Assembly (NCBI RefSeq): GCF_000153765.1
Contig: NZ_DS022294.1
Location: 130,080-190,759 of the forward strand
Reading direction: 5' to 3'
Length of the DNA stretch: 60,680 nt
From: Mariprofundus ferrooxydans PV-1
Lineage (GTDB): Bacteria; Pseudomonadota; Zetaproteobacteria; Mariprofundales; Mariprofundaceae
The position numbers and the translations under genes were made by a program. Below are positions 1 through 60,680 of the stretch, piece by piece. Under the pieces are notes generated by a model, which had not been told where the DNA came from, did not search any database, and was given only the letters and a program-made list of their open reading frames with translations. Positions within the stretch are counted from its first letter, which is position 1; the number at the start of each line of letters is the position of its first letter.

Positions 1-804
1 AGATTGCGCGCACATACTGCAACTGCTGGCGGATGCCCTTGCGGATCAGCTTGCCGCCCGGTTTCTTGCGCTTGCTGATGGAAAGAAATACCTTGCGCGC
101 TGCTGCCTGTAAGTGCGCGGCTTCTTGCCGCCGGTTTGTTTGTGCAGCTCATCAATCAAGGACTCGGAGATCTCACGCGCCTCATTGAGCAGGCCGAGAT
201 CCGTCGGAAAGCGGATCATCTGGTCGGCCACCGTCGCATCCATCAGCAGCTTGCCATGGTGTGTCACGTCCTCTGCCTGCGCATCAACCGCATCAACCGG
301 TGCCGGTCGATCCTGGTCGGACCCATCCCCGCAGGAAGAAGGAGGTGACCCATCACCGCCGGACGTGCTGACCCGGGTTGGTTTCCGCTTCTTTTGGATA
401 TGCACCGCCCGATCCACTATCGCCTGCTCAAACGCATCAAACACTTCCGCACCCATGCGCTTGCGTATCTCCACGAACAGGCTCGGAACAAACGGCGGTG
501 CATCCACATATGCACCAAGGCCGCAAAAAAACTGGAGATAGGGGTTCTCCTGGATCTGCAATACTGTCTCTTCATCGCTCAGGTTCAGCTTGTGCTTGAT
601 GATCAGCGCACCGATCACCAGACGCGCAGGCTTCGCAGGCCGACCCTGCGTCGCGCTCATCACGGAATTGTAAGCCACGGCAAGATCATCCCAAGGCACA
701 ACCTCCGCCAGCTTCACCCAACGATTCTCAGAATTCAAATCACATCCAAATGGATGAATAAAGTCCTTCAACTGAAGTTGCCGGTCACTTGTCTCTCGTA
801 TCAT
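1..804 (-). pseudogene. IS5/IS1182-like transposase, frameshifted, cut by window edge
   Basis: The N-terminal part reads as a DDE transposase with an InsH-type (DUF772) domain: a 'GRPAKPARLVIGALIIKH' block, 'DEETVLQIQENPYLQFFCG', and later 'DATVADQMIRFPTDLGLLNEARE', which carries the first catalytic Asp region. I start it at the ATG at 804 (MIRETSDRQLQ); an ATG 24 codons upstream is also in frame but adds sequence unlike the family. Around 100-115 the reading frame breaks. The original frame reaches a stop at 46, while the -1 frame continues to the window edge with family-like sequence (ARKVFLSISKRKKPGGK, then LQYVRAI). No clear slippery heptamer is visible, so a decay mutation or a sequencing error is likelier than programmed frameshifting. 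The C-terminal half lies outside the window. Confidence 0.75.
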
Positions 805-1123
805 GTGCAAACCTTTTGCGCCAGATGCGCCCATTCCCTTGCACTTCAGACTACCATGAACATCGCTTTGTCTCAATATATCAATGGGTTGTGACTTTTT
901 GAGGGGAATCTACTTATACATCTTGATTATATTTCAAAAATTACCGTTATAAGCAACAATGGCAATGTTTTTTTTTACCCCCTGCCCAAGCAGCCCGGGA
1001 GATCAGACATTAACGTATAATTGATTGATTTTAATAATAGCATAATAATAGCACATACCCACCTGTATTGGACACCAGAGGAAACATGCCTGAGGTGCCT
1101 GCACAACCCCAATAGACCCATTG

Positions 1124-2026
1124 TCAGTGCTTCATTCTTTCTCGCATTTCGTTGAATGACGGCATAAAAGGCGCCCGGTCGATGATTTCAGGCTCAAAGA
1201 CCATCAGCGTCGGAGTTTTTTTTCTACGCAGCCCCTCAGCCACATGCCTGGCCGCGAGCGCTGCAACCTGCACAAGAGCATCACGGCTTTCCTGCGGATG
1301 GGCGAGCAAATCCTTCATGTTTGCATATGACACGTTTGAACCCGGTAAAATAAGGGAACTGATTTCACCTTCGCCCATTGCTGCTATCTTGACAATCGAA
1401 TCATCAATCCCAATGGCAAAACGGTCACTGTAAAGCACTTGCCGGGTAGCAGGGTCAATCAATTCTGCGGACACATAAGCCGATGGAACATAGTCACTTT
1501 GCAATCCCTTGGCGATAAACCCCACCTGCTTGAAACGGATACGCAGGATACCATCGGTCTGTTTCCGCAATTCTTGCTGACTGGGCTTATAGTAGTCCCA
1601 ATATTTTTTACCCGAAGCGTGCACTGAATAACCCAGCGAAGAGATCTCCCGCATCAGCGTGCTCTTGAATACCCGCATACATGCTGCATGAACCGGCCCG
1701 GCCGCTGCTTCATAGTTAGCATTGTTCTGCTCAACAACGAGATTGTCCAGCAGCATACCTGTACTCCCCATCACCATAAAAACAGGATTAAGCTGTCGGA
1801 TCATCAGAATCTTGTCCGATTCCAGACTGGCAAATTCGATCGAATGCACCGGCGCAGTCAGCACCGGGTGCAACACATCCCTGTTCGTCGCACAAGAAGT
1901 CGACAACAACAGCAGAACGCCGAGCACTCCTCGACTCAACAGTGCCTGAAAGCAAGTCGAAGACTTACCTGACCGCAGGTTCAACCACCTTTTCGGCAAA
2001 AGCATATATCGACCGGTACAGGTCAC
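1124..2026 (-). CDS. Lipoprotein of unknown function
   Basis: A protein of about 300 residues with a hydrophobic stretch (VLGVLLLLSTSC) ending in a lipobox, so it is probably a lipid-anchored envelope protein. The mature part has no motif I recognise. It is mixed alpha/beta in character, with a 'YWDYYKPSQQELRKQTDGILRI' segment, and ends in a basic helix (LRRKKTPTL). The start is uncertain: the GTG at 2026 gives a long signal sequence, and the ATG at 2005 (MLLPKRW) is an alternative. Neither has a strong ribosome binding site. It stands alone between the transposase remnant and a cytochrome gene, from which a bidirectional terminator separates it. Codon use and length suggest a real gene. Confidence 0.7.
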   Translation of the reverse strand: MTCTGRYMLLPKRWLNLRSGKSSTCFQALLSRGVLGVLLLLSTSCATNRDVLHPVLTAPVHSIEFASLESDKILMIRQLNPVFMVMGSTGMLLDNLVVEQNNANYEAAAGPVHAACMRVFKSTLMREISSLGYSVHASGKKYWDYYKPSQQELRKQTDGILRIRFKQVGFIAKGLQSDYVPSAYVSAELIDPATRQVLYSDRFAIGIDDSIVKIAAMGEGEISSLILPGSNVSYANMKDLLAHPQESRDALVQVAALAARHVAEGLRRKKTPTLMVFEPEIIDRAPFMPSFNEMRERMKH

Positions 2027-2120
2027 AAGCTGACCCCCGCATCTGGTTGCAACAACATGATAAAACTATCCTCGGGCAAAAGCGCCATTCTCGATATAAG
2101 CTTGATTATAGGTTATAAGC

Positions 2121-2158
2121 AAAAAAGCAGTCCATGCTTGCGCATAGACTGCTTTTTT
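2121..2158. terminator. Bidirectional intrinsic terminator
   Basis: A run of A, then GCAGTC, a mismatch and ATGC, a short loop, then GCAT, a mismatch and GACTGC, followed by a run of T. The A and T flanks pair or serve as U-tracts on either strand. It lies just beyond the stop of the minus-strand cytochrome gene, so it mainly ends that transcript. Confidence 0.8.
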
Positions 2159-2175
2159 CACTGATACGCCTGAGC

Positions 2176-2556
2176 TCAGATTGACTTGAGCTTGGCCAGC
2201 ACTTCATCCTGCTTGGCAGCATCACAAATTTTCTGCGCCGGCATTTTGGTTCTCGCTTTCGGATTGCCGGTAAACTCTTTGACTGCTTTTTTGGAGTTAC
2301 ACATCCATTCACGTAGATGCGCCTCATCCCACGACCAGTCTCCACCCTTCACATCTGCGGAATAGTTCATGTCAGGCATGATACCAACATGACGACCGAA
2401 TACGCCCGCCAGACCCGGACCGACCTTCTTCTTTTCGGTAAAGTTATGACAAGCCTTGCACTTGCCCCAGGCTGCAGCCTGAGCTGCTACAGGAGCCAGA
2501 GCCATGGTGCTCAATACAAACGCTGCAGAAGCAGCAATCATCATCAGTTTCTTCAT
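2176..2556 (-). CDS. Class I c-type cytochrome, 126 aa, periplasmic
   Basis: A small monohaem cytochrome c. Residues 1-28 are a Sec signal peptide (MKKLMMIAASAAF...AQA). The haem site is C33-K-A-C36-H37, followed by the class I 'KVGPGLAGVFGR' segment, and Met105 in ARTKMPA is the probable sixth iron ligand. Two further cysteines, C86 (WMCNSKKA) and C111 (KICDAAKQDE), fall at the same places as in the paralogue at 31177-31548 and could form a disulfide. The start was moved to the ATG at 2556, which has a strong GAGGAGG ribosome binding site; the longer frame upstream lacks one. By its fold it is likely a soluble electron shuttle between membrane complexes. Its donor and acceptor cannot be told from the sequence. 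Confidence 0.93.
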   Translation of the reverse strand: MKKLMMIAASAAFVLSTMALAPVAAQAAAWGKCKACHNFTEKKKVGPGLAGVFGRHVGIMPDMNYSADVKGGDWSWDEAHLREWMCNSKKAVKEFTGNPKARTKMPAQKICDAAKQDEVLAKLKSI

Positions 2557-2584
2557 TATCCCTCCTCTCGAAATATGAAATGAG

Positions 2585-2613
2585 CTTCTACGCACATCAC
2601 CCCTCAATGTCAA
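2585..2613 (-). promoter_or_regulatory. Predicted sigma70 promoter of the minus-strand cytochrome c gene
   Basis: On the minus strand there is a perfect -35 TTGACA, a 17-base spacer and a -10-like TAGAAG. This lies 29 bases or more upstream of the ATG at 2556, just ahead of its strong ribosome binding site. Called by pattern only. Confidence 0.5.
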
Positions 2614-2841
2614 TTATTGCCCCATACCTTTTCTCCCCTATAGCACAACAAAAAAATGTAGGCTGGACCTGAAGTACAGGCCATTACTCGACCTGCCAAA
2701 CTGATAACCAATGTCAGGATATGCACCTGTGGGGGCAATTATTACATCTGGCAGGGAAAACTCACATCGCCAGCATCAGCACATGACTCGGCGTACGCTT
2801 CACAGTCGAGGTTAGAATTTTCGAGAGGAGGAGATTGACAT

Positions 2842-3192
2842 ATGAAGAAATTAATGATGATTGCTGCCGTAGCCGCTTTAGCTATGGGCACTGTAACAAC
2901 TGCAACTGCAGGCGGTTTCAGCACGGGCAGATGCAAGGCTTGCCATGCTGTTGGCAAGAATAAAGTAGGGCCTGACTGGGCAGAAGTTGCAACCGCATAT
3001 GGCAGCGCTGAAAATCTGGCAAAGGTTTTTAAGGACGGTTTTAAAGTGGAAGACCGCAAAGTGGCCGCCACTAATGCAAAATGGAAACACAAGACCGGCA
3101 TGATGACCGGACAGTTCAAGCATTTGATTGTAGGTCATGAAGAAGAGGCGGCAAACGCACTTTTTGCTGCTGTTAAAGCAGGTAAAATATAA
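2842..3192 (+). CDS. Small c-type cytochrome, 116 aa, periplasmic
   Basis: A second monohaem cytochrome c, divergent from the first. Residues 1-23 are a signal peptide nearly identical at its start (MKKLMMIAA) to that of the neighbour. The haem motif is C31-K-A-C34-H35, and Met87 or Met88 in KTGMMTGQF is the likely axial ligand. The rest differs from the other two cytochromes in the window: it lacks their extra cysteine pair and their 'W-x-W-D-E-x-H-L-R' block, so it is a separate subfamily. A GAGGAGGAGA ribosome binding site precedes the ATG. A hairpin terminator directly follows, so it is probably monocistronic. The role, periplasmic electron carrier, is inferred from the family. Confidence 0.92.
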   Translation: MKKLMMIAAVAALAMGTVTTATAGGFSTGRCKACHAVGKNKVGPDWAEVATAYGSAENLAKVFKDGFKVEDRKVAATNAKWKHKTGMMTGQFKHLIVGHEEEAANALFAAVKAGKI

Positions 3193-3213
3193 ACACGTAG
3201 TGTTATAAGATAT

Positions 3214-3243
3214 GAAAGGCGGCCCTCTTGGGTCGCCTTTTTT
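3214..3243 (+). terminator. Rho-independent terminator after cytochrome c gene
   Basis: AAAGGCG...CGCCTTT stem (AAAGGCGGCC / GGTCGCCTTT with one wobble or mismatch) followed by a T-run, 22 bases after the stop codon at 3192. Confidence 0.85.
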
Positions 3244-3379
3244 ATTGGCCGGTTCACAATGAACTCTCGGCTGTTGTCGCTGCCTGAGAAGGTGTCGCGC
3301 AAACGGGATTTTCAGAACTGACTCAGTCGCCGTAAGTGCCAATCCGTGACTCGCGTCTCGCCAGCGTTATGCTACGCCC

Positions 3380-4336
3380 ATGGCATATTCATCTGATTCA
3401 GTCACCCCGAACCTCTCCATCCAGTTTGCCGGCCTCCACCTGCAGACCCCGCTTGTTCTGCTCTCCGGCTGTGTCGGCTTCGGTGAGGAGTACACCCGCA
3501 TCGAGGGCTGGGATAACCACGACATAGGCGCTGTAATCCTCAAAGGCACTACGCTTGAGCCGCGCATGGGTAACGCGCCGCATCGGGTTTATGAAACCCC
3601 GTCCGGCATGCTCAACGCCATCGGATTGCAAAACCCCGGAGCCCGTTATGTGGTCGATCATATTCTGCCGCAACTACCCCATAAGGAAACCCAGTTCTGG
3701 GCCAATGCCAACGGCACCAGCCCGGAGGAGTATGCCGAGGTCGCACGCATCTTCGATGACTCGCCTGTTACAGCGATTGAAATCAACATCTCCTGCCCCA
3801 ATGTCAAGGAGGGCGGCGTGCATTTCGGTAATAACCCCGTTATGGCAGCGCGCGTGGTCGAAGCGATGCGCCCCATGACAAAAAAACCGCTGATCACCAA
3901 GCTCTCTCCGAATACTGCCGATATTGCTGAAACAGCTCGCATGGTGATTGAGGCAGGAACGGATGGGCTCTCCGTGATCAATACGCTGGTAGGCATGGCT
4001 GTCGATATTGAGCAGCGCAGCCCGGTCATCGCCAATATCTCAGGCGGTTTGTCAGGGCCTGCTATCAAACCTGTCGCCTTGTGGAAGATTCATCAAACGC
4101 GTGCCGTGGCTGCCAAACACAACATCCCGATTCTTGGTCAGGGCGGCATCACTTCAGCCAAAGATGCCATCGAATTTGCTATTGTCGGCTCAGATGCCAT
4201 AGGACTCGGCACAGGTCTGTTTTACGATCCGCTGCTCTGCCACAAATTACTGGAGGAGATGCGCGATTACCTACGCAGACATACCATGAACAGCTACAGC
4301 GATCTTGTCGGTACACTTGTCACCTCTGCAGAGTAA
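3380..4336 (+). CDS. pyrD: Dihydroorotate dehydrogenase, class 1B catalytic subunit
   Basis: Oxidises dihydroorotate to orotate in de novo pyrimidine synthesis, using FMN. The 318-residue TIM barrel has the class 1 active-site loop EINISCPNVKEGG, with the catalytic Cys at about residue 139 (class 2 enzymes have Ser here). It also has the early KGTTLEPRMGN segment that marks the B-type family, and the FMN phosphate-binding GQGGI and GLGTGL loops near the C-terminus. Class 1B enzymes normally work with the PyrK iron-sulfur/FAD subunit and NAD. No pyrK lies next to it here, so the partner must be elsewhere, or electrons leave by another route. The downstream nuclease gene starts inside its 3' end. 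Confidence 0.93.
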   Translation: MAYSSDSVTPNLSIQFAGLHLQTPLVLLSGCVGFGEEYTRIEGWDNHDIGAVILKGTTLEPRMGNAPHRVYETPSGMLNAIGLQNPGARYVVDHILPQLPHKETQFWANANGTSPEEYAEVARIFDDSPVTAIEINISCPNVKEGGVHFGNNPVMAARVVEAMRPMTKKPLITKLSPNTADIAETARMVIEAGTDGLSVINTLVGMAVDIEQRSPVIANISGGLSGPAIKPVALWKIHQTRAVAAKHNIPILGQGGITSAKDAIEFAIVGSDAIGLGTGLFYDPLLCHKLLEEMRDYLRRHTMNSYSDLVGTLVTSAE

Positions 4337-5090
4337 ATCTTCAGCGATCCTGCTGCTATTACTGCTACTGCCCTGGGCGGCAAATGCAGGCACACTGTCG
4401 GTTATCAGCACAGACCGCTGGGTACACGTGGTCCGCGTGTATGACGGCGACACATTCCGCACAACCCGCGGTGAAAGAGTACGCCTGCTCGGCATTAATG
4501 CGCCTGAAGTCGCGCATAACCGGCAGCGCGAACAGGTCATGGGGCACGAAGCTAGCATCCGCCTGCAACAACTGATCTCCGGAAAAACCGTGCGCCTCTC
4601 ATTCGATAAAGTACGACAGGATGACTACGGACGCACGCTTGCACATATCTATCTCAGAGATAACAGCTGGGTGAATGCACAACTTGTGCGCGAAGGACTG
4701 GCCCACGTCTATACCTTTGAGCCGAATCATAGCCGGACGAAAGCCCTGCTTGTCGCAGAGAAGCAGGCCCGAGCGGCACAGATCGGCATCTGGTCCACCG
4801 ATCACTTTCGGGTACTCGCAGCAGGAAAAGTAACCGCCCGTCATATCGGCCAGTTCCGCCTCATTACAGGGCCAATAGAGCAGAGTAGCGGCTGGAGCTT
4901 TCAACTCGGACGGCTACATATCAGCGTACCTAAAAAATACAGACAGTGGTTTAAACATCCGCTGCAACTCACCCCCGGCCAGACAATCACGGTACGCGGC
5001 GTAATACGCGTATCCCGCACCGGCAACTACAGCCTTGCATTGCACTCACCCTTTGATGTTGAATACTCTGATAGAAGCATACAACCATGA
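4305..5090 (+). CDS. Thermonuclease (SNase-like) domain protein, secreted
   Basis: The predicted signal peptide (SAILLLLLLLPWAANA) is followed by a staphylococcal-nuclease-like domain at about residues 40-165. The catalytic set looks intact: VYDGDTF (calcium-binding Asp), RLLGINAPE (Arg and Asp/Glu site), and DDYGRTLAHIY (second Arg). The C-terminal 90 residues read as a beta-rich domain (RLHISVPKKYRQW, GQTITVRGVIRV) resembling an OB fold. It probably cleaves DNA or RNA outside the cytoplasm, or serves in nucleic-acid scavenging. The start is a TTG at 4305, overlapping the pyrD end by 32 bases; a TTG at 4317 is an alternative. Its stop overlaps the next frame, so it is likely co-translated with the M48 protease gene. 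Confidence 0.83.
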   Translation: MSVHLSPLQSKSSAILLLLLLLPWAANAGTLSVISTDRWVHVVRVYDGDTFRTTRGERVRLLGINAPEVAHNRQREQVMGHEASIRLQQLISGKTVRLSFDKVRQDDYGRTLAHIYLRDNSWVNAQLVREGLAHVYTFEPNHSRTKALLVAEKQARAAQIGIWSTDHFRVLAAGKVTARHIGQFRLITGPIEQSSGWSFQLGRLHISVPKKYRQWFKHPLQLTPGQTITVRGVIRVSRTGNYSLALHSPFDVEYSDRSIQP

Positions 5091-5104
5091 ACCGAGGTAG
5101 ATTA

Positions 5105-6568
5105 ATGAAACGATACATGCTCGCTCTCTTATCGATCACCATACCACTGGTTATATCCGCCTGTGCCACAAACCCGGTCACCAAAAAATCCAACTTCGTC
5201 CTGATGAGTGAAAAGCAGGAGCTGGAACTGGGGCAACAGGCCGCCGCTCAAGTTGCCAAACAGCTCCCGCTGCTGCCAGAGACAGACCCGCTGGTGCGCT
5301 ACGTCGACAGCGTGGGGCAAAAAGTGGCCGCCAAAGCAGACCGACCCGAACTGTTCTACCACTTTAATGTCGTCGATAATGCCGACATCAACGCCTTCGC
5401 CCTGCCCGGCGGTTATATCTATATCAACCGCGGCCTGCTCACTCATTTGAACAGCGAAGCTGAACTCGCCGCCGTTCTCGGCCATGAAATCGGCCATGTC
5501 ACTGCGCGTCATGCGGTAAAGCAATACACCAAGGCACAGGCTTATCAAATCGGCATGGCTGTTACATCCATTTTCCTGCCCATGCCTTACGGTTCCAATA
5601 TGTTGACCGATTTGGTCGCCACAGCCGTGATTCAGGGCTATGGACGCGAAGCTGAACTGCAGGCGGATGAGCTCTCCATCAAATACCTGACCCGGGCCGG
5701 TTATGACCCTGAAGCCACCATTGGTATTCTGAAGACACTTAAACGCCTGGAGGATCTGGACACTAAGGAAAAGACAGCCGCCGGGGAAAAGGTGGATAAA
5801 TATCACGGTGCCTTTGCCAGCCACCCTGAAACCGAACAGCGCATCCGCGATGCCATCAACCTGGAAGAAAAGCATCAGGGTCACCATGGTATCGTCAACC
5901 GCAAAGCCATGCTGACGGCGCTCGACGGTTACCCATATGGTGACAGCCCGGAACAGGGCGCAGTGGTCGGCCGCCGATTCCTGCATCCGGAGCTCGGAAT
6001 ACAGCTGAAGTTTCCGAAAGACTGGGTGATCACCAACACTCCATCCAGCCTGCAAGCACGCCTGCGCAAGGAGAAGGTGTTTTTCCTCATGCAGCTAAAG
6101 GAGCTGAGCAAGCGCCAGAGCCCTGCAGAGGTGTTACGTCATGCATTCCCAAGCAATAAACTGTTCGGCATCGTGGAAAGCGACACTCAGGCCGGCATGC
6201 CACATGCTGAGGCACTGATCCGTATGTCCGCACCTCATGTCAGCCAGGCCATGATCAGCTCGCACGTATTTCTCATTGGTAGCAAGGCCTTCCTGCTGAG
6301 CATGTGGGCAGATCGGAGTGTCTTTGACCAGTATCGGGATCAATTTTCGCAAATAGCCCGCAGTTTTAAACGCTATGACAAGCAGAAGGACGGCGATGTG
6401 CCGCGCATTCACCTCTATACCTGGCAAGCAGGTGACAGCTGGCAGAAGCTGGCCGAAAGGAACAGGCAGATTCTCGGTCGTTTTACGCCTGAAAAACTGG
6501 CTGCGCTCAACGGCATGAGTGTGAACTCGCTCCCGGCTATCGGACAATTGATTAAAAATGTGCAGTGA
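5105..6568 (+). CDS. M48 family metalloprotease lipoprotein with C-terminal LysM-like domain
   Basis: A zinc metalloprotease of the BepA/LoiP kind, likely on the periplasmic face of the envelope and acting in outer-membrane protein quality control. It has a lipobox (VISAC) at the end of a short signal peptide. The HEIGH motif is at residues 127-131, and the third zinc ligand is Glu184 in GREAELQAD. Unlike BepA, which ends in TPRs, the region after about residue 280 is a beta-rich domain (HPELGIQLKFPKDW). It is followed by a LysM-like tail (LYTWQAGDSWQKLAER...LAALNGM) that could bind peptidoglycan. I chose the ATG at 5105 because it follows a GAGGTAG site; the ATG at 5087 overlaps the upstream stop. 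Confidence 0.88.
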   Translation: MKRYMLALLSITIPLVISACATNPVTKKSNFVLMSEKQELELGQQAAAQVAKQLPLLPETDPLVRYVDSVGQKVAAKADRPELFYHFNVVDNADINAFALPGGYIYINRGLLTHLNSEAELAAVLGHEIGHVTARHAVKQYTKAQAYQIGMAVTSIFLPMPYGSNMLTDLVATAVIQGYGREAELQADELSIKYLTRAGYDPEATIGILKTLKRLEDLDTKEKTAAGEKVDKYHGAFASHPETEQRIRDAINLEEKHQGHHGIVNRKAMLTALDGYPYGDSPEQGAVVGRRFLHPELGIQLKFPKDWVITNTPSSLQARLRKEKVFFLMQLKELSKRQSPAEVLRHAFPSNKLFGIVESDTQAGMPHAEALIRMSAPHVSQAMISSHVFLIGSKAFLLSMWADRSVFDQYRDQFSQIARSFKRYDKQKDGDVPRIHLYTWQAGDSWQKLAERNRQILGRFTPEKLAALNGMSVNSLPAIGQLIKNVQ

Positions 6569-6667
6569 ACCCACGTCACAAGACATCCCCTCTGCTATGT
6601 CAGTCAGCGTTGATTCGCCGTATACACCGGCATGGAGAAGAAAGGTCATCCGGAGGGAGGTAACGGC

Positions 6668-8626
6668 ATGAACATATCCGAACAATTCCCTCTGCTCGAC
6701 CATATTCCTACCGGCATCCTTGCCATCAACAGGTATGGAGAAATTGTGCTTTGGAATCGTATGCTGGAGCAGTGGACCGACAGCAAGCGGGAGCAAATGA
6801 TCGGCCAGAATCTGTTTGAATGTTTTCCCGAGCTGAACGCACCGCAGCTCCGCATTCAGATTGATCAGGTACTCGCAGATGGCGCTTCGGTCACTTTCTC
6901 ACCGCAACTACACCATCATGTGATTCCATGCCGACTGCCAGACGGCTCATGGCGATCCCAGTTGGTCACGATTTCATGGCTGGCAACGCATGAGGTCGCA
7001 TTGTTCAGCATCCAGGATCTGAGCGATCAGCACAGGCTGATCGAAAAATACAGGTTTGCGACAGCCGAACTGGAAGATGAACTCCGACGCAGTCAGACTC
7101 TGGAACGGGAAAAGAGTCAGCTGGCTGCAGCCATTGATCAGGCGGGTGAAGCGGTGATCATTACCGATACAACCGGTCAGATTCAATACACCAATCGTGC
7201 TTTTCTTAAGCAGACCGGCTGGAATCATAAAGAGATTCACACGATTGACACCATCTATGATACGTTTTTTGCCAAAACAGACACAGAGTTCACTCAGGAA
7301 CTACAGGCCCTGCTGCAGAGTGGTAAAACATGGCAAGGCAGGCAGCAAATTATTCGCAAGGATGGAAGCCGCTTCACTGCATCTGTCAGCATCGCGCCTA
7401 TTTTCAACGACGAGCATTCACTGACACACCACATCATTATTCAGGAAGATATCAGCAGGCAGATCACCCTCGAGGAAAAGTTCCGTCACACACAAAAACA
7501 GGAGGCTCTGATCACGCTGATTGGCGGCATCGCCCACGACTTCAATAACCTGCTTGCCGGCCTCGTAGGTCAGGCTTATCTGGCGGCGCGTGAAGTAAGC
7601 GATATGCCGAAAACAGCAGCACGAATCAAAAATATTCAGGGTATCACTCAGGAAGCGGCCGAAATCGTCAATCAGTTGCTGACATTCGCCCGTCAGGGAG
7701 AGATGCATAGCAAGGAGTTTCCACTCTCTTCCTTCATCAAAGAGTTTGCCAAGTTGGCAGCTCGTTCCGTACCGAAAAATATCCGGCTCACCACTGATTT
7801 TGACTCCGGTCGATTTGCATTCCGCGGTGACCCCAATCAATTACAGCAAGCCCTGTTGAACATCGTCCAGAATGCTGTGGATTCACTGCAGGAGAGGAGC
7901 GACGGTCAGATCAAAATCGGCTTGTTTTCGCTAAAGCCCGCCCAGGACGCCGCCCATATTCAAAAATTCCCTGTACTCAGACATGGCAACTTCTGCCACA
8001 TCTGCATCCATGATAACGGAAGCGGCATACCGGCTGAAATACAGGAGCGCATCTTCGATCCGTTTTTTTCGACCAAGAAACTCGGAAGCGGCCTGGGACT
8101 GGCCATGGTGATGGGTTGTATCCGCCACCATCAGGGCATCATTGATGTCGATAGCTCCCCCACCGGTACCACTGTCCACCTCTTCGTGCCCACCATCAAA
8201 CACAGGGGCGTGCTCACACCCAGAGAGCCTGCGGAAATGCACCATTCAGGTGTATCCATTCTGCTTGCCGATGACGATGAACGGGTACTGGAGCCGACTA
8301 TGGAGCTGCTGGAGGCCATGGGACATCAGGTGACGCTCGCCCGTAACGGAGTCGAAGCATACGAGGTCTTCGTTCAACATCCGGAGAGCTGGGATATTGT
8401 CATCACCGACATGGTGATGCCACGAATGAACGGGCTGGAAGCATCACAGAAAATGCGACTGCTCAGGCCCGACATTCCACTAATCTATGCAACCGGCTAT
8501 GACCAGTCGCTGGTCATCGACAATACGCAAAAGGTGGACAACAGCACCCTGATCAGCAAACCCTTCAATCCCGATGATCTGGACAGCTTGATTATGCAAA
8601 TGGTGAAACGTAACAGAAAAGCGTGA
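6668..8626 (+). CDS. Hybrid sensor histidine kinase: PAS-PAS-HisKA-HATPase-REC
   Basis: A soluble hybrid kinase of about 652 residues with no transmembrane segment. A PAS domain lies at about 5-100, a coiled linker follows, and a second PAS with a PAC motif is at about 140-265 ('ITDTTGQIQYTNRAFLKQTG'). The H-box GGIAHDFNNLLAG has phosphoacceptor His290, in the family whose His is followed by DFNN. The ATPase domain has QNAVDS, DNGSGIP and GSGLGLAMV. The C-terminal receiver has DDDE, Asp581 (ITDMVMPRMNG) and the conserved Lys (SKPFNP). It therefore senses a cytoplasmic signal and relays phosphate to an unknown output. No response regulator is adjacent. The GGAGGGAGG site before 6668 decides the start over the upstream ATG at 6632. 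Confidence 0.92.
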   Translation: MNISEQFPLLDHIPTGILAINRYGEIVLWNRMLEQWTDSKREQMIGQNLFECFPELNAPQLRIQIDQVLADGASVTFSPQLHHHVIPCRLPDGSWRSQLVTISWLATHEVALFSIQDLSDQHRLIEKYRFATAELEDELRRSQTLEREKSQLAAAIDQAGEAVIITDTTGQIQYTNRAFLKQTGWNHKEIHTIDTIYDTFFAKTDTEFTQELQALLQSGKTWQGRQQIIRKDGSRFTASVSIAPIFNDEHSLTHHIIIQEDISRQITLEEKFRHTQKQEALITLIGGIAHDFNNLLAGLVGQAYLAAREVSDMPKTAARIKNIQGITQEAAEIVNQLLTFARQGEMHSKEFPLSSFIKEFAKLAARSVPKNIRLTTDFDSGRFAFRGDPNQLQQALLNIVQNAVDSLQERSDGQIKIGLFSLKPAQDAAHIQKFPVLRHGNFCHICIHDNGSGIPAEIQERIFDPFFSTKKLGSGLGLAMVMGCIRHHQGIIDVDSSPTGTTVHLFVPTIKHRGVLTPREPAEMHHSGVSILLADDDERVLEPTMELLEAMGHQVTLARNGVEAYEVFVQHPESWDIVITDMVMPRMNGLEASQKMRLLRPDIPLIYATGYDQSLVIDNTQKVDNSTLISKPFNPDDLDSLIMQMVKRNRKA

Positions 8627-8658
8627 GGTGTGACCTACCCGGCGAAAGTGCGAAAGCG

Positions 8659-9282
8659 TTACAGGTTAACGTCACTGACCAGTGCCGCCATCATCTGATC
8701 CATATGCGCAGGAAAAAAATGCCCTGCACCGTCAATCGTATGCAAACGCACAGAGGGGTGCCCTTCACACCAGTTGCGTACATCATCGAACGGTACAATC
8801 TCATCGGCAGTGCCAGATACCACAGTGACAGGTCGCTCCTCATGATCAAGGAAATCAAATGACCACAGATTGACTGCCGGCGCCACAGCAAACATCCGCT
8901 CCACCCGCTTATCCGCATGCGCCGCCTTCAGGCCCGCCAAACTACCGAAAGAAAAACCCGCCACCCACAAGGGGGCACCCGCCGCCCGGGCATGTAGCCA
9001 CTCCAGCGCGGCCGCCGCATCATCCGCTTCACCATCACCGTTATCCCATACGCCTTCCGACTGTTCGACACCCCGAAAGTTGAAGCGCAGCACAGAGCAT
9101 CCCATCCGCTCAAATGCCCGCCCCATCCAGTAAACAACCTTGTTGCGCATGGTGCCGCCGTATTGCGGATGCGGGTGGCAGAGTACCACTCCCGGGTGCC
9201 CCGCTTCACCCGCCTTATACAACGCCTGCAGCCTTCCTGCAGGTCCCGGCAGAAATATATTTTCAAGATGCTGGGAGCTCAT
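8659..9282 (-). CDS. Alpha/beta hydrolase
   Basis: A 207-residue alpha/beta hydrolase of the small prokaryotic type annotated as 'alpha/beta hydrolase' or KANL3/Tex30-like. The oxyanion segment is CHPHPQYGG, the nucleophile is Ser111 in GFSFGS, and the acid is Asp160 (SGTADEIVP). The base is His188 (DGAGHFF). The block NFRGVEQSEG is typical of this subgroup. The substrate is not predictable. It is the last gene of a four-gene minus-strand operon, and its ATG overlaps the stop of the ArsC-like gene by four bases (ATGA). It converges on the histidine kinase gene with only about 32 bases between them and no visible terminator. Confidence 0.88.
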   Translation of the reverse strand: MSSQHLENIFLPGPAGRLQALYKAGEAGHPGVVLCHPHPQYGGTMRNKVVYWMGRAFERMGCSVLRFNFRGVEQSEGVWDNGDGEADDAAAALEWLHARAAGAPLWVAGFSFGSLAGLKAAHADKRVERMFAVAPAVNLWSFDFLDHEERPVTVVSGTADEIVPFDDVRNWCEGHPSVRLHTIDGAGHFFPAHMDQMMAALVSDVNL

Positions 9283-9632
9283 GATATCTGCAATTGCCCG
9301 TATTGCTCGGGTGAATAACCCACCTCAATCGCATCGCCCATAACCAACACCGGTCGCTTAATCATGGCCGGATGCGCCAGCATCAGAGTGATTGCCTTCT
9401 CAGTATCCAGGTCCGCTCTCTCTGCATCGGAGAGCTTGCGCCAGGTTGTCCCACGCTTGTTGAGCAGCACTTCCCAGCCAACCCGCTCCACCCAGGCAGC
9501 CAACGTCTTGCTCTCAAGCCCCTCTTTTCTATAGTCGTGAAAGCGATATGCCACACCTTCTGCATCCAGCCAGCGACGCGCTTTTTTCATCGTATCACAA
9601 TTGGCAATCCCGAACAGCTCAACCAAGGCCAT
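9279..9632 (-). CDS. ArsC/Spx/YffB-like reductase
   Basis: A small thioredoxin-fold protein (about 117 residues) of the ArsC family, closest in pattern to YffB. The N-terminal site is GIANCDTMKKARRWLD, with Cys12 as the only active-site cysteine, and the later IKRPVLV carries the conserved Arg. Family members are proposed glutathione-dependent thiol reductases; the substrate is unknown and arsenate is not implied. I took the ATG at 9632; the frame runs further upstream but only antisense to the PAS gene. It overlaps the PAS gene's 3' end by 14 bases and the hydrolase start by four, indicating translational coupling. Confidence 0.88.
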   Translation of the reverse strand: MALVELFGIANCDTMKKARRWLDAEGVAYRFHDYRKEGLESKTLAAWVERVGWEVLLNKRGTTWRKLSDAERADLDTEKAITLMLAHPAMIKRPVLVMGDAIEVGYSPEQYGQLQIS

Positions 9633-10251
9633 CTCCCGCCAAGGCATCCTGCGCACTGCCCTCCCTTCGAACGAAAGCAAAGAATTCCTGTTTGTCCCCC
9701 GAACGCAACGGCGTAATGACCATGCTGACCTCAAATTCACTGCCATCCCGGTGACACGCCTGCAAATGCAACGGCTTGTACAGCATCGTAGCAATACCAC
9801 TCTCGCAGTAACGTTGCATACCCTTGCGGTGTGCAGCCCGCATCGGCTCGGGGATAATCAGCCGGGAGATATCTTTTCCCATCGCATCCTGTCTGAGCCA
9901 GCCGAACATTTTTTCGGCGCTACGGTTCCAACCGATTACGACGCCCTGCTCATCAATGGCAACGTAGGCGTCGTAAGTCGAATCGATGATCTGACGGAGA
10001 TGATCGCGACTCTGAGTCAAACGCTCCTGCAACAGATGCTGCTCGCGCATATTACGCTGAGCCAGCCAGCCAAAAGTGGCAAAAGCCAGGGTAATCAGCG
10101 TACGCATCCACAACTCATTCGGGTCATGACTGAGCAGGTTGGGGATGAAATCGCCCTTGTCGAAAACGAAATCATGCATGATCGCTTCCAGCGGCCAGAA
10201 CAGCAGACCGATAACCACACCCAGAACAGTCAAACCATATCGCTGAATCAT
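9619..10251 (-). CDS. Membrane protein with single PAS domain
   Basis: A 210-residue protein with two hydrophobic segments near the N-terminus (about 6-24 and 50-66) and a short helical linker. A single PAS domain with PAC motif covers about 85-200 ('YDAYVAIDEQGVVIGWNRSAEKMFG', then 'HRDGSEFEVSM'). No kinase, GGDEF or other output domain is attached, so it is a membrane sensor that must act through a partner, or the PAS domain alone binds a ligand. It sits between the RibD-C-like gene (one base between stop and ATG) and the ArsC-like gene (14-base overlap). Confidence 0.82.
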   Translation of the reverse strand: MIQRYGLTVLGVVIGLLFWPLEAIMHDFVFDKGDFIPNLLSHDPNELWMRTLITLAFATFGWLAQRNMREQHLLQERLTQSRDHLRQIIDSTYDAYVAIDEQGVVIGWNRSAEKMFGWLRQDAMGKDISRLIIPEPMRAAHRKGMQRYCESGIATMLYKPLHLQACHRDGSEFEVSMVITPLRSGDKQEFFAFVRREGSAQDALAGDGLG

Positions 10252-10252
10252 G

Positions 10253-11104
10253 TTAACTCCCGACCTCCATGTCCGTTAAGGGCTCTCGATCACAAACCCT
10301 GAAGCGGGCGAATAACTGCGAACCAGTATCCAACTGATCCAGATACAGTGATTGTATCTGCAAGCCCACTGTTTTTTTCAACTCTCTGCCTGCGATCGTA
10401 TAAAAACGGTCTCCACCCAGCAAGCTCAAATGTGTAGTCAGAAACAGCTCATCGAGCACACCTGCCGAGAGCAGCGCACCATGCACCTCGGGGCCGGCAA
10501 TCATATAGGCGCTGCGATAACCATGCTCGATCAGCAACTGCTTGAGCCTGCCACCCTCAACGATCCGGCCATCACCGGCCAGCAACACCGGAAAACCGGC
10601 TGCCTCAAGCAGCGCACGTTTGTTTGCATCCGAGCTGCTACCGGTCACAATGATCACCTGCCGGTCCGTCAGTGACTGCAGTGCTGCCAGCGGCAAATCC
10701 AGACTCGATGAGAGCACCATCACATCCGGCTGTGGCTTGAGCCCATGCTCTCGCCGCCAGCGCACCAAATCAGCGTAGTCGTCACCCTCACCAACCGGCA
10801 ACAGGTCCTGGGCACAGCCCTTTGCCAACTGGCGAAAATAGCGCGCCGAAGTGAGCATCACATCCGACTGGGCGGCCAACTCCTGATACAGGCGCCAGTC
10901 CCTTGGATTGGCAATGCTTGCCGGCACTTCAAACTCACCGCTATCAGCCTTTTCCATGGCAATGCGCCCATCCAGACTGGCAATATAGTTAGCGTAGATA
11001 AACACATCATCGGCTGACGCCTGCTGATGCAGACTCATGGCCAGATAGAGTCCCTGCAGATTTTGACCGGAACCATCAGGCGGAAATAGCTGTAACACAC
11101 TCAT
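10253..11104 (-). CDS. RibD C-terminal-domain (DHFR-like) reductase
   Basis: A 283-residue protein with the RibD-C/DHFR fold. YANYIASLDGRIAM is the substrate-binding beta-helix start, 'SDVMLTSARYFRQL' follows, then 'VIIVTGSSSD' and the NADPH-side 'AYMIAGPEVHGALLSAGVLDELFLT'. The family reduces a pyrimidine deaminated in riboflavin synthesis, or serves other pteridine/flavin-related reductions. No deaminase domain is present and no other rib genes are nearby, so a dedicated riboflavin role is not shown. It is the first gene of a tight four-gene operon and is divergent from the DUF6868 gene, with only about 62 bases between them. Confidence 0.82.
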   Translation of the reverse strand: MSVLQLFPPDGSGQNLQGLYLAMSLHQQASADDVFIYANYIASLDGRIAMEKADSGEFEVPASIANPRDWRLYQELAAQSDVMLTSARYFRQLAKGCAQDLLPVGEGDDYADLVRWRREHGLKPQPDVMVLSSSLDLPLAALQSLTDRQVIIVTGSSSDANKRALLEAAGFPVLLAGDGRIVEGGRLKQLLIEHGYRSAYMIAGPEVHGALLSAGVLDELFLTTHLSLLGGDRFYTIAGRELKKTVGLQIQSLYLDQLDTGSQLFARFRVCDREPLTDMEVGS

Positions 11105-11166
11105 CGCTCAAGCATAGCTCTGCAAACAGATCCGGAATAGCCTCAACTGCGTGTATCAGGAGGATC

Positions 11167-11412
11167 ATGGTGACAATTGACACGATTCGGGATGTGCTGC
11201 TCTACTGCGCACTGATCAATATGGGGCTGCTGTTGTGGTGGGCTCTGTTTTTCATATTCGCTCACGACTTTGTCTATCGCATGCACAGCCGCTGGTTCAG
11301 CATACCTTCGGAGAAGTTCGATGCCATTCATTATACCGGCATGGCGTTTTACAAGATATGCATCTTCCTGTTCAATATCGCGCCATGGATAGCCTTGAAG
11401 ATCGTAGCCTGA
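11167..11412 (+). CDS. Small two-helix membrane protein (DUF6868 family)
   Basis: An 81-residue protein with two hydrophobic helices (about 9-32 and 58-79). Conserved-looking elements include 'INMGLLLWWALFFIF', 'FVYRMHSRWF' and 'IHYTGMAFYKI', which I recognise as the DUF6868 family of unknown function. A clean CAGGAGGATC ribosome binding site precedes the ATG. Its stop codon overlaps the ung start (TGATG), so the two are translationally coupled. Whether there is a functional link to DNA repair is unknown. Confidence 0.82.
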   Translation: MVTIDTIRDVLLYCALINMGLLLWWALFFIFAHDFVYRMHSRWFSIPSEKFDAIHYTGMAFYKICIFLFNIAPWIALKIVA

Positions 11413-12092
11413 TGCACCAGCCCTCTGTTTCACCCTCTTGGGACCCTTATCTGGCTGCAGAATTTGACAAGCCCTATATGCAGGCGCTGCACTCTTTTTT
11501 ACATAGACAACAGACCGTAATACATCCTCCGGCCAACCAGTGGTATGCAGCATTCCGGCAGACGCCATTTGAGCGGGTGAAAGTGGTCATCCTCGGTCAG
11601 GACCCCTATCACGGTTCGGGTCAGGCCCACGGGCTGAGTTTCTCCGTGCCTCATGGCGTACGCATTCCACCTTCGTTACGCAATATCTATCGGGAGCTAC
11701 AACAGGATCTGGATATCCGCCCGGCCACACACGGCAACCTGCTCTCCTGGGCTGCGCAGGGGGTATTGCTACTCAACAGCACGCTGACGGTGGCTGACGG
11801 CAGCCCGGCTTCACATCAAAAACAGGGGTGGGAGCAGTTCACGGATCGCGCGTTGCAGGCGCTCAATGCGGATCGTGAGCATCTGGTATTCATGCTCTGG
11901 GGCAATGCTGCACAGGCCAAGGCGGACATGATCGATGCAACCCGTCACCTGATTCTCAAGGCAACGCACCCTTCGCCGCTGTCGGCCTACCGTGGCTTTT
12001 TCGGCTGCCGCCATTTCTCACAGGCCAACAGCTGGCTGCAGACCCACGGCAGGTCACCGATCGACTGGCAGCTGTCGGCAGAAATAGGGTGA
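11412..12092 (+). CDS. ung: Uracil-DNA glycosylase, family 1
   Basis: Removes uracil from DNA to begin base-excision repair. The 226-residue protein carries the water-activating loop GQDPYHGSGQAHGLSFSV (Asp64, His67), 'LLSWAAQGVLLLNSTLTV', the uracil-binding 'FMLWGNAAQ', and the DNA-intercalating 'HPSPLSAYRGFFGC' loop with catalytic His. The start at 11412 shares one base with the upstream stop. A longer in-frame reading exists upstream but overlaps the DUF6868 gene and has no homology. Confidence 0.96.
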   Translation: MHQPSVSPSWDPYLAAEFDKPYMQALHSFLHRQQTVIHPPANQWYAAFRQTPFERVKVVILGQDPYHGSGQAHGLSFSVPHGVRIPPSLRNIYRELQQDLDIRPATHGNLLSWAAQGVLLLNSTLTVADGSPASHQKQGWEQFTDRALQALNADREHLVFMLWGNAAQAKADMIDATRHLILKATHPSPLSAYRGFFGCRHFSQANSWLQTHGRSPIDWQLSAEIG

Positions 12093-12096
12093 AGAC

Positions 12097-12243
12097 GTAA
12101 AAAGTCCATCCATAGCCTTTTTACTCATCGGAAAGCGAAAAGTGCGATTTTCATTTTCCTTACAAATCAATCACTAGCAAAGCAAGCGATTGATTTGCGT
12201 GCCCGTCCATGGGCGCGTTGATGACTTTTTACAAAGTCATCAA
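12097..12243. repeat. Multi-hairpin repeat element downstream of ung
   Basis: About 147 bases contain five inverted repeats in series: GTAAAAAG/CTTTTTAC (12097-12124); GGAAAnnGAAAA/TTTTCnnTTTCC (12130-12159); CAAATCAATC/GATTGATTTG (12163-12197); GCCC/GGGC (12201-12214); and TTGATGACTTT/AAAGTCATCAA around TTAC (12218-12243). In addition GTAAAAAGTC at 12097 is the exact complement of GACTTTTTAC at 12223-12232, so the whole can fold end to end. This architecture resembles REP/BIME-like or small MITE-like dispersed repeats. It may also end ung transcription. Copy number in the genome is unknown. Confidence 0.6.
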
Positions 12244-12318
12244 AAAGAACAACAGGCATTCGATTTTTCCGGCAACCGGACCTAGAGTGGTGATCACTCG
12301 ATAAGCAGGAGTTTCCCC

Positions 12319-13074
12319 ATGCCTCATTCACTTCGTCACACAGCCATTCTTGCCACACTGATACTCTTCCCCGGCACAGCAGCATTCGCCGGCTGGATGG
12401 ATCAGGCGGGAAGCATGCTGGAGCAGATGGGAGCTAAACAAACCGCAGCTCCGGCAGCTGCCTCTGCCCTGTCCAACTCGGATGTAGTGGCCGGGTTGAA
12501 AGATGCGCTACGTGTAGGTTCCGAGCGCGTGGTTGCACAGCTGGGAAAAACCGATGGTTTCAACAGCGATCCGAAGATTCATATTCCGCTGCCGGAAAGT
12601 ATGCAGCAGGTAAAATCTGCGCTCTCGGCCGTCGGCATGGGTGCGATGATGGATGATCTGGAACTCAAACTGAACCGGGCTGCAGAAGCCGCCACACCGA
12701 AAGCCAAACGCCTGTTCGGCGATGCCATCAGGAGCATGAGTTTTGCCGATGCCCGAGCCATTCTGAACGGGCCTGACGATGCAGCTACGCAGTATTTCAA
12801 AAACAAGATGAGCAAACCACTGGCTGATGAGATGCGCCCGATTGTAGAAAAAGCGATGTCCCGGACCGGTGCCGTACAGGCGTATGACAGCGTCATGGGC
12901 GAATACAAAACCCTGCCATTTATGCCTGATGTAAAAGCCAACCTGACCCAACATGTCGTCGATGGCGGTTTGAAAGGTATTTTCATCTATATGGCCAGCG
13001 AAGAGGCGGCGATCCGTCATCATCCGGTAGAACGTACAACCGCCATCCTGAAAAAAGTGTTCGCCAGCCAGTAG
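12319..13074 (+). CDS. DUF4197 family exported protein
   Basis: A 251-residue protein with a Sec signal peptide (cleavage near AAFA-GW). The mature region, 'LKDALRVGSERVVAQLG', 'GFNSDPKIHIPLPESM' and 'NRAAEAATPKAKRLF', matches the DUF4197 family of alpha-helical periplasmic proteins of unknown function. It ends in 'IRHHPVERTTAILKKVF', also characteristic. An AGCAGGAG site lies before the ATG. It appears monocistronic, between the hairpin repeat and a convergent lytic-transglycosylase-like gene. Confidence 0.88.
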   Translation: MPHSLRHTAILATLILFPGTAAFAGWMDQAGSMLEQMGAKQTAAPAAASALSNSDVVAGLKDALRVGSERVVAQLGKTDGFNSDPKIHIPLPESMQQVKSALSAVGMGAMMDDLELKLNRAAEAATPKAKRLFGDAIRSMSFADARAILNGPDDAATQYFKNKMSKPLADEMRPIVEKAMSRTGAVQAYDSVMGEYKTLPFMPDVKANLTQHVVDGGLKGIFIYMASEEAAIRHHPVERTTAILKKVFASQ

Positions 13075-13228
13075 CATCTCACCGAATAAGGACTCGCGCG
13101 ATAGTCCAAATTCTATGGCCTGAGAGGAGGGAGAAAGCATTGTAGCGAAAGTGTAACTGCTGCCATTTTTGCTTCCGGAGTTCCCACAACGTCATGCGAA
13201 AGCAGCCATATTCGTCTCTACCTTGCTT

Positions 13229-13837
13229 TTAGAACGGCCACAAACTCCAGCCGCTGTCCAGATCATCCTTGCAACGCGCCAATTGAGCGCGATACATCGC
13301 CGCCCGACGCTCTACCTTGCGTGCCACCTTGATCAGCCATGGTTTCCTCTTGTAGGTCTTGCGCTTCCAGCCACCCTGCCCTTCATGGTAAGCCAGATAC
13401 TGGTTGTAGGCATCCCATTTGGAGATTCCCAACCTGCGATATGATGTGTTGCCGTACCAACCGATAAAATCAGTAATATCCTCGAAATCATCGCGGTCAG
13501 CGCCGCTGTTGCCGGTCGCTCGCTTATACGTTTCCCACGTGCTGTCGAGTACCTGGGCATAGCCGTAGGCGCTGGAAACACGACCCCACGGGATAAATCC
13601 GAGCAATGTATCTTCCGGTGCCTTTGCCTTACTCCGGAAGCGGGATTCCTGATGAATAATCGCCAGTTGCACATGCACCGGCACACCCCAGCGTTTGAAT
13701 GAGTCATTGGCATATTCATACCAGTCATCTTTTTCCCTGAAAATGGCACAACCATCATTCAGGTGCTTCGGCGGTCCACTGGCACAAGCACTCACCATCA
13801 GCGCGAGTAACAGGAATGTGACACGCGCTGCGCCCAT
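13229..13837 (-). CDS. Lysozyme-like (SLT-domain) lipoprotein
   Basis: A 202-residue predicted lipoprotein (lipobox LMVSAC) with a transglycosylase-SLT-like fold. IIHQESRFRSKA contains the catalytic Glu, 'SAYGYAQVLDSTWETY' is the core GxxQ-type segment, and 'NQYLAYHEGQGGW' follows. It likely cleaves peptidoglycan glycan strands from the outer-membrane side. I chose the ATG at 13837, two bases after the stop of the large oxidoreductase gene, so the two are co-transcribed although functionally unlike. Family members of this size are annotated 'lytic transglycosylase' or 'transglycosylase SLT domain-containing protein'. Confidence 0.85.
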   Translation of the reverse strand: MGAARVTFLLLALMVSACASGPPKHLNDGCAIFREKDDWYEYANDSFKRWGVPVHVQLAIIHQESRFRSKAKAPEDTLLGFIPWGRVSSAYGYAQVLDSTWETYKRATGNSGADRDDFEDITDFIGWYGNTSYRRLGISKWDAYNQYLAYHEGQGGWKRKTYKRKPWLIKVARKVERRAAMYRAQLARCKDDLDSGWSLWPF

Positions 13838-13839
13838 GC

Positions 13840-16800
13840 CTACATCAACACCCGCTCGGTTCCGCCGGCTTTCACCTTGCGAATAAACTTCTGCTGCCAA
13901 TCTTCACCGTGCAGGTGGCGGGCCAGCTCAACGACAATATAATCGGCCTCCACACCCGTCTCTCCTTCCAGTCTTGAGAGCCCCTGCAAACAGGACGGAC
14001 ATGAGGTCAGTATCTTCTGTGGGTCAGCACCGGGCATCTTCGCCCTGGCCTGCTCCATCTGCTCTTCCTTGCGCATACGGATCTTGCCCGCAATCGCCGG
14101 ATGAGCCACAGCCAGCGTGCCCGCCTCACCGCAACACTCTTCGGATTTTACCGCATCCGAGCCAAGCAGTGAGTCGATTGCAGCCTGCGTGCCGTGCCGC
14201 TTTAGCGGCGAGTGACAAGGTACGTGATACATGTACTCCACGCCGCTGACACCCTCCGCCGTCACACCCTGCTCCATCAGGTACTCATGGATATCAATCA
14301 GTGGCGCGCCGGGAAATACCTGCTCCAGCTCATAGCGGGTCAACTGATCATAGCAGGTACCACAAGAGACAATGACCGCTTCAAAATCCAGATAGGAGAG
14401 AGCATTACGAATGCGGTGGAACAGCACCCGGTTGTCATAGGTGATCTGATCTCCTTTTACATGATCTCCGCCGGCTGTCGACGGGTAACCACAACAGAGA
14501 TAGGTCGGCGGCAATACCACATTGATACCCAATTCATAAAGCATGGCCTGTGTAGCCAGACCGACCTGTGAAAACAGCCGTTCGGAGCCGCAACCCGGGA
14601 AGTAGAATACAGCTCTACCATTGGCTTTGGCAGGATCGCGCAGAATCGGAATCATATTCCGGTCGCGAGACTCCAGCCCCAGCTTCTGACGCGCTGTACC
14701 TGTCGATAGAGATGGCAGTGGTCGTTCAATAAAATTAATCAGCTGCGCCTGTACACCATCAAGGTTACGTTTGGCTGCCGGTTTTTCGCGTACAAAGCCT
14801 GTCAGTTTCGCCAGCTTATTGAGCAGCCGATGGCCGGCATAGCCCCAGCGTATCACCACTTCACGCATCAAATGCACGGCTCTGGGATCCTGAATCAGCA
14901 GGAACATCATCGATAATTTGCTGCCTATATTAAAGCGCGACTGCCCCTTGTCCTTAAGCAGGGCACGCAGACTCTCCGTCACCTCGCCGAAATCAATATT
15001 GACCGGGCAGGGAGACTCGCATTTATGGCAGATCGTGCAGTGATCGGCCACATCATGCAGCCCTTCGAACTGTTCGAACGAAATACCGGAGCCGGTCTGC
15101 GATTCGTATAGAAAAGCTTCGATAATTGCACCTGTCGCCTGAATCTTGTTACGAGGAGAATAGAGCATGTTGGCGCGCGGAAAGTGAGTGTTGCACACCG
15201 GCTTGCACTTACCACAGCGCAGGCATGGAGAGATGGATTCAGAGAGATCGGTCAGATCGGCTGCCTCCAGAATCATCGACTCCATCTCCAGCAGATTAAA
15301 ACTCGGGGTGTAGCTGAGCTGCAGGTCGGTGTCCGGCATCAATTTGCCACGATTGAACAATGCGTCAGGATCATGACGGTTGAGATAGTCCGCCATCTCC
15401 ACCAGCAGCTCAGGTGGCATAAATGCCAGCTTGGTGATACCGATACCGTGTTCACCGGAAATCACGCCGCCGAGCTCCACTGCCTTGGCCATCACCTTTT
15501 CGACCACACGATGAGCTTTTTTCATCATCGGATAATCGTTGGAATTCACCGGAATATTGGTATGCACATTGCCGTCGCCGGCATGCATATGAGTGGCAAT
15601 CACAATTCGACTGGAGAGCGCCTTCTTGTGACACTGTTTGATGCCGGCAATCAACGCCTCATGGCCGCGCAGCAGATCCAGCAGCGGGGCCTCCACTTCA
15701 TCGCGATAGGAGATACGCATGCCGCCACGCTGAATCAGGCGGAACAGTGGCTCGCTCCGCTTGAATTTCGCATCCCCCAGCAGATAAGCCGACTCCTTAC
15801 ATGGCGCATCCAGTGACCTGAGCAGGTGGAGCCAGTTCTCTGTAATACGATCCACCAGCTCCAAACACTTGGCCAGCTTGTCATGCAAAAAAGCATCATC
15901 TTCAATGCCCAGCCCCTGCTGCTCCAGGCGGTTGCCACCAATGCGCTCCATCGTCTTTTTCAGGTAATCAGCCGTGGCACTGAGAACCTCCAGTTTGTTA
16001 CCAATGGAGTTCTCAACATTCAGGTGCTCAACATAATCATTGTATTCGGAGAGGCGTGGCAGCGGAATAACCACATCCTCATTGAGTTTGAACGCGCGCG
16101 TATGCTTGGCAATGGCGGCCATACGACCGCGATCTCCCCAGAAACGACTCCGGTCGGCTGGTGTGATCGCGACAAAGCCCTCACCATCCCCCTGCGATGC
16201 CAGCCTGCAGATATCGGCACAGGCCTTGCCCACAGCGCGTTCATCGTCACCAGAGACGTCAATCAGCAAGACCACGCGTGGCGTTTCACCGCGCGTTGAT
16301 TTCGATATATATTCAATGGCCTTGACGTATTTCGCATCGAAATGCTCCAGCCCCTCCAGGTGCGCTCCCTGAGCAGCATCCACATGCTCCTTGATATGCA
16401 CCATCGCATGGGTGGCTTTGCTCAGCTCCTGTCCGAAGAATTCACAACAGACCGTGCGGGTAACATCAAAAGAGCGGTGCAGAATAAAGGTTGCCTCAGC
16501 AATCAGCCCGTCCGTTCCCTCTTTCTGCACACCGGGCAGGCCGCCAAGCGCCTTGCGCGTCACATCCTTGCCCAGACCCTGCTTGCGGAATATCGAACCG
16601 GGCAGCGTCAGGGTCTCCTCGCTGATCAACTCACCGGAAACTGAATCCGTACGCGTCAACCGGAATGAGACTTCCGCCTCTTCATGAATCTTGCCCATAC
16701 TGTGATTGATACGCTCTACCAACAGCCAGTTACCGTCCGGTGTCACCATCTTCCACGATAACAGATTATCGATGCAGGTACCCCAGATCACCGCGTGCTT

Positions 16801-17649
16801 GCCGCCGGCATTGGATGCCACATTGCCGCCGATAGTACATGCCCACAAACTGGTCGGATCGGTAGCGAAGACATTGGGCTTTGACGCTTCCATGACCTTG
16901 CCGGTCACCGCCCCTGCCCCGGCACTGATCGTGGCTACAACGCCCTTGCTACCGACGTCCCTGTTCACCACCTCGCCGATATGATCGAGTTTTTCCACAT
17001 TGATCAACACGGCATTATTGGACAGCGGTACCGAGCCGCCACACAAACCTGTTCCGCCACCGCGAGGAATCACCACCAGATCCAGTTCAGCCACAGCCTT
17101 CACCAGCCCGGGCAGCTCATCAATACTGTCCGGTGTCAGCACGCAGAACGGTGCGTGATGACGCCAGTCCGTCGCATCGGTGGCATGGTGGGTCAGCGTA
17201 AACGCATCAAAATGCACATTATTTACATGCGTATGGCGGGAAAGAGCTTTTCGTGCCTGCAGACGTTTGGCCGGCTCCTCATCAAACCAGGCATAAAAAT
17301 CTTCCAGCAAACGGCTGGTACAAGCAGCCACTTTCGAGGCACGAGGGTTGTCTTCGGCACCGGCCTGAATACGTTTAAGCCGGTCATAATGACGACGGTG
17401 CATGATTTTGCGTCGCTTCGGATTTTCCAGCAAGTCGTTACGCAGGAACACATTGCGCTCGACAATCCACAAATCACCAAGGATTTCAAACAGCATGCGG
17501 GCTGAACGACCGGTACGCCGCTGCGTACGCAACACATTCAGATCATCCCATGTCGCCTCACCAAGGAAGCGGATCACCACCTCCCGATCAGAATAGGATG
17601 TATAGTTATACGGAATTTCGCGGTTTTTGTCAGGCAAGTGGCTCTCCAT
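13840..17649 (-). CDS. Giant FAD-linked oxidase / 4Fe-4S / CCG-domain oxidoreductase (DUF3683 type)
   Basis: About 1,269 residues in four blocks. An N-terminal DUF3683-like region covers about 1-130. An FAD-binding type 4 domain (IPRGGGTGLCGGSVPLS) and FAD-oxidase C-terminal region (HMHAGDGNVHTN, GEHGIG) as in D-lactate and glycolate dehydrogenases cover about 150-760. Two ferredoxin-type motifs follow (CLRCGKCKPVCNTHFP; CTICHKCESPCP). Two cysteine-rich CCG domains as in GlpC/LldE/HdrB come last (FPGCGSERLF...LCCGYP, CGTCYDQL, PCHSPLKRHG...ECCGEAGT). It probably oxidises a 2-hydroxy acid and passes electrons through FeS centres to the quinone pool. The substrate is not shown. The ATG at 17649 is preferred; an in-frame GTG lies three codons upstream. 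Confidence 0.9.
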   Translation of the reverse strand: MESHLPDKNREIPYNYTSYSDREVVIRFLGEATWDDLNVLRTQRRTGRSARMLFEILGDLWIVERNVFLRNDLLENPKRRKIMHRRHYDRLKRIQAGAEDNPRASKVAACTSRLLEDFYAWFDEEPAKRLQARKALSRHTHVNNVHFDAFTLTHHATDATDWRHHAPFCVLTPDSIDELPGLVKAVAELDLVVIPRGGGTGLCGGSVPLSNNAVLINVEKLDHIGEVVNRDVGSKGVVATISAGAGAVTGKVMEASKPNVFATDPTSLWACTIGGNVASNAGGKHAVIWGTCIDNLLSWKMVTPDGNWLLVERINHSMGKIHEEAEVSFRLTRTDSVSGELISEETLTLPGSIFRKQGLGKDVTRKALGGLPGVQKEGTDGLIAEATFILHRSFDVTRTVCCEFFGQELSKATHAMVHIKEHVDAAQGAHLEGLEHFDAKYVKAIEYISKSTRGETPRVVLLIDVSGDDERAVGKACADICRLASQGDGEGFVAITPADRSRFWGDRGRMAAIAKHTRAFKLNEDVVIPLPRLSEYNDYVEHLNVENSIGNKLEVLSATADYLKKTMERIGGNRLEQQGLGIEDDAFLHDKLAKCLELVDRITENWLHLLRSLDAPCKESAYLLGDAKFKRSEPLFRLIQRGGMRISYRDEVEAPLLDLLRGHEALIAGIKQCHKKALSSRIVIATHMHAGDGNVHTNIPVNSNDYPMMKKAHRVVEKVMAKAVELGGVISGEHGIGITKLAFMPPELLVEMADYLNRHDPDALFNRGKLMPDTDLQLSYTPSFNLLEMESMILEAADLTDLSESISPCLRCGKCKPVCNTHFPRANMLYSPRNKIQATGAIIEAFLYESQTGSGISFEQFEGLHDVADHCTICHKCESPCPVNIDFGEVTESLRALLKDKGQSRFNIGSKLSMMFLLIQDPRAVHLMREVVIRWGYAGHRLLNKLAKLTGFVREKPAAKRNLDGVQAQLINFIERPLPSLSTGTARQKLGLESRDRNMIPILRDPAKANGRAVFYFPGCGSERLFSQVGLATQAMLYELGINVVLPPTYLCCGYPSTAGGDHVKGDQITYDNRVLFHRIRNALSYLDFEAVIVSCGTCYDQLTRYELEQVFPGAPLIDIHEYLMEQGVTAEGVSGVEYMYHVPCHSPLKRHGTQAAIDSLLGSDAVKSEECCGEAGTLAVAHPAIAGKIRMRKEEQMEQARAKMPGADPQKILTSCPSCLQGLSRLEGETGVEADYIVVELARHLHGEDWQQKFIRKVKAGGTERVLM

Positions 17650-17851
17650 GCTGGTCACGTCGCGTCGAAGTCACGGCACAGGATAGTAGGACGATGAGAT
17701 GAAAAAAACCTTAAACTGTCGCAACTATTTAAAATATTTGATACTGCAGAGTACACAGGGTTTCACTGAAAAGATAAGTAACTTCGACCGCACAGACTGA
17801 ACGGGCTACTTTTCCCCTACATACTCAGATGGAAAACGAACCGGGTAAAAC

Positions 17852-17883
17852 AAAAAAGCCCGCCTTTTCGGGCGGGCTTTTTT
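17852..17883. terminator. Strong bidirectional terminator after rpsT
   Basis: A perfect 13-base stem AAAAAAGCCCGCC / GGCGGGCTTTTTT around a TTTTCG loop. It lies 26 bases beyond the rpsT stop on the minus strand and also works on the plus strand. Confidence 0.93.
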
Positions 17884-17908
17884 ACAAAAAGAACAAACTG
17901 TAGGTATA

Positions 17909-18172
17909 TTAGCCAATAGCCTTAACATGGGCATTCAGGCGGGAAACACGGCGGGAAGCCTGACGCGGATGCATCTGGTTCTTGCGGCCGGCACGGTCAA
18001 GCAAGGACGTCGCCTGCTTCAGCGCATCGGATGCAGCCTGCTTGTCTCCTGCCTCTACAGCCACCAGCACCTGCTTGACGGCAGTACGCATAGCCGACTT
18101 CTGGGCACGATTCTGAATACGTTTCTTTTGATCCTGGCGGGCACGTTTCAGTGCGGATACATGATTTGCCAC
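17909..18172 (-). CDS. rpsT: 30S ribosomal protein S20
   Basis: An 87-residue basic helical protein that binds 16S rRNA. The N-terminus, (M)ANHVSALKRARQDQKKR, is the classical S20 start, so I place initiation at the GTG at 18172, preceded by AGGAGATAGACAAC. The usual internal 'SAMRTAVKQV', 'LKQATSLLDRAGRKNQMHPRQASR' and 'RLNAHVKAI' segments are present. It is monocistronic, with its own promoter and terminator. A non-ATG start is common for rpsT and is used in other bacteria for feedback control. Confidence 0.97.
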   Translation of the reverse strand: MANHVSALKRARQDQKKRIQNRAQKSAMRTAVKQVLVAVEAGDKQAASDALKQATSLLDRAGRKNQMHPRQASRRVSRLNAHVKAIG

Positions 18173-18201
18173 GTTGTCTATCTCCTTGCAGCCCAATGGC
18201 T

Positions 18202-18251
18202 GCGCCTGTTTATGAGGCGCGCAACAATAACGCCTCGTCCCCTCCTGTCAA
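18202..18251 (-). promoter_or_regulatory. rpsT promoter and leader hairpin
   Basis: Minus strand: -35 TTGACA (18246-18251), a 16-base spacer and -10 TATTGT (18224-18229). The leader then holds a GCGCCT/AGGCGC hairpin with a 7-base loop (18202-18220) about 30 bases before the GTG start. S20 regulates its own translation in other bacteria; the hairpin is a candidate element, by inference only. Confidence 0.5.
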
Positions 18252-18282
18252 CCACTGCATCTTTCGACCCGCAGAGAATGAA

Positions 18283-20706
18283 CTAGTTCTTCGGCCCATC
18301 ATCGGCGATAATTGTCGGGGTAATAAAGATCAGCAACTCGTTACGGTTACGCACCTTCTGCTTACGCTTGAAGAAATTGCCGATAAACGGAATATTCTGC
18401 AAACCCGGCACACCGTTCACCTGATCTGATGTTGTCTGCGTATAAATACCACCCAACACCATCGTTTCACCATTTTTGACCAAAAGCTTGGTCATAATCT
18501 GTTTTTTATCAATCGTCGGGGGACCAACCGTGTTTGCCACAGGCGTATCCTTGTTAACCACCAGCTGCATGATGATGCGCTTGTCCGCCGTAATCTGCGG
18601 TGTCACCTTCAGCGTCAACTTGGCACTTTTAAGCTGATATGAAACAACCGGTGGCGTAGATGCCGTGGTTACCTGAAAAGGAATCTGCTGGTCCTGCTCA
18701 ATCAGCGCCTCCTGCAAATTACTGGTAAAGACGCGCGGACTGGAGACCACCTTGATCTGGCCTTCCGCTTCCGCAGCCGATAATTCGAGGTTCAGGTTGA
18801 GTGCGTTATTCAATGTGCCGAGCGTATAACCGATAGCCCCGCCCGCACCGGCTTTTACAGCCGCGCCCAGATCCACCACGTTCTGCGGCGCTGATGCCGC
18901 GCCGGTCACCGTATGGGTATAGCCGCCACCGTTACTATTCAGGGTGCCGCCCCACTTCACACCCAGATCGCGCGAGAATGTATCTGTCGCCTCAACAATA
19001 CGCGCTTCGACCATCACCTGCTGCATCGGTTTGTCAATCACAGCAATCAACCGCTTGATATTATTCAGCCGTTCGCGCGTATCGGTAATAATCATCGTGT
19101 TGCTGCGCTCATCAAGCATAATCACGCCGCGCTCGGATAGCAATTTCAGCTCGCTGGAGCTGCTTACAGTCTGTCCGGTGCCGTTAGCACCTGTTGTGCC
19201 GCCGGCTGCCCCGCCTGCACTGGTCACCTCTGTCTTGACCGAACCGCCCTCCAGAATGGTCTTTACGTCATTCACCGACGCATATCCCAGCGTAATAAAC
19301 TCCGTCTCCAGCGGCGCAACATCCTCCACACTCTGCTTGGCTTCCTTTCTCGCATTGGCATCCGCCTTCAACACTGCCAGCGGCGCAATACGCACCACAT
19401 TGCCGTTCTGCTCCTTGCCCAAGCCCCGTGCCGATAGAATCAAATCCAGGGCCTGATCCCATGGCACATCTATCAGCCGCATGGTCAGCACGCCCTTCAC
19501 ATCATCAGACATGATAATATTAAAATCGCTCATTTCCGCGATCAGTTTCAAAGCATTACGTATATCAATATCCTTGTAATTAAAGGTCACCTTCTGACCA
19601 GTGTAGACCTTTTCACTCTTCACCGCTTCATCATCAGCCCGTGCGGATGCCACCATATCCTGCGGTTTTATGGTGACAGTCAGGACATTGCCGCTTTGAT
19701 ATGACGAAACAACGGATTTCTGGCGCAAGCGAGTAACAATGCGGACATCCTTGTTGACACTGTAGGCGTCAATCTGCTCAACCGGACCGGGAAATGCGCG
19801 GACATCCTGCGTGCGCTCCTGACCGGGCGCCAGATGCGCCTGTTTCAGGTCGAGAATCACCTTGTCACCCTCTTCCTGCAGATTAATCACAGGGTCCGTA
19901 CTATCCGTTCTTACCACCAGATGAGAAATCCTGTCATCCGGCTGAAAATCAACCGCTTCAACCACGACTCCAGCCTTCTGTTTCGCGACCACATCACCAA
20001 AACGGATTATCATCTGATTGTTGTCCGCTTCAATCTGGTGTTTTGTCCCGGCTCCGGCACGCAAGCTCATCACCAGACGCAAACGGCCATCAGCGGAGCC
20101 CACCGTCACATTATTCAGGCGCGGAGACGTATAGGTATAGTACTCCTTCGGTAATTTGGAGCTGCCGCCCCAGAAGTCGAGCACCATTGTCTCGCCTTCA
20201 TTGGTCAACAAGGCGTTGTGATTTGCATCCATGTGCTGACCGCGCAGAATCACCTCAGTCGACTTTCCCTGATCGCGCACCTCAATATCCTGCACCACAG
20301 CCCCGCTGGCAGAGCTCTGCTGCGCAGCCTTGGCCGTAAATGACAGTAGCAGATCGTTACCCTTTTCGGCAATATTATAGGTAGTACCGCCGGCCATGCC
20401 GATTTCAACCCGCACACCGTCACTATCCTGCGAAGGGACAATCTGTTCGACGCCGCCAGCACCTTTTAACGGTACAACCCCTTTGGCCAGCGTGGTATGT
20501 GGAAATTGCAACACCACCCGGGCAGGTCCTTCAAGGTTGAACACCTGGTATGCAATCGGCGCATCCATCGAGATACGCAGGCTCTGCCGCGGACCATCCG
20601 CCAACATATTGATACCTTCAATCGTTGCTGCCTGTACCGCCGGGGCCATCAGCCACACAAACATTGTTATCATGGCTCCGTATAAATACCGGTATCCTGC
20701 TTTCAT
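18283..20706 (-). CDS. pilQ: Type IV pilus secretin PilQ
   Basis: Outer-membrane pore for the type IV pilus. The signal peptide (AMITMFVWLMAPAVQA) is followed by an AMIN domain (IEGINMLADGPRQSLRIS...) and a second AMIN-like repeat (ISHLVVRTDSTDPVINL). Next come an STN domain (VTFNYKDIDIRNALKLIAEMS), a secretin N-domain with a glycine/threonine-rich loop, and the secretin core (QVMVEARIVEATDTFSRDLG; 'ETMVLGGIYTQTTSD', 'VPGLQNIPFIGNFFKRK'). I chose the ATG at 20706 because AGAGG is well spaced before it. An ATG at 20751 that overlaps the pilO stop (TAATG) is the coupled alternative. The AMIN domains bind peptidoglycan in family members. Confidence 0.95.
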   Translation of the reverse strand: MKAGYRYLYGAMITMFVWLMAPAVQAATIEGINMLADGPRQSLRISMDAPIAYQVFNLEGPARVVLQFPHTTLAKGVVPLKGAGGVEQIVPSQDSDGVRVEIGMAGGTTYNIAEKGNDLLLSFTAKAAQQSSASGAVVQDIEVRDQGKSTEVILRGQHMDANHNALLTNEGETMVLDFWGGSSKLPKEYYTYTSPRLNNVTVGSADGRLRLVMSLRAGAGTKHQIEADNNQMIIRFGDVVAKQKAGVVVEAVDFQPDDRISHLVVRTDSTDPVINLQEEGDKVILDLKQAHLAPGQERTQDVRAFPGPVEQIDAYSVNKDVRIVTRLRQKSVVSSYQSGNVLTVTIKPQDMVASARADDEAVKSEKVYTGQKVTFNYKDIDIRNALKLIAEMSDFNIIMSDDVKGVLTMRLIDVPWDQALDLILSARGLGKEQNGNVVRIAPLAVLKADANARKEAKQSVEDVAPLETEFITLGYASVNDVKTILEGGSVKTEVTSAGGAAGGTTGANGTGQTVSSSSELKLLSERGVIMLDERSNTMIITDTRERLNNIKRLIAVIDKPMQQVMVEARIVEATDTFSRDLGVKWGGTLNSNGGGYTHTVTGAASAPQNVVDLGAAVKAGAGGAIGYTLGTLNNALNLNLELSAAEAEGQIKVVSSPRVFTSNLQEALIEQDQQIPFQVTTASTPPVVSYQLKSAKLTLKVTPQITADKRIIMQLVVNKDTPVANTVGPPTIDKKQIMTKLLVKNGETMVLGGIYTQTTSDQVNGVPGLQNIPFIGNFFKRKQKVRNRNELLIFITPTIIADDGPKN

Positions 20707-20750
20707 TCTCATCCTCTGTCTCCCGGAACCCAAATCAACGACATCAACCA

Positions 20751-21368
20751 TTATCGGCCCCTGGCTGTGCGTGTTTTTTCAGGTTGTTCCTCAACAAATC
20801 GATAGGTCACCGCCTGCCCTGCAACAGTCAGATCCCCTTTGCTCTTGCCCGTACTCAACCTCAGATGTTTCACATCCACGATACGCGGCATTTCACCCAC
20901 TCGTTTCAAAAACGTCAGCAACTGGCGAAAACTGCCCGAAAGATTAAAGGTAACAGGTACCTCGGCATAGATCTGGCGATTCACCTCACCCTCCGGCTTG
21001 AATGTCGCGAACTCCAGACCGGAATCCTTACCCGCCCATGATACGCTCTCCAGCAGATCCGGAATTTGTGATTTTTTTGGCAACATATTCAGAGCCACCT
21101 TCAGCTGCTTCTCCAACTGGGCATACTCCCTCTGCTTGCGAGGCAGGTTATGCGCCAGCCGTTTATTCTTGATCAATCTCATCTGCTGCACTTTCGCCTG
21201 CGCCTGTTGCTGCGCGATTTCCTGCTGTAGCGGTGCCCAGCCCAAAGAAAAGTAGACACCTGCAATGACCAGAAACACGACGGTAAGGGCCAGCAGTTTC
21301 TGCCATAACGGCAGAGGCAACATAGGCCTGAGCGATTCATACATGGACTGCTGCATGGATTCAAACAT
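20751..21368 (-). CDS. pilO: Type IV pilus inner-membrane alignment protein PilO
   Basis: A 205-residue bitopic protein: cytoplasmic N-terminus, one membrane helix (LLALTVVFLVIAGVYFSL), a long coiled coil (about 50-100), then a ferredoxin-like periplasmic domain ('FNLSGSFRQLLTFLKRVGEMPRIVD'). PilO pairs with PilN in the inner-membrane alignment complex and normally also contacts PilP. Its ATG shares one base with the pilN stop. In standard operons pilP follows; here the next gene is pilQ directly. Confidence 0.92.
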   Translation of the reverse strand: MFESMQQSMYESLRPMLPLPLWQKLLALTVVFLVIAGVYFSLGWAPLQQEIAQQQAQAKVQQMRLIKNKRLAHNLPRKQREYAQLEKQLKVALNMLPKKSQIPDLLESVSWAGKDSGLEFATFKPEGEVNRQIYAEVPVTFNLSGSFRQLLTFLKRVGEMPRIVDVKHLRLSTGKSKGDLTVAGQAVTYRFVEEQPEKTRTARGR

Positions 21369-21946
21369 CAGGAAGCCGCCTTGCCAGTCGAGCTGGTGGT
21401 TATCGTAACCTCTTTGCGGGTCACCTTCAGACTGAACTTACGCACCGGCAGGTTATTTACCACCACCCTGCTGATCACATCCAGCCGAACATCCGTGAAC
21501 ATCGGTGACTGATCCAGCTTGCGCATAAAGATAGCTACAGCCTTGTTGCTTTCGGCCTGTCCTGTCAGCAGCAGACTCCCGCCCTGCTCACTGATTTGAT
21601 TCAACCAGACATTTTCAGGAATCAGCAGAGCTATCTCATGTAACGTTTTCAGAGAATGAAAGCGTCCCTCCTGCAGGCGGTCAACAATCTTCAGCTTGCG
21701 CTCCACATCCGCCCGCAGGTGGTCAAGGTTCTCAATTTTGCCTATCTTCTGTTTCAGGTCCTGATTCTGCTTCTGCAACAGCATCGTTTCTTCCTTCAGG
21801 TCAGCCAACTGCAATGAAGCATATGTATGAGCCCCCAGCGTACACAGGATACCAACAATCACCACAGCAGCAAAAGCAGTCAAATGCTGAACAATCTGCT
21901 GCTGACGGCGTGCCGTACGGTAGGGAATAAGGTTAATGCGGATCAT
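21368..21946 (-). CDS. pilN: Type IV pilus inner-membrane alignment protein PilN
   Basis: A 192-residue bitopic protein that begins with the PilN signature IRINLIPYR, the short cytoplasmic peptide that docks into the groove of PilM. A membrane helix (FAAVVIVGILCTLGAHTYA), a coiled coil and a periplasmic domain ('NVWLNQISEQGGSLLLTGQAESNKAVAIF') follow. It overlaps pilM by four bases (ATGA) and pilO by one. Confidence 0.94.
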   Translation of the reverse strand: MIRINLIPYRTARRQQQIVQHLTAFAAVVIVGILCTLGAHTYASLQLADLKEETMLLQKQNQDLKQKIGKIENLDHLRADVERKLKIVDRLQEGRFHSLKTLHEIALLIPENVWLNQISEQGGSLLLTGQAESNKAVAIFMRKLDQSPMFTDVRLDVISRVVVNNLPVRKFSLKVTRKEVTITTSSTGKAAS

Positions 21947-23025
21947 ATATCGAAGTTCCGTAAGGCCAGGCCAATCGGCACCATCAGCATCGGGCCGATG
22001 CGCTGCAAATGCTCAACATCAAACTTGCGAGCGGCTATCTTGATATTTTTCAGCGGATTCAGTACCACACTGTCGATACCCAGGCGCTGTTCAAGTTCCG
22101 TAGCAATGTCCGGTATCAGTGCACAGCCGCCTGAAATAAAGAGCTTGCGCACCGGAAATTCCGCCTTGCTGGCAGAGTAGAAATCGAGCGAGCGAACCAG
22201 TTCGGAGGTCAAACCGCTATAAAAACGTTCCAGCGCTTCCGGCTGAACTTCCGAAAAACGCTCCACCTTCAAGGCCTCGGCCTCCTGGTAACTTAGCCCG
22301 TGCAGTTTCTGGATCTCTTCCGTCAGGTTCTGACCACCAAAAAACTGATCTCTGACAAAAGCCATGCGACCATTAATCAGAACATTGATATTCATCATAT
22401 TGGCGCCGATATTCACCAGTGCGTGCACTTCCGCATCTTCATCCGGCGGCCAGTCATCGCCTGCGACAGGTGGCTGATGTTCATCAGTAGTTTCTGCAGC
22501 ATTTTCCAATGCAAACACAGCACAGTCCATGCACTTCACATCCAGGCCGGCATTACCCAGCACCAGTTGATAATCTTCCACAACCTCTCGCTTGCATGCA
22601 ACAAGGACTACATCCATCTGCTCGGGATCTTCGGCATTCATGCCCTGAATATGAAAATCGAGAAAAACATCATCAATATCATAAGGTACATGCTGGTCGG
22701 CCTCGAACTCAATCTGCGGCTCCAGCTCAAATTCCGTGGCAACAGGTACGGCAATGGTTTTAATAATCACGGCGTTACCGGATACCGCCAGAGCCACATT
22801 TTTACTGGCGGGGCGGGCCTGTTCAACGGCATCAACCAGGGCCTGAGTGACTGCGGTGGAGTCAATAATCGTATTCTCCACAATCGCATCACGTGGCAAT
22901 GGAATCATGGCCAGCGCGACCAGCTCAAAGCCGGATCGATTGCGGGCAAGCTCTACCAGTTTAATGCCGGTCGAACTGATATCGATACCCAGCATGCCTT
23001 CCGACTTATTTGAGAAAAGCGCCAC
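21943..23025 (-). CDS. pilM: Type IV pilus assembly ATPase-fold protein PilM
   Basis: A 360-residue actin-like (FtsA-fold) cytoplasmic protein that binds PilN and links the alignment complex to the motor. The N-terminal LGIDISSTGIKLVEL is the phosphate-1 loop, 'LVNIGANMMNINVLINGRMAFVRD' the second nucleotide-binding motif, and 'LFISGGCALIPDIATELEQRLG' the adenosine motif. The start is GTG at 23025, four bases after GGAGG. First gene of the pilMNOQ operon. Confidence 0.94.
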   Translation of the reverse strand: MALFSNKSEGMLGIDISSTGIKLVELARNRSGFELVALAMIPLPRDAIVENTIIDSTAVTQALVDAVEQARPASKNVALAVSGNAVIIKTIAVPVATEFELEPQIEFEADQHVPYDIDDVFLDFHIQGMNAEDPEQMDVVLVACKREVVEDYQLVLGNAGLDVKCMDCAVFALENAAETTDEHQPPVAGDDWPPDEDAEVHALVNIGANMMNINVLINGRMAFVRDQFFGGQNLTEEIQKLHGLSYQEAEALKVERFSEVQPEALERFYSGLTSELVRSLDFYSASKAEFPVRKLFISGGCALIPDIATELEQRLGIDSVVLNPLKNIKIAARKFDVEHLQRIGPMLMVPIGLALRNFDI

Positions 23026-23066
23026 TCACCCTCCATAGCTTAAGCATTACCGACAAAAAACAGTGC

Positions 23067-23096
23067 AAGTTAGCTTGCCACAAGAATTAATGTCAA
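23067..23096 (-). promoter_or_regulatory. pilMNOQ promoter with operator-like palindrome
   Basis: Minus strand: perfect -35 TTGACA (23091-23096), an 18-base spacer and -10 TAACTT (23067-23072). A GCAAG-N4-CTTGC palindrome (23065-23078) overlaps the -10, a position where a repressor could act. It lies about 40 bases upstream of the pilM GTG. Confidence 0.5.
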
Positions 23097-23228
23097 GTTT
23101 ATGTGCCAGCTGCGACACACCACACTACGCCTGACGGAACTGTTATTTCCAGCCGGGCAATAATGTAGCCATCCTGTCAGATTATTCACGCAGATGCAGC
23201 AGAAAATATCAGGTGGGTACAGCCATTT

Positions 23229-26069
23229 CTATTTACCCTCCGCCATGCGCCGGGCAACAGCTGCAGCCCTGGCATTACCCACGCCCTCATAGGCTTTGGC
23301 CAGATAGCGATATATATCCGGTCGTCCATTCTCTCCCATCAGCGCGAGAGCATGCTTTAATGAAGCCTGCGCATCATCAAAGCGGCCCTGCTTCACATAC
23401 ACCCGCCCAATCCGGTACGGCACATCGGCATCATCGGGTTCCACCCTGCCCGCCTCTTCATATGCCCGCAACGCTGCGGGCAGGTCGCCACTGTATTCAT
23501 AGCAAGCGCCCAGATTAAAGGCTGTATATCGATGCTCAGGATCCTGCCTGAGCACATACTTAAACACTGCAATCGCATCGGCATACCACCCCTCCCGCAT
23601 CAACAGGTAACCGAATTCGTGTAGTGCGGCGGGGGTGGCATGAGCATCATGCAGCGCCGTTGCATAGTACCCCTGTGCATCTGCATAACGGACATCGAAA
23701 TCTGGTACAGCCTGAACCGAAAGCTGCCGCCAGCGGCGCGTCAGCGATGAATCGCCCAGCCGGGTTTTCGTGTGCCAGACCAGATCACCCGGAAACAGTG
23801 GCGATTGGGCCGATACGACATGCCTGATATCGTCCAGATTCATCTGTCGGCGCAACCGGGATTTGAACGCCGGAATTCCACGCTGGCGCAGACGCGCCAT
23901 CTCGAATTCGAGCGTCGGGTAATCGGCCCGGTTCAACGGTAGCGTCTTATCTGCAACCAGAGCCAGGGCATCGGTCGTTAACAACTGATAAGGCAGCCAC
24001 TCAGCCGGAATACCGTGAACGGCCAGCAGATTATCGTAGACAGGCTGACCTTTCTGCAGTCCGGGCAGTGAATGCGCCGAGATAGGCTGATCCGAGCAGA
24101 GCAGCAGAAAATAGGAGGACTTGATATACAACAATGCGCAGTGACGGAAGCTGTCAGCCACGGTATTGAGGATAATATCCACGCCTCGATCCCCCACGCG
24201 CGCATCCAGCCATGTCACATAGACACCATCTCCTTTCAGGCGCTGTTTCACCACCTGAAAAAAGTCGCGGGTGTACAACTTGGATGAACTGAAATAGAGC
24301 GGCGTCGTCACTGTATTCAGGATCAGATCATATTGCTTATCCGCTGCCCGCACATAATGAATGGCATCATCGACCACGATATTCACTGCCGGGTTGGATT
24401 CAATATCGAAATTCCAGCGCTTCATGCGAAACAGATTTTCCCTGACGACCGGATTGATCTCAACCACATCGGTATGGCCAAACATCTGTCCCACCACAGA
24501 TGCCGTGGCCCCGCTGCCCAACCCCAGCACCAGCGCCTGACCTGTGTCAGCTGAAAAAATGGAAGCCAGTGACCCGACCACTTTTTCAGAAGGATTATTC
24601 AACGGAATACTGTTATAGCCGTTGATAAAGAAGTAGGGGCTACCATTGACCTCATTGATAGCAAACACATCCTGATAGCCCTTATAAGCCGCCACCCTGA
24701 CCGTATTTTGACGCGCTTTACGCAGATCATCCGCAGCATGGAAACTGGTATAGCTGACATACAACAATCCCTCATCCCACATGCTTGTCCACGCCCCGCC
24801 ACAGGCCAGCAACAGCAGGGCACTCATGACAACATGGCGGAGCCTGCGTTGTCGACAGAGCAGCATCGAGCAGGCAATACAGGCACCGATAACCAGCAGC
24901 TGCACCCCATAGTCCAGATAACGGTGCAGCAGAAACACCATCAGCAGAAAGCCTGCCACATTACCCATGGATGCCAGATATAACAGATAACCGGAGTCCT
25001 TGCTCACATCCGCTGAGTTTTCTCCAAGCAGCGCGGGAATCGTGGCGCCAAATGCAATGCACGGAATACCCATCAGCACAAACAGGCACAACCACTTTAA
25101 CAGCACCAGTGCGACATAGGACCCGGCAGCCGAGGCGTACAATGAGGCATACAGGTCGGTAACCGGCACCAGCCCCGCCAGAAGCAGAAGCAGGCCGACC
25201 AGCGCGAGCAACAACACGGTTTGAAAGGATATTCGAAAGCGACGCACCAGCAATGAACCGACAGCAATACCAAGCAGCACAATCGATAATACCAGTGCAA
25301 ACGATTCCCGGAACGGGCCTAAAATCATTTCAGCCAGCTTGACCATAAACAGCTGAAACACCGCCGAAGCCATACTGACCGGAATAAGTGCCTGCCAACC
25401 GTAAAAGCCGCCGCTTCCGACTTTCACCCGGGGCGGATCGCTGCGCAACGCCGGATAGCCAAACCGTAAGGCGGCAGCAATAAACAGGTTAATACCGACA
25501 AACACCAGCACCGCACCGTGAATACCAAGCCAGCGCAACAGCACGAACTCAATCAAGATAGCTGTCAGCGCCGCTCCGATATTGTAGATGCCATAAACCC
25601 CGGAAAATTCAGATTTTTCGGAAATGCGGGACATGTAACCGGCAAACAGCGGCACACTGCAACCGATCAGAAATGCGGGCAGCAACAACAGTGCAATGCA
25701 GGCGATCACCGTGCCAGCCAGACCGGCCGGCAGCACAGGCAGGGTCGCATACAGCAACCCTTCCAGCCAGCTCGCACCAAAGACAAAACCGGCGCCATAA
25801 ACGCCGATCATTGCCTCAATCAGCCATAAACTGCGCCATAATCGCCAAGCATAACGAGAGCCAATACCGATACCGAGCAGGAACGTAATCAGAATCGCTG
25901 CCGACACCACAAACTGATCGCCGATCAGGTTACCCAACATGCGCCCGTACAGAACCTCATACGAAATACCGGCAAAACCGGAGGCCAGCATCAGCAGCAC
26001 AAACAGCAGGTGCTTCACCCTGGAGCCGTCATGGCGGTGATTGACCTGCAACTTCTCCGATAACATCAT
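23229..26069 (-). CDS. Fusion: multi-pass membrane domain + spermidine-synthase-like domain + TPR
   Basis: About 946 residues in three parts. Residues 1-425 hold roughly 12-14 hydrophobic helices of the kind found in membrane-fused spermidine/spermine synthases (first helix SGFAGISYEVLYGR). Residues about 430-720 are an aminopropyltransferase-like Rossmann domain: 'ALVLGLGSGATASVVGQMF' (SAM loop), 'VVEINPVVREN', 'VVDDAIHYVRAADKQYDLIL'. Residues about 790-946 hold TPR helices ('YTAFNLGACYEYSGDLPAALRAYEEAGR'). The catalytic product is not certain, since many relatives lack a shown polyamine activity. 'ATGATG' at 26069 follows CAGGATGTC. It is followed by no linked polyamine genes. Confidence 0.85.
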   Translation of the reverse strand: MMLSEKLQVNHRHDGSRVKHLLFVLLMLASGFAGISYEVLYGRMLGNLIGDQFVVSAAILITFLLGIGIGSRYAWRLWRSLWLIEAMIGVYGAGFVFGASWLEGLLYATLPVLPAGLAGTVIACIALLLLPAFLIGCSVPLFAGYMSRISEKSEFSGVYGIYNIGAALTAILIEFVLLRWLGIHGAVLVFVGINLFIAAALRFGYPALRSDPPRVKVGSGGFYGWQALIPVSMASAVFQLFMVKLAEMILGPFRESFALVLSIVLLGIAVGSLLVRRFRISFQTVLLLALVGLLLLLAGLVPVTDLYASLYASAAGSYVALVLLKWLCLFVLMGIPCIAFGATIPALLGENSADVSKDSGYLLYLASMGNVAGFLLMVFLLHRYLDYGVQLLVIGACIACSMLLCRQRRLRHVVMSALLLLACGGAWTSMWDEGLLYVSYTSFHAADDLRKARQNTVRVAAYKGYQDVFAINEVNGSPYFFINGYNSIPLNNPSEKVVGSLASIFSADTGQALVLGLGSGATASVVGQMFGHTDVVEINPVVRENLFRMKRWNFDIESNPAVNIVVDDAIHYVRAADKQYDLILNTVTTPLYFSSSKLYTRDFFQVVKQRLKGDGVYVTWLDARVGDRGVDIILNTVADSFRHCALLYIKSSYFLLLCSDQPISAHSLPGLQKGQPVYDNLLAVHGIPAEWLPYQLLTTDALALVADKTLPLNRADYPTLEFEMARLRQRGIPAFKSRLRRQMNLDDIRHVVSAQSPLFPGDLVWHTKTRLGDSSLTRRWRQLSVQAVPDFDVRYADAQGYYATALHDAHATPAALHEFGYLLMREGWYADAIAVFKYVLRQDPEHRYTAFNLGACYEYSGDLPAALRAYEEAGRVEPDDADVPYRIGRVYVKQGRFDDAQASLKHALALMGENGRPDIYRYLAKAYEGVGNARAAAVARRMAEGK

Positions 26070-26154
26070 GACATCCTGCCTAGAAATAAGTGTGCCAGTT
26101 TAAACAAAGGTCGTGGAAAACTGCCCTCAGAGGTGAAAAATACTGTGAGCGGGC

Positions 26155-27237
26155 TCACCCGCCATTATGCAAAGACAGCGGTATACGGCGCGCACCGAAA
26201 CCGTCATGAAATACGCCGAAGCACCCGGCAACAGCGGCATGACAGTCCGGACAACGCCCGTCGGGCAATAACTGATAATCGAGAATTTCATACCAGTCGC
26301 GTACGATCAGCGCACGCTTGCAACCGGGGCAGTAGGTCGTGCCTCCCTCACTATCATGAACATTACCGGTGTAGACGTAGTGCATCCCGGCCCTGAGCGC
26401 AATATCTCTGGCGCGGTACAGAGTCGATGGTGGCGTAGAGGGCGTATCCAGCATTTTCCAGTCGGGATGAAATGCGGTAAAGTGTAATGGCACATCCGGC
26501 CCCAGCTGCCCGACGATCCAGTCACACATGGAGTTCAGCTCCGCATCACTGTCATTTTCGCCGACAATCAGCAGCGTGGTAATCTCGAACCAGACATTCG
26601 TCTCATGCTTCAGGTAAAGCAGCGTATCGAGCACCGGCTGCAGATGTCCGGCACACAGGCGATGATAAAAATCACCGGAAAATGCTTTCAGGTCCACATT
26701 GACCGCATCCATATGTGAAAAGAACTCACCACGCGCTTCCGGATGGATATAGCCGGCAGTGACAGCCACAGTCCGGATATGTTGTTCATGACATGCGATG
26801 GCCGCATCCACCGCATACTCCAGGAAAATAACCGGGTCATTATAGGTGAATGCAACACTCCCACAGCCCGCCTCCACCGCCGCTCTGGCAATGCCCGCCG
26901 GTGTTGCCTCATCACACAGTCGGTCGAATGCTCGCGATTTTGAGATATCCCAGTTCTGGCAGAACTTACAGGCCAGGTTACAGCCGGCGGTGCCGAATGA
27001 GAGCACACTGGAACCGGGATAAAAATGATTCAGCGGTTTTTTTTCAATCGGATCGATACAGAAGCCGGATGAACGACCATAGGTGGTCAGCACCAGCGTC
27101 TCTCCCTCACGCTTGCGTACAAAACAGAGGCCACGCTGGCCCTCGTGCAGCCTGCAATCGCGCGGGCAGAGATCGCACTGAATACGCCCGTCATCCAGTC
27201 TGTGCCAGTACCTAGCCGGAAAATGCTGCTGCGCCAT
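26155..27237 (-). CDS. amrS: AmmeMemoRadiSam system radical SAM enzyme
   Basis: A 360-residue radical SAM protein. The cluster-binding motif is C-N-L-A-C-K-F-C within 'GTAGCNLACKFCQNWDIS', preceded by an N-terminal cysteine set (CDLCPRDCRLHEGQRGLC) and followed by a C-terminal pair (YCPGCKRALI, CPDCHAAVAGC). The layout matches the PflA-related enzymes that occur with AMMECR1 and Memo proteins in bacteria and archaea. The reaction is not known. A GAGGAGTAGG site precedes the ATG, and only three bases separate it from the AMMECR1 gene. Confidence 0.93.
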   Translation of the reverse strand: MAQQHFPARYWHRLDDGRIQCDLCPRDCRLHEGQRGLCFVRKREGETLVLTTYGRSSGFCIDPIEKKPLNHFYPGSSVLSFGTAGCNLACKFCQNWDISKSRAFDRLCDEATPAGIARAAVEAGCGSVAFTYNDPVIFLEYAVDAAIACHEQHIRTVAVTAGYIHPEARGEFFSHMDAVNVDLKAFSGDFYHRLCAGHLQPVLDTLLYLKHETNVWFEITTLLIVGENDSDAELNSMCDWIVGQLGPDVPLHFTAFHPDWKMLDTPSTPPSTLYRARDIALRAGMHYVYTGNVHDSEGGTTYCPGCKRALIVRDWYEILDYQLLPDGRCPDCHAAVAGCFGVFHDGFGARRIPLSLHNGG

Positions 27238-27240
27238 AAC

Positions 27241-27798
27241 CTACTCCTCACCGCCCTCCGGCTCGCAATATTTGCTTACCGTATATCTGTGCAGTTGCAG
27301 ATCCGGGTCCCAGAAGTCGACAGGGAGCCCCGCTTTCACCTTCAGATGCGCCAGAAACTGTGCGGGCTCGGGCAACTGCTCCCATACCTGCGGTAGAAAT
27401 GTCGCCCTGTTCATGCCGAAATGCAGCACCACCCCGTCAATGCCCGGCCTTAAGCGAGCGAGAGCATCCTGCTCATCGCGCACAGGCATCGGCTGCAGTG
27501 ATGAAAGCACCGACACCTCAATGCGAGTGTCAGCAAACTCTTCTGCCGTGAGCGGCGGAAAACGGGGATCTTCAAATGCGGCCGCCACAGCATTGGCCGC
27601 CACGTCCTCTGCCAGTGGCCTGTACGCCTCCAGCGAGCCGATACAACCGCGTAACCGCCCCTGCTTCTGCAGGGTCACAAAGCTGGCAGCCTGTTGCTGC
27701 ATGGATGCAGTACCTTCCGGCAGGTCAGTGGCCAATCCCAATCGCAACCCGATAGCCGCACGTGCCAGCGCCAGCAGGAGCTCTCCGTCCACATCCAT
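27241..27798 (-). CDS. amrA: AmmeMemoRadiSam system protein A (AMMECR1 family)
   Basis: A 185-residue AMMECR1-domain protein. The diagnostic 'LRGCIGSLEAYRPLAEDVAANAVAAAFEDPRFPPLT' is present (LRGCIG invariant), then 'IEVSVLSSLQPM' and 'GIDGVVLHFGMNRATFLPQVWEQL'. Human AMMECR1 is linked to disease, but the biochemical function is unknown. I use the ATG at 27798; a GTG one codon upstream is also in frame. It sits between the Memo gene and the radical SAM gene, with two to five bases on either side. Confidence 0.93.
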   Translation of the reverse strand: MDVDGELLLALARAAIGLRLGLATDLPEGTASMQQQAASFVTLQKQGRLRGCIGSLEAYRPLAEDVAANAVAAAFEDPRFPPLTAEEFADTRIEVSVLSSLQPMPVRDEQDALARLRPGIDGVVLHFGMNRATFLPQVWEQLPEPAQFLAHLKVKAGLPVDFWDPDLQLHRYTVSKYCEPEGGEE

Positions 27799-27803
27799 CA
27801 CTC

Positions 27804-28574
27804 TTATCCGAATGCCAGCGAGGCATAGCCAACAACGCGATCGCGATCACCGGCTGTATCGCCCGAGTTGCGGTAATCGAGCAGTTGGGCCTGCAAACCG
27901 TGCTGCTTTGCCAGTATGTTCATGGCATTGATCCCTGTGGCACCACAAGCCTGTTCATGATCTATCGACTGCCCCTCCAGAATCCGGTCGATCGTTGTCA
28001 GGTCCATACGCCGTGCCTCTGCGTAAGGGTGATAATGGGAGAGGTCGGAACTGATGACAAACAGCATCTGCGCATCACCCCACAGCGACTCCAGCACATC
28101 AGCCAGCTCAGATGCCTCAACCGCACCGACGCAGAGTGGCAACAGTTCAAATGAACCCAGCACTGTTTGCAGGAAAGGCAGCTGCACCTCCAGGGAGTGC
28201 TCCATCGCATGTGCCCCGTCATCGATCGCTACGCAGTCAAATCGCTCGGCAAGCTCCCGCCCGTCAGCGGCCAGCGGTACGTCGCCCAGCGGCGTGCGAA
28301 AGGCAGAACTCGAAGCCACCGCAACCCCACGAAAAGCAACCCGGTGTGCCGGTCCTGCAATCACCACGCGGGAAACAGGAGACTTGCTAAGCAACGCATA
28401 GGCATAGGCCGCCGTCGGGCCCGAATAGATATAACCGGCATGGGGCGCAACAAGCGCCCGCGGACAGGGTGACACAACATCAACCTGAGCCAGCTCACGA
28501 GCGATCATATCGCACAATTCCGCCCGGTCAGCGGGGTAAAACAGGCCGGCAACAGCAGCAGGACGAACAGACAT
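27804..28574 (-). CDS. amrB: AmmeMemoRadiSam system protein B (Memo family)
   Basis: A 256-residue Memo-like protein, a fold related to metal-dependent dioxygenases (LigB). Candidate metal or active-site residues appear in VAPHAGYIYSG, IAGPAHRV and 'DDGAHAMEHSLEVQLPFLQ', with 'ISSDLSHYHPYAEAR' as in the family. A C-terminal Cys lies in 'EQACGATGINAM'. Human MEMO1 binds metal and has redox roles; the bacterial function is open. GAGGTTGCC precedes its ATG. First gene of the trio. Confidence 0.93.
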   Translation of the reverse strand: MSVRPAAVAGLFYPADRAELCDMIARELAQVDVVSPCPRALVAPHAGYIYSGPTAAYAYALLSKSPVSRVVIAGPAHRVAFRGVAVASSSAFRTPLGDVPLAADGRELAERFDCVAIDDGAHAMEHSLEVQLPFLQTVLGSFELLPLCVGAVEASELADVLESLWGDAQMLFVISSDLSHYHPYAEARRMDLTTIDRILEGQSIDHEQACGATGINAMNILAKQHGLQAQLLDYRNSGDTAGDRDRVVGYASLAFG

Positions 28575-28633
28575 GGCAACCTCGACAGAAGTTTCAGTAT
28601 AGCCGAATAGCTGTCATCTGTCAGTTTTCGATT

Positions 28634-29245
28634 TCAGTCCTCACCCATCTTGCCCTGCTCGGCATCCACGTTTTTCTGCCAGTGTCTGCGCACATGGTGA
28701 TGGCCGTAACGAATATAGATCCATCCGCCTAAAATCGCAGCCGCCAACAGCACAAGCCCGAGGCCGATCAAGCCAAAACGGTGCAGGATGGCCAACCCGG
28801 CCATACCCAGCAGATGTCCGACAGCATAGATCACCAGCGCCCATGTCAGACAATTGACCACCTGCAACAGAGCAAAGCGAACAAAACCAATGGTGGATGA
28901 GCCGAACAGGATCGCCGCAATCATGCGGGTGCCGTACAGGTACTGAAAAATGAATATCGACCAGTGAGCATAACGATCCAGTACTGCATTGGCCTTGACA
29001 TAGTGGCGTTTGAGGAACGGCAGAGCATTGATAATAGCCATACCGCGCCAGCGACCCAGCGCGAAAAAAACCAGATGACCTATGTAAGCACCGACAGCCG
29101 CCACCGCAATAACCTTCCACGGCGTCATCAGGCCCGCCCCGGCCAGTGCGGCAGCAGCGATAAATACGGATTCACCCTCAATAAATGTCCAGGCAAATAC
29201 GGCCCAGTAGCCGTATTGTTCAACAAAGTGCTGGGCCCATTCCAT
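28634..29245 (-). CDS. DedA family inner-membrane protein
   Basis: A 203-residue DedA (SNARE-associated, VTT) protein with about five membrane segments. Signatures include 'FIEGESVFIAAAALAG', the glycine-rich 'AAVGAYIGHLVFFALGRWRG', and 'FQYLYGTRMIAAILFGSS', with an Arg in the re-entrant region. DedA proteins are implicated in undecaprenyl-phosphate or phospholipid flipping and membrane-potential maintenance. It lies 61 bases after hisF, in the place where hisI/hisE are found in many related operons. Confidence 0.9.
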   Translation of the reverse strand: MEWAQHFVEQYGYWAVFAWTFIEGESVFIAAAALAGAGLMTPWKVIAVAAVGAYIGHLVFFALGRWRGMAIINALPFLKRHYVKANAVLDRYAHWSIFIFQYLYGTRMIAAILFGSSTIGFVRFALLQVVNCLTWALVIYAVGHLLGMAGLAILHRFGLIGLGLVLLAAAILGGWIYIRYGHHHVRRHWQKNVDAEQGKMGED

Positions 29246-29306
29246 GGCTATCTGCCGGAGGTGAAGCGCAAGATGTGGAAGATCAGACGTGACTCATCGC
29301 TCGGCA

Positions 29307-30062
29307 TTACAGACGCACCGGAATACCGCGGGAAGCCAGAAACTCCTTGCTCTGACGAATGGTGAATGTGCCGAAGTGGAAAATAGAGGCCGCCAGTACA
29401 GCATCGGCTTTACCATCCTGCAGCCCCTCAGCCAGATGCTCCAGCGTACCAACACCGCCGGAAGCAATCACATTGGCACTGATCGCATCGGCCACTGTGC
29501 GCGTCAGTCCTATGTCATAGCCATCTTTGGTTCCATCGGCATCCATACTGGTTAACAGGATCTCACCGGCACCGTAATCGGACATGCGCTTAGCCCATTC
29601 GACCGCATTGATGCCGGTCGGCTTGCGGCCACCATGGGTAAAGCACTCCCAATGACTCTCGACACGTTTGGCATCAACAGCCACAACTATGGTTGATGAG
29701 CCAAACCGCTCGGCCGCGTCCTTGACCAGTTCCGGCGTAAAAATAGCGGCCGTATTAATAGATACCTTGTCGGCTCCGGCATGCAGCAGCCCCTCAATAT
29801 CAGCCAGCGCCTTGACGCCGCCACCGACTGTCAACGGCATAAATACATGTTCTGCCACCTCGGTCACCATGTGATAAAGCGTACCCCGGCTTTCATGGCT
29901 GGCGCGAATATCGAGAAAGGTCAGCTCATCAGCACCCTGCTGATCATATTTAATCGCCGCCTCGACCGGGTCGCCAGCATCGATAATATCGACAAACTGA
30001 ACGCCCTTGACTACGCGCCCGTGTGCAACATCCAGGCAAGGTATAACCCGTTTGGAGAGCAT
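29307..30062 (-). CDS. hisF: Imidazole glycerol phosphate synthase cyclase subunit
   Basis: A beta/alpha barrel that uses ammonia from HisH to make imidazole glycerol phosphate and AICAR. The catalytic Asp is in 'KRVIPCLDV' and the second in '[14 protein letters not shown]'. 'PLTVGGGV' and 'VIASGGVG' bind phosphate. I start at the ATG at 30062, which overlaps the hisA stop (TGATG); the upstream frame reading is antisense noise. It is 251 residues, a normal length. Confidence 0.96.
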
Positions 30063-30802
30063 CAGCCGGACACCTTCATTGCAGCAGCGAAATCCAGTGT
30101 ACCCTCGTATATGGCACGACCGGTAATCGCGCCGCAGATCCCATCGGCCACATGCGCGGCACATGCAGTGACATCGGCCATAGTCGCCACGCCACCGGAG
30201 ACAATGACGGGGATGGAAACTGCACGGGCGAGGTTGGCAGTCTCCTCAATATTGGGGCCGCTCAACATACCGTCGCGTGAAATATCGGTATAGATAATCG
30301 CTGAAACACCGGCATCCTCAAACTGTCTGGCCAGATTGACCGCGCTCACATCCGTCACATCATCCCAGCCGTGCACCGCCACCATACCGGCTTTTGCATC
30401 GATGCCGACACAGACCCGCCCCGGAAACGCCTTACATGCCTCTTCTACCAGTGACGGATTGGAAACGGCGACTGAACCAAGAATCACCCGCTCAACCCCG
30501 AGGTTGAGCGTGCCTTCGATCATGGACAGGTCGCGCAGACCGCCACCGAGCTGTACCGGAATCGTCAGCGCCTCGCATATAGCCCGGATAGCCTCACGGT
30601 TGGCAGGCTTGCCGGCAAAAGCACCATCCAGATCGACCACATGCATACGGCGCGCACCAAGCCTCTGCCAGTGCAGTGCCATCGCAGCCGGATCGTCACC
30701 GTAATCGGTCGCATCGTCCATTCGCCCCTGTTTCAGACGTACGCAATGTCCGCCCTTCAGGTCAATGGCGGGAATAAGCTCAAAGGAGGTATCGATATTC
30801 AT
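30062..30802 (-). CDS. hisA: ProFAR isomerase
   Basis: Isomerises ProFAR to PRFAR, the fifth enzymatic step group of histidine synthesis. A 246-residue barrel with catalytic Asp in '[15 protein letters not shown]', then 'VQLGGGLRD', second Asp in '[15 protein letters not shown]', and '[11 protein letters not shown]'. The ATG at 30802 is chosen by homology; there is no good ribosome binding site. About 370 bases with a cytochrome gene beyond separate it from hisH, which is unusual for this operon. Confidence 0.95.
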
Positions 30803-31098
30803 GGAGCGAATGATGCAGATAATGCATCGGGATTGCACCCGCAACTTTCTGTGACGACAGGAGTCCTGTGTTTATATCTGTTTTACACATTCATCACCTA
30901 CATTCACACAACAGATGCGAGCCCAACACGAATGAACAGAGCGCATCAAGGCGATCCATGATGAAGATCAACGCAGCAAGAATCATGCATCGCCTTAGCT
31001 ACCCCTGCCTGGCGTGACAGCGCCCCTTGCCCTGCGACTTCTCGGGCCTGCCTGCCGGACACGCAACCTTTCTTCCCGCTAATCCGAGAGAAACCAAA
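30803..31098. other. hisA upstream region with long hairpin; no gene seen
   Basis: Between hisA and the cytochrome terminator I see no convincing gene. The notable element is an imperfect stem AAGGCGAT-cc-ATGAT / ATCAT-gc-ATCGCCTT at 30948-30996 with a 19-base loop. It could affect read-through into hisA or mark a former insertion end. Confidence 0.4.
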
Positions 31099-31124
31099 AA
31101 AGCCCCCGCTACAGCGGGGGCTTT
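31099..31124 (-). terminator. Terminator of the cytochrome c gene within the his region
   Basis: Stem AAAGCCCCCGC / GCGGGGGCTTT, loop of four. On the minus strand it is followed by a T-run (the A-run at 31093-31100 on the plus strand). It lies about 50 bases past the cytochrome stop, so reading into hisA from upstream would be blocked. Confidence 0.87.
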
Positions 31125-31176
31125 GGCAGTCAGCGACAGCGCAGTTAAGCAACAGCCGCCTTCCGTACGGGATAAG

Positions 31177-31548
31177 TCAATTACCCTTCAGGAAAGCAAT
31201 AAGCTCATCCTGTTTTGCTGCATCACAAACCTTCACTGCTGGCATTTTCGTTCTGGCATGATCATCACCGGTGAACTCCTTGATTGCATCCTTGGCGTTG
31301 CATACCCACTTACGCAGATGATCTTCATCCCATTTCCAGTTAGCGCCACCCAGACTCGTGCTGTATTTGAAACCTTCGTGCTTACCTGCCGCACGACCAA
31401 CCACGCCGGCCAGACCCGGACCGACTTTATTGGAGGCATCAAGGTTATGGCACGCCTTGCACTTGGCCTCAGCGCCTGCATAAGCAGAAGCAGACATTGC
31501 GCCCATTGCGAGTACAGCAGCGACTGTGATCATTATAATTTTTTTCAT
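31177..31548 (-). CDS. Class I c-type cytochrome, 123 aa, inside the his cluster
   Basis: A periplasmic monohaem cytochrome: signal peptide to about AYA (residue 24), haem motif C30-K-A-C33-H34, Met102 ligand in ARTKMPA. It is a clear paralogue of the protein at 2176-2556: both share 'KVGPGLAGV', 'W-x-W-D-E-x-H-L-R-x-W' and 'EFTG...ARTKMPA', and end with 'K-x-C-D-A-A-K-Q-D-E'. Cysteines 83 and 108 match C86 and C111 there. AAGGAGTGAG precedes the ATG. With its own promoter and terminator it is an independent unit set between hisH and hisA. Confidence 0.93.
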   Translation of the reverse strand: MKKIIMITVAAVLAMGAMSASAYAGAEAKCKACHNLDASNKVGPGLAGVVGRAAGKHEGFKYSTSLGGANWKWDEDHLRKWVCNAKDAIKEFTGDDHARTKMPAVKVCDAAKQDELIAFLKGN

Positions 31549-31583
31549 ATATACTCACTCCTTATAGTTAAGAGGTGCGTGTT

Positions 31584-31612
31584 ATTATCCGCCTAAACAG
31601 ATCACCATACAA
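31584..31612 (-). promoter_or_regulatory. Predicted promoter of the his-cluster cytochrome gene
   Basis: Minus strand TTGTAT, 17-base spacer, GATAAT, ending about 35 bases before the ATG. Supports expression independent of the upstream his genes. Confidence 0.45.
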
Positions 31613-31779
31613 TAGGTCGGGATTATATTTATCTTACACCCGCAGATTTATGCTTTATCAGTTTTACTGCTCATCATTGCCAATAGTGGCCTGCAACATC
31701 GGCGCGGCCGCTGCTGATTCAGCCTGAACAAGCGGGCGTGGACTTCTGCAGCAGGCTGATCAGGCAGCTGGTTACAGGA

Positions 31780-32409
31780 TCAGGGGTTCCACTGCTGAAA
31801 CGCTTCCAGCAGTGCCAGTCCTGCACGCTGGGATTTTTCCGGATGAAACTGTACCGCTACAATATTGTCCCGCCCGATAGCAGCGGCAAACGGGTAGTCG
31901 CCGTAAGAACAGGCCGCCAGCAGATGCTCCGGATGCTCCGGGGCACAGTAGTAAGAGTGCACATAATAGACCTGCAACCCGGCCAATGGCGCCAGCACCG
32001 GATGCGGCTCGTGCTGGGATGAAAGAATGACATCATTCCAGCCCATGTGCGGGATTTTGAATCCCCGTTCAGGATGCGATGCGGGAAACGGGTTGACGGC
32101 GCCTGGAATCAGACCCAAACCGGGATATCTGCCGAACTCGTACGACACATCCATCAGCACCTGCATGCCCAGGCAGATACCGAGAAAGGGAGTGCCCGCA
32201 GCCAGCCGCTCTTTCAGCGCAACATCCATACCTGTCTGTTTTAATGCTCCGACACAATCACGAAAGGCGCCAACACCCGGCAGCACAATCCGGTCATACT
32301 GCTTCAGCGCATCGGCATCACTGACCAGCTCAACCTTGCCGCCCGTCTTCTCCAGCGCCTTGGCCACCGAGTGCAGGTTACCCATGCCATAATTAACCAG
32401 ACCAATCAT
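31780..32409 (-). CDS. hisH: Imidazole glycerol phosphate synthase glutaminase subunit
   Basis: A class I glutamine amidotransferase of 209 residues that feeds ammonia to HisF. The triad is Cys79 in GICLGMQ, with His and Glu in 'VQFHPEKSQ' near the C-terminus. 'VNYGMGNLHSV' and 'LPGVGAF' (oxyanion strand) are diagnostic. It follows hisB by 49 bases and is separated from its partner gene hisF by the cytochrome gene and hisA. Confidence 0.96.
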   Translation of the reverse strand: MIGLVNYGMGNLHSVAKALEKTGGKVELVSDADALKQYDRIVLPGVGAFRDCVGALKQTGMDVALKERLAAGTPFLGICLGMQVLMDVSYEFGRYPGLGLIPGAVNPFPASHPERGFKIPHMGWNDVILSSQHEPHPVLAPLAGLQVYYVHSYYCAPEHPEHLLAACSYGDYPFAAAIGRDNIVAVQFHPEKSQRAGLALLEAFQQWNP

Positions 32410-32458
32410 GCGTTGACCTGTAAGGTGAGAGATGAGGGATTACCAGCGACTGCTATGA

Positions 32459-33046
32459 TCACAATGCACCCTTGGTGCTCGGAATACCGGACTGACGCGG
32501 ATCGGCTTCGATCGCCATACGCAGTGCCCGACCGAAGGCTTTGAAGACTGTTTCAATAATGTGATGGTTATTGCCGCCGCGCAGATTGTCGATATGCAGC
32601 GTGATACGCGCATGATTACTCACGGCCTGAAAAAATTCCTTGAACAGGTCAATATCAAAACCGCCCACCGTCTCCTTGGGGAAATCGATATGATATTCGA
32701 GCCCGGGACGACCGGAGAAGTCCAGCACCACGCGCGACAACGCCTCATCCAGTGGCACATAAGCATGCCCATAACGCACGATACCCGCCTTGTCGCCCAC
32801 CGCTTCACGCAGAGCCTCGCCAAAGCAGATCCCTATATCTTCCACCGTATGATGATCGTCAATCTCGCGATCACCGTTGGCCTCTACTTTGAGGTCGATC
32901 AGTCCGTGACGGGCAATCTGGTCCAGCATATGATCCAGGAACGGGATTGATGAATTCAGATCAGCCCTGCCGGTGCCGTCCAGACTCAGTGACAGCTGAA
33001 TCTGTGTTTCGTTGGTTTTGCGCTCAATGCTTGCAGCTCGTGTCAT
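32459..33046 (-). CDS. hisB: Imidazoleglycerol-phosphate dehydratase
   Basis: A monofunctional 195-residue dehydratase. Metal-binding motifs '[13 protein letters not shown]' and '[11 protein letters not shown]' of the first half, and '[29 protein letters not shown]' of the second, are all present. No phosphatase domain is attached, so histidinol phosphatase must be a separate gene outside the window. Its ATG overlaps the hisC stop (ATGA). Confidence 0.96.
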
Positions 33047-34077
33047 AATGACATCTCCTTGAGAGCGGCAATCACCGCATCATTTTCTTCTGTTGTGCCG
33101 ACGGTAATACGCACGCACTGGGCCAGCATCGGATCGGCGCCATGCATACTCTTGATCAGAATGCCGGCCTGCTTGAGACCGGTAAATACCGCCGCCGCAT
33201 CGGGAACCCTGACAAGCAGAAAGTTGGTCTGCGACGGAAACACCGTCAACGCCTTGATCCGCGCCAGCGCTTTGTGCAGGCGCTCCCGTTCACTACGAAT
33301 GACAGCTGCCTGTTGCTCGAACACATCAAAGTGATCGAGCAGAAATTCGGCTGAAGCCTGCGTCAGCGCATTAATATTATACGGCATACGCACCTTGTTC
33401 AGGTGGGCAATCTGATCGGCATCGCCGAGCAGATAACCGAGCCTGAGTCCGGCCCATCCCAGCTTGGAGAAGGTACGCAGCACCATGACATTGGAGCTAA
33501 TCAGATGGGTATGGGCACGCTCGGCAAACGGCCCATAGGCCTCATCAATCACCAGCTGCCCATTGAGTCCGCGGGCAATCCGGCTGATCGTCTCCTCATC
33601 CCAGAGGTTACCTGTAGGATTGTTCGGACAGGCCAGAAAAGCGATTTCCGCCTTTTCCCTGGCACAAACCTGCAGAAAATGATCCGCATCAAGCGAGAAA
33701 TCCGCGCGCAATGGCGCGCTGGCCACCGGCCGCTTCAGCCAGCGTGAAATCATATCGTACATGACAAACGTCGGTCGCGGCACGACACAGGTGCCCGGAT
33801 TGGTCGCCAGCAGCAGCATCTGGATAATTTCATCCGAGCCATTGCCCAGCAGTACCTGCTCCGGATCAACACCATCACGTTTCGCAATCTTCCGGCGCAA
33901 CGGCAACATGTCGGCGTCCGGATAACGGTTCAGGTTCACACCGGCCAGATGCTGTAGCCAGTCGTGGCGCAACTGCTCGGGCAAATCGTAGGGGTTTTCC
34001 ATCGCATCAAGCTTGATCATGCCGCTGCTATCAGGCACATGGTAGGCGGAAAGAGATTTAATATCGCTTCGAATCAC
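33043..34077 (-). CDS. hisC: Histidinol-phosphate aminotransferase
   Basis: A PLP-dependent fold-type I enzyme of 344 residues. '[10 protein letters not shown]', '[13 protein letters not shown]', '[10 protein letters not shown]' and '[12 protein letters not shown]' are followed by the PLP lysine in '[16 protein letters not shown]'. It transfers an amino group from glutamate to imidazole-acetol phosphate. The start is GTG at 34077 with no strong ribosome binding site. A 156-base gap, large for this operon, separates it from hisD. Confidence 0.95.
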
Positions 34078-34233
34078 AGTTTAGTTACACCCGTTCGGGA
34101 GCATACTGCCCCTCACTTATATTCGCTTTAAAAAAGCGTGGTTCTGCTTCACAAATAGCCACAATAATTGCAACCGATCTATATGCATGTGCGGGGGTAT
34201 GTACATCGTTCATACACGCCAGCACCCACCACA

Positions 34234-35532
34234 TTATTCATCATTCAAACGCAACTCCAGCGTCAACGCATGTGCCTGCAAACCTTCGCGGTGAGCCAGA
34301 TGTGCAGCAGCAGGGCCTATAGCCTCCACACCTGCACGGGTGGAGCGAATCACACTCGTCCGTTTCTGGAAATCATAGACGCCCAGCGGACTGGAAAAGC
34401 GGGCAGTGCGATTGGTCGGCAGCACATGATTCGGTCCGGCAATATAATCGCCCAGCGCTTCCGGCACAAAATGGCCGAGAAAAATAGCGCCTGCATGGCG
34501 AATCGAAGGCAACAGTGCGTCCGGATCCTCCAGCGCCAGTTCCAGATGCTCAGGTGCAATAACATTCACCGCAGCCGCAGCCTCTTGCAGGCTGTGCACA
34601 TGAATCAGCGCACCGTGCGCCTCAACCGAGGCACGGGCAATAGCCGCGCGCGGCAATACCGCCAGATGGGCCTCGATCGACTCGGCCACCTGATTGAGCA
34701 GATGGGCATCTGTGGAGATCAGGATACTCTGCGCCGCCTCATCATGCTCGGCCTGCGAGAGAAAATCGGCAGCAAGCCACGCCGGGTGACCGCCATCGGC
34801 CACAACCACGATTTCCGATGGCCCGGCGATCATATCAATACCGCATGTACCAAATACCTGCCGCTTGGCAGCAGCCACAAATTTATTACCCGGACCGACG
34901 ATTTTATCCACAGCCGGCACCGTTTCCGTACCATAGGCGAGCGCAGCCACGGCCTGTGCACCACCCACGGCAAAACCGCGCTGTACACCGGAAATATAGG
35001 CTGCGGCCAGCACCAGCTCATTAATCTCGCCACCCGGCGTGGGTACAACCATCACGATCTCACTGACACCTGCCACTACTGCCGGCACAGCATTCATCAA
35101 CACCGATGAGGGATAGGCCGCCTTGCCGCCGGGCACATAGAGACCAACGCGGTCCAGAGATGTAATACGCTGGCCCAGTGTCAATCCGGCATCATCTGTA
35201 AAGTCCCAATCCTGCTGCAACTGACGCTCGTGGTAGGCGCGTATGCGCTCGACAGCCAGTGCCAGCGACTCCCGATCCAGGTCGGAAACTGCTTCCCAGG
35301 CCGCCTGCATGCGCTCCCGACTGATCTCCATGGACTCCGGCGTACAGGCCCATCCGTCAAAGCGTTCGGTATATTCACACAACGCCGCATTACCGCGCTT
35401 CTTCACGTTGGAGAGGATGTCTGCCACCAGATGCTGTACATCATCACCGGTATCCGTCTCCCTGGCCAGCAATGCCTCCAGTTTGGCGGCAAAGTCAGTA
35501 TCTGCAGAGTCCAGTCTTGTAATATTAGCCAT
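34234..35532 (-). CDS. hisD: Histidinol dehydrogenase
   Basis: A zinc-dependent NAD enzyme that oxidises histidinol to histidine in two steps. '[18 protein letters not shown]', '[28 protein letters not shown]', '[15 protein letters not shown]' and 'AQAEHDE'-like '[10 protein letters not shown]' (zinc Gln/His) are seen. The catalytic His pair lies in 'IAPEHLEL' and 'NHVLPT'. I use the ATG at 35532, five bases after GGGTGA. A GTG at 35541 that overlaps the hisG stop is the alternative. Confidence 0.95.
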
Positions 35533-35537
35533 GGCTC

Positions 35538-36206
35538 TCACCCGTTACCTTTTGTTTTTACTGCCTCGCGCAGCCCGTTGATAATTTCGCCCACCTGTTT
35601 TCTGCGTGTCGCGAAACTTGCCGGATTGACAATCAGGCGGCTGGAAATATCAAACAGCGTGGTCTCTTCCACCAGACCGTTCGCCTTGAGTGTGCTGCCG
35701 GTCTCCACCAGATCAACGATACGCTCGGCCATGCCGACCAGCGGCGCCAACTCCATTGAGCCATACAGGTGAATAATCTCCGCTTGCACGCCCTGGGTCA
35801 AAAAATACTGTGACGTCAGAGAATCATACTTGGTAGCCACGCGAATGCGGCTGCCGCGTTCAGGTACGCCTGCGTCCACCAGCGCTTTGGGGCCACACAC
35901 ACACATACGGCAACGACCAATCTCCAGATCCAGCGGCTCATATACCCGCGGCCTGTACTCCAGCAACGAATCGCGGCCGGCGATACCCATATCGGCAGCC
36001 CCCTGCTCAACATAGGTACAGACATCCGCCGCACGAATAATCAGGAAGCGTACAGGCGTACCCAGATAGTCTCCATCAACCATCAACTTGCGTGTTTTTT
36101 CCGCATCTTCAGCCAGTGTCAGTCCGGCAGTAGCCAGCAGAGGCAGCGTTTGCTCCAATATGCGACCTTTTGACAGCGCAATCGTCAATACCCGTGTATC
36201 AGCCAT
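35538..36206 (-). CDS. hisG: ATP phosphoribosyltransferase, short form
   Basis: The first and committed step of histidine synthesis. 222 residues, with '[18 protein letters not shown]', '[19 protein letters not shown]' and the PRPP site '[14 protein letters not shown]'. It lacks the C-terminal ACT-like regulatory domain of long HisG (about 290 residues). Short forms need the HisZ subunit for activity and feedback control, and no hisZ occurs in the window. It overlaps murA by eight bases and hisD by up to four. Confidence 0.96.
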
Positions 36207-37494
36207 TTAGTCGTGCCCCCTGCATCCAGCTTTCACTGGCACTAACCCGCTCGATACGAGCCCCCAGCCTGCTTAGTTTTTCCTCAATACGTTCATAGCC
36301 GCGATCGATATGATAGACACGCGACACAGTAGTCTCCCCCTTCGCCGCCAGTCCCGCCAGCACCAGGGAGGCCGAAGCACGCAAATCGGTCGCCATCACC
36401 GGCGCGCCGGAGAGTTGCTTACGCCCATGCACAATCGCGGTATTGCCGTCCAGCCGAATATCAACACCCATGCGCGCCAGCTCCTGCACGTGCATAAAGC
36501 GATTTTCAAAAATGGTTTCCCGAATCACGCTGACGCCGTCCGCCAACGTCATCATGGCCATAAACTGGGCCTGTAGGTCGGTCGGGAATCCCGGGTGGGG
36601 CTGGGTTTGGATGTCAACAGCCTTAAGCCGCCCGCGTGCCTTGCAGCGAATATAGTCATCTCCCGTCTCGACCAACGCGCCGGTATCCCTGACTTTGGCC
36701 AGAAAGGCTTCCAGCATGGAGGCATCGGTGCCGGTCACCGTCACATCACCACCGGTAATCAGCCCGGCAGCCAGATAGGTTGCTGTTTCTATGCGGTCGG
36801 CAATCGTTGTCATTTCGCCGCCGTGCAGACGATCAACACCCTGAATCACGATACGGTTGCTGCCTTCTCCCTGAATCACTGCACCCAGTCCACGCAGGGA
36901 TTCGGCCAGATTAACAATCTCCGGCTCACGGGCGGCATTATCCAGCACAGTTTCGCCCTCGGCCAGTACAGCCGCCATCATCAGATTCTCGGTCCCTGTT
37001 ACGGTGACCTGGTCAAAAACGATATGCGCGCCTCTCAGGCGCCCGTCCACGCGGGCAATGATATTACCCTGCGCCACGTCGATAGTGGCTCCCATTGCCT
37101 CCAGACCGCGCAAATGCATATCAATCGGGCGCGCACCGATAGCACAACCGCCGGGCAGGCTGACTGTCGCCTCGCCGAAACGGGCCAGCAGCGGCCCCAG
37201 CACCAGCGATGATGCACGCATGGTTTTGACCAGTTCGTATGGCGCTTCGGGCTTGTTTGCCTCTCTGGTATCGACATGCAAACAATACTGGTCGTCATAA
37301 GCGACATCGGCACCCTGCCAGGCCAGCAGGGTCATCATCGTCGAGATATCGTGCAGATGCGGAATACGGTGATAGGTCACCCGTCCGTCAACCAGAATCG
37401 CCGCAGCCAAAAGCGGCAGCGCTGCATTTTTTGCACCGCTGGCCTTGACTGTTCCGGTCAGGGCATTGCCGCCCTGAATGATAATTTTATCCAT
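36199..37494 (-). CDS. murA: UDP-N-acetylglucosamine 1-carboxyvinyltransferase
   Basis: The first step of peptidoglycan precursor synthesis, adding enolpyruvate from PEP. 431 residues, slightly longer than most. Lys22-Asn23 are in 'SGAKNAALP', and the catalytic Cys117 is in 'LPGGCAIGARP', the residue modified by fosfomycin. 'DGVSVIRETIFENRFMHVQEL' and 'DLRASASLVLAGLAAKGET' are standard. A GGGTGA site precedes the ATG. The murA-hisG link is well known in beta-proteobacteria and related groups. It is divergent from thrB. Confidence 0.96.
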   Translation of the reverse strand: MDKIIIQGGNALTGTVKASGAKNAALPLLAAAILVDGRVTYHRIPHLHDISTMMTLLAWQGADVAYDDQYCLHVDTREANKPEAPYELVKTMRASSLVLGPLLARFGEATVSLPGGCAIGARPIDMHLRGLEAMGATIDVAQGNIIARVDGRLRGAHIVFDQVTVTGTENLMMAAVLAEGETVLDNAAREPEIVNLAESLRGLGAVIQGEGSNRIVIQGVDRLHGGEMTTIADRIETATYLAAGLITGGDVTVTGTDASMLEAFLAKVRDTGALVETGDDYIRCKARGRLKAVDIQTQPHPGFPTDLQAQFMAMMTLADGVSVIRETIFENRFMHVQELARMGVDIRLDGNTAIVHGRKQLSGAPVMATDLRASASLVLAGLAAKGETTVSRVYHIDRGYERIEEKLSRLGARIERVSASESWMQGARLNG

Positions 37495-37550
37495 GTTTCA
37501 CCCGCACCATAAAGGCGACGCACGCTAACGGCTGCAGCCACAGGGAACAA

Positions 37551-37589
37551 TGCCTGTCACGGCAACCGCATCGCCACGTTGCCTGTCAC
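37551..37589. repeat. Direct repeat in the murA-thrB divergent region
   Basis: The 10-mer TGCCTGTCAC occurs at 37551-37560 and again at 37580-37589, 29 bases apart, in the 132-base region between the divergent murA and thrB starts. The spacing is near three helical turns. It could be a pair of operator half-sites; there is no other support. Confidence 0.35.
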
Positions 37590-37626
37590 AATTGCCTAAG
37601 CCCGACAAACTTCTCAGGATGCGGCG

Positions 37627-38562
37627 ATGTCCGTCTATACAGAACTTACCCGTCACGATATCCAGAGCATCCTCGCCGACTATCAACTCGGCACACTGGC
37701 AGGCTTCGAAGGCATCGCTGCCGGTATTGAAAACAGTAATTTTTTCATTGATACCGACACCGATCGTTATGTCCTGACCATCTTCGAGCGGATGGATGAA
37801 ACGGAGCTGCCCTATTTCATGCGCCTGATGAAGCATCTGGCTGCTGCCGGCCTCTCCTGCCCGGATGTGATGCAACGGCGTGATGGCTCGCTGCTGTTCC
37901 AGACGCATGGCAAGCAGGGATGCATCGTCTCCTGCCTGACAGGCAGGACACTGGATCGCCTGAGCAAGATACAATTACGCTCTTCCGGTGAAGCACTGGC
38001 CCAACTGCATCTGGCAGGGGCAGATTTTGACGAGCAGCGGGAAAATCCGACCGGCTTTGACTGGCTGGCGGAAAAGGTTGCCGAGGTCATGGATAAAACG
38101 CGCGAGCGCTACGGCCCTGATGCCGCCGCACTGCTTGCCGATGAGCTGAATTTTCAACGAGCGTACCAACAAAACGATCTGCCACACGGGGTCATTCACG
38201 GCGACCTGTTCGTCGATAACATTCTGTTTGAAGGCGACAAGGCGAGCGGTATTATCGATTTTTATTATGCTCACAGTGCCGCTTTCGCGATGGACATCGC
38301 CATCACCCTCAATGCCCAGGCCGTAGAGCTGGAGGAGGATGATCAGGCCCGCATTGATGCCTTTTTGGCAGGCTACGAAAGCCTGCGGCCTCTGCAGCAA
38401 AACGAGAGAGACGCGCTGCCGCAACTACTCAGGCTCGGCGCACTGCGCTTCTGGGTCTCGCGTCTGTTTGACGCCATATTTCCACGCGGCGGAGCCATGA
38501 CCCAGACCAAGGACCCTGAAGAGTATCGCCGGAAGCTGCTGCTTCACCGGAACGCGCTCTAA
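37627..38562 (+). CDS. thrB: Homoserine kinase, aminoglycoside-phosphotransferase-like type
   Basis: Phosphorylates homoserine for threonine synthesis. 311 residues of the APH/choline-kinase fold rather than the GHMP fold. 'SVYTELTRHDIQSILADYQLG' with 'LAGFEGIAAGIENSNFFI' is the ThrB-II start, 'GVIHGDLFVDNILF' holds the catalytic Asp and Asn, and 'GIIDFYYA' is the metal site. 'RLFDAIFPRGGAMTQTKDPEEYR' is the diagnostic C-terminus. This form is typical of beta-proteobacteria and pseudomonads. Confidence 0.94.
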   Translation: MSVYTELTRHDIQSILADYQLGTLAGFEGIAAGIENSNFFIDTDTDRYVLTIFERMDETELPYFMRLMKHLAAAGLSCPDVMQRRDGSLLFQTHGKQGCIVSCLTGRTLDRLSKIQLRSSGEALAQLHLAGADFDEQRENPTGFDWLAEKVAEVMDKTRERYGPDAAALLADELNFQRAYQQNDLPHGVIHGDLFVDNILFEGDKASGIIDFYYAHSAAFAMDIAITLNAQAVELEEDDQARIDAFLAGYESLRPLQQNERDALPQLLRLGALRFWVSRLFDAIFPRGGAMTQTKDPEEYRRKLLLHRNAL

Positions 38563-38619
38563 CCGGCCCTCTGCATGTCACCGCACGCTTTTCCCTCGCA
38601 GACTTCAGCGCCGAATCGT

Positions 38620-39402
38620 CTATAACGACCGCACCAGCTCCCTGTTGCTCCGCACGATCCCGCGGATAATGCTCACATAGCGCATCCCACGCTGTGAATA
38701 ATCCTTCAGTCCCATAGCCAGAAAATCGGCATCCAGTGGCTTGTGGCTTCTCCTCATGGACAGACGCATTTTCCGCAATAACAGATAGGAGTCCGATGTA
38801 TTCAGATTGCGTATGTATGCCCGCACGGACAACTGCGCCGATGCAAAACGCTTCACTTCATGATGCGCACCGGCATCGCGCCTTAACGGCACCACGCCAC
38901 ACCCCTGTTGAAAACACCACTGACCAAAATAGTTATTGGCTTCTCTGGCAAAGCGGGAGTTACCCCAGGATGATTCATTTGCCGCCTGCGCCAACACCAG
39001 GTCCAGCGGAATCATATCGACCCGGCGGAGCATAGTATGCCAGAATCGATGACTCAGCCCCACCTGCAGTCCAACCCGATACCTCTTCGCGATCGCCTGC
39101 AGAGCGCGCTGCTGTGAAGCAGTTAATCGATGCTGATCCCGCCACTGTATCAACAGCCGCCTCTCCCGCATCACCCGTTCATTCTCAAGCTGGACAAGCG
39201 GCTTCATCAGTGTGATAAACGCGCGTTTTCCCATTCTCTTGCGTTGTGGCGGCGGTGCTGTTGCTACGGATTTCTTATCGGCACTCTCTGCTGACGCTTT
39301 TGCCGCTAACGGCTTGTCTGCCTCCTGAGGCAGCGGCAATGCGTGCGAGCACGCCGAGAGCAGGGCTATCATACATATCCGCAACAAAGCACCTGCCCAC
39401 AT
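38620..39402 (-). CDS. Bax-like glucosaminidase-domain lipoprotein
   Basis: A 260-residue predicted lipoprotein (lipobox ALLSAC) with a low-complexity Ala/Lys/Ser linker to about residue 55. A basic coiled segment (QLENERVMRERRLLIQWR) and a glucosaminidase domain of the Bax type follow: 'LVLAQAANESSWGNSRFAREANNYFGQWC' with a catalytic Glu in NESSW, and 'FASAQLSVRAYIRNLNTSDSY'. It likely hydrolyses peptidoglycan. It converges with thrB with no terminator visible in the 57-base gap. Confidence 0.87.
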   Translation of the reverse strand: MWAGALLRICMIALLSACSHALPLPQEADKPLAAKASAESADKKSVATAPPPQRKRMGKRAFITLMKPLVQLENERVMRERRLLIQWRDQHRLTASQQRALQAIAKRYRVGLQVGLSHRFWHTMLRRVDMIPLDLVLAQAANESSWGNSRFAREANNYFGQWCFQQGCGVVPLRRDAGAHHEVKRFASAQLSVRAYIRNLNTSDSYLLLRKMRLSMRRSHKPLDADFLAMGLKDYSQRGMRYVSIIRGIVRSNRELVRSL

Positions 39403-39536
39403 AAGCCCACTCCTCTGATTCAGTCACAGCGCAGAGCTTGGCCCTGACAGCAGGCAAAAGCTACCCGCTCTGCTCCGTACCTGTTTTTATTCCTGGCAGG
39501 GACTACGGCTACCCATGCGTTTATTTCGATGCGCAA

Positions 39537-40865
39537 TCAGCCTTGGTTCTTATCAAAAATGCAGTAGCAGTTTCTGCCACTTTCCTTGGCCTGGTACATG
39601 GCAGCATCGGCTTTTTTCACCAGGGTTTCCATATCCTGATCGTCCGAAGAGGCCAGACAAATGCCGATGCTTACACCCACCTCATAGTGACCCCCTTTCA
39701 GAACTAACGACTGCCCAATAACAGTAATTACTTTCTCAGCCATTTTGCAGACAAACTCTTCTGAAGGAACATCAAGCAGAATGATGCTGAACTCATCGCC
39801 ACCAAGGCGGGCTACGGTATCTGTTGAACGAACACATCGCATCAGGCGACTGCTCACCTCGACAAGCACCCTGTCACCCCACTCGTGGCCCAGCTCATCA
39901 TTAATCAGCTTGAAGCGATCAAGGTCCAGCATCAACATGCCCATCCGATTCCTGTTGCGCTGCAGGTGGGCCCCAGCCTGTTGCAAGCGGTCATAAAACA
40001 GTGCCCGGTTGGCTAACCCTGTAAGATGGTCATGATAGGCCATGTTACTGATTTTCTCTTCTGCCTGCTTGCGTTCGGTGATGTCGATATGTAAGCCGAC
40101 ATAGTGGGTCGTCACGCCGTTCTCTCCTTTGACGGCGGTGATCGTAAGCCACTTCGGGTATATCTCACCATTCTTGCGTCGATCCCATACCTCTCCCTGC
40201 CATTTCCCGGTGCGCTTGAGGGTATCCCACATCTCGTCGTAAAAATCCGCGTCATGACGGCCCGATTTAAGCAAGCTCGGTGTCTGTCCGACAACCTCCT
40301 CTGACGTATAGCCGGTGGTCTTTGTGAAGGCATGATTGACCTTCAGAATCACGCTATTTGCATCGGTGATCACCATGCTTTCCTGAGATTCAAATGCAGC
40401 GGTAACAATGCGCAGTTCCGCCTCGACCCGTTTGCGCTCGGTGATATCATGAATGATCGAAAAAAACAGGCTCTTGCCCCTGTAGCTCACAAGTGAAATA
40501 TGTGATTCTACCGTGCGAACATCACCATTAGCCAAACGATGGTCAAAGGAGAATATATTCTGTTCTCCAGCAATGGCCTTCTGTCTCTGATGATGAATTT
40601 CAGACTCTTGCTGGGCATTGATCCGGCTTACGCTCATACCACGCAAACTTTCCAGCGGGTAGCCATAAAATTGCGCTGCCGCAGGGTTGGCATCCACGAT
40701 GGTCCTGGATTGATAATCAATCAATAACATGACGTCACGATGCATCTCGAACAACTGCCGAAAATGTGCTTCGCTTTCCCGCAAGGCATCAATACCTGGC
40801 TTCTTGTCAGAGTGAATCGTTGTCAGCCACTCTTCAAACTCGGGCGTCATTTCAGGTTCATCCAA
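39537..40865 (-). CDS. PAS-PAS-GGDEF diguanylate cyclase
   Basis: A cytoplasmic protein of about 442 residues: PAS-PAC at about 25-145, PAS-PAC at 150-270, GGDEF at about 280-440. The active-site loop RLGGDEFSIILL is intact, and the allosteric inhibition site RSTD lies five residues before it. It should make cyclic di-GMP and be product-inhibited. The start is weak: a TTG at 40865 behind AAGAAG, or an ATG at 40850. It appears to be a single gene. Confidence 0.9.
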   Translation of the reverse strand: MDEPEMTPEFEEWLTTIHSDKKPGIDALRESEAHFRQLFEMHRDVMLLIDYQSRTIVDANPAAAQFYGYPLESLRGMSVSRINAQQESEIHHQRQKAIAGEQNIFSFDHRLANGDVRTVESHISLVSYRGKSLFFSIIHDITERKRVEAELRIVTAAFESQESMVITDANSVILKVNHAFTKTTGYTSEEVVGQTPSLLKSGRHDADFYDEMWDTLKRTGKWQGEVWDRRKNGEIYPKWLTITAVKGENGVTTHYVGLHIDITERKQAEEKISNMAYHDHLTGLANRALFYDRLQQAGAHLQRNRNRMGMLMLDLDRFKLINDELGHEWGDRVLVEVSSRLMRCVRSTDTVARLGGDEFSIILLDVPSEEFVCKMAEKVITVIGQSLVLKGGHYEVGVSIGICLASSDDQDMETLVKKADAAMYQAKESGRNCYCIFDKNQG

Positions 40866-41214
40866 AGCTTCTTAAACATGGGGCTTTGCTCTGGCCTGTC
40901 AAAATCACATGCAGTGGCAATGATGACCTCCTTTAGCCCTCACAACGAGCTGTGGCCTGCAACCATCACAAAACAGGCAGGCTTCCTCAATAAGCTAGCA
41001 CCTCGCCAACATCAGATGTGTCACCTTTTCAATTGTGCAAGGATAAAGCAAGACAGACACGGAAGTCCATGTTCGTCATCAGTTCAGCTGGTGGGGAAAG
41101 GGTGAAATTACCAATACATACAACGGCCTGTTCAATACTCGCCATTACGCTCACTCCGGACGAAACATCTCATCAAACAGACTCTGGAGGCCGTCATTGA
41201 GGCATGGGCCACCC
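40866..41214. other. Intergenic stretch, no gene recognised
   Basis: 349 bases between the GGDEF gene and the pseudouridine synthase gene. The short frames here show no motif or convincing start. No clear terminator, RNA fold or promoter stands out. Confidence 0.4.
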
Positions 41215-41880
41215 CTACCTTTGTTGTTTCTTTTTCCTGATCGGCCGGTGCTTCAGGTCGAATTTTTTGTGGCTGTTTCCGGCAGAAACCACAGGCCGAT
41301 CAACGCCGCTGCCCTGTGTTGGAAACAGGTTCCACAGCTGTTGAGCATCTACCTCATCATATGTACCGGGTTGCAATCCATCGAGCGTGATCGGGCCGAT
41401 CGCATAACGGATCAGGCGCAGGGTGGGAAAACCGACTGCGGCAGTCATGCGTCTGACCTGACGGTTGCGTCCCTCACTGATCTCCAGGCTGATCCAGGAG
41501 GTAGGAATCTGTGCCCGTGTGCGAATCGGCGGATTGCGCGGCCAGAGTGTGGCCGGCGCCTCCATCACGCTCACCCGTGCGGGACTGGTCATGCCGTCTT
41601 TCAACTCAACACCATGCCGCAGCCGCTCAACCGCCTCATCACTGATGGCCCCGTCCACCTGCACCCAATAGACCTTTTTAAGCTTATGCAGCGGATGCGA
41701 AATCCGGTTTTGCAACGGGCCGTCATCGGTCAGTAGCAGCAACCCCTCACTGTCACGATCCAGACGACCGGCTGCATACACACCGGACACGGGAATAAAA
41801 TCTGCCAGTGTCTGACGCCCCGCCCCATCACTAAACTGGGTCAGCACCTCAAAGGGTTTATTAAAGCGCAGCGTCGTCAT
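41215..41880 (-). CDS. RluE/RsuA-family rRNA pseudouridine synthase
   Basis: 221 residues with the RsuA/RluB/E/F catalytic motif '[19 protein letters not shown]' (nucleophilic Asp in GRLDRDSEG), '[19 protein letters not shown]', and '[27 protein letters not shown]'. The absence of an N-terminal S4 domain points to RluE, which modifies 23S rRNA. The basic C-terminal tail ([12 protein letters not shown]) is typical for RNA binding. Its start lies 20 bases inside the upstream membrane protein gene. Confidence 0.92.
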
Positions 41881-42778
41881 GACTATCCGTCAACTTGTGT
41901 CTGAAACTGTCGGCCAATATATCCAGCATCCTGCTTTTGCCTATACGTAGCATCAGCCACAGCATCAACATCGGCAGCAACACTACCTGCACGACAAAAA
42001 TAGCGAGATACAAAGTCATCAGAGTTAACAGGGAACGAATAATATTTTCCGCATGTTCCACCATCTGCATAAATGCGGCTCTGATCTGCTCCACCTTTTC
42101 CGATGTTGCCGTCGTCATCGAGGAGAAGAAACCACCCCCTTGCTCCGGCGACAACTTGCTTAACGACTGATAACTGCTTGATACCACCGACAGGTCATCT
42201 ACAGCACCGGCAATACCCGGTTGCAACCAGTGGCTGTAGAGCTGATCGCTGACCAGTGCCGAGGCCGGCAGCAAAAAACGTAACAATAGCAGCAGCAGGC
42301 AAAGCTTCAGCAGAGGCCCATACAGCGTGGTGAGCGTGACACTATTCAACCAGAGCAGCGGCACCATCAGCAGCAGCACAATGGCAATGGCTTTGAACGA
42401 GATGGCAGTGCCGATCTCATAACCGAGCTTCTGGATACCGAGCGAGGCAATCGCCGCCACCAGCACGGATGAGAGCCGCTCTGTCATATCATCAATCGGA
42501 TCGAGTATCTGGCCTGCCGCGATGGTGATACCGACACCGGCCGGGGCCAGCTCCAGGTGAGACTCCTTGACGACCGAGACCACCGCATTAACACCCCGGA
42601 TCGTGGCATAAGCGAGCGTGGCTGAGCGGATTGATTCGGAGAAATAAGTATCAGCAATATGATCAATGGCCGGAACTTTTACGAATGAAGCTCCGTAAAA
42701 CAGTGCGCTGACCAGCAGTAACAACAATGTTGCACCCAGCCTGTTGCCGGGGGAGCTCATGGGTGCAGGAGCCCGCAT
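41861..42778 (-). CDS. Integral membrane protein of unknown function
   Basis: 305 residues. There is one N-terminal hydrophobic helix ([16 protein letters not shown]) and a conserved-looking periplasmic stretch ('[49 protein letters not shown]'). A central block of four or so helices is followed by an amphipathic region and a last membrane hairpin ([27 protein letters not shown]). I do not recognise the family with certainty. It overlaps the RluE-like gene by 20 bases and starts one base from the folE stop, so it is coupled to both. The start could also be the ATG at 42760 (MSSPG). Confidence 0.78.
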
Positions 42779-43380
42779 TATCGCAGTGACTTATCCATGC
42801 CAATCAGCTGAAACAACTCCAGTCGCGATGACGGATTATTCAGAAAAGTACCGGTCAGCTTGGAGGTGGTCGTCCATGAATTCGATTTTTGTACGCCGCG
42901 GTGACACATGCAGAAATGCTGACACTGAATGATCACTGCCACACCTTCCGGCTCCAGCACCTCATTGATGGCATTGGCAATCTGCATGGTCAGTTTTTCC
43001 TGTACCTGAAGCCGCTTGGCATAGCCATCCACCACGCGCGCCAGCTTGGAGAGGCCGACGACACGACCGTGCGGGATATAAGCCACGTGCGCCTTGCCGA
43101 CAAACGGCACCATATGATGTTCACAGTGGCTGTGCACATCGATATCGGAGACCAGCACCACCTCATCATAACCTTCCACCTCTTCAAAGGTTTTCTGCAA
43201 ATGCTCTTTCGGATCTTCCCTGTATCCGGAAAAATGCTCGCCCATGGCCGCCAGTACTCGTGCCGGCGTTTCCAGCAAGCCTTCACGATGTACGTCCTCG
43301 CCCATATATTCCAACAGGCCGCGCACATGTTTCATCGCTGCAATATTCTTCTCATCATTCAAATCAAAATCTTCCGTCAC
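42778..43380 (-). CDS. folE: GTP cyclohydrolase I
   Basis: Makes dihydroneopterin triphosphate for folate. '[22 protein letters not shown]' and '[11 protein letters not shown]' provide the zinc Cys-His-Cys set. '[19 protein letters not shown]' is the substrate-binding block. I place the start at the GTG at 43380 after AAGGAAG, giving 200 residues as is usual. The frame extends upstream to a TTG at 43437 but with unrelated sequence. First of a tight set with the membrane protein and RluE-like genes. Confidence 0.94.
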
Positions 43381-43473
43381 TGGCCACTTCCTTTTATCGA
43401 ACAGGCGTGCACCATAACGGATTATGCATGGTGACAAAACCAGAAATGGTTACAGGTTAATCCAGGAGAGCAA

Positions 43474-44058
43474 ATGCTGACAGTTGATCTACTCAGACAC
43501 GGAGCACTGGCAGGAGGCATAAAATACCGGGGCCAGACCGACGACCCACTGACCATTCAGGGCCGGGCCGATATGGATGCCGTATGGCAAAAACTGGCTG
43601 GTGATGTGGATCTGATCATCACATCCCCCCTCTCCCGCTGCGCTGAGCCGGCCACGGCATGGGCAAAACAGGCTCGCATCCCGTGCATCATTGAACCGCG
43701 CATCGCTGAAATGCACTATGGGGCATGGGAGGGTAAAACCAGTGAAGCCATCAGCTCGGCATTTCCCGGCATGCTGGAGCAGTGGCGGCGAGATCCGACA
43801 GGCATGCGTCCCCCCGACGGCGAATCGGTTGATGAGCTGCGTCAACGGGTACATGCATGGTTGATGGAAATCAGCACAAACTATCAGGACAAACAGCTAC
43901 TGGTTGTTTCACACTCTGGCACACTGCGTATGCTGATTGCGCTGGCTCTTCGCGCACCCATCGCCAGCACACGGCATATGGATATGCCTTATGCCTGCTG
44001 GAGTCGTTTATATTGCGATGAGCAGAGCAGCAGGCTGGCATTTCACCAGCGCACGTAA
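43474..44058 (+). CDS. Histidine phosphatase family protein (CobC-like)
   Basis: 194 residues of the phosphoglycerate-mutase-like phosphatase fold: 'VDLLRHGALAGG' (phosphorylated His), 'IITSPLSRCAEPA', 'IAEMHYGAWEGKTSEAI' and 'LLVVSHSGTLRML' (second His). The AEMHYGAWEG block is most like alpha-ribazole phosphatase (CobC), but no other cobalamin genes are near, so the substrate is open. CAGGAGAG precedes the ATG. Confidence 0.85.
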   Translation: MLTVDLLRHGALAGGIKYRGQTDDPLTIQGRADMDAVWQKLAGDVDLIITSPLSRCAEPATAWAKQARIPCIIEPRIAEMHYGAWEGKTSEAISSAFPGMLEQWRRDPTGMRPPDGESVDELRQRVHAWLMEISTNYQDKQLLVVSHSGTLRMLIALALRAPIASTRHMDMPYACWSRLYCDEQSSRLAFHQRT

Positions 44059-44066
44059 CAACCGAG

Positions 44067-45461
44067 TCACCACGGATCATCTTCTGGATCATCAACCGGA
44101 TTAAATGACTGGAATGCTTTTTCAACCACAGCTGCTATCTCCTGCTCCACATAAGCCTCACCCGGCAGAATATTAATGCAGCGCACCTGTTTGCCGGCGG
44201 ACAGCGGACACTCACCAAGCTCTTTCGGCCGGAAACCATGTCCCAACACCAACATGGTTCCGTATGGCGCTATCACGCCGTCACTCTCCACCCCTCTGGC
44301 CAGCTGCGAAGCCAGTTCAACCGGTGCACCGGCAACAGTCAACTGCCTGCGACGTCCTGTTCCAAGGTAGCCGATCATCACTTCCCCTATCGCCAGTCCG
44401 ATTCTGAAGCCAACAGCATCAGCAGCACCGTCAGTAAGCCGAGTGGCGGCAGCGGCGATGGCCATTCCCGCTTTGGCTGCCTGATTCTCATGACACTTGA
44501 GATCAAACGGGTGGTTAAATACCACCACCATTTCATCGCCCGAAATATGATCAACATGACCGCCGAATTCGTGAGCAATAAATTCGAAGAGGGCAAAGTA
44601 GCGGTTCAGGATATGCAGGGCATCATCCTGTGGTGAGTGCAGCGTACTACCGTGGAAATTCATCACCTGGATAGCAAGAATGCTGACCTCCCGTTGTTTA
44701 TCTGCCCGGTGTGCATTGCGGTCATACTCATCCGCCACCAGTTGCGGGCGCTGATAGTGACCGTACAGATCATGTATCTTCTCCCGCTGCTCCAGATTGG
44801 AAACCATCTGATTGAACTGATAAAATACTTTGCCGAACTCATTCGTTGCACGCACAGGCAGGTGCGCGGAGAAATCGCCGCCCCCAACGCGCCTGCATGC
44901 CTGGGCCAGTTCTCTTAAATAATTCCTGACACGCCCGCTCATGATATAGACAAGCAACCCCATCAAAAGGGCAGTAAGCAGTGTCGTTGCAGCCATACGC
45001 CATCTGATCTGACTCGCGTAGGCTTCCCATGCCTTACCCGGGTTATAGATAGCGATATCCCCCAATCTGGCGGTATTATATCGAATCGTCATCACATACC
45101 ATTTATCCGCCCCCTTCACCATGGAGGGAGTAACAGGCCACTCTTTCAACGCGGCAATGGGTGCAGGCAGTTTTGTATTACCATAATTCACCTGTTCGCC
45201 ACTCGCCCAGCGCAGGAAGACCTGGATATTCGGAAGCTGATACATAAACCCATTAATCAGGCTATCCACTTCGGCCCTGCTATTCGCCATCATCGGCATC
45301 TTCAACTCATCACCCAGGAGCACCGTCAACAGACGACTTTGCTCACTCTCACTGGAAGCCCATGCATCTCTTTCAACGGCGGTAATGCTCAGCAGCATCA
45401 CAGTGCCAACCGCAATCACTGACAAAGCAGCCAGCAAGCTCCATACCCAACGCAATGACAT
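44067..45461 (-). CDS. Membrane protein with HAMP-like linker and degenerate class III nucleotidyl cyclase domain
   Basis: 464 residues. An N-terminal helix, a periplasmic sensor of about 120 residues, a second helix (TTLLTALLMGLLVYIMSG), a HAMP-like linker and a cyclase-homology domain at about 250-410 are seen. Alignment by eye to class III cyclases shows most active-site residues gone. The first metal Asp (FAD position) is Gln (ILAIQVMNF), and the adenine-binding Lys is His (DHISGD). In the GDAVNLASRL block (here GAPVELASQL), Asp is Ala, Asn is Glu and Arg is Gln. Only the second metal Asp (SGDE) remains. It is likely a signalling pseudo-enzyme. GGAGGATTTC precedes the ATG. It is divergent from the MotA/MotB-like pair. 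Confidence 0.85.
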   Translation of the reverse strand: MSLRWVWSLLAALSVIAVGTVMLLSITAVERDAWASSESEQSRLLTVLLGDELKMPMMANSRAEVDSLINGFMYQLPNIQVFLRWASGEQVNYGNTKLPAPIAALKEWPVTPSMVKGADKWYVMTIRYNTARLGDIAIYNPGKAWEAYASQIRWRMAATTLLTALLMGLLVYIMSGRVRNYLRELAQACRRVGGGDFSAHLPVRATNEFGKVFYQFNQMVSNLEQREKIHDLYGHYQRPQLVADEYDRNAHRADKQREVSILAIQVMNFHGSTLHSPQDDALHILNRYFALFEFIAHEFGGHVDHISGDEMVVVFNHPFDLKCHENQAAKAGMAIAAAATRLTDGAADAVGFRIGLAIGEVMIGYLGTGRRRQLTVAGAPVELASQLARGVESDGVIAPYGTMLVLGHGFRPKELGECPLSAGKQVRCINILPGEAYVEQEIAAVVEKAFQSFNPVDDPEDDPW

Positions 45462-45657
45462 GAAATCCTCCGATCAGAATCAGCAACAGGGGCGTCAAAT
45501 ACACCTGCATACCGCAAGACAAGCATATTGTTTGCCAACAACTGGCCCGCCTGATCCGCTCGGCCAACAGCAGTAGTCTCATGCGCCGTTGCTGATGAAC
45601 ATTTGGCCGGATAATTGCTAGGTACGATCGAACTAACAACGCACAAAGGAGATCAAC

Positions 45658-46488
45658 ATGGACTTATCAACCATTGCAGGTATTTTGGCTGGTATCGGAC
45701 TGATCATTCTCTCTGTATTTCTCTCCTCAGTGCAGCCCGACGTGTATATCAACCTGCCGGGACTGCTGATCGTTGTCGGAGGTACATTCGCCGCCACTCT
45801 GGTCAGTTTTCCGGCACAGGAGCTGGGCAAGGTTTGGCGGGTATTGGGGAACGTGTTTCGCAATAACGAATACTCAATCAGTGATGATATTTCTGAAATC
45901 GCAAATGCTGCCCGCCTGCGCCGCCATGGTGACCTGGCCCGTATCGAGGACCAACTCTCCCGCATTGGCAACCCGTTCCTGAGAACTGCAATCCAGCTGG
46001 TCATCGACAACACACCAACCGAAGAAATCGTCAATATTTTGCAGTGGCGTATCAAGCGACTGCGTGAGCAGGAGCGCGCTGAAGCGCATGTCTTTCACGT
46101 CATGAGTGTTTACGCCCCGGCATTCGGCATGTTCGGCACGCTCGTTGGTATGGTAAACATGCTCTTTGGCATCAGTGGTCCCGACATGTTAAATATCGGT
46201 CATAATATGGCCGTCGCTCTGATGACGACACTTTACGGCGTCATTCTCTCCAATCTCATATTCAAACCAATCGCCATCAAACTGGAACGGCGTACGGAAA
46301 AGCGGGCCATGATCATGCGCATGATTGTTGAAGGCACCATTATGCTGGCAGGCAATCGCAGCCCGGTGTTTATCCGCGAAACGCTAAGTTCATTTTCGGC
46401 CCACCATGACGATGAACTGCGCAGCACCGGCAGCTCTTCCGGCAAAGCCTCCGCTACCCAAAGAAGTAGCATGGCTGATGACTTCTGA
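45658..46488 (+). CDS. MotA/PomA-like proton or sodium channel subunit
   Basis: 276 residues with four membrane helices, and the MotA/PomA signature '[19 protein letters not shown]' plus '[23 protein letters not shown]'. The cytoplasmic loop has the charged '[24 protein letters not shown]' region. The first helix ([17 protein letters not shown]) and '[20 protein letters not shown]' are PomA-like. It forms an ion-driven motor with MotB. No flagellar genes are in the window, so it could drive flagella from elsewhere or power another system. AAAGGAGATC precedes the ATG. Confidence 0.92.
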
Positions 46489-47243
46489 TGAGCAGCAATC
46501 CTGAATCAGTCTCCGGGAAATCCAGCATGGAAATGATCCGGAGCCATATCCTCAGCGACATGGAAGAACGCGAAATCGAACATGATCAAAGCGTTACAAA
46601 TGAAGGATGGATGGTCGCCTATCTGGATCTGATGACCCTGTTGCTGGCGTTGTTCATCATTATGGGGGCCGTCAGTCACTCCAAGGCAGGCGTAAAAATG
46701 CAGGCCCCCTCTTCGCCGCAAAATACCACCTCAGAAGGTACCCCGGTTTCAGATAATGCCACCATTCAGCGACAGGGGCAGAAGGAGGGCATGGAAGATA
46801 ATATGCGCCGCATTCTTGGCAGCAACTCGCTCGGCGGCGTGATGGACGTCAAAATGTCACCCGGTCAGATCCGATTACAAATGGATGCAGCCCTGCTGTT
46901 CAAGCCCGGTCAGTCGGAGCTGGATGAGTCATCCAGAATACCACTAAAGAATCTGGCCAAAGTGTTGCAGACTTACACGGGTAAAATAGAAGTGGCAGGG
47001 CACAGTGACAGTACCCCACTGGCCGGCAGGGGCTATCAATCCAACTGGGAGCTCTCAACGATGAGGGCTACCGCTGTGGTAAAGGCACTGATTGATTTCG
47101 GCATAGAGCCGGGGCGCCTGCATGCGGCCGGATATGCCGACACACGCCCGCTCGCCTCCAACGCGACTGCGGAAGGCCGGGCCAAAAATCGCAGGGTAGA
47201 GTTTACTATTGAAATGGGGCCGGAGTTTTTACGCCGGCGATAA
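46488..47243 (+). CDS. MotB/PomB-like subunit with OmpA domain
   Basis: 251 residues: one membrane helix with the ion-binding Asp ([17 protein letters not shown]), an acidic and Ser/Thr-rich linker, and a peptidoglycan-binding OmpA-like domain at about 130-245 ('[26 protein letters not shown]' and '[17 protein letters not shown]'). The ATG overlaps the motA-like stop (TGATG). It is the stator partner of the preceding protein. Confidence 0.93.
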
Positions 47244-47351
47244 CAGGCCCTCGAACCACAACATCAGCGCACGATTTTCAAGCCACATGACAGCCTGGCT
47301 TAAGCCCGGATCGCATGCATGAAAGACCCTATTATTTTATTGAGTTTCGTC

Positions 47352-47357
47352 TATAAT
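47352..47357 (+). promoter_or_regulatory. Candidate -10 box of the DUF992 gene
   Basis: A perfect TATAAT lies 53 bases before the ATG at 47410. The -35 region is weak. Called by pattern only. Confidence 0.35.
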
Positions 47358-47409
47358 AAGCGCAAGCCCTCAAGAGGGAAGCAGCAATTCGTCAGTAAAG
47401 GAGCTCGGC

Positions 47410-47907
47410 ATGAAACATTCACTTATAAAATTCGGCATCATCAGTGCCATGGCATTGGGCATGGTTGCAGCGCCTGCATTTGCAGGGGAATCGACCGCTG
47501 GCACAAAAATCGGCGTTTTGACCTGCAAGACTGTACCCCATACCACGGTAAACCTGTTGGTCCATTCAACAACGGACGTACGCTGTGACTTCGTGGCAAC
47601 AGATGGCAGCGGCGTTGAGCACTATATCGGGGAAACAGGCGTAGGCTTTGGCGTTGACCTGAATTACAAACGTGATTCAACAATTGCCTTTACCGTGTTT
47701 GCCGCCGATGGTCATGCCGGCAACCACAAGATGGCCGGTAAATATGTCGGCGCAGGCGCTTCGGCAACTGTCGGTGCAGGCGTTGGCGCGCAAGTGCTGG
47801 TCGGAGGCGGTGACAAGAGCATCTCGCTTGAACCGGCCATTGAGGGCAATACCGGTCTTGGTGCAAGTGCAGGCCTCACCTATCTGTACCTGCAAGCAGA
47901 CAAGTAA
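47410..47907 (+). CDS. DUF992 family exported protein
   Basis: 165 residues with a Sec signal peptide (cleavage near AFA-GE). The mature region shows 'GVLTCKT', 'VRCDFVATDGS-VEHYIGE' and 'VGAGASATVGAGVGAQVLVGGGDKSISLEP', and ends with 'GASAGLTYLYLQ'. This pattern fits the DUF992 family, small beta-rich periplasmic proteins of unknown role. A TAAAGGAGCTCGGC ribosome site precedes the ATG, and a GAAA-loop terminator follows the stop. Confidence 0.88.
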   Translation: MKHSLIKFGIISAMALGMVAAPAFAGESTAGTKIGVLTCKTVPHTTVNLLVHSTTDVRCDFVATDGSGVEHYIGETGVGFGVDLNYKRDSTIAFTVFAADGHAGNHKMAGKYVGAGASATVGAGVGAQVLVGGGDKSISLEPAIEGNTGLGASAGLTYLYLQADK

Positions 47908-47921
47908 CAATCACCATAAGA

Positions 47922-47948
47922 GGGGGTTCGAAAGAGCCCCCTTTTTTT
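47922..47948 (+). terminator. Terminator after DUF992 gene
   Basis: GGGGGTTC-gaaa-GAGCCCCC (one GT wobble, GNRA tetraloop) followed by a T-run of seven, 15 bases past the stop. Confidence 0.9.
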
Positions 47949-47967
47949 ACCTCTGATTCCGCAAATT

Positions 47968-48510
47968 TTAGTCAATCAGGCGGGCAGCTACTTCCGCTAT
48001 ATGCGCACCATAGCTGCGTGCCGCAACCAGCGATCCATCTGAAAGCCCTGCAGGCATGCCTTCATGATTTCCACTGCGACCGCAGGGCCCCCACTGCAAC
48101 CCACCGTCGGCATATCCCGGTAAAGATTTAGGAAAACCGACCACAATCATACCGTGTTCGAGGAAATTCGAGTGCAGCGAAACAAGCGTCTGCTCTATAC
48201 CACCACCAGCACCACCAAAACCTCCGCCGGTTGCAAACACACCACCGACCTTGCCTTCCAGAGCCCCCTCCATCCACAGCTTGCCAGCTTCATCAATCAG
48301 TTTTTTGACCGGCCAGGCCATTGACCCCATGTGCACAGGTGTACCGAGAATAATGACATCAGCCTGTGTCAGGTCATCCAGCCCGGTCATCTCGACCAGT
48401 TTAAGGTCGATCACGGCCGCACCATCGGCTACCTTGTAGCCTGCCGCAATCGCTTCAGCCATTTTACGCGTGTTACCGTAATCCGAGTGATAACTGATCA
48501 ATACCTGCAT
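47968..48510 (-). CDS. WrbA/flavodoxin-like NAD(P)H:quinone oxidoreductase
   Basis: 180 residues of the flavodoxin fold. 'ISYHSDYGNTRKMAEAIAAG' is the FMN phosphate loop, 'VIILGTPVHMGSMAWPVKKLIDEAG' the second FMN contact, and 'FATGGGFGGAGGGIEQTL' the third. The pattern is that of the WrbA/NQO-like family, which reduces quinones by two electrons and protects from redox cycling. It is a single gene; the ATG at 48510 overlaps nothing. Confidence 0.88.
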   Translation of the reverse strand: MQVLISYHSDYGNTRKMAEAIAAGYKVADGAAVIDLKLVEMTGLDDLTQADVIILGTPVHMGSMAWPVKKLIDEAGKLWMEGALEGKVGGVFATGGGFGGAGGGIEQTLVSLHSNFLEHGMIVVGFPKSLPGYADGGLQWGPCGRSGNHEGMPAGLSDGSLVAARSYGAHIAEVAARLID

Positions 48511-48633
48511 TCAAGCACTCCCTTTCATGTCACTACGGAATGACTCTATCTGTGCATGATTGCAAGTCCATCCACTATCTCAATAGCAGTCAGCTCAAAT
48601 GCTGCACTATATAAAGATGCACCAGATATATGC

Positions 48634-48639
48634 TATACT
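48634..48639 (+). promoter_or_regulatory. Extended -10 (TGCTATACT) at the nfeD start
   Basis: The TATACT with upstream TG dinucleotide ends seven bases before the ATG at 48646 and no Shine-Dalgarno lies between. If used, transcription would start about at the ATG, giving a leaderless message. Confidence 0.35.
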
Positions 48640-48645
48640 GCTCCA

Positions 48646-50010
48646 ATGTCAGTCTTCACCCGCATCCTGATGCTGCTCTGCATATCACTGATCGCGCATA
48701 CTTCGCCCGCACAGGCCGTGCCGCATGCGCTGGTACTGGATATTCAGGGGGCCATCGGCCCTGCTGTGGCGGAAGATGTACATAACACGCTTGCTCAGGC
48801 CGGGGATGCGGGACTGGTTATCCTGCGCATGGATACGCCTGGCGGTCTGGATCAATCCATGCGGAAGATTATACAGGACATCCTTGCCTCCCCTGTGCCG
48901 GTAGCAACCTTTGTCGCACCGCAGGGTGCCAGAGCTGCCAGCGCCGGTACTTATATTCTCTATGCCTCTCACATTGCCGCCATGTCACCAGCCACCAATC
49001 TGGGCGCCGCCACGCCGGTACAGATCGGCGCATTACCCAAGCCGGATATCCCCCGCTCACCGTCAGTAAAAGGCAGTAGCCCTGAAACACCGGAAGAGAG
49101 CGGCAACCCGATGCAGCATAAAATGGTAAATGATGCGACCGCCTATATCCGCAGTCTGGCACAGTTGAGGCATCGCAATGTCGAATGGGCTGAACTGGCT
49201 GTACGCAAAGCGGCCTCGCTGAGTGCCGATCAGGCGCTGAAAATGGGCGTTATTGACCTGATCGCACAGGATATCCCTCAACTGTTGAAAAAAGTGGATG
49301 GGCGCACTGTATCCACAGGCAATGCAAGCGTAACGCTGCATACCCGCGGCATGCGCATTGAAACTGTCGAACGCAACTGGAGAAGCCGGCTGCTCGCCGT
49401 GATCAGCGATCCCAATGTAGCCTATGTGCTGATGCTGCTCGGCATCTACGGCCTGTTCTTCGAGCTGGCCAATCCGGGCACGATACTGCCTGGCGTCATC
49501 GGAGGTATTTCGCTACTGCTGGCCCTGTTCGCATTTCAGGTACTGCCCGTCAATTATGCCGGTCTGGCTCTGATATTTCTCGGCATCGGCTTCATGATCG
49601 GCGAAGCCTTCGTGCCCAGCTTCGGAGCGCTGGGGCTTGGCGGAGTGATTGCCTTTGTTGCCGGCTCAGTCATGCTGATGGATACAGGTGCGCCGGGCTT
49701 TGCACTGTCACTGAGCCTGATTTTCGCCGTTGCAGCATGCTCGGCCGCTTTTTTCATCCTGATTATCGGCATGGCGATCAGGGCCAGACTGCGCCCAGTC
49801 GTAACCGGGGCAGAAGAGATGATCGGTCTGCTCGGCACAGCCAGCGAAGACTTCGATGGCACAGGTCACGTGCTGGTGCATGGCGAAATCTGGCAGGCTG
49901 TTTCAACGGTGCCGTTAACTAACGGCCAAAGCATACGCGTCAGCAATCGAAACGGATTAACCTTGCAGGTTGATCCAGTACAACACAACAATCCGGAGGC
50001 ACTGCCATGA
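48646..50010 (+). CDS. NfeD family serine protease, membrane-bound
   Basis: About 454 residues. A signal peptide is followed by a ClpP/SppA-like protease domain at about 30-230 ('[21 protein letters not shown]', catalytic Ser in '[14 protein letters not shown]'). The Lys base is expected in the '[19 protein letters not shown]' region. Four or more membrane helices follow (about 250-370), and then the C-terminal NfeD/OB domain ('[22 protein letters not shown]'). It is the long-form STOPP-type protease that cleaves stomatin partners. The ATG at 48646 is chosen because the signal peptide follows. Its stop overlaps the slipin start by four bases. Confidence 0.92.
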
Positions 50011-50759
50011 ACGCTATCATTATCATCCTGTTCTTTATTCTCGTTATTCTGATCAGCTCCGTTCGGGTGCTGCGCGAATACCAACGCGGTGTCGTTTTCC
50101 AACTTGGTCGCTTCTGGAAGGTCAAAGGGCCCGGCCTGATCCTGTTGATCCCGGTCATCCAGCAGATGGTACGTGTGGACCTGCGCACCATCGTCTTTGA
50201 TGTACCAACTCAGGATGTGATCAGCCGCGACAATGTTTCAGTCAAGGTCAACGCCGTGATCTATTTCCGCGTCATGGATCCACAGAAGGCTATTATCAAC
50301 GTCGAGAACTTCTTTGATGCCACCAGCCAGCTGGCCCAGACAACGCTGCGTAGCGTGCTTGGTCAGCATGAGTTGGACGAGATGCTGGCGGAGCGAGACC
50401 GACTCAACACCGATATCCGCACCATACTCGATACGCAGACCGATGCATGGGGCATCAAGGTCGCCAATGTCGAGATCAAACATGTTGATCTGGATGAAAG
50501 TATGATTCGCGCCATTGCCCAGCAGGCTGAAGCAGAGCGGACCAGACGTGCCAAGATTATCCATGCCGAAGGTGAGATGCAGGCAGCGACAAAACTGGTT
50601 GAAGCCGCAGGCATGTTGTCGAAACAACCGCAGGCCATTCAGCTGCGCTACATGCAGACACTGACCGAGATTGCCGGCGATAAAACCTCAACCATCGTAT
50701 TTCCGCTGCCTATAGACCTGATCGGACCGCTGCTGAATAAACAAACGGATCAGGAATAG
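50007..50759 (+). CDS. Slipin (stomatin/SPFH-domain) protein
   Basis: 250 residues: a short N-terminal membrane helix ([15 protein letters not shown]) followed by an SPFH/Band 7 domain. '[33 protein letters not shown]', '[20 protein letters not shown]', '[23 protein letters not shown]' and a C-terminal coiled coil ('[28 protein letters not shown]') are seen. It pairs with NfeD in many bacteria and is thought to organise or be cut by it. ATGA overlap with nfeD and a good GGAGG ribosome site. Confidence 0.95.
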
Positions 50760-50827
50760 CCTGGCGTTGCTGCATCAAACCGGAGTACCCGCCCCCGATA
50801 TCGGGAAGGTGACCGGGAGGTTGAATC

Positions 50828-50952
50828 ATGGAAGATCTGAAGGGCTCGGAATCATGGCGTATATTCAGGATTATAAGTGAATTCACAGAAGGGTTCGATA
50901 AACTTGAAACGCTGCCGTTTTCCATCACCATTTTCGGGGCAGCGCGCAGCCT
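50828..50952 (+). pseudogene. Truncated LOG-family (TIGR00730) gene remnant
   Basis: An ATG behind GGGAGG opens a frame reading MEDLKGSESWRIFRIISEF, then TEGFDKLETLPFSITIFGAAR. It resembles the start of LOG-family (lysine-decarboxylase-like, cytokinin-nucleosidase-type) proteins, whose N-terminal helix and first Rossmann strand read like this. After GAAR, where the family continues toward the GGGPGIM loop, the sequence becomes unrelated and runs into the antiporter 3' end. A 10-base direct repeat (GCCGAACAGG at 50956 and 50976) sits at the break. So it is the 5' end of a once complete gene. Confidence 0.62.
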
Positions 50953-50967
50953 GCCGCCGAACAGGGT

Positions 50968-52641
50968 TCAGCGCTGCCGAACAGGTTGGTCGCCTTCATT
51001 GTCTCCCAGCCCGAACCTGGCAAGCGTTTCTGCCGTGATCATCTGATCACTACCAAAGGTATCCGCCACCACCTCAGTCGCACCCGCCTGATAAAACTGG
51101 AACAGATGCATCTCCTTACGCGTTCTGACAATAATGGGCAAGTCCGGCTCCACGGCCCGAACCCGGCTGATAATCTTCATCGCCGTATTGAAATCGATCA
51201 TGCTGATCACCAGCGCCGATGCACGGGAGAGGCCGCAGGCATGCAGCAACTCCAGACTCCCGGCATCCCCAAAGGATACCGGCTTGCCATCGGCCGTGCC
51301 CTGCCTGACCATCACCGGTTCCAACTCTATCGCCATACAGGGGACCCGATGTTGCAGCAGCAGATTCAGTGTATGCTGACCCACCCGCCCGAAACCACAA
51401 ACGATGACATGCCGGTTCAGCGTACGGGCAGTATCCAGAATACCGTCCCTGATCTCCTGCTGACTTTGCTTCACCGCTTTCGGCAGCAGTCGGGTCGCAA
51501 TAATGCCGTTATAACGGATCAGCAACGGGGCCAGCATCATACTGAGCAGCATTGCCGCCAGCATGCTCTGCCCCTCATCCGGACGCAGAATATCTCCCTC
51601 CATAGCCAGAATCAGAATGGCAAAGCCGAATTCTCCCCCATGTGCCAGGATCAGGCCTGTCCGCAATGACACCGCGCTGTTCCAGCCACCCAGCCGGCAA
51701 AAGGCCGCGACAATCAGCAATTTAAATACAATCAGTAGTGCCAGTAGCGCCAATGCATAGCGCCACACATCGGGCAGTGCCGAGAGATCCAGCATCATGC
51801 CGACGGTAATAAAAAACAGTCCCAGCAACACATCCCGAAACGGTCTGATCTCCGACTCAACCTGATGCCTGAACTCTGTTTCGCTCAGCATCACCCCGGC
51901 AAGGAATGCCCCCAGCGCAAACGTCAAACCGATCTGATGAGTGAGCCAGGCAGAGCAGAGTACCACCAGCAACACAGTCAGTGTAAACAACTCGGCCGAA
52001 TGAAAACGAGCCACTTCACGGAACAACGGCCTGAGTACCCAGCGACCGAAGGCAAACATCAGTAACAGGACCGCTACCCCTTCCGCCAAAGCCTTCAACA
52101 CAGTCAGCATGGTTGTTTGCCCTGTCGTTCCACTAAGCATGGCGACAAGAATCAGAAACGGCACCACCATCAGATCCTGAAACAGCAGGATACCCAGACT
52201 GTTCCTGCCATGACGCGTCTGTAACTCAACCTGATCGGCCAGCTGCTTGGTGACCAGTGCCGTTGATGACATGGCAAGTACCCCGCCAAGCACCAATGCG
52301 CTCTCCAGCGACAGACCGACTGCCACCGCTGCTGCAGTCGTGACTGCTGCGGTAAACAGTACCTGTGCGCTGCCCAGTCCCAATACTGCGGCTTTCATGT
52401 GCATTAACAGGGAAGCGGAGAATTCCAGACCGATCGTAAATAGCAGCAACACCACGCCGAACTCGGCCAGCACACGAATCTGCTCAACATCGTAGACCAG
52501 GCCGAGCCCGTATGGGCCGACCGTGATGCCGACAACCAGATAGGCCAGAACAGGCGGCATACCTATACGCAGGAACAGCACCACAACGAATACCGTCGCT
52601 ACCAGCATGATCAGGGTGTCATTCAGGGAACTGTACTCCAT
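50968..52641 (-). CDS. CPA2 family cation:proton antiporter with TrkA-N domain
   Basis: A KefB/KefC-like antiporter of 557 residues. There are about 12 membrane helices ('VLAYLVVGITVGPYGLGLVYDVEQIRVLAEFGVVLLLFTIGLEFS' at the start) and 'FALGAFLAGVMLSETEFRHQVE'. A cytosolic RCK/TrkA-N domain at about 400-540 has the NAD loop 'HVIVCGFGRVGQHTLNLLL'. It exchanges K+ or Na+ for H+ under control of the nucleotide domain. The ATG at 52641 follows GGAGG; a GTG one codon upstream is in frame. It is convergent with the LOG remnant. Confidence 0.93.
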   Translation of the reverse strand: MEYSSLNDTLIMLVATVFVVVLFLRIGMPPVLAYLVVGITVGPYGLGLVYDVEQIRVLAEFGVVLLLFTIGLEFSASLLMHMKAAVLGLGSAQVLFTAAVTTAAAVAVGLSLESALVLGGVLAMSSTALVTKQLADQVELQTRHGRNSLGILLFQDLMVVPFLILVAMLSGTTGQTTMLTVLKALAEGVAVLLLMFAFGRWVLRPLFREVARFHSAELFTLTVLLVVLCSAWLTHQIGLTFALGAFLAGVMLSETEFRHQVESEIRPFRDVLLGLFFITVGMMLDLSALPDVWRYALALLALLIVFKLLIVAAFCRLGGWNSAVSLRTGLILAHGGEFGFAILILAMEGDILRPDEGQSMLAAMLLSMMLAPLLIRYNGIIATRLLPKAVKQSQQEIRDGILDTARTLNRHVIVCGFGRVGQHTLNLLLQHRVPCMAIELEPVMVRQGTADGKPVSFGDAGSLELLHACGLSRASALVISMIDFNTAMKIISRVRAVEPDLPIIVRTRKEMHLFQFYQAGATEVVADTFGSDQMITAETLARFGLGDNEGDQPVRQR

Positions 52642-52755
52642 CACACCTCCGTCAGGTCACCGGCGCGGCTATGATTGCGCCTTATTAACCTCTTGCAGTA
52701 TAGCGGGGTTTACCGGCTCGATACATGCCCCCCATACTCACGGCTGGCAGCAGCC

Positions 52756-54234
52756 TCAATCGAGCGCCTGCTCAAGGCGGTCACACAATGTTTTCAGCAC
52801 CTTGATACGTGCAAACCGCTTGTCATTAGCCTCCACCAGCGTCCATGGAGCAATTTCACTGCTGGTACGATCGACCATATCACAGACGGCACGGTCGAAC
52901 TGCTGCCAGTTTTCGCGATTGCGCCAGTCATCTCCGGTGATCTTGAACTGCTTGAATCCAACCTGTTCGCGGGCATGAAAGCGCTTTAGCTGCTCCTCTC
53001 TGGAGATCGCCAGCCAGAATTTCACGATAATAGTATTGTGAGCAATGAGCTGAGCCTCAAAGTCATTGATCTCCTTATAAGCCCGCATCCAGTCGGCCTC
53101 CGAACATAGCTGCTCCACCCGCTCCACCAGCACACGGCCATACCATGAGCGGTCGAAAATGGTAAATTCTCCGTTGCCCGGTACATGCCGCCAGAAACGC
53201 CACAAATAGGGCTGAGCCAGCTCCTCATCGCTGGGCGCACCAATAGGTATGATACGGTAATGGCGGGCATCCAGCGCCTGACTGATGCGGCGGATGGCAC
53301 TCCCCTTGCCTGCCGCATCCGAACCCTCAAAAACGGCAATCAGAGACTTGTTGCGAAATTTCGGATGGCGCATGAGCTGGTTGAGCTTCCCCTGATATTT
53401 AGCCAACTGCCGATGATATGATTTTTTATCCAGCGACAGCGTCAGATCCAGCGAACTAAGCAGGGTTTTGTCATCTATTGCCGGTGGCATGGGCGGCACT
53501 CCGACAGGATGTGGTGGCGACGATGCGTCCAGCCGCTTGCGTATCGCCTCCAACAGGTAGTTGCCGGTAGTCAGATTGCGAAACCGGAAATCACTGCTCT
53601 CGATGATAATCCACGGCGCTTCGGCCGTATTGGTTTCACGCAACACATGTTCTGCCACATTGCTGAACTCGTCATATAGTTTCAGGTGCTGCCAGTCCGT
53701 CTCGGTGACACGCCAGCTGGTCTCGGGATTTTCGGCAAGCTTTGTCAGCTGTCTTTTCTGGGCCTTTTTCGACAAGTGTAGCCAGAGCTTGATAATCAAC
53801 CCCCCTTCATAGGTGATCATTCGCTCGAAACTGGTGATCTCATCGATACACTGGCCCAGTTCAGCCTCTTTGATATTGCCCTGCATGCGCTCCATGATCG
53901 GATGGGAATACCAGGAACCGAAAAATACACCTATTTTTCCTTTGGGCGGCAGTGCGCGCCAGAAACGCCACATCATCGGCCGGGTACGCTCTTCATCAGT
54001 CGGTTCGGCCAGAGCATGCACCCGAATATGGCGCGGATCCATCCATTCGTTCAACAGATTAACTATCTCACCCTTACCGGAACCATCCACACCGCCAACC
54101 AGCAGGATGACCGGAAAGCGCGCCTGCTCGGCCAACTCATATTGCACATTCAGCAAGGCCTCGCGCAGTGCAGGCACCTCAGCATCATAACGCTCCTTGT
54201 CGATGCTGTGACCGAGTTCGGCCGATTCGAACAT
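52756..54234 (-). CDS. Polyphosphate:AMP phosphotransferase, tandem PPK2
   Basis: 492 residues with two PPK2 domains. The first has Walker A 'GGVDGSGKGEIVNLLNEWMD', then 'RPMMWRFWRALPPKGKIGVFFGSWY'; the second has 'EGSDAAGKGSAIRRISQALDARHY' and 'WRFWRHVPGNGEFTIFDRSWYGRVLVE'. The arrangement matches PAP-type enzymes, which phosphorylate AMP from polyphosphate. I start at the ATG at 54234 after AAGGGGG; the frame continues 94 codons upstream but only antisense to the acnA promoter region. It is divergent from acnA. Confidence 0.92.
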   Translation of the reverse strand: MFESAELGHSIDKERYDAEVPALREALLNVQYELAEQARFPVILLVGGVDGSGKGEIVNLLNEWMDPRHIRVHALAEPTDEERTRPMMWRFWRALPPKGKIGVFFGSWYSHPIMERMQGNIKEAELGQCIDEITSFERMITYEGGLIIKLWLHLSKKAQKRQLTKLAENPETSWRVTETDWQHLKLYDEFSNVAEHVLRETNTAEAPWIIIESSDFRFRNLTTGNYLLEAIRKRLDASSPPHPVGVPPMPPAIDDKTLLSSLDLTLSLDKKSYHRQLAKYQGKLNQLMRHPKFRNKSLIAVFEGSDAAGKGSAIRRISQALDARHYRIIPIGAPSDEELAQPYLWRFWRHVPGNGEFTIFDRSWYGRVLVERVEQLCSEADWMRAYKEINDFEAQLIAHNTIIVKFWLAISREEQLKRFHAREQVGFKQFKITGDDWRNRENWQQFDRAVCDMVDRTSSEIAPWTLVEANDKRFARIKVLKTLCDRLEQALD

Positions 54235-54470
54235 ACCATGCCCCCTTCGCTTCAGATGCAACACCAAGCCCGCAGACGGACTATCAATGCGTTCACTGCA
54301 GGGTAATGCATACGGGCATGCTCGGCAATCTCCTGCAACCTGGTCTCTACTCACAACAGGCCCACTAAACCGGCCTGCACCTGCAAGGTTGGATACCAAT
54401 AAATGATCTGCAAGGCACTGTTTTCCGACTCTGTTTTCCTGTCTGCCTGCAGAGACATTGTCAGTCACCT

Positions 54471-54500
54471 TTGGATTATAACTGATGTTTCCGCTATATT
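54471..54500 (+). promoter_or_regulatory. Candidate acnA promoter
   Basis: TTGGAT, 18-base spacer, TATATT; 31 bases before the ATG at 54532. Weak match to sigma70. Confidence 0.3.
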
Positions 54501-54531
54501 CGCCGACATATTTCATAACATTGGAGCAGCC

Positions 54532-57192
54532 ATGAACAACAGTTTCGGCGCAAAAACTAGTCTGTCGGTCGGCGACAAGACCTATACCTATTACGCCCTG
54601 AAGGCTGCGGGTGACATTGATCGCCTGCCCTACGCCATGAAAATCCTGCTGGAAAACATGCTACGTCGCGAGGACGGTGTGAACGTCACCGCTGATGACA
54701 TCAACTTTCTGGCCAAATGGGATGAAAAAGCGGAACCGAATCATGAAATCGCCTATATGCCGGCACGCGTGCTGATGCAGGATTTCACAGGCGTCCCCGC
54801 CGTTGTGGACCTGGCCGCCATGCGTGATGCAGTGGCAGCCCTCGGTGGCGATACCGCCAAAATCGAACCGCTGGCCCCGGCCGAGCTGGTGATTGACCAC
54901 TCCGTACAGGTCGACACATTCGGCACAGCCGATGCTGCGACGAAAAACACCGGCATTGAGTTTCAGCGCAATCGTGAGCGTTACAATTTCCTGAAGTGGG
55001 GACAGAATGCCTTTGAAACATTCAAGGCAGTACCGCCGGGCACAGGCATCGTGCATCAGGTCAATCTGGAGTTTCTGGCGCGCACCGTTTTTGTAAACAA
55101 TGAAGGCGTTGCCTATCCGGACACACTGGTCGGCACCGATTCCCATACCACGATGATCAACGGTCTGGGCGTACTGGGCTGGGGTGTCGGCGGCATTGAA
55201 GCCGAAGCCGCCATGCTCGGTCAGCCGGTATCGATGCTGGTACCGAAGGTGGTCGGTTTCAAGCTGACCGGCGAGCTACCGGAAGGCGCAACCGCAACCG
55301 ATCTGGTTCTGACGATCGTTGAGATGCTGCGCAAGCACGGCGTTGTCGGTAAATTTGTCGAGTTCTACGGGTCCGGACTCGATAGCCTGCCGCTCGCCGA
55401 TCGTGCGACGATCGCCAATATGGCTCCGGAATATGGCGCAACCTGCGGCATCTTCCCGATTGATGATGAAACACTGAACTACCTGCGCCTCTCGAATCGC
55501 TCGGCGGAGAACGTTGCACTGGTTGAGGCCTATGCCAAAGCACAGGGGATGTTCCGTGACGCTGACAGCCCGGAAGCAATCTACAGCGAGTATGTCGCAC
55601 TCGATATGTCCACCGTTGTACCGTCGCTGGCCGGTCACAAGCGCCCGCAGGATCGCATCGCCCTGACCGAATCCAAAGCCAAATATCAGCAGGCGGTCGA
55701 AACGGTCAAAGCTGAAGCAGGCATTACCACCCACGCAGTTAACACCACGATCAACGGAGAAAACGTCACTATTGATGACGGAGCTGTCGTCATTGCGGCA
55801 ATCACCTCATGTACCAACACCTCCAACCCATCCGTCATGGTCGCTGCCGGTCTTGTTGCCAAAAAAGCGGCTGCGCTCGGCCTGAGTGCAGCACCATGGG
55901 TTAAAACCTCGCTCGGCCCCGGCTCGCTTGTGGTTACCGAATATCTGGACAAGGCAGGTCTCTCACCCGAGCTGGACAAGCTGGGCTTTAATACCGTCGG
56001 GTACGGTTGCACCACCTGCATCGGTAACTCCGGCCCCCTGCCGGCAGCAGTCTCTGCCGCAATCGCCGAAGGCAACCTGGCGGTCACATCCGTACTCTCC
56101 GGCAATCGAAACTTCGAAGGGCGTGTCCATGCCGAAGTGCGCATGAACTACCTGGCCTCCCCACCGCTGGTCGTCGCCTATGCCATTGCCGGCACAATGA
56201 ATATCGATCTCTATAACGATCCGATCGGTCAGGATGCCAACGGCAAGGATCTCTTCCTCAGGGATATCTGGCCTACCCAGAAAGAGGTGGCTGATACCGT
56301 GGCGTCCTGCGTCACAGCCGAGCAGTTCGAAGCGGCCTACGGCAATGTGTATGCCGGCGATGCCAACTGGCAGAACCTGCAGGCGCCAAGCGGCGACCGT
56401 TTCGCCTGGGACAACGATTCCACCTATATCCAGCACCCACCCTATTTTGAGGGCATGAGCTTCGAGCTGGACCCGGTCACCGACATCAAGGGCGCACGTG
56501 TACTGGCGCTGCTCGGTGATTCGGTCACCACCGACCACATCTCACCTGCGGGTGCCATCAAGGCTGACTCTCCTGCCGGTCGTTATTTGCAGGAGCGCGG
56601 TGTGGAGGCAAAAGACTTCAACTCCTACGGCTCCCGTCGCGGGAATCACCAGATCATGATGCGCGGCACCTTCGCCAATATCCGCCTGCGCAACCGGCTG
56701 GCTCCGGGTACCGAGGGCGGCGTCACACTGCACCAACCCTCCAACACCCTGATGAGCATCTATGATGCAGCCATGCAGTATATCGATGAAGGCGTGGCCA
56801 GTATCATTCTGGCCGGCAAAGAGTATGGCTCCGGCTCCTCACGCGACTGGGCGGCAAAAGGCCCGCGTTTGCAGGGTGTTCAGGCTGTTATTGCCGAAAC
56901 CTATGAGCGCATCCATCGCTCCAATCTCGTCGGCATGGGCATTTTGCCGCTGCAGTTCAAGGCAGGTGAGTCTGCCGAGTCACTGGGCCTGACCGGTCAG
57001 GAGAGCTATGACTTTAGCGGCATCGGCGACGGCTCGGCCAAAGAGCTGCATGTTACCGCTACTGCAACCGATGGTTCGGTGAAGTCGTTCACTGTGGATG
57101 TACGCATCGATACCCCGAAAGAGGTGGAGTACTACCAGCATGGCGGCATCCTGCACTATGTACTGCGCCAGCTGGCTGCAGAGAAGGCCTAA
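54532..57192 (+). CDS. acnA: Aconitate hydratase A
   Basis: Interconverts citrate and isocitrate in the TCA cycle. 886 residues, the usual AcnA/IRP1-type length. '[32 protein letters not shown]' is in domain 1. The [4Fe-4S] cysteines lie in '[13 protein letters not shown]' and '[11 protein letters not shown]'. The C-terminal swivel has '[24 protein letters not shown]', '[22 protein letters not shown]' and '[16 protein letters not shown]'. The start at 54532 has GGAG at proper distance; the ATG at 54403 extends the frame into the promoter region. Confidence 0.97.
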
Positions 57193-57200
57193 ACAGACTC

Positions 57201-57233
57201 CCCTCCTGCGTACGGAAACCGTACGCAGGAGGG
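57201..57233 (+). terminator. Perfect 15-bp hairpin after acnA
   Basis: CCCTCCTGCGTACGG / CCGTACGCAGGAGGG with an AAA loop, 9 bases after the acnA stop. It lacks a U-tract (CACCATC follows), so it may be a transcript-stabilising or pause structure rather than a true intrinsic terminator. Confidence 0.7.
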
Positions 57234-57375
57234 CACCATCTCCCGATCGAACAACCTGAGCAGAAAATCCATTGTTGTGTTACTGTGTGCCATGCATCAT
57301 TCACTCATTCCGACAACAATACGTGTCTGCAGTTGCTACAGCCACGGGCATGTACTGCTGGATAAGGAGCGGCTT

Positions 57376-58413
57376 ATGAACAGGTATCGCTGCTGTATGC
57401 TGCTCTGTTTTCTCCTGCTGAACGCGACACAGGCCGGCGCAGCTGACGGAGTCAGCGCCTGTACCGGCATCGCTGACCCCGATGCCCGTCTGGCCTGCTA
57501 CGACAAAGCAGCCGGCCATCAGCCGGAAGCAAGTAAAAAAGCGAACGTAGACATCCTCTCGACCAGACTACCGGAAGCGACTGCTCCGGTTGTAAGTATC
57601 CCTGACGGACGGGCTACCAGTTATCTTGAACGCATGTGGGAACTCACAGATGCCAGCAAAAACGGCACCTTCCGCTTTCGACCTTATCAGCCGAACTACC
57701 TCATGCCCTGGAGACGTTCCAACCGACCGAACTTGCAACCCTTCTCACCCACGCATGGGAGTGCTGCACCTGCCCACCTGCAACCGACCGAAGTACGTTT
57801 TCAGCTGAGCTTCAAAACGAAATTATTGCAAAATGCGATAGGCTCCCCCGTTGACCTTTGGTTCGCCTATACCCAACAGTCCAACTGGCAACTCTATAAT
57901 AGTGCCCGCTCCTCCCCGATTCGCGAAACCGACTATGCGCCGGAACTGATCCTTACCCTGCCCATGGATATCAAGCTGCTCGGTATGCACTGGAAAATGC
58001 TCAATGCAGGCTTCATGCATCAATCCAATGGCCGCTCCGGTGCATATTCACGCAGCTGGAACCGCATCTACCTGCAGGCCGGCCTGGAACGGGGAAACTT
58101 CCTGCTTATGCTTCGTCCCTGGTATCGCCTCCCGGAAGCACTCAACAGGGATGACAATCCGGATATCCGTCAGTTTATGGGCAGTGGCGATATTCGGGCA
58201 ACCTGGATCGGCAATGAGTATGCACTATCAGCGCTGGGTCGTTATAGCTTTCAGGGGCGCAAAGGCGCATTGAAAATCAACTGGGTATTTCCTATCAAGG
58301 GGCGCTTAAAGGGCTATGCAGAATACTTTAACGGCTACGGTGAAAGCCTGATTGATTACAACCACCGCCAGCAGATCATCGGTCTGGGTCTGTTAATTTC
58401 CAGCTGGCCATAA
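57376..58413 (+). CDS. pldA: Outer-membrane phospholipase A
   Basis: 345 residues. A signal peptide is followed by a short conserved 'SACTGIADPDARLACYDKAAGHQ' segment and a linker, then the 12-strand OMPLA barrel. The catalytic motif 'NAGFMHQSNGRSGAYSRSWNRIY' holds the active His and Ser (HQSNGRS) and the Asn of the triad (SWNR). It hydrolyses phospholipids that reach the outer leaflet when the outer membrane is damaged. I chose the ATG at 57376 because AAGGAG precedes it and the signal peptide begins there. Confidence 0.93.
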   Translation: MNRYRCCMLLCFLLLNATQAGAADGVSACTGIADPDARLACYDKAAGHQPEASKKANVDILSTRLPEATAPVVSIPDGRATSYLERMWELTDASKNGTFRFRPYQPNYLMPWRRSNRPNLQPFSPTHGSAAPAHLQPTEVRFQLSFKTKLLQNAIGSPVDLWFAYTQQSNWQLYNSARSSPIRETDYAPELILTLPMDIKLLGMHWKMLNAGFMHQSNGRSGAYSRSWNRIYLQAGLERGNFLLMLRPWYRLPEALNRDDNPDIRQFMGSGDIRATWIGNEYALSALGRYSFQGRKGALKINWVFPIKGRLKGYAEYFNGYGESLIDYNHRQQIIGLGLLISSWP

Positions 58414-58681
58414 ACAACTCCCCCATTCGACTTACACCCCTGCTTTGGAATCATATTCCGGAGACGTCCCCCCCTCAGACTCCTTTATGGATTGGAAAAC
58501 AATGTTTTTCGGACCGGATATGACACTCTGTGCGTTAACGTACAGAGAAAGCCATGCGAAAAGCAGAGTCTGGCATTCATCCGGAGGGTGGTACCCCCTC
58601 TGCTGGTTATGAATGGCTTTTTCGGCTATGATAAATGCCAAGTCATGATCAGGACTTTTTTCGGCGACCAGAGGTAACAGA

Positions 58682-58870
58682 ATGATGCGTAGAAATATTT
58701 TAATGATCACAATACTGCTGATGCTCGGATTTGTCATGACAGGCTGTGAACTCGTTTACCACCCGTATGACCGTGGTTATCGCTCCGGACATAGCGACAA
58801 CAGCCATCAGCGCGACAAGGATCATCATCGCGACAACGGCCATGAGAAGGAGCGCAAGCATCACGACTGA
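58682..58870 (+). CDS. Small His-rich lipoprotein
   Basis: 62 residues. Signal peptide with lipobox MTGC at residue 21 or so, then a 40-residue tail dominated by His, Asp, Arg and Lys (YRSGHSDNSHQRDKDHHRDNGHEKERKHHD). Such tails can bind metal ions such as nickel, zinc or iron, but no fold is implied. AGAGGTAACAG precedes the ATG. A second ATG follows at codon 2. I see no relative. Confidence 0.78.
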   Translation: MMRRNILMITILLMLGFVMTGCELVYHPYDRGYRSGHSDNSHQRDKDHHRDNGHEKERKHHD

Positions 58871-58961
58871 TTCATGAACCCGGGCATGTGAATTTGATGT
58901 CCGTGCAAGATTTATCAATATCTTTGATACGACGAAAACTAACGGTTAAAGGAGTTAATCA

Positions 58962-59507
58962 ATGAACAGACTGAAACAAGCAAGCTTCATGGTAATGGCA
59001 CTCATGTTTCTGGCACCACTGCCGGCTATGGCTGCAAGCGCGGTGGAGATAAATGCCAAGGTAACAGCCGCTCTGGCCGATTTTTATAAAACTGTCGGCG
59101 GTGGCAAGGAGCTGGCTGCAAAAGCCCGCGGCATTCTGGTATTTCCGGAAGTATATAAGGCCGGTATCGGTATCGGTGGCGAATATGGCGAAGGCGCCCT
59201 CAGAATCGGCGGAAAAACCGTCCAGTACTACAGTACGGCTGCCGCCTCCATCGGTTTTCAGTTGGGAGCACAGGTCAAGTCGCAGGTGATCCTGTTTATG
59301 ACCAAAGATGCACTGAAGAAATTTCGCGCCAGCGACGGCTGGAAAGCCGGGGTAGACGGCAGTGTAGCGCTGGCCTCTCTGGGTGCGGACGGGTCCATTG
59401 ATAGTGAGACTGCCAAAAAACCGATTATCGGCTTTATCTTCTCTAACAAGGGGCTGATGTATAACCTGACCTTTGAAGGAACCAAGATAAGTAAAATTAA
59501 GAAATAG
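58962..59507 (+). CDS. SYLF (YSC84) domain exported protein
   Basis: 181 residues with a signal peptide (cleavage near AMA-AS). The SYLF lipid-binding domain reads 'LAAKARGILVFPEVYKAGIGIGGEYGEGALRIGG', 'YYSTAAASIGFQLGAQVKSQVILFMT', and ends 'PIIGFIFSNKGLMYNLTFEGTKISKIKK'. The family binds phospholipids in eukaryotes; bacterial roles are unclear. TAAAGGAG precedes the ATG, and a bidirectional terminator follows. Confidence 0.92.
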   Translation: MNRLKQASFMVMALMFLAPLPAMAASAVEINAKVTAALADFYKTVGGGKELAAKARGILVFPEVYKAGIGIGGEYGEGALRIGGKTVQYYSTAAASIGFQLGAQVKSQVILFMTKDALKKFRASDGWKAGVDGSVALASLGADGSIDSETAKKPIIGFIFSNKGLMYNLTFEGTKISKIKK

Positions 59508-59538
59508 TCTTAGCTCCGATTCAAGCGGTTGCTATGCA

Positions 59539-59580
59539 AAACAAACAAGGGAGGCTTTATTAAGCCTCCCTTGTTTGTTT
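59539..59580. terminator. Bidirectional terminator between SYLF and OmpA genes
   Basis: A perfect 19-base inverted repeat, AAACAAACAAGGGAGGCTT / AAGCCTCCCTTGTTTGTTT, around TATT. It serves both convergent genes. Confidence 0.93.
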
Positions 59581-59596
59581 GAGCCGATAGCGCGGA

Positions 59597-60680
59597 TTAC
59601 TCGGACGTCCGCGTAGCGGTAACCTCTACCTCCACGCGTCGGTCAGGCGCCAGACAGGTGATCAACGGATTGCCGGACTTGCCCGCACAATCCTCCCGTT
59701 TGGTCACAGGATTTGACTCACCGGCACCTCTGGCCGTGATTTTATCGGCAGGGATACCGCCGAACTTAACCAGATAGTCTCGAACTGCATTGGCACGGCG
59801 CTCAGATAGCTTCTGGTTATATTCATCCGTACCAATACGATCGGTATACCCCGTCACAACCATGGTTTCAAAGCTTGCGCCCTTCAAACTTTCCACAAAC
59901 TTGTCGAGAGCCCGTTTACCTTCATTCCTCAGAGTTGATCTATTAAAGCCGAACAGGGAGTTCGCCGAGGAGTCAGAAGCAAAGACCGTCTTCACAGGTG
60001 CCGGTGGCGGTGTTACAACTACTGGCTCAGGCACAACCGGCTCCGGCTCCACCACGGCTACCGGAGCCGGGGCAGGCTTTTCAGTACCAAATCTGTAAGT
60101 CATACCCAGTGAGAACAGATCGATATTACCTTTGCTGCCTGTAGCATCATTGATCCGGTATCGCTCGGCTTCCGCGCGTATTCCGAAAGCACGCGTCAAA
60201 TTGTAATCAAGACCCACACCATATTTCGGGTTCCAGGCCCACTTCTTTGGGCTGGCATTAGCCGGCAAGGCAAGAGCGCCTGTGGTGGAAAAGCTGTCTC
60301 TGGTCTGGGCATAAGTCAGACCACCCCGACCAAACACAGAAAACTGATCGGTGAGAGGCAACCTGATTAATGCATCCAGATTCACACCTCTGACCTTGAT
60401 ATTGCCGAGCAAAGAGCCGGCGGGTGTTGTGGTCGACGTAAAATTGAAACGACCCAGATCAAACCAGCCGCTCTCAAGAGATAAGTACTTATTGGCCTGA
60501 TAACCGCCATACAGTTTATAACCGATATCCCGATTATCTCTGGTAACTGACGTGATAGCCAGACCCGGACCTGATACCCGGTTGGTCATCCCGCTTTCAT
60601 CCAGATGAGATACCGACTGCCCAACGTTACCACCGAGATAGAAGCCTGAATCATCTGCCGCCATTGCCAGAGACGTATTG
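59597..60680 (-). CDS. OmpA-family porin, 5' end cut by window edge
   Basis: An outer-membrane protein of at least 355 residues in the window. The 8-strand OmpA-type barrel at the N-terminus (FYLGGNVGQSVSHL, 'RDIGYKLYGGYQANKYLSLESGWFDLG') ends at 'FSLGMTYRFGTE'. A Pro/Val-rich hinge (EPEPVVPEPVVV) is followed by the peptidoglycan-binding OmpA domain ('VVTGYTDRIGTDEYNQKLSERRANAVRDYLVKFGG', C-terminal Cys pair). The frame continues upstream of 60664 as 'NTSLAMAADDSG', the end of a signal peptide, so the start lies outside the window. Confidence 0.93.
   Translation of the reverse strand, partial: NTSLAMAADDSGFYLGGNVGQSVSHLDESGMTNRVSGPGLAITSVTRDNRDIGYKLYGGYQANKYLSLESGWFDLGRFNFTSTTTPAGSLLGNIKVRGVNLDALIRLPLTDQFSVFGRGGLTYAQTRDSFSTTGALALPANASPKKWAWNPKYGVGLDYNLTRAFGIRAEAERYRINDATGSKGNIDLFSLGMTYRFGTEKPAPAPVAVVEPEPVVPEPVVVTPPPAPVKTVFASDSSANSLFGFNRSTLRNEGKRALDKFVESLKGASFETMVVTGYTDRIGTDEYNQKLSERRANAVRDYLVKFGGIPADKITARGAGESNPVTKREDCAGKSGNPLITCLAPDRRVEVEVTATRTSE

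Follow-up and report, generated by a model that had tools for sequence, protein, structure and literature searches.

A receptor-type class III cyclase with most catalytic residues lost, a candidate regulatory partner of a second, probably flagellar stator of Mariprofundus

The window, which is the whole stretch of 60,680 nucleotides of Mariprofundus ferrooxydans PV-1 DNA analysed here, carries on its minus strand the gene cycA. The encoded membrane receptor consists, from the N- to the C-terminus, of a transmembrane segment, a periplasmic domain, a second transmembrane segment, a HAMP domain and a class III cyclase domain. A pair of stator genes, motA2 and motB2, is located next to it on the opposite strand. 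The open reading frame of cycA and the motifs ILAIQVMNF, DHISGD and GAPVELASQL, from which the original prediction of a degenerate cyclase was made, were confirmed by translation. The genes and the parts of the receptor are the following.

44067..45461, minus strand: cycA, membrane receptor pseudo-cyclase, 464 amino acids (ORF translation, Pfam domains, orthologues)
45006..45371, minus strand: periplasmic PAS/CACHE-like domain, residues 31-152 (AlphaFold model and weak Foldseek match)
44787..44942, minus strand: HAMP domain, residues 174-225 (Pfam PF00672, E 9.1e-10, above the gathering cut-off)
44712..44786, minus strand: linker between HAMP and cyclase domains, residues 226-250, LYGxYQRPxLVADEYDR (orthologue alignment)
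44187..44711, minus strand: degenerate class III cyclase homology domain, residues 251-425 (Pfam PF00211, Foldseek)
45658..46488, plus strand: motA2, stator A subunit of the second type, C-terminus ...ADDF (Pfam MotA_ExbB, E 9e-24)
46488..47243, plus strand: motB2, stator B subunit with channel Asp, OmpA-type domain and conserved N-terminal motif (Pfam OmpA, E 3.5e-21; MotB_plug, E 3.7e-10)

Pfam found only the HAMP and Guanylate_cyc domains in CycA; PilZ and GGDEF-EAL output domains were absent. The Guanylate_cyc match (PF00211) covers residues 254-425 with an E-value of 7.8e-9, above the gathering cut-off. In a phmmer search, residues from about 246 to 396 aligned with the catalytic domains of class III cyclases of solved structure (best E 4e-10), the close relatives by sequence being those of bacterial enzymes such as Rv1625c and Cya2. 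Foldseek comparison of the cyclase domain with solved class III cyclases gave TMt values of about 0.75-0.80, the pLDDT of the full AlphaFold model being only 66. The cyclase domain thus appears to retain the class III cyclase homology fold, as was originally proposed. The presence of a periplasmic domain and a HAMP domain was likewise borne out. When residues 26-156 were modelled alone, a PAS/CACHE-like fold was predicted with pLDDT 83; its best Foldseek match, a weak one, was the periplasmic domain of a LapD orthologue (4u64; E 1.1e-3, TM 0.56). The HAMP domain and the linker following it are the least variable parts of CycA in the orthologue alignment. The linker, whose position we take to correspond to the cyclase transducer element, has the lowest column entropy of all.

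The six canonical catalytic positions, as assigned by alignment with relatives, are occupied in CycA as follows.

44667..44669, minus strand: Q265, site of metal Asp 1 (Me1); D in 60/60 paralogues; D in 6, E in 10 and Q in 2 of 18 orthologues
44547..44549, minus strand: H305, site of the base-binding Lys; K in 60/60 paralogues; A, D, H, Q, R or S in orthologues
44535..44537, minus strand: D309, metal Asp 2 (Me2), retained; lost in 7/19 orthologues
44337..44339, minus strand: T375, second base-specifying (second substrate) site, retained as Thr (alignment)
44316..44318, minus strand: E382, site of the transition-state Asn; N in 60/60 paralogues and 0/18 orthologues
44304..44306, minus strand: Q386, site of the transition-state Arg; R in 60/60 paralogues and 0/18 orthologues

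Four of these six positions are lost and two are kept. CycA therefore lacks the pair of metal-binding Asp residues of active cyclases (Q265, D309), the combination of a base-binding Lys with a second residue of the Asp/Thr type (H305, T375) and the transition-state Asn and Arg (E382, Q386). The loss of catalytic residues had been predicted, and so had the survival of a single metal Asp; the proposed number of five was too high, since the Asp of the 'GD' pair, replaced by A379, lies outside the canonical six, though it is 95% conserved in the intact paralogue described below. The base-binding Lys is replaced by Glu in guanylyl cyclases. Thr in the second substrate site is found in some active cyclases, and Ma1120 is active despite Ala replacing the transition-state Asn, so that single deviations can be tolerated (PMC4215837). 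Catalysis by CycA seems unlikely, judging from the alignment, because four positions are lost simultaneously, one metal ligand and the transition-state Arg among them.

Among 78 genomes of the class Zetaproteobacteria, cycA orthologues were found in 19, namely 18 Mariprofundus genomes and one of another genus (G019). The Lys is lost in all 19, and both Asn and Arg in all 18 copies readable at these sites, one copy running off its contig. Asn is replaced by A, D, E, G, S or T and Arg by E, H, L, M or Q. The Me1 Asp is lost in 12 of 18 orthologues, and the copy of G060, a long branch in the trees, has lost Me2 as well. The expectation that the pseudo-enzyme is conserved among orthologues was thus confirmed. 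The expectation that they keep identical substitutions was wrong: the catalytic columns have each drifted to a variety of residues, while the fold residues stay, and the residue set of the window protein is shared only by its nearest orthologue (G051, 90% identical). In four close pairs, ω was 0.09-0.24 for full-length CycA (0.104 for the window protein and its nearest orthologue) and 0.07-0.19 for the dead cyclase domain. Because these values lie in the purifying range and the frame is open in 19 genomes, a decaying single gene was rejected. The sequences indicate that catalytic residues were lost clade-wide in cycA under continuing purifying selection. Full-length relatives of the receptor were not found outside the class among 398 sampled Pseudomonadota genomes.

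Within the class, nearly all genomes searched encode an intact full-length paralogue of CycA with about 29-35% identity and the same architecture (e.g. G000:C4:1394109-1395401). In contrast to CycA, it is catalytically complete by sequence and unlinked to motAB. Both metal Asp residues, Lys, Asn and Arg are canonical in all 60 aligned copies, of which only one has not retained the Thr. This paralogue is the only relative in which most copies have intact residues, the situation named beforehand as evidence against the prediction, and it occupies another locus; the orthologues do not show it. In the genomes read, it is mostly found in a GGDEF-cyclase-lipoprotein-ispG cluster away from motAB. At L118:5152-8760, for example, it follows immediately after a GGDEF protein and precedes a TPR-like lipoprotein and ispG, an order repeated in many genomes of the class.

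The neighbours of cycA are recognizable as stator genes by the MotA_ExbB domain of one product and the MotB plug, channel Asp and OmpA-type domain of the other. All MotB2 sequences read from the class contain the motif YLD(L/V)(M/V)(T/S)LL with the channel Asp. Two types of MotA occur in the class. The common one sits in a flagellar cluster in which, as read from translations (L129), motA and motB are followed by fliL-, fliM-, fliN- and fliP-like frames. MotA2 was found in 23 of the 78 genomes, which are exactly those carrying a cyclase of CycA's group, and the two genes are adjacent in 22 of these 23. The sole exception is G060, where the stretch upstream of cycA is occupied by a tRNA-like sequence and an integrase-like start (L113:7874-8760). 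The suggested tie to the divergent MotA/MotB pair therefore holds, and the neighbour is shared in every Mariprofundus genome having cycA except the one with this insertion. A chance neighbourhood was rejected because the distributions match and the genes adjoin. Among MotA2 homologues from outside the class (45-52% identity, families f28 and f16), no recognisable CycA-type cyclase was seen in the five neighbourhoods read. In one of the loci outside the class (L122, G142), a MotA2/MotB2-like pair precedes an ORF of 966 codons resembling a membrane sensor.

The arrangement is divergent in Mariprofundus. In four other genomes (G001, G002, G003 and G015) the two genes share a strand, and the cyclase gene immediately precedes motA2. 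Of these four cyclases, those of G003 and G015 have the full set of six catalytic residues, which those of G001 and G002 lack. In quick trees, the motAB-linked copies grouped together, with three unlinked copies of family f2 among them. Since the copies of G001-G003 group separately from those of Mariprofundus, at least two losses of catalysis took place among the motAB-linked cyclases. The complete residue sets of G003 and G015 suggest that the motAB-linked role probably began with an active enzyme. GGDEF-domain genes also occur in the vicinity: one lies beyond motB2 and convergent with it in several Mariprofundus genomes (L102, L103, L105, L106), and a PAS-PAS-GGDEF-like protein, read from translation only, is encoded in the window at 39537-40865 on the minus strand.

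The 17 divergent intergenic regions could largely not be aligned save for two blocks, each of which is a GG-N10-GC box of the σ54 type.

45522..45538, minus strand: σ54-type -24/-12 box TTGGCAAACAATATGCT towards cycA, counterpart in 17/17 aligned regions
45603..45619, plus strand: σ54-type -24/-12 box TTGGCCGGATAATTGCT towards motA2, counterpart in 17/17 aligned regions

The consensus is TTGGC..TTGCT towards motA2 and (T/C/G)TGGC..TGCT towards cycA, and within the window TTGGCN7TTGCT is matched exactly nowhere but at the motA2 box. These boxes are consensus matches and hence putative promoters; they contain the GG-N10-GC element, are conserved in relatives, and RpoN is encoded in the genome. 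No such box was found upstream of the codirectional cyclase genes of family f2 and G015. In Mariprofundus, cycA and motA2/motB2 are apparently switched on together. The proteins also have matching cytoplasmic ends. The C-terminal motif (D/A)-(D/E)-(D/N)-F of MotA2 is present in 17 of 17 Mariprofundus-type modules and in none of 13 other MotA2 homologues. An N-terminal segment of MotB2 is characteristic of the same modules (weak in G046 and G048) and is absent from the 13 other homologues. Most CycA proteins end in DEGW, the window protein in DDPW, and this end is absent in G046 and G048. Such lineage-specific conserved ends of MotA2, MotB2 and, mostly, the receptor suggest that CycA may physically contact MotA2/MotB2.

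Taken together, the comparisons point to CycA as a catalytically dead class III cyclase receptor which may be a dedicated regulatory partner of the second, probably flagellar stator MotA2/MotB2 and may signal by protein contact; we give this reading a probability of about one half. The periplasmic PAS/CACHE-like domain would sense a cue, which the HAMP domain and the linker helix would relay to a dimer of the cyclase fold. This dimer would contact MotA2/MotB2 and alter stator engagement or torque, and no cyclic nucleotide would be made. The broader proposal that, on two or more occasions in a single bacterial class, a receptor class III cyclase became a non-catalytic transducer, directly gating or tuning a dedicated flagellar stator and turning a periplasmic cue into torque through contacts of the cyclase fold, without a second messenger, is put forward tentatively.

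CycA shares the cyclase fold, the HAMP domain and the linker helix with membrane class III adenylyl and guanylyl cyclases (the catalytic domains of Rv1625c and Cya2; HAMP-linked receptor forms), to which it is homologous by sequence and predicted structure, but the orthologues all lack the Lys and, wherever readable, Asn and Arg. A role in altering stator action by contact would be shared with the motor brakes and stator regulators YcgR, FlgZ, MotI and MotL. These are soluble c-di-GMP-binding PilZ proteins, whereas CycA, a membrane receptor, combines a cyclase fold with a periplasmic domain of its own and has no PilZ domain. LapD is similar as a membrane receptor in which a PAS-like periplasmic domain is joined to a HAMP domain and degenerate second-messenger enzyme domains working by contact, the structural match of the periplasmic domains being weak. 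The degenerate domains of LapD are, however, of the GGDEF-EAL type; LapD is a c-di-GMP-binding protein, and its target is the protease LapG. The literature searched, which omits most subscription journals, yielded no paper on a pseudo-cyclase tied to a stator, and there seem to be hardly any descriptions of bacterial class III pseudo-cyclases to which a role has been assigned. If the contact reading is true, the locus offers a system of one gene and one stator for testing directly how a cyclase domain is used without catalysis, with the intact motAB-linked relatives G003 and G015 as natural 'before' states.

The original prediction left the choice between a nucleotide sensor and a protein-interaction module. 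A sensor role, in which a nucleotide would still bind to the cyclase fold and be reported to the motor, would fit the intact fold and the Me2 Asp and Thr375 of the window protein. A re-purposed pocket is nevertheless unlikely, since the catalytic columns drift, six different residues occurring at the Lys site, six at Asn and five at Arg, with Me2 lost in 7 of 19 orthologues; this drift favours the protein-contact module. A further alternative is residual activity, with cAMP made near the stator by a weak or unconventional cyclase. Ma1120 (PMC4215837) provides the precedent, and the Me2 and Thr of the window protein, like the pairs of metal Asp kept in some orthologues, would be compatible with residual or heterodimeric activity. 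A weak or unconventional cyclase is quite unlikely, as all four of Me1, Lys, Asn and Arg are substituted together and their replacements vary among orthologues. CycA could instead pair with the intact paralogue, as a C1-like half or a dominant-negative partner. In mammalian cyclases, the C1 domain keeps the metal residues and has lost Lys, Asn and Arg, and the CycA proteins of G047, G049, G050, G053, G054 and G057 follow this pattern; an active-type partner is available in nearly all class genomes searched. A heterodimer is possible in those orthologues that keep both metal Asp residues. The window protein, on the other hand, has also lost Me1, as have most orthologues, so that both composite sites of a heterodimer would be dead, and no complementary half is encoded nearby. 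The paralogue belongs to its own cluster elsewhere, and the HAMP and linker segments of the two proteins have diverged. Such pairing is on the whole rather unlikely.

The stator pair and CycA might also serve the twisted stalk, through rotation of the cell during stalk excretion, and not the flagellum. Cell rotation has been suggested to twist the stalk (PMC8250860), and all 18 genomes with both sfz2 and the flagellar switch gene FliM/N carry the cycA-motA2/motB2 module. FliM/N is, however, present in 22 of the 23 module carriers, the exception being a genome of 68% completeness, and Mariprofundus genomes without FliM/N lack the module, a correlation limited by incomplete genomes and partly reflecting shared ancestry. 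Two Mariprofundus genomes (G055 and G065) keep sfz2 and have neither FliM/N nor the module, and in five genomes (G001, G003, G015, G019 and G061) the module is present and sfz2 was undetected. As the module thus follows the flagellum more than the stalk, a stalk motor is disfavoured as very unlikely. Regulation of a flagellar stator by CycA, if true, suggests how Mariprofundus, a marine iron oxidiser, may choose between two stators on passing from swimming to stalk-forming life or back. In the genome of the window, genes matching the sfz1 and sfz2 described in PMC8250860 are located at a distance of about 49 kb from cycA. They belong to a stalk-formation (sfz) cluster just upstream of the window (L153, G000:C4:116000-134000), which contains an Sfz2-like gene with T2SSE_N and glycosyltransferase domains (6741-8795), a BcsB-like Sfz1 gene (8804-11218) and further ORFs whose lengths fit Sfz3-Sfz5. 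Next to the cluster, sfz1 occurs a second time as a partial copy, accompanied by a masked stretch and transposase-like ORFs.
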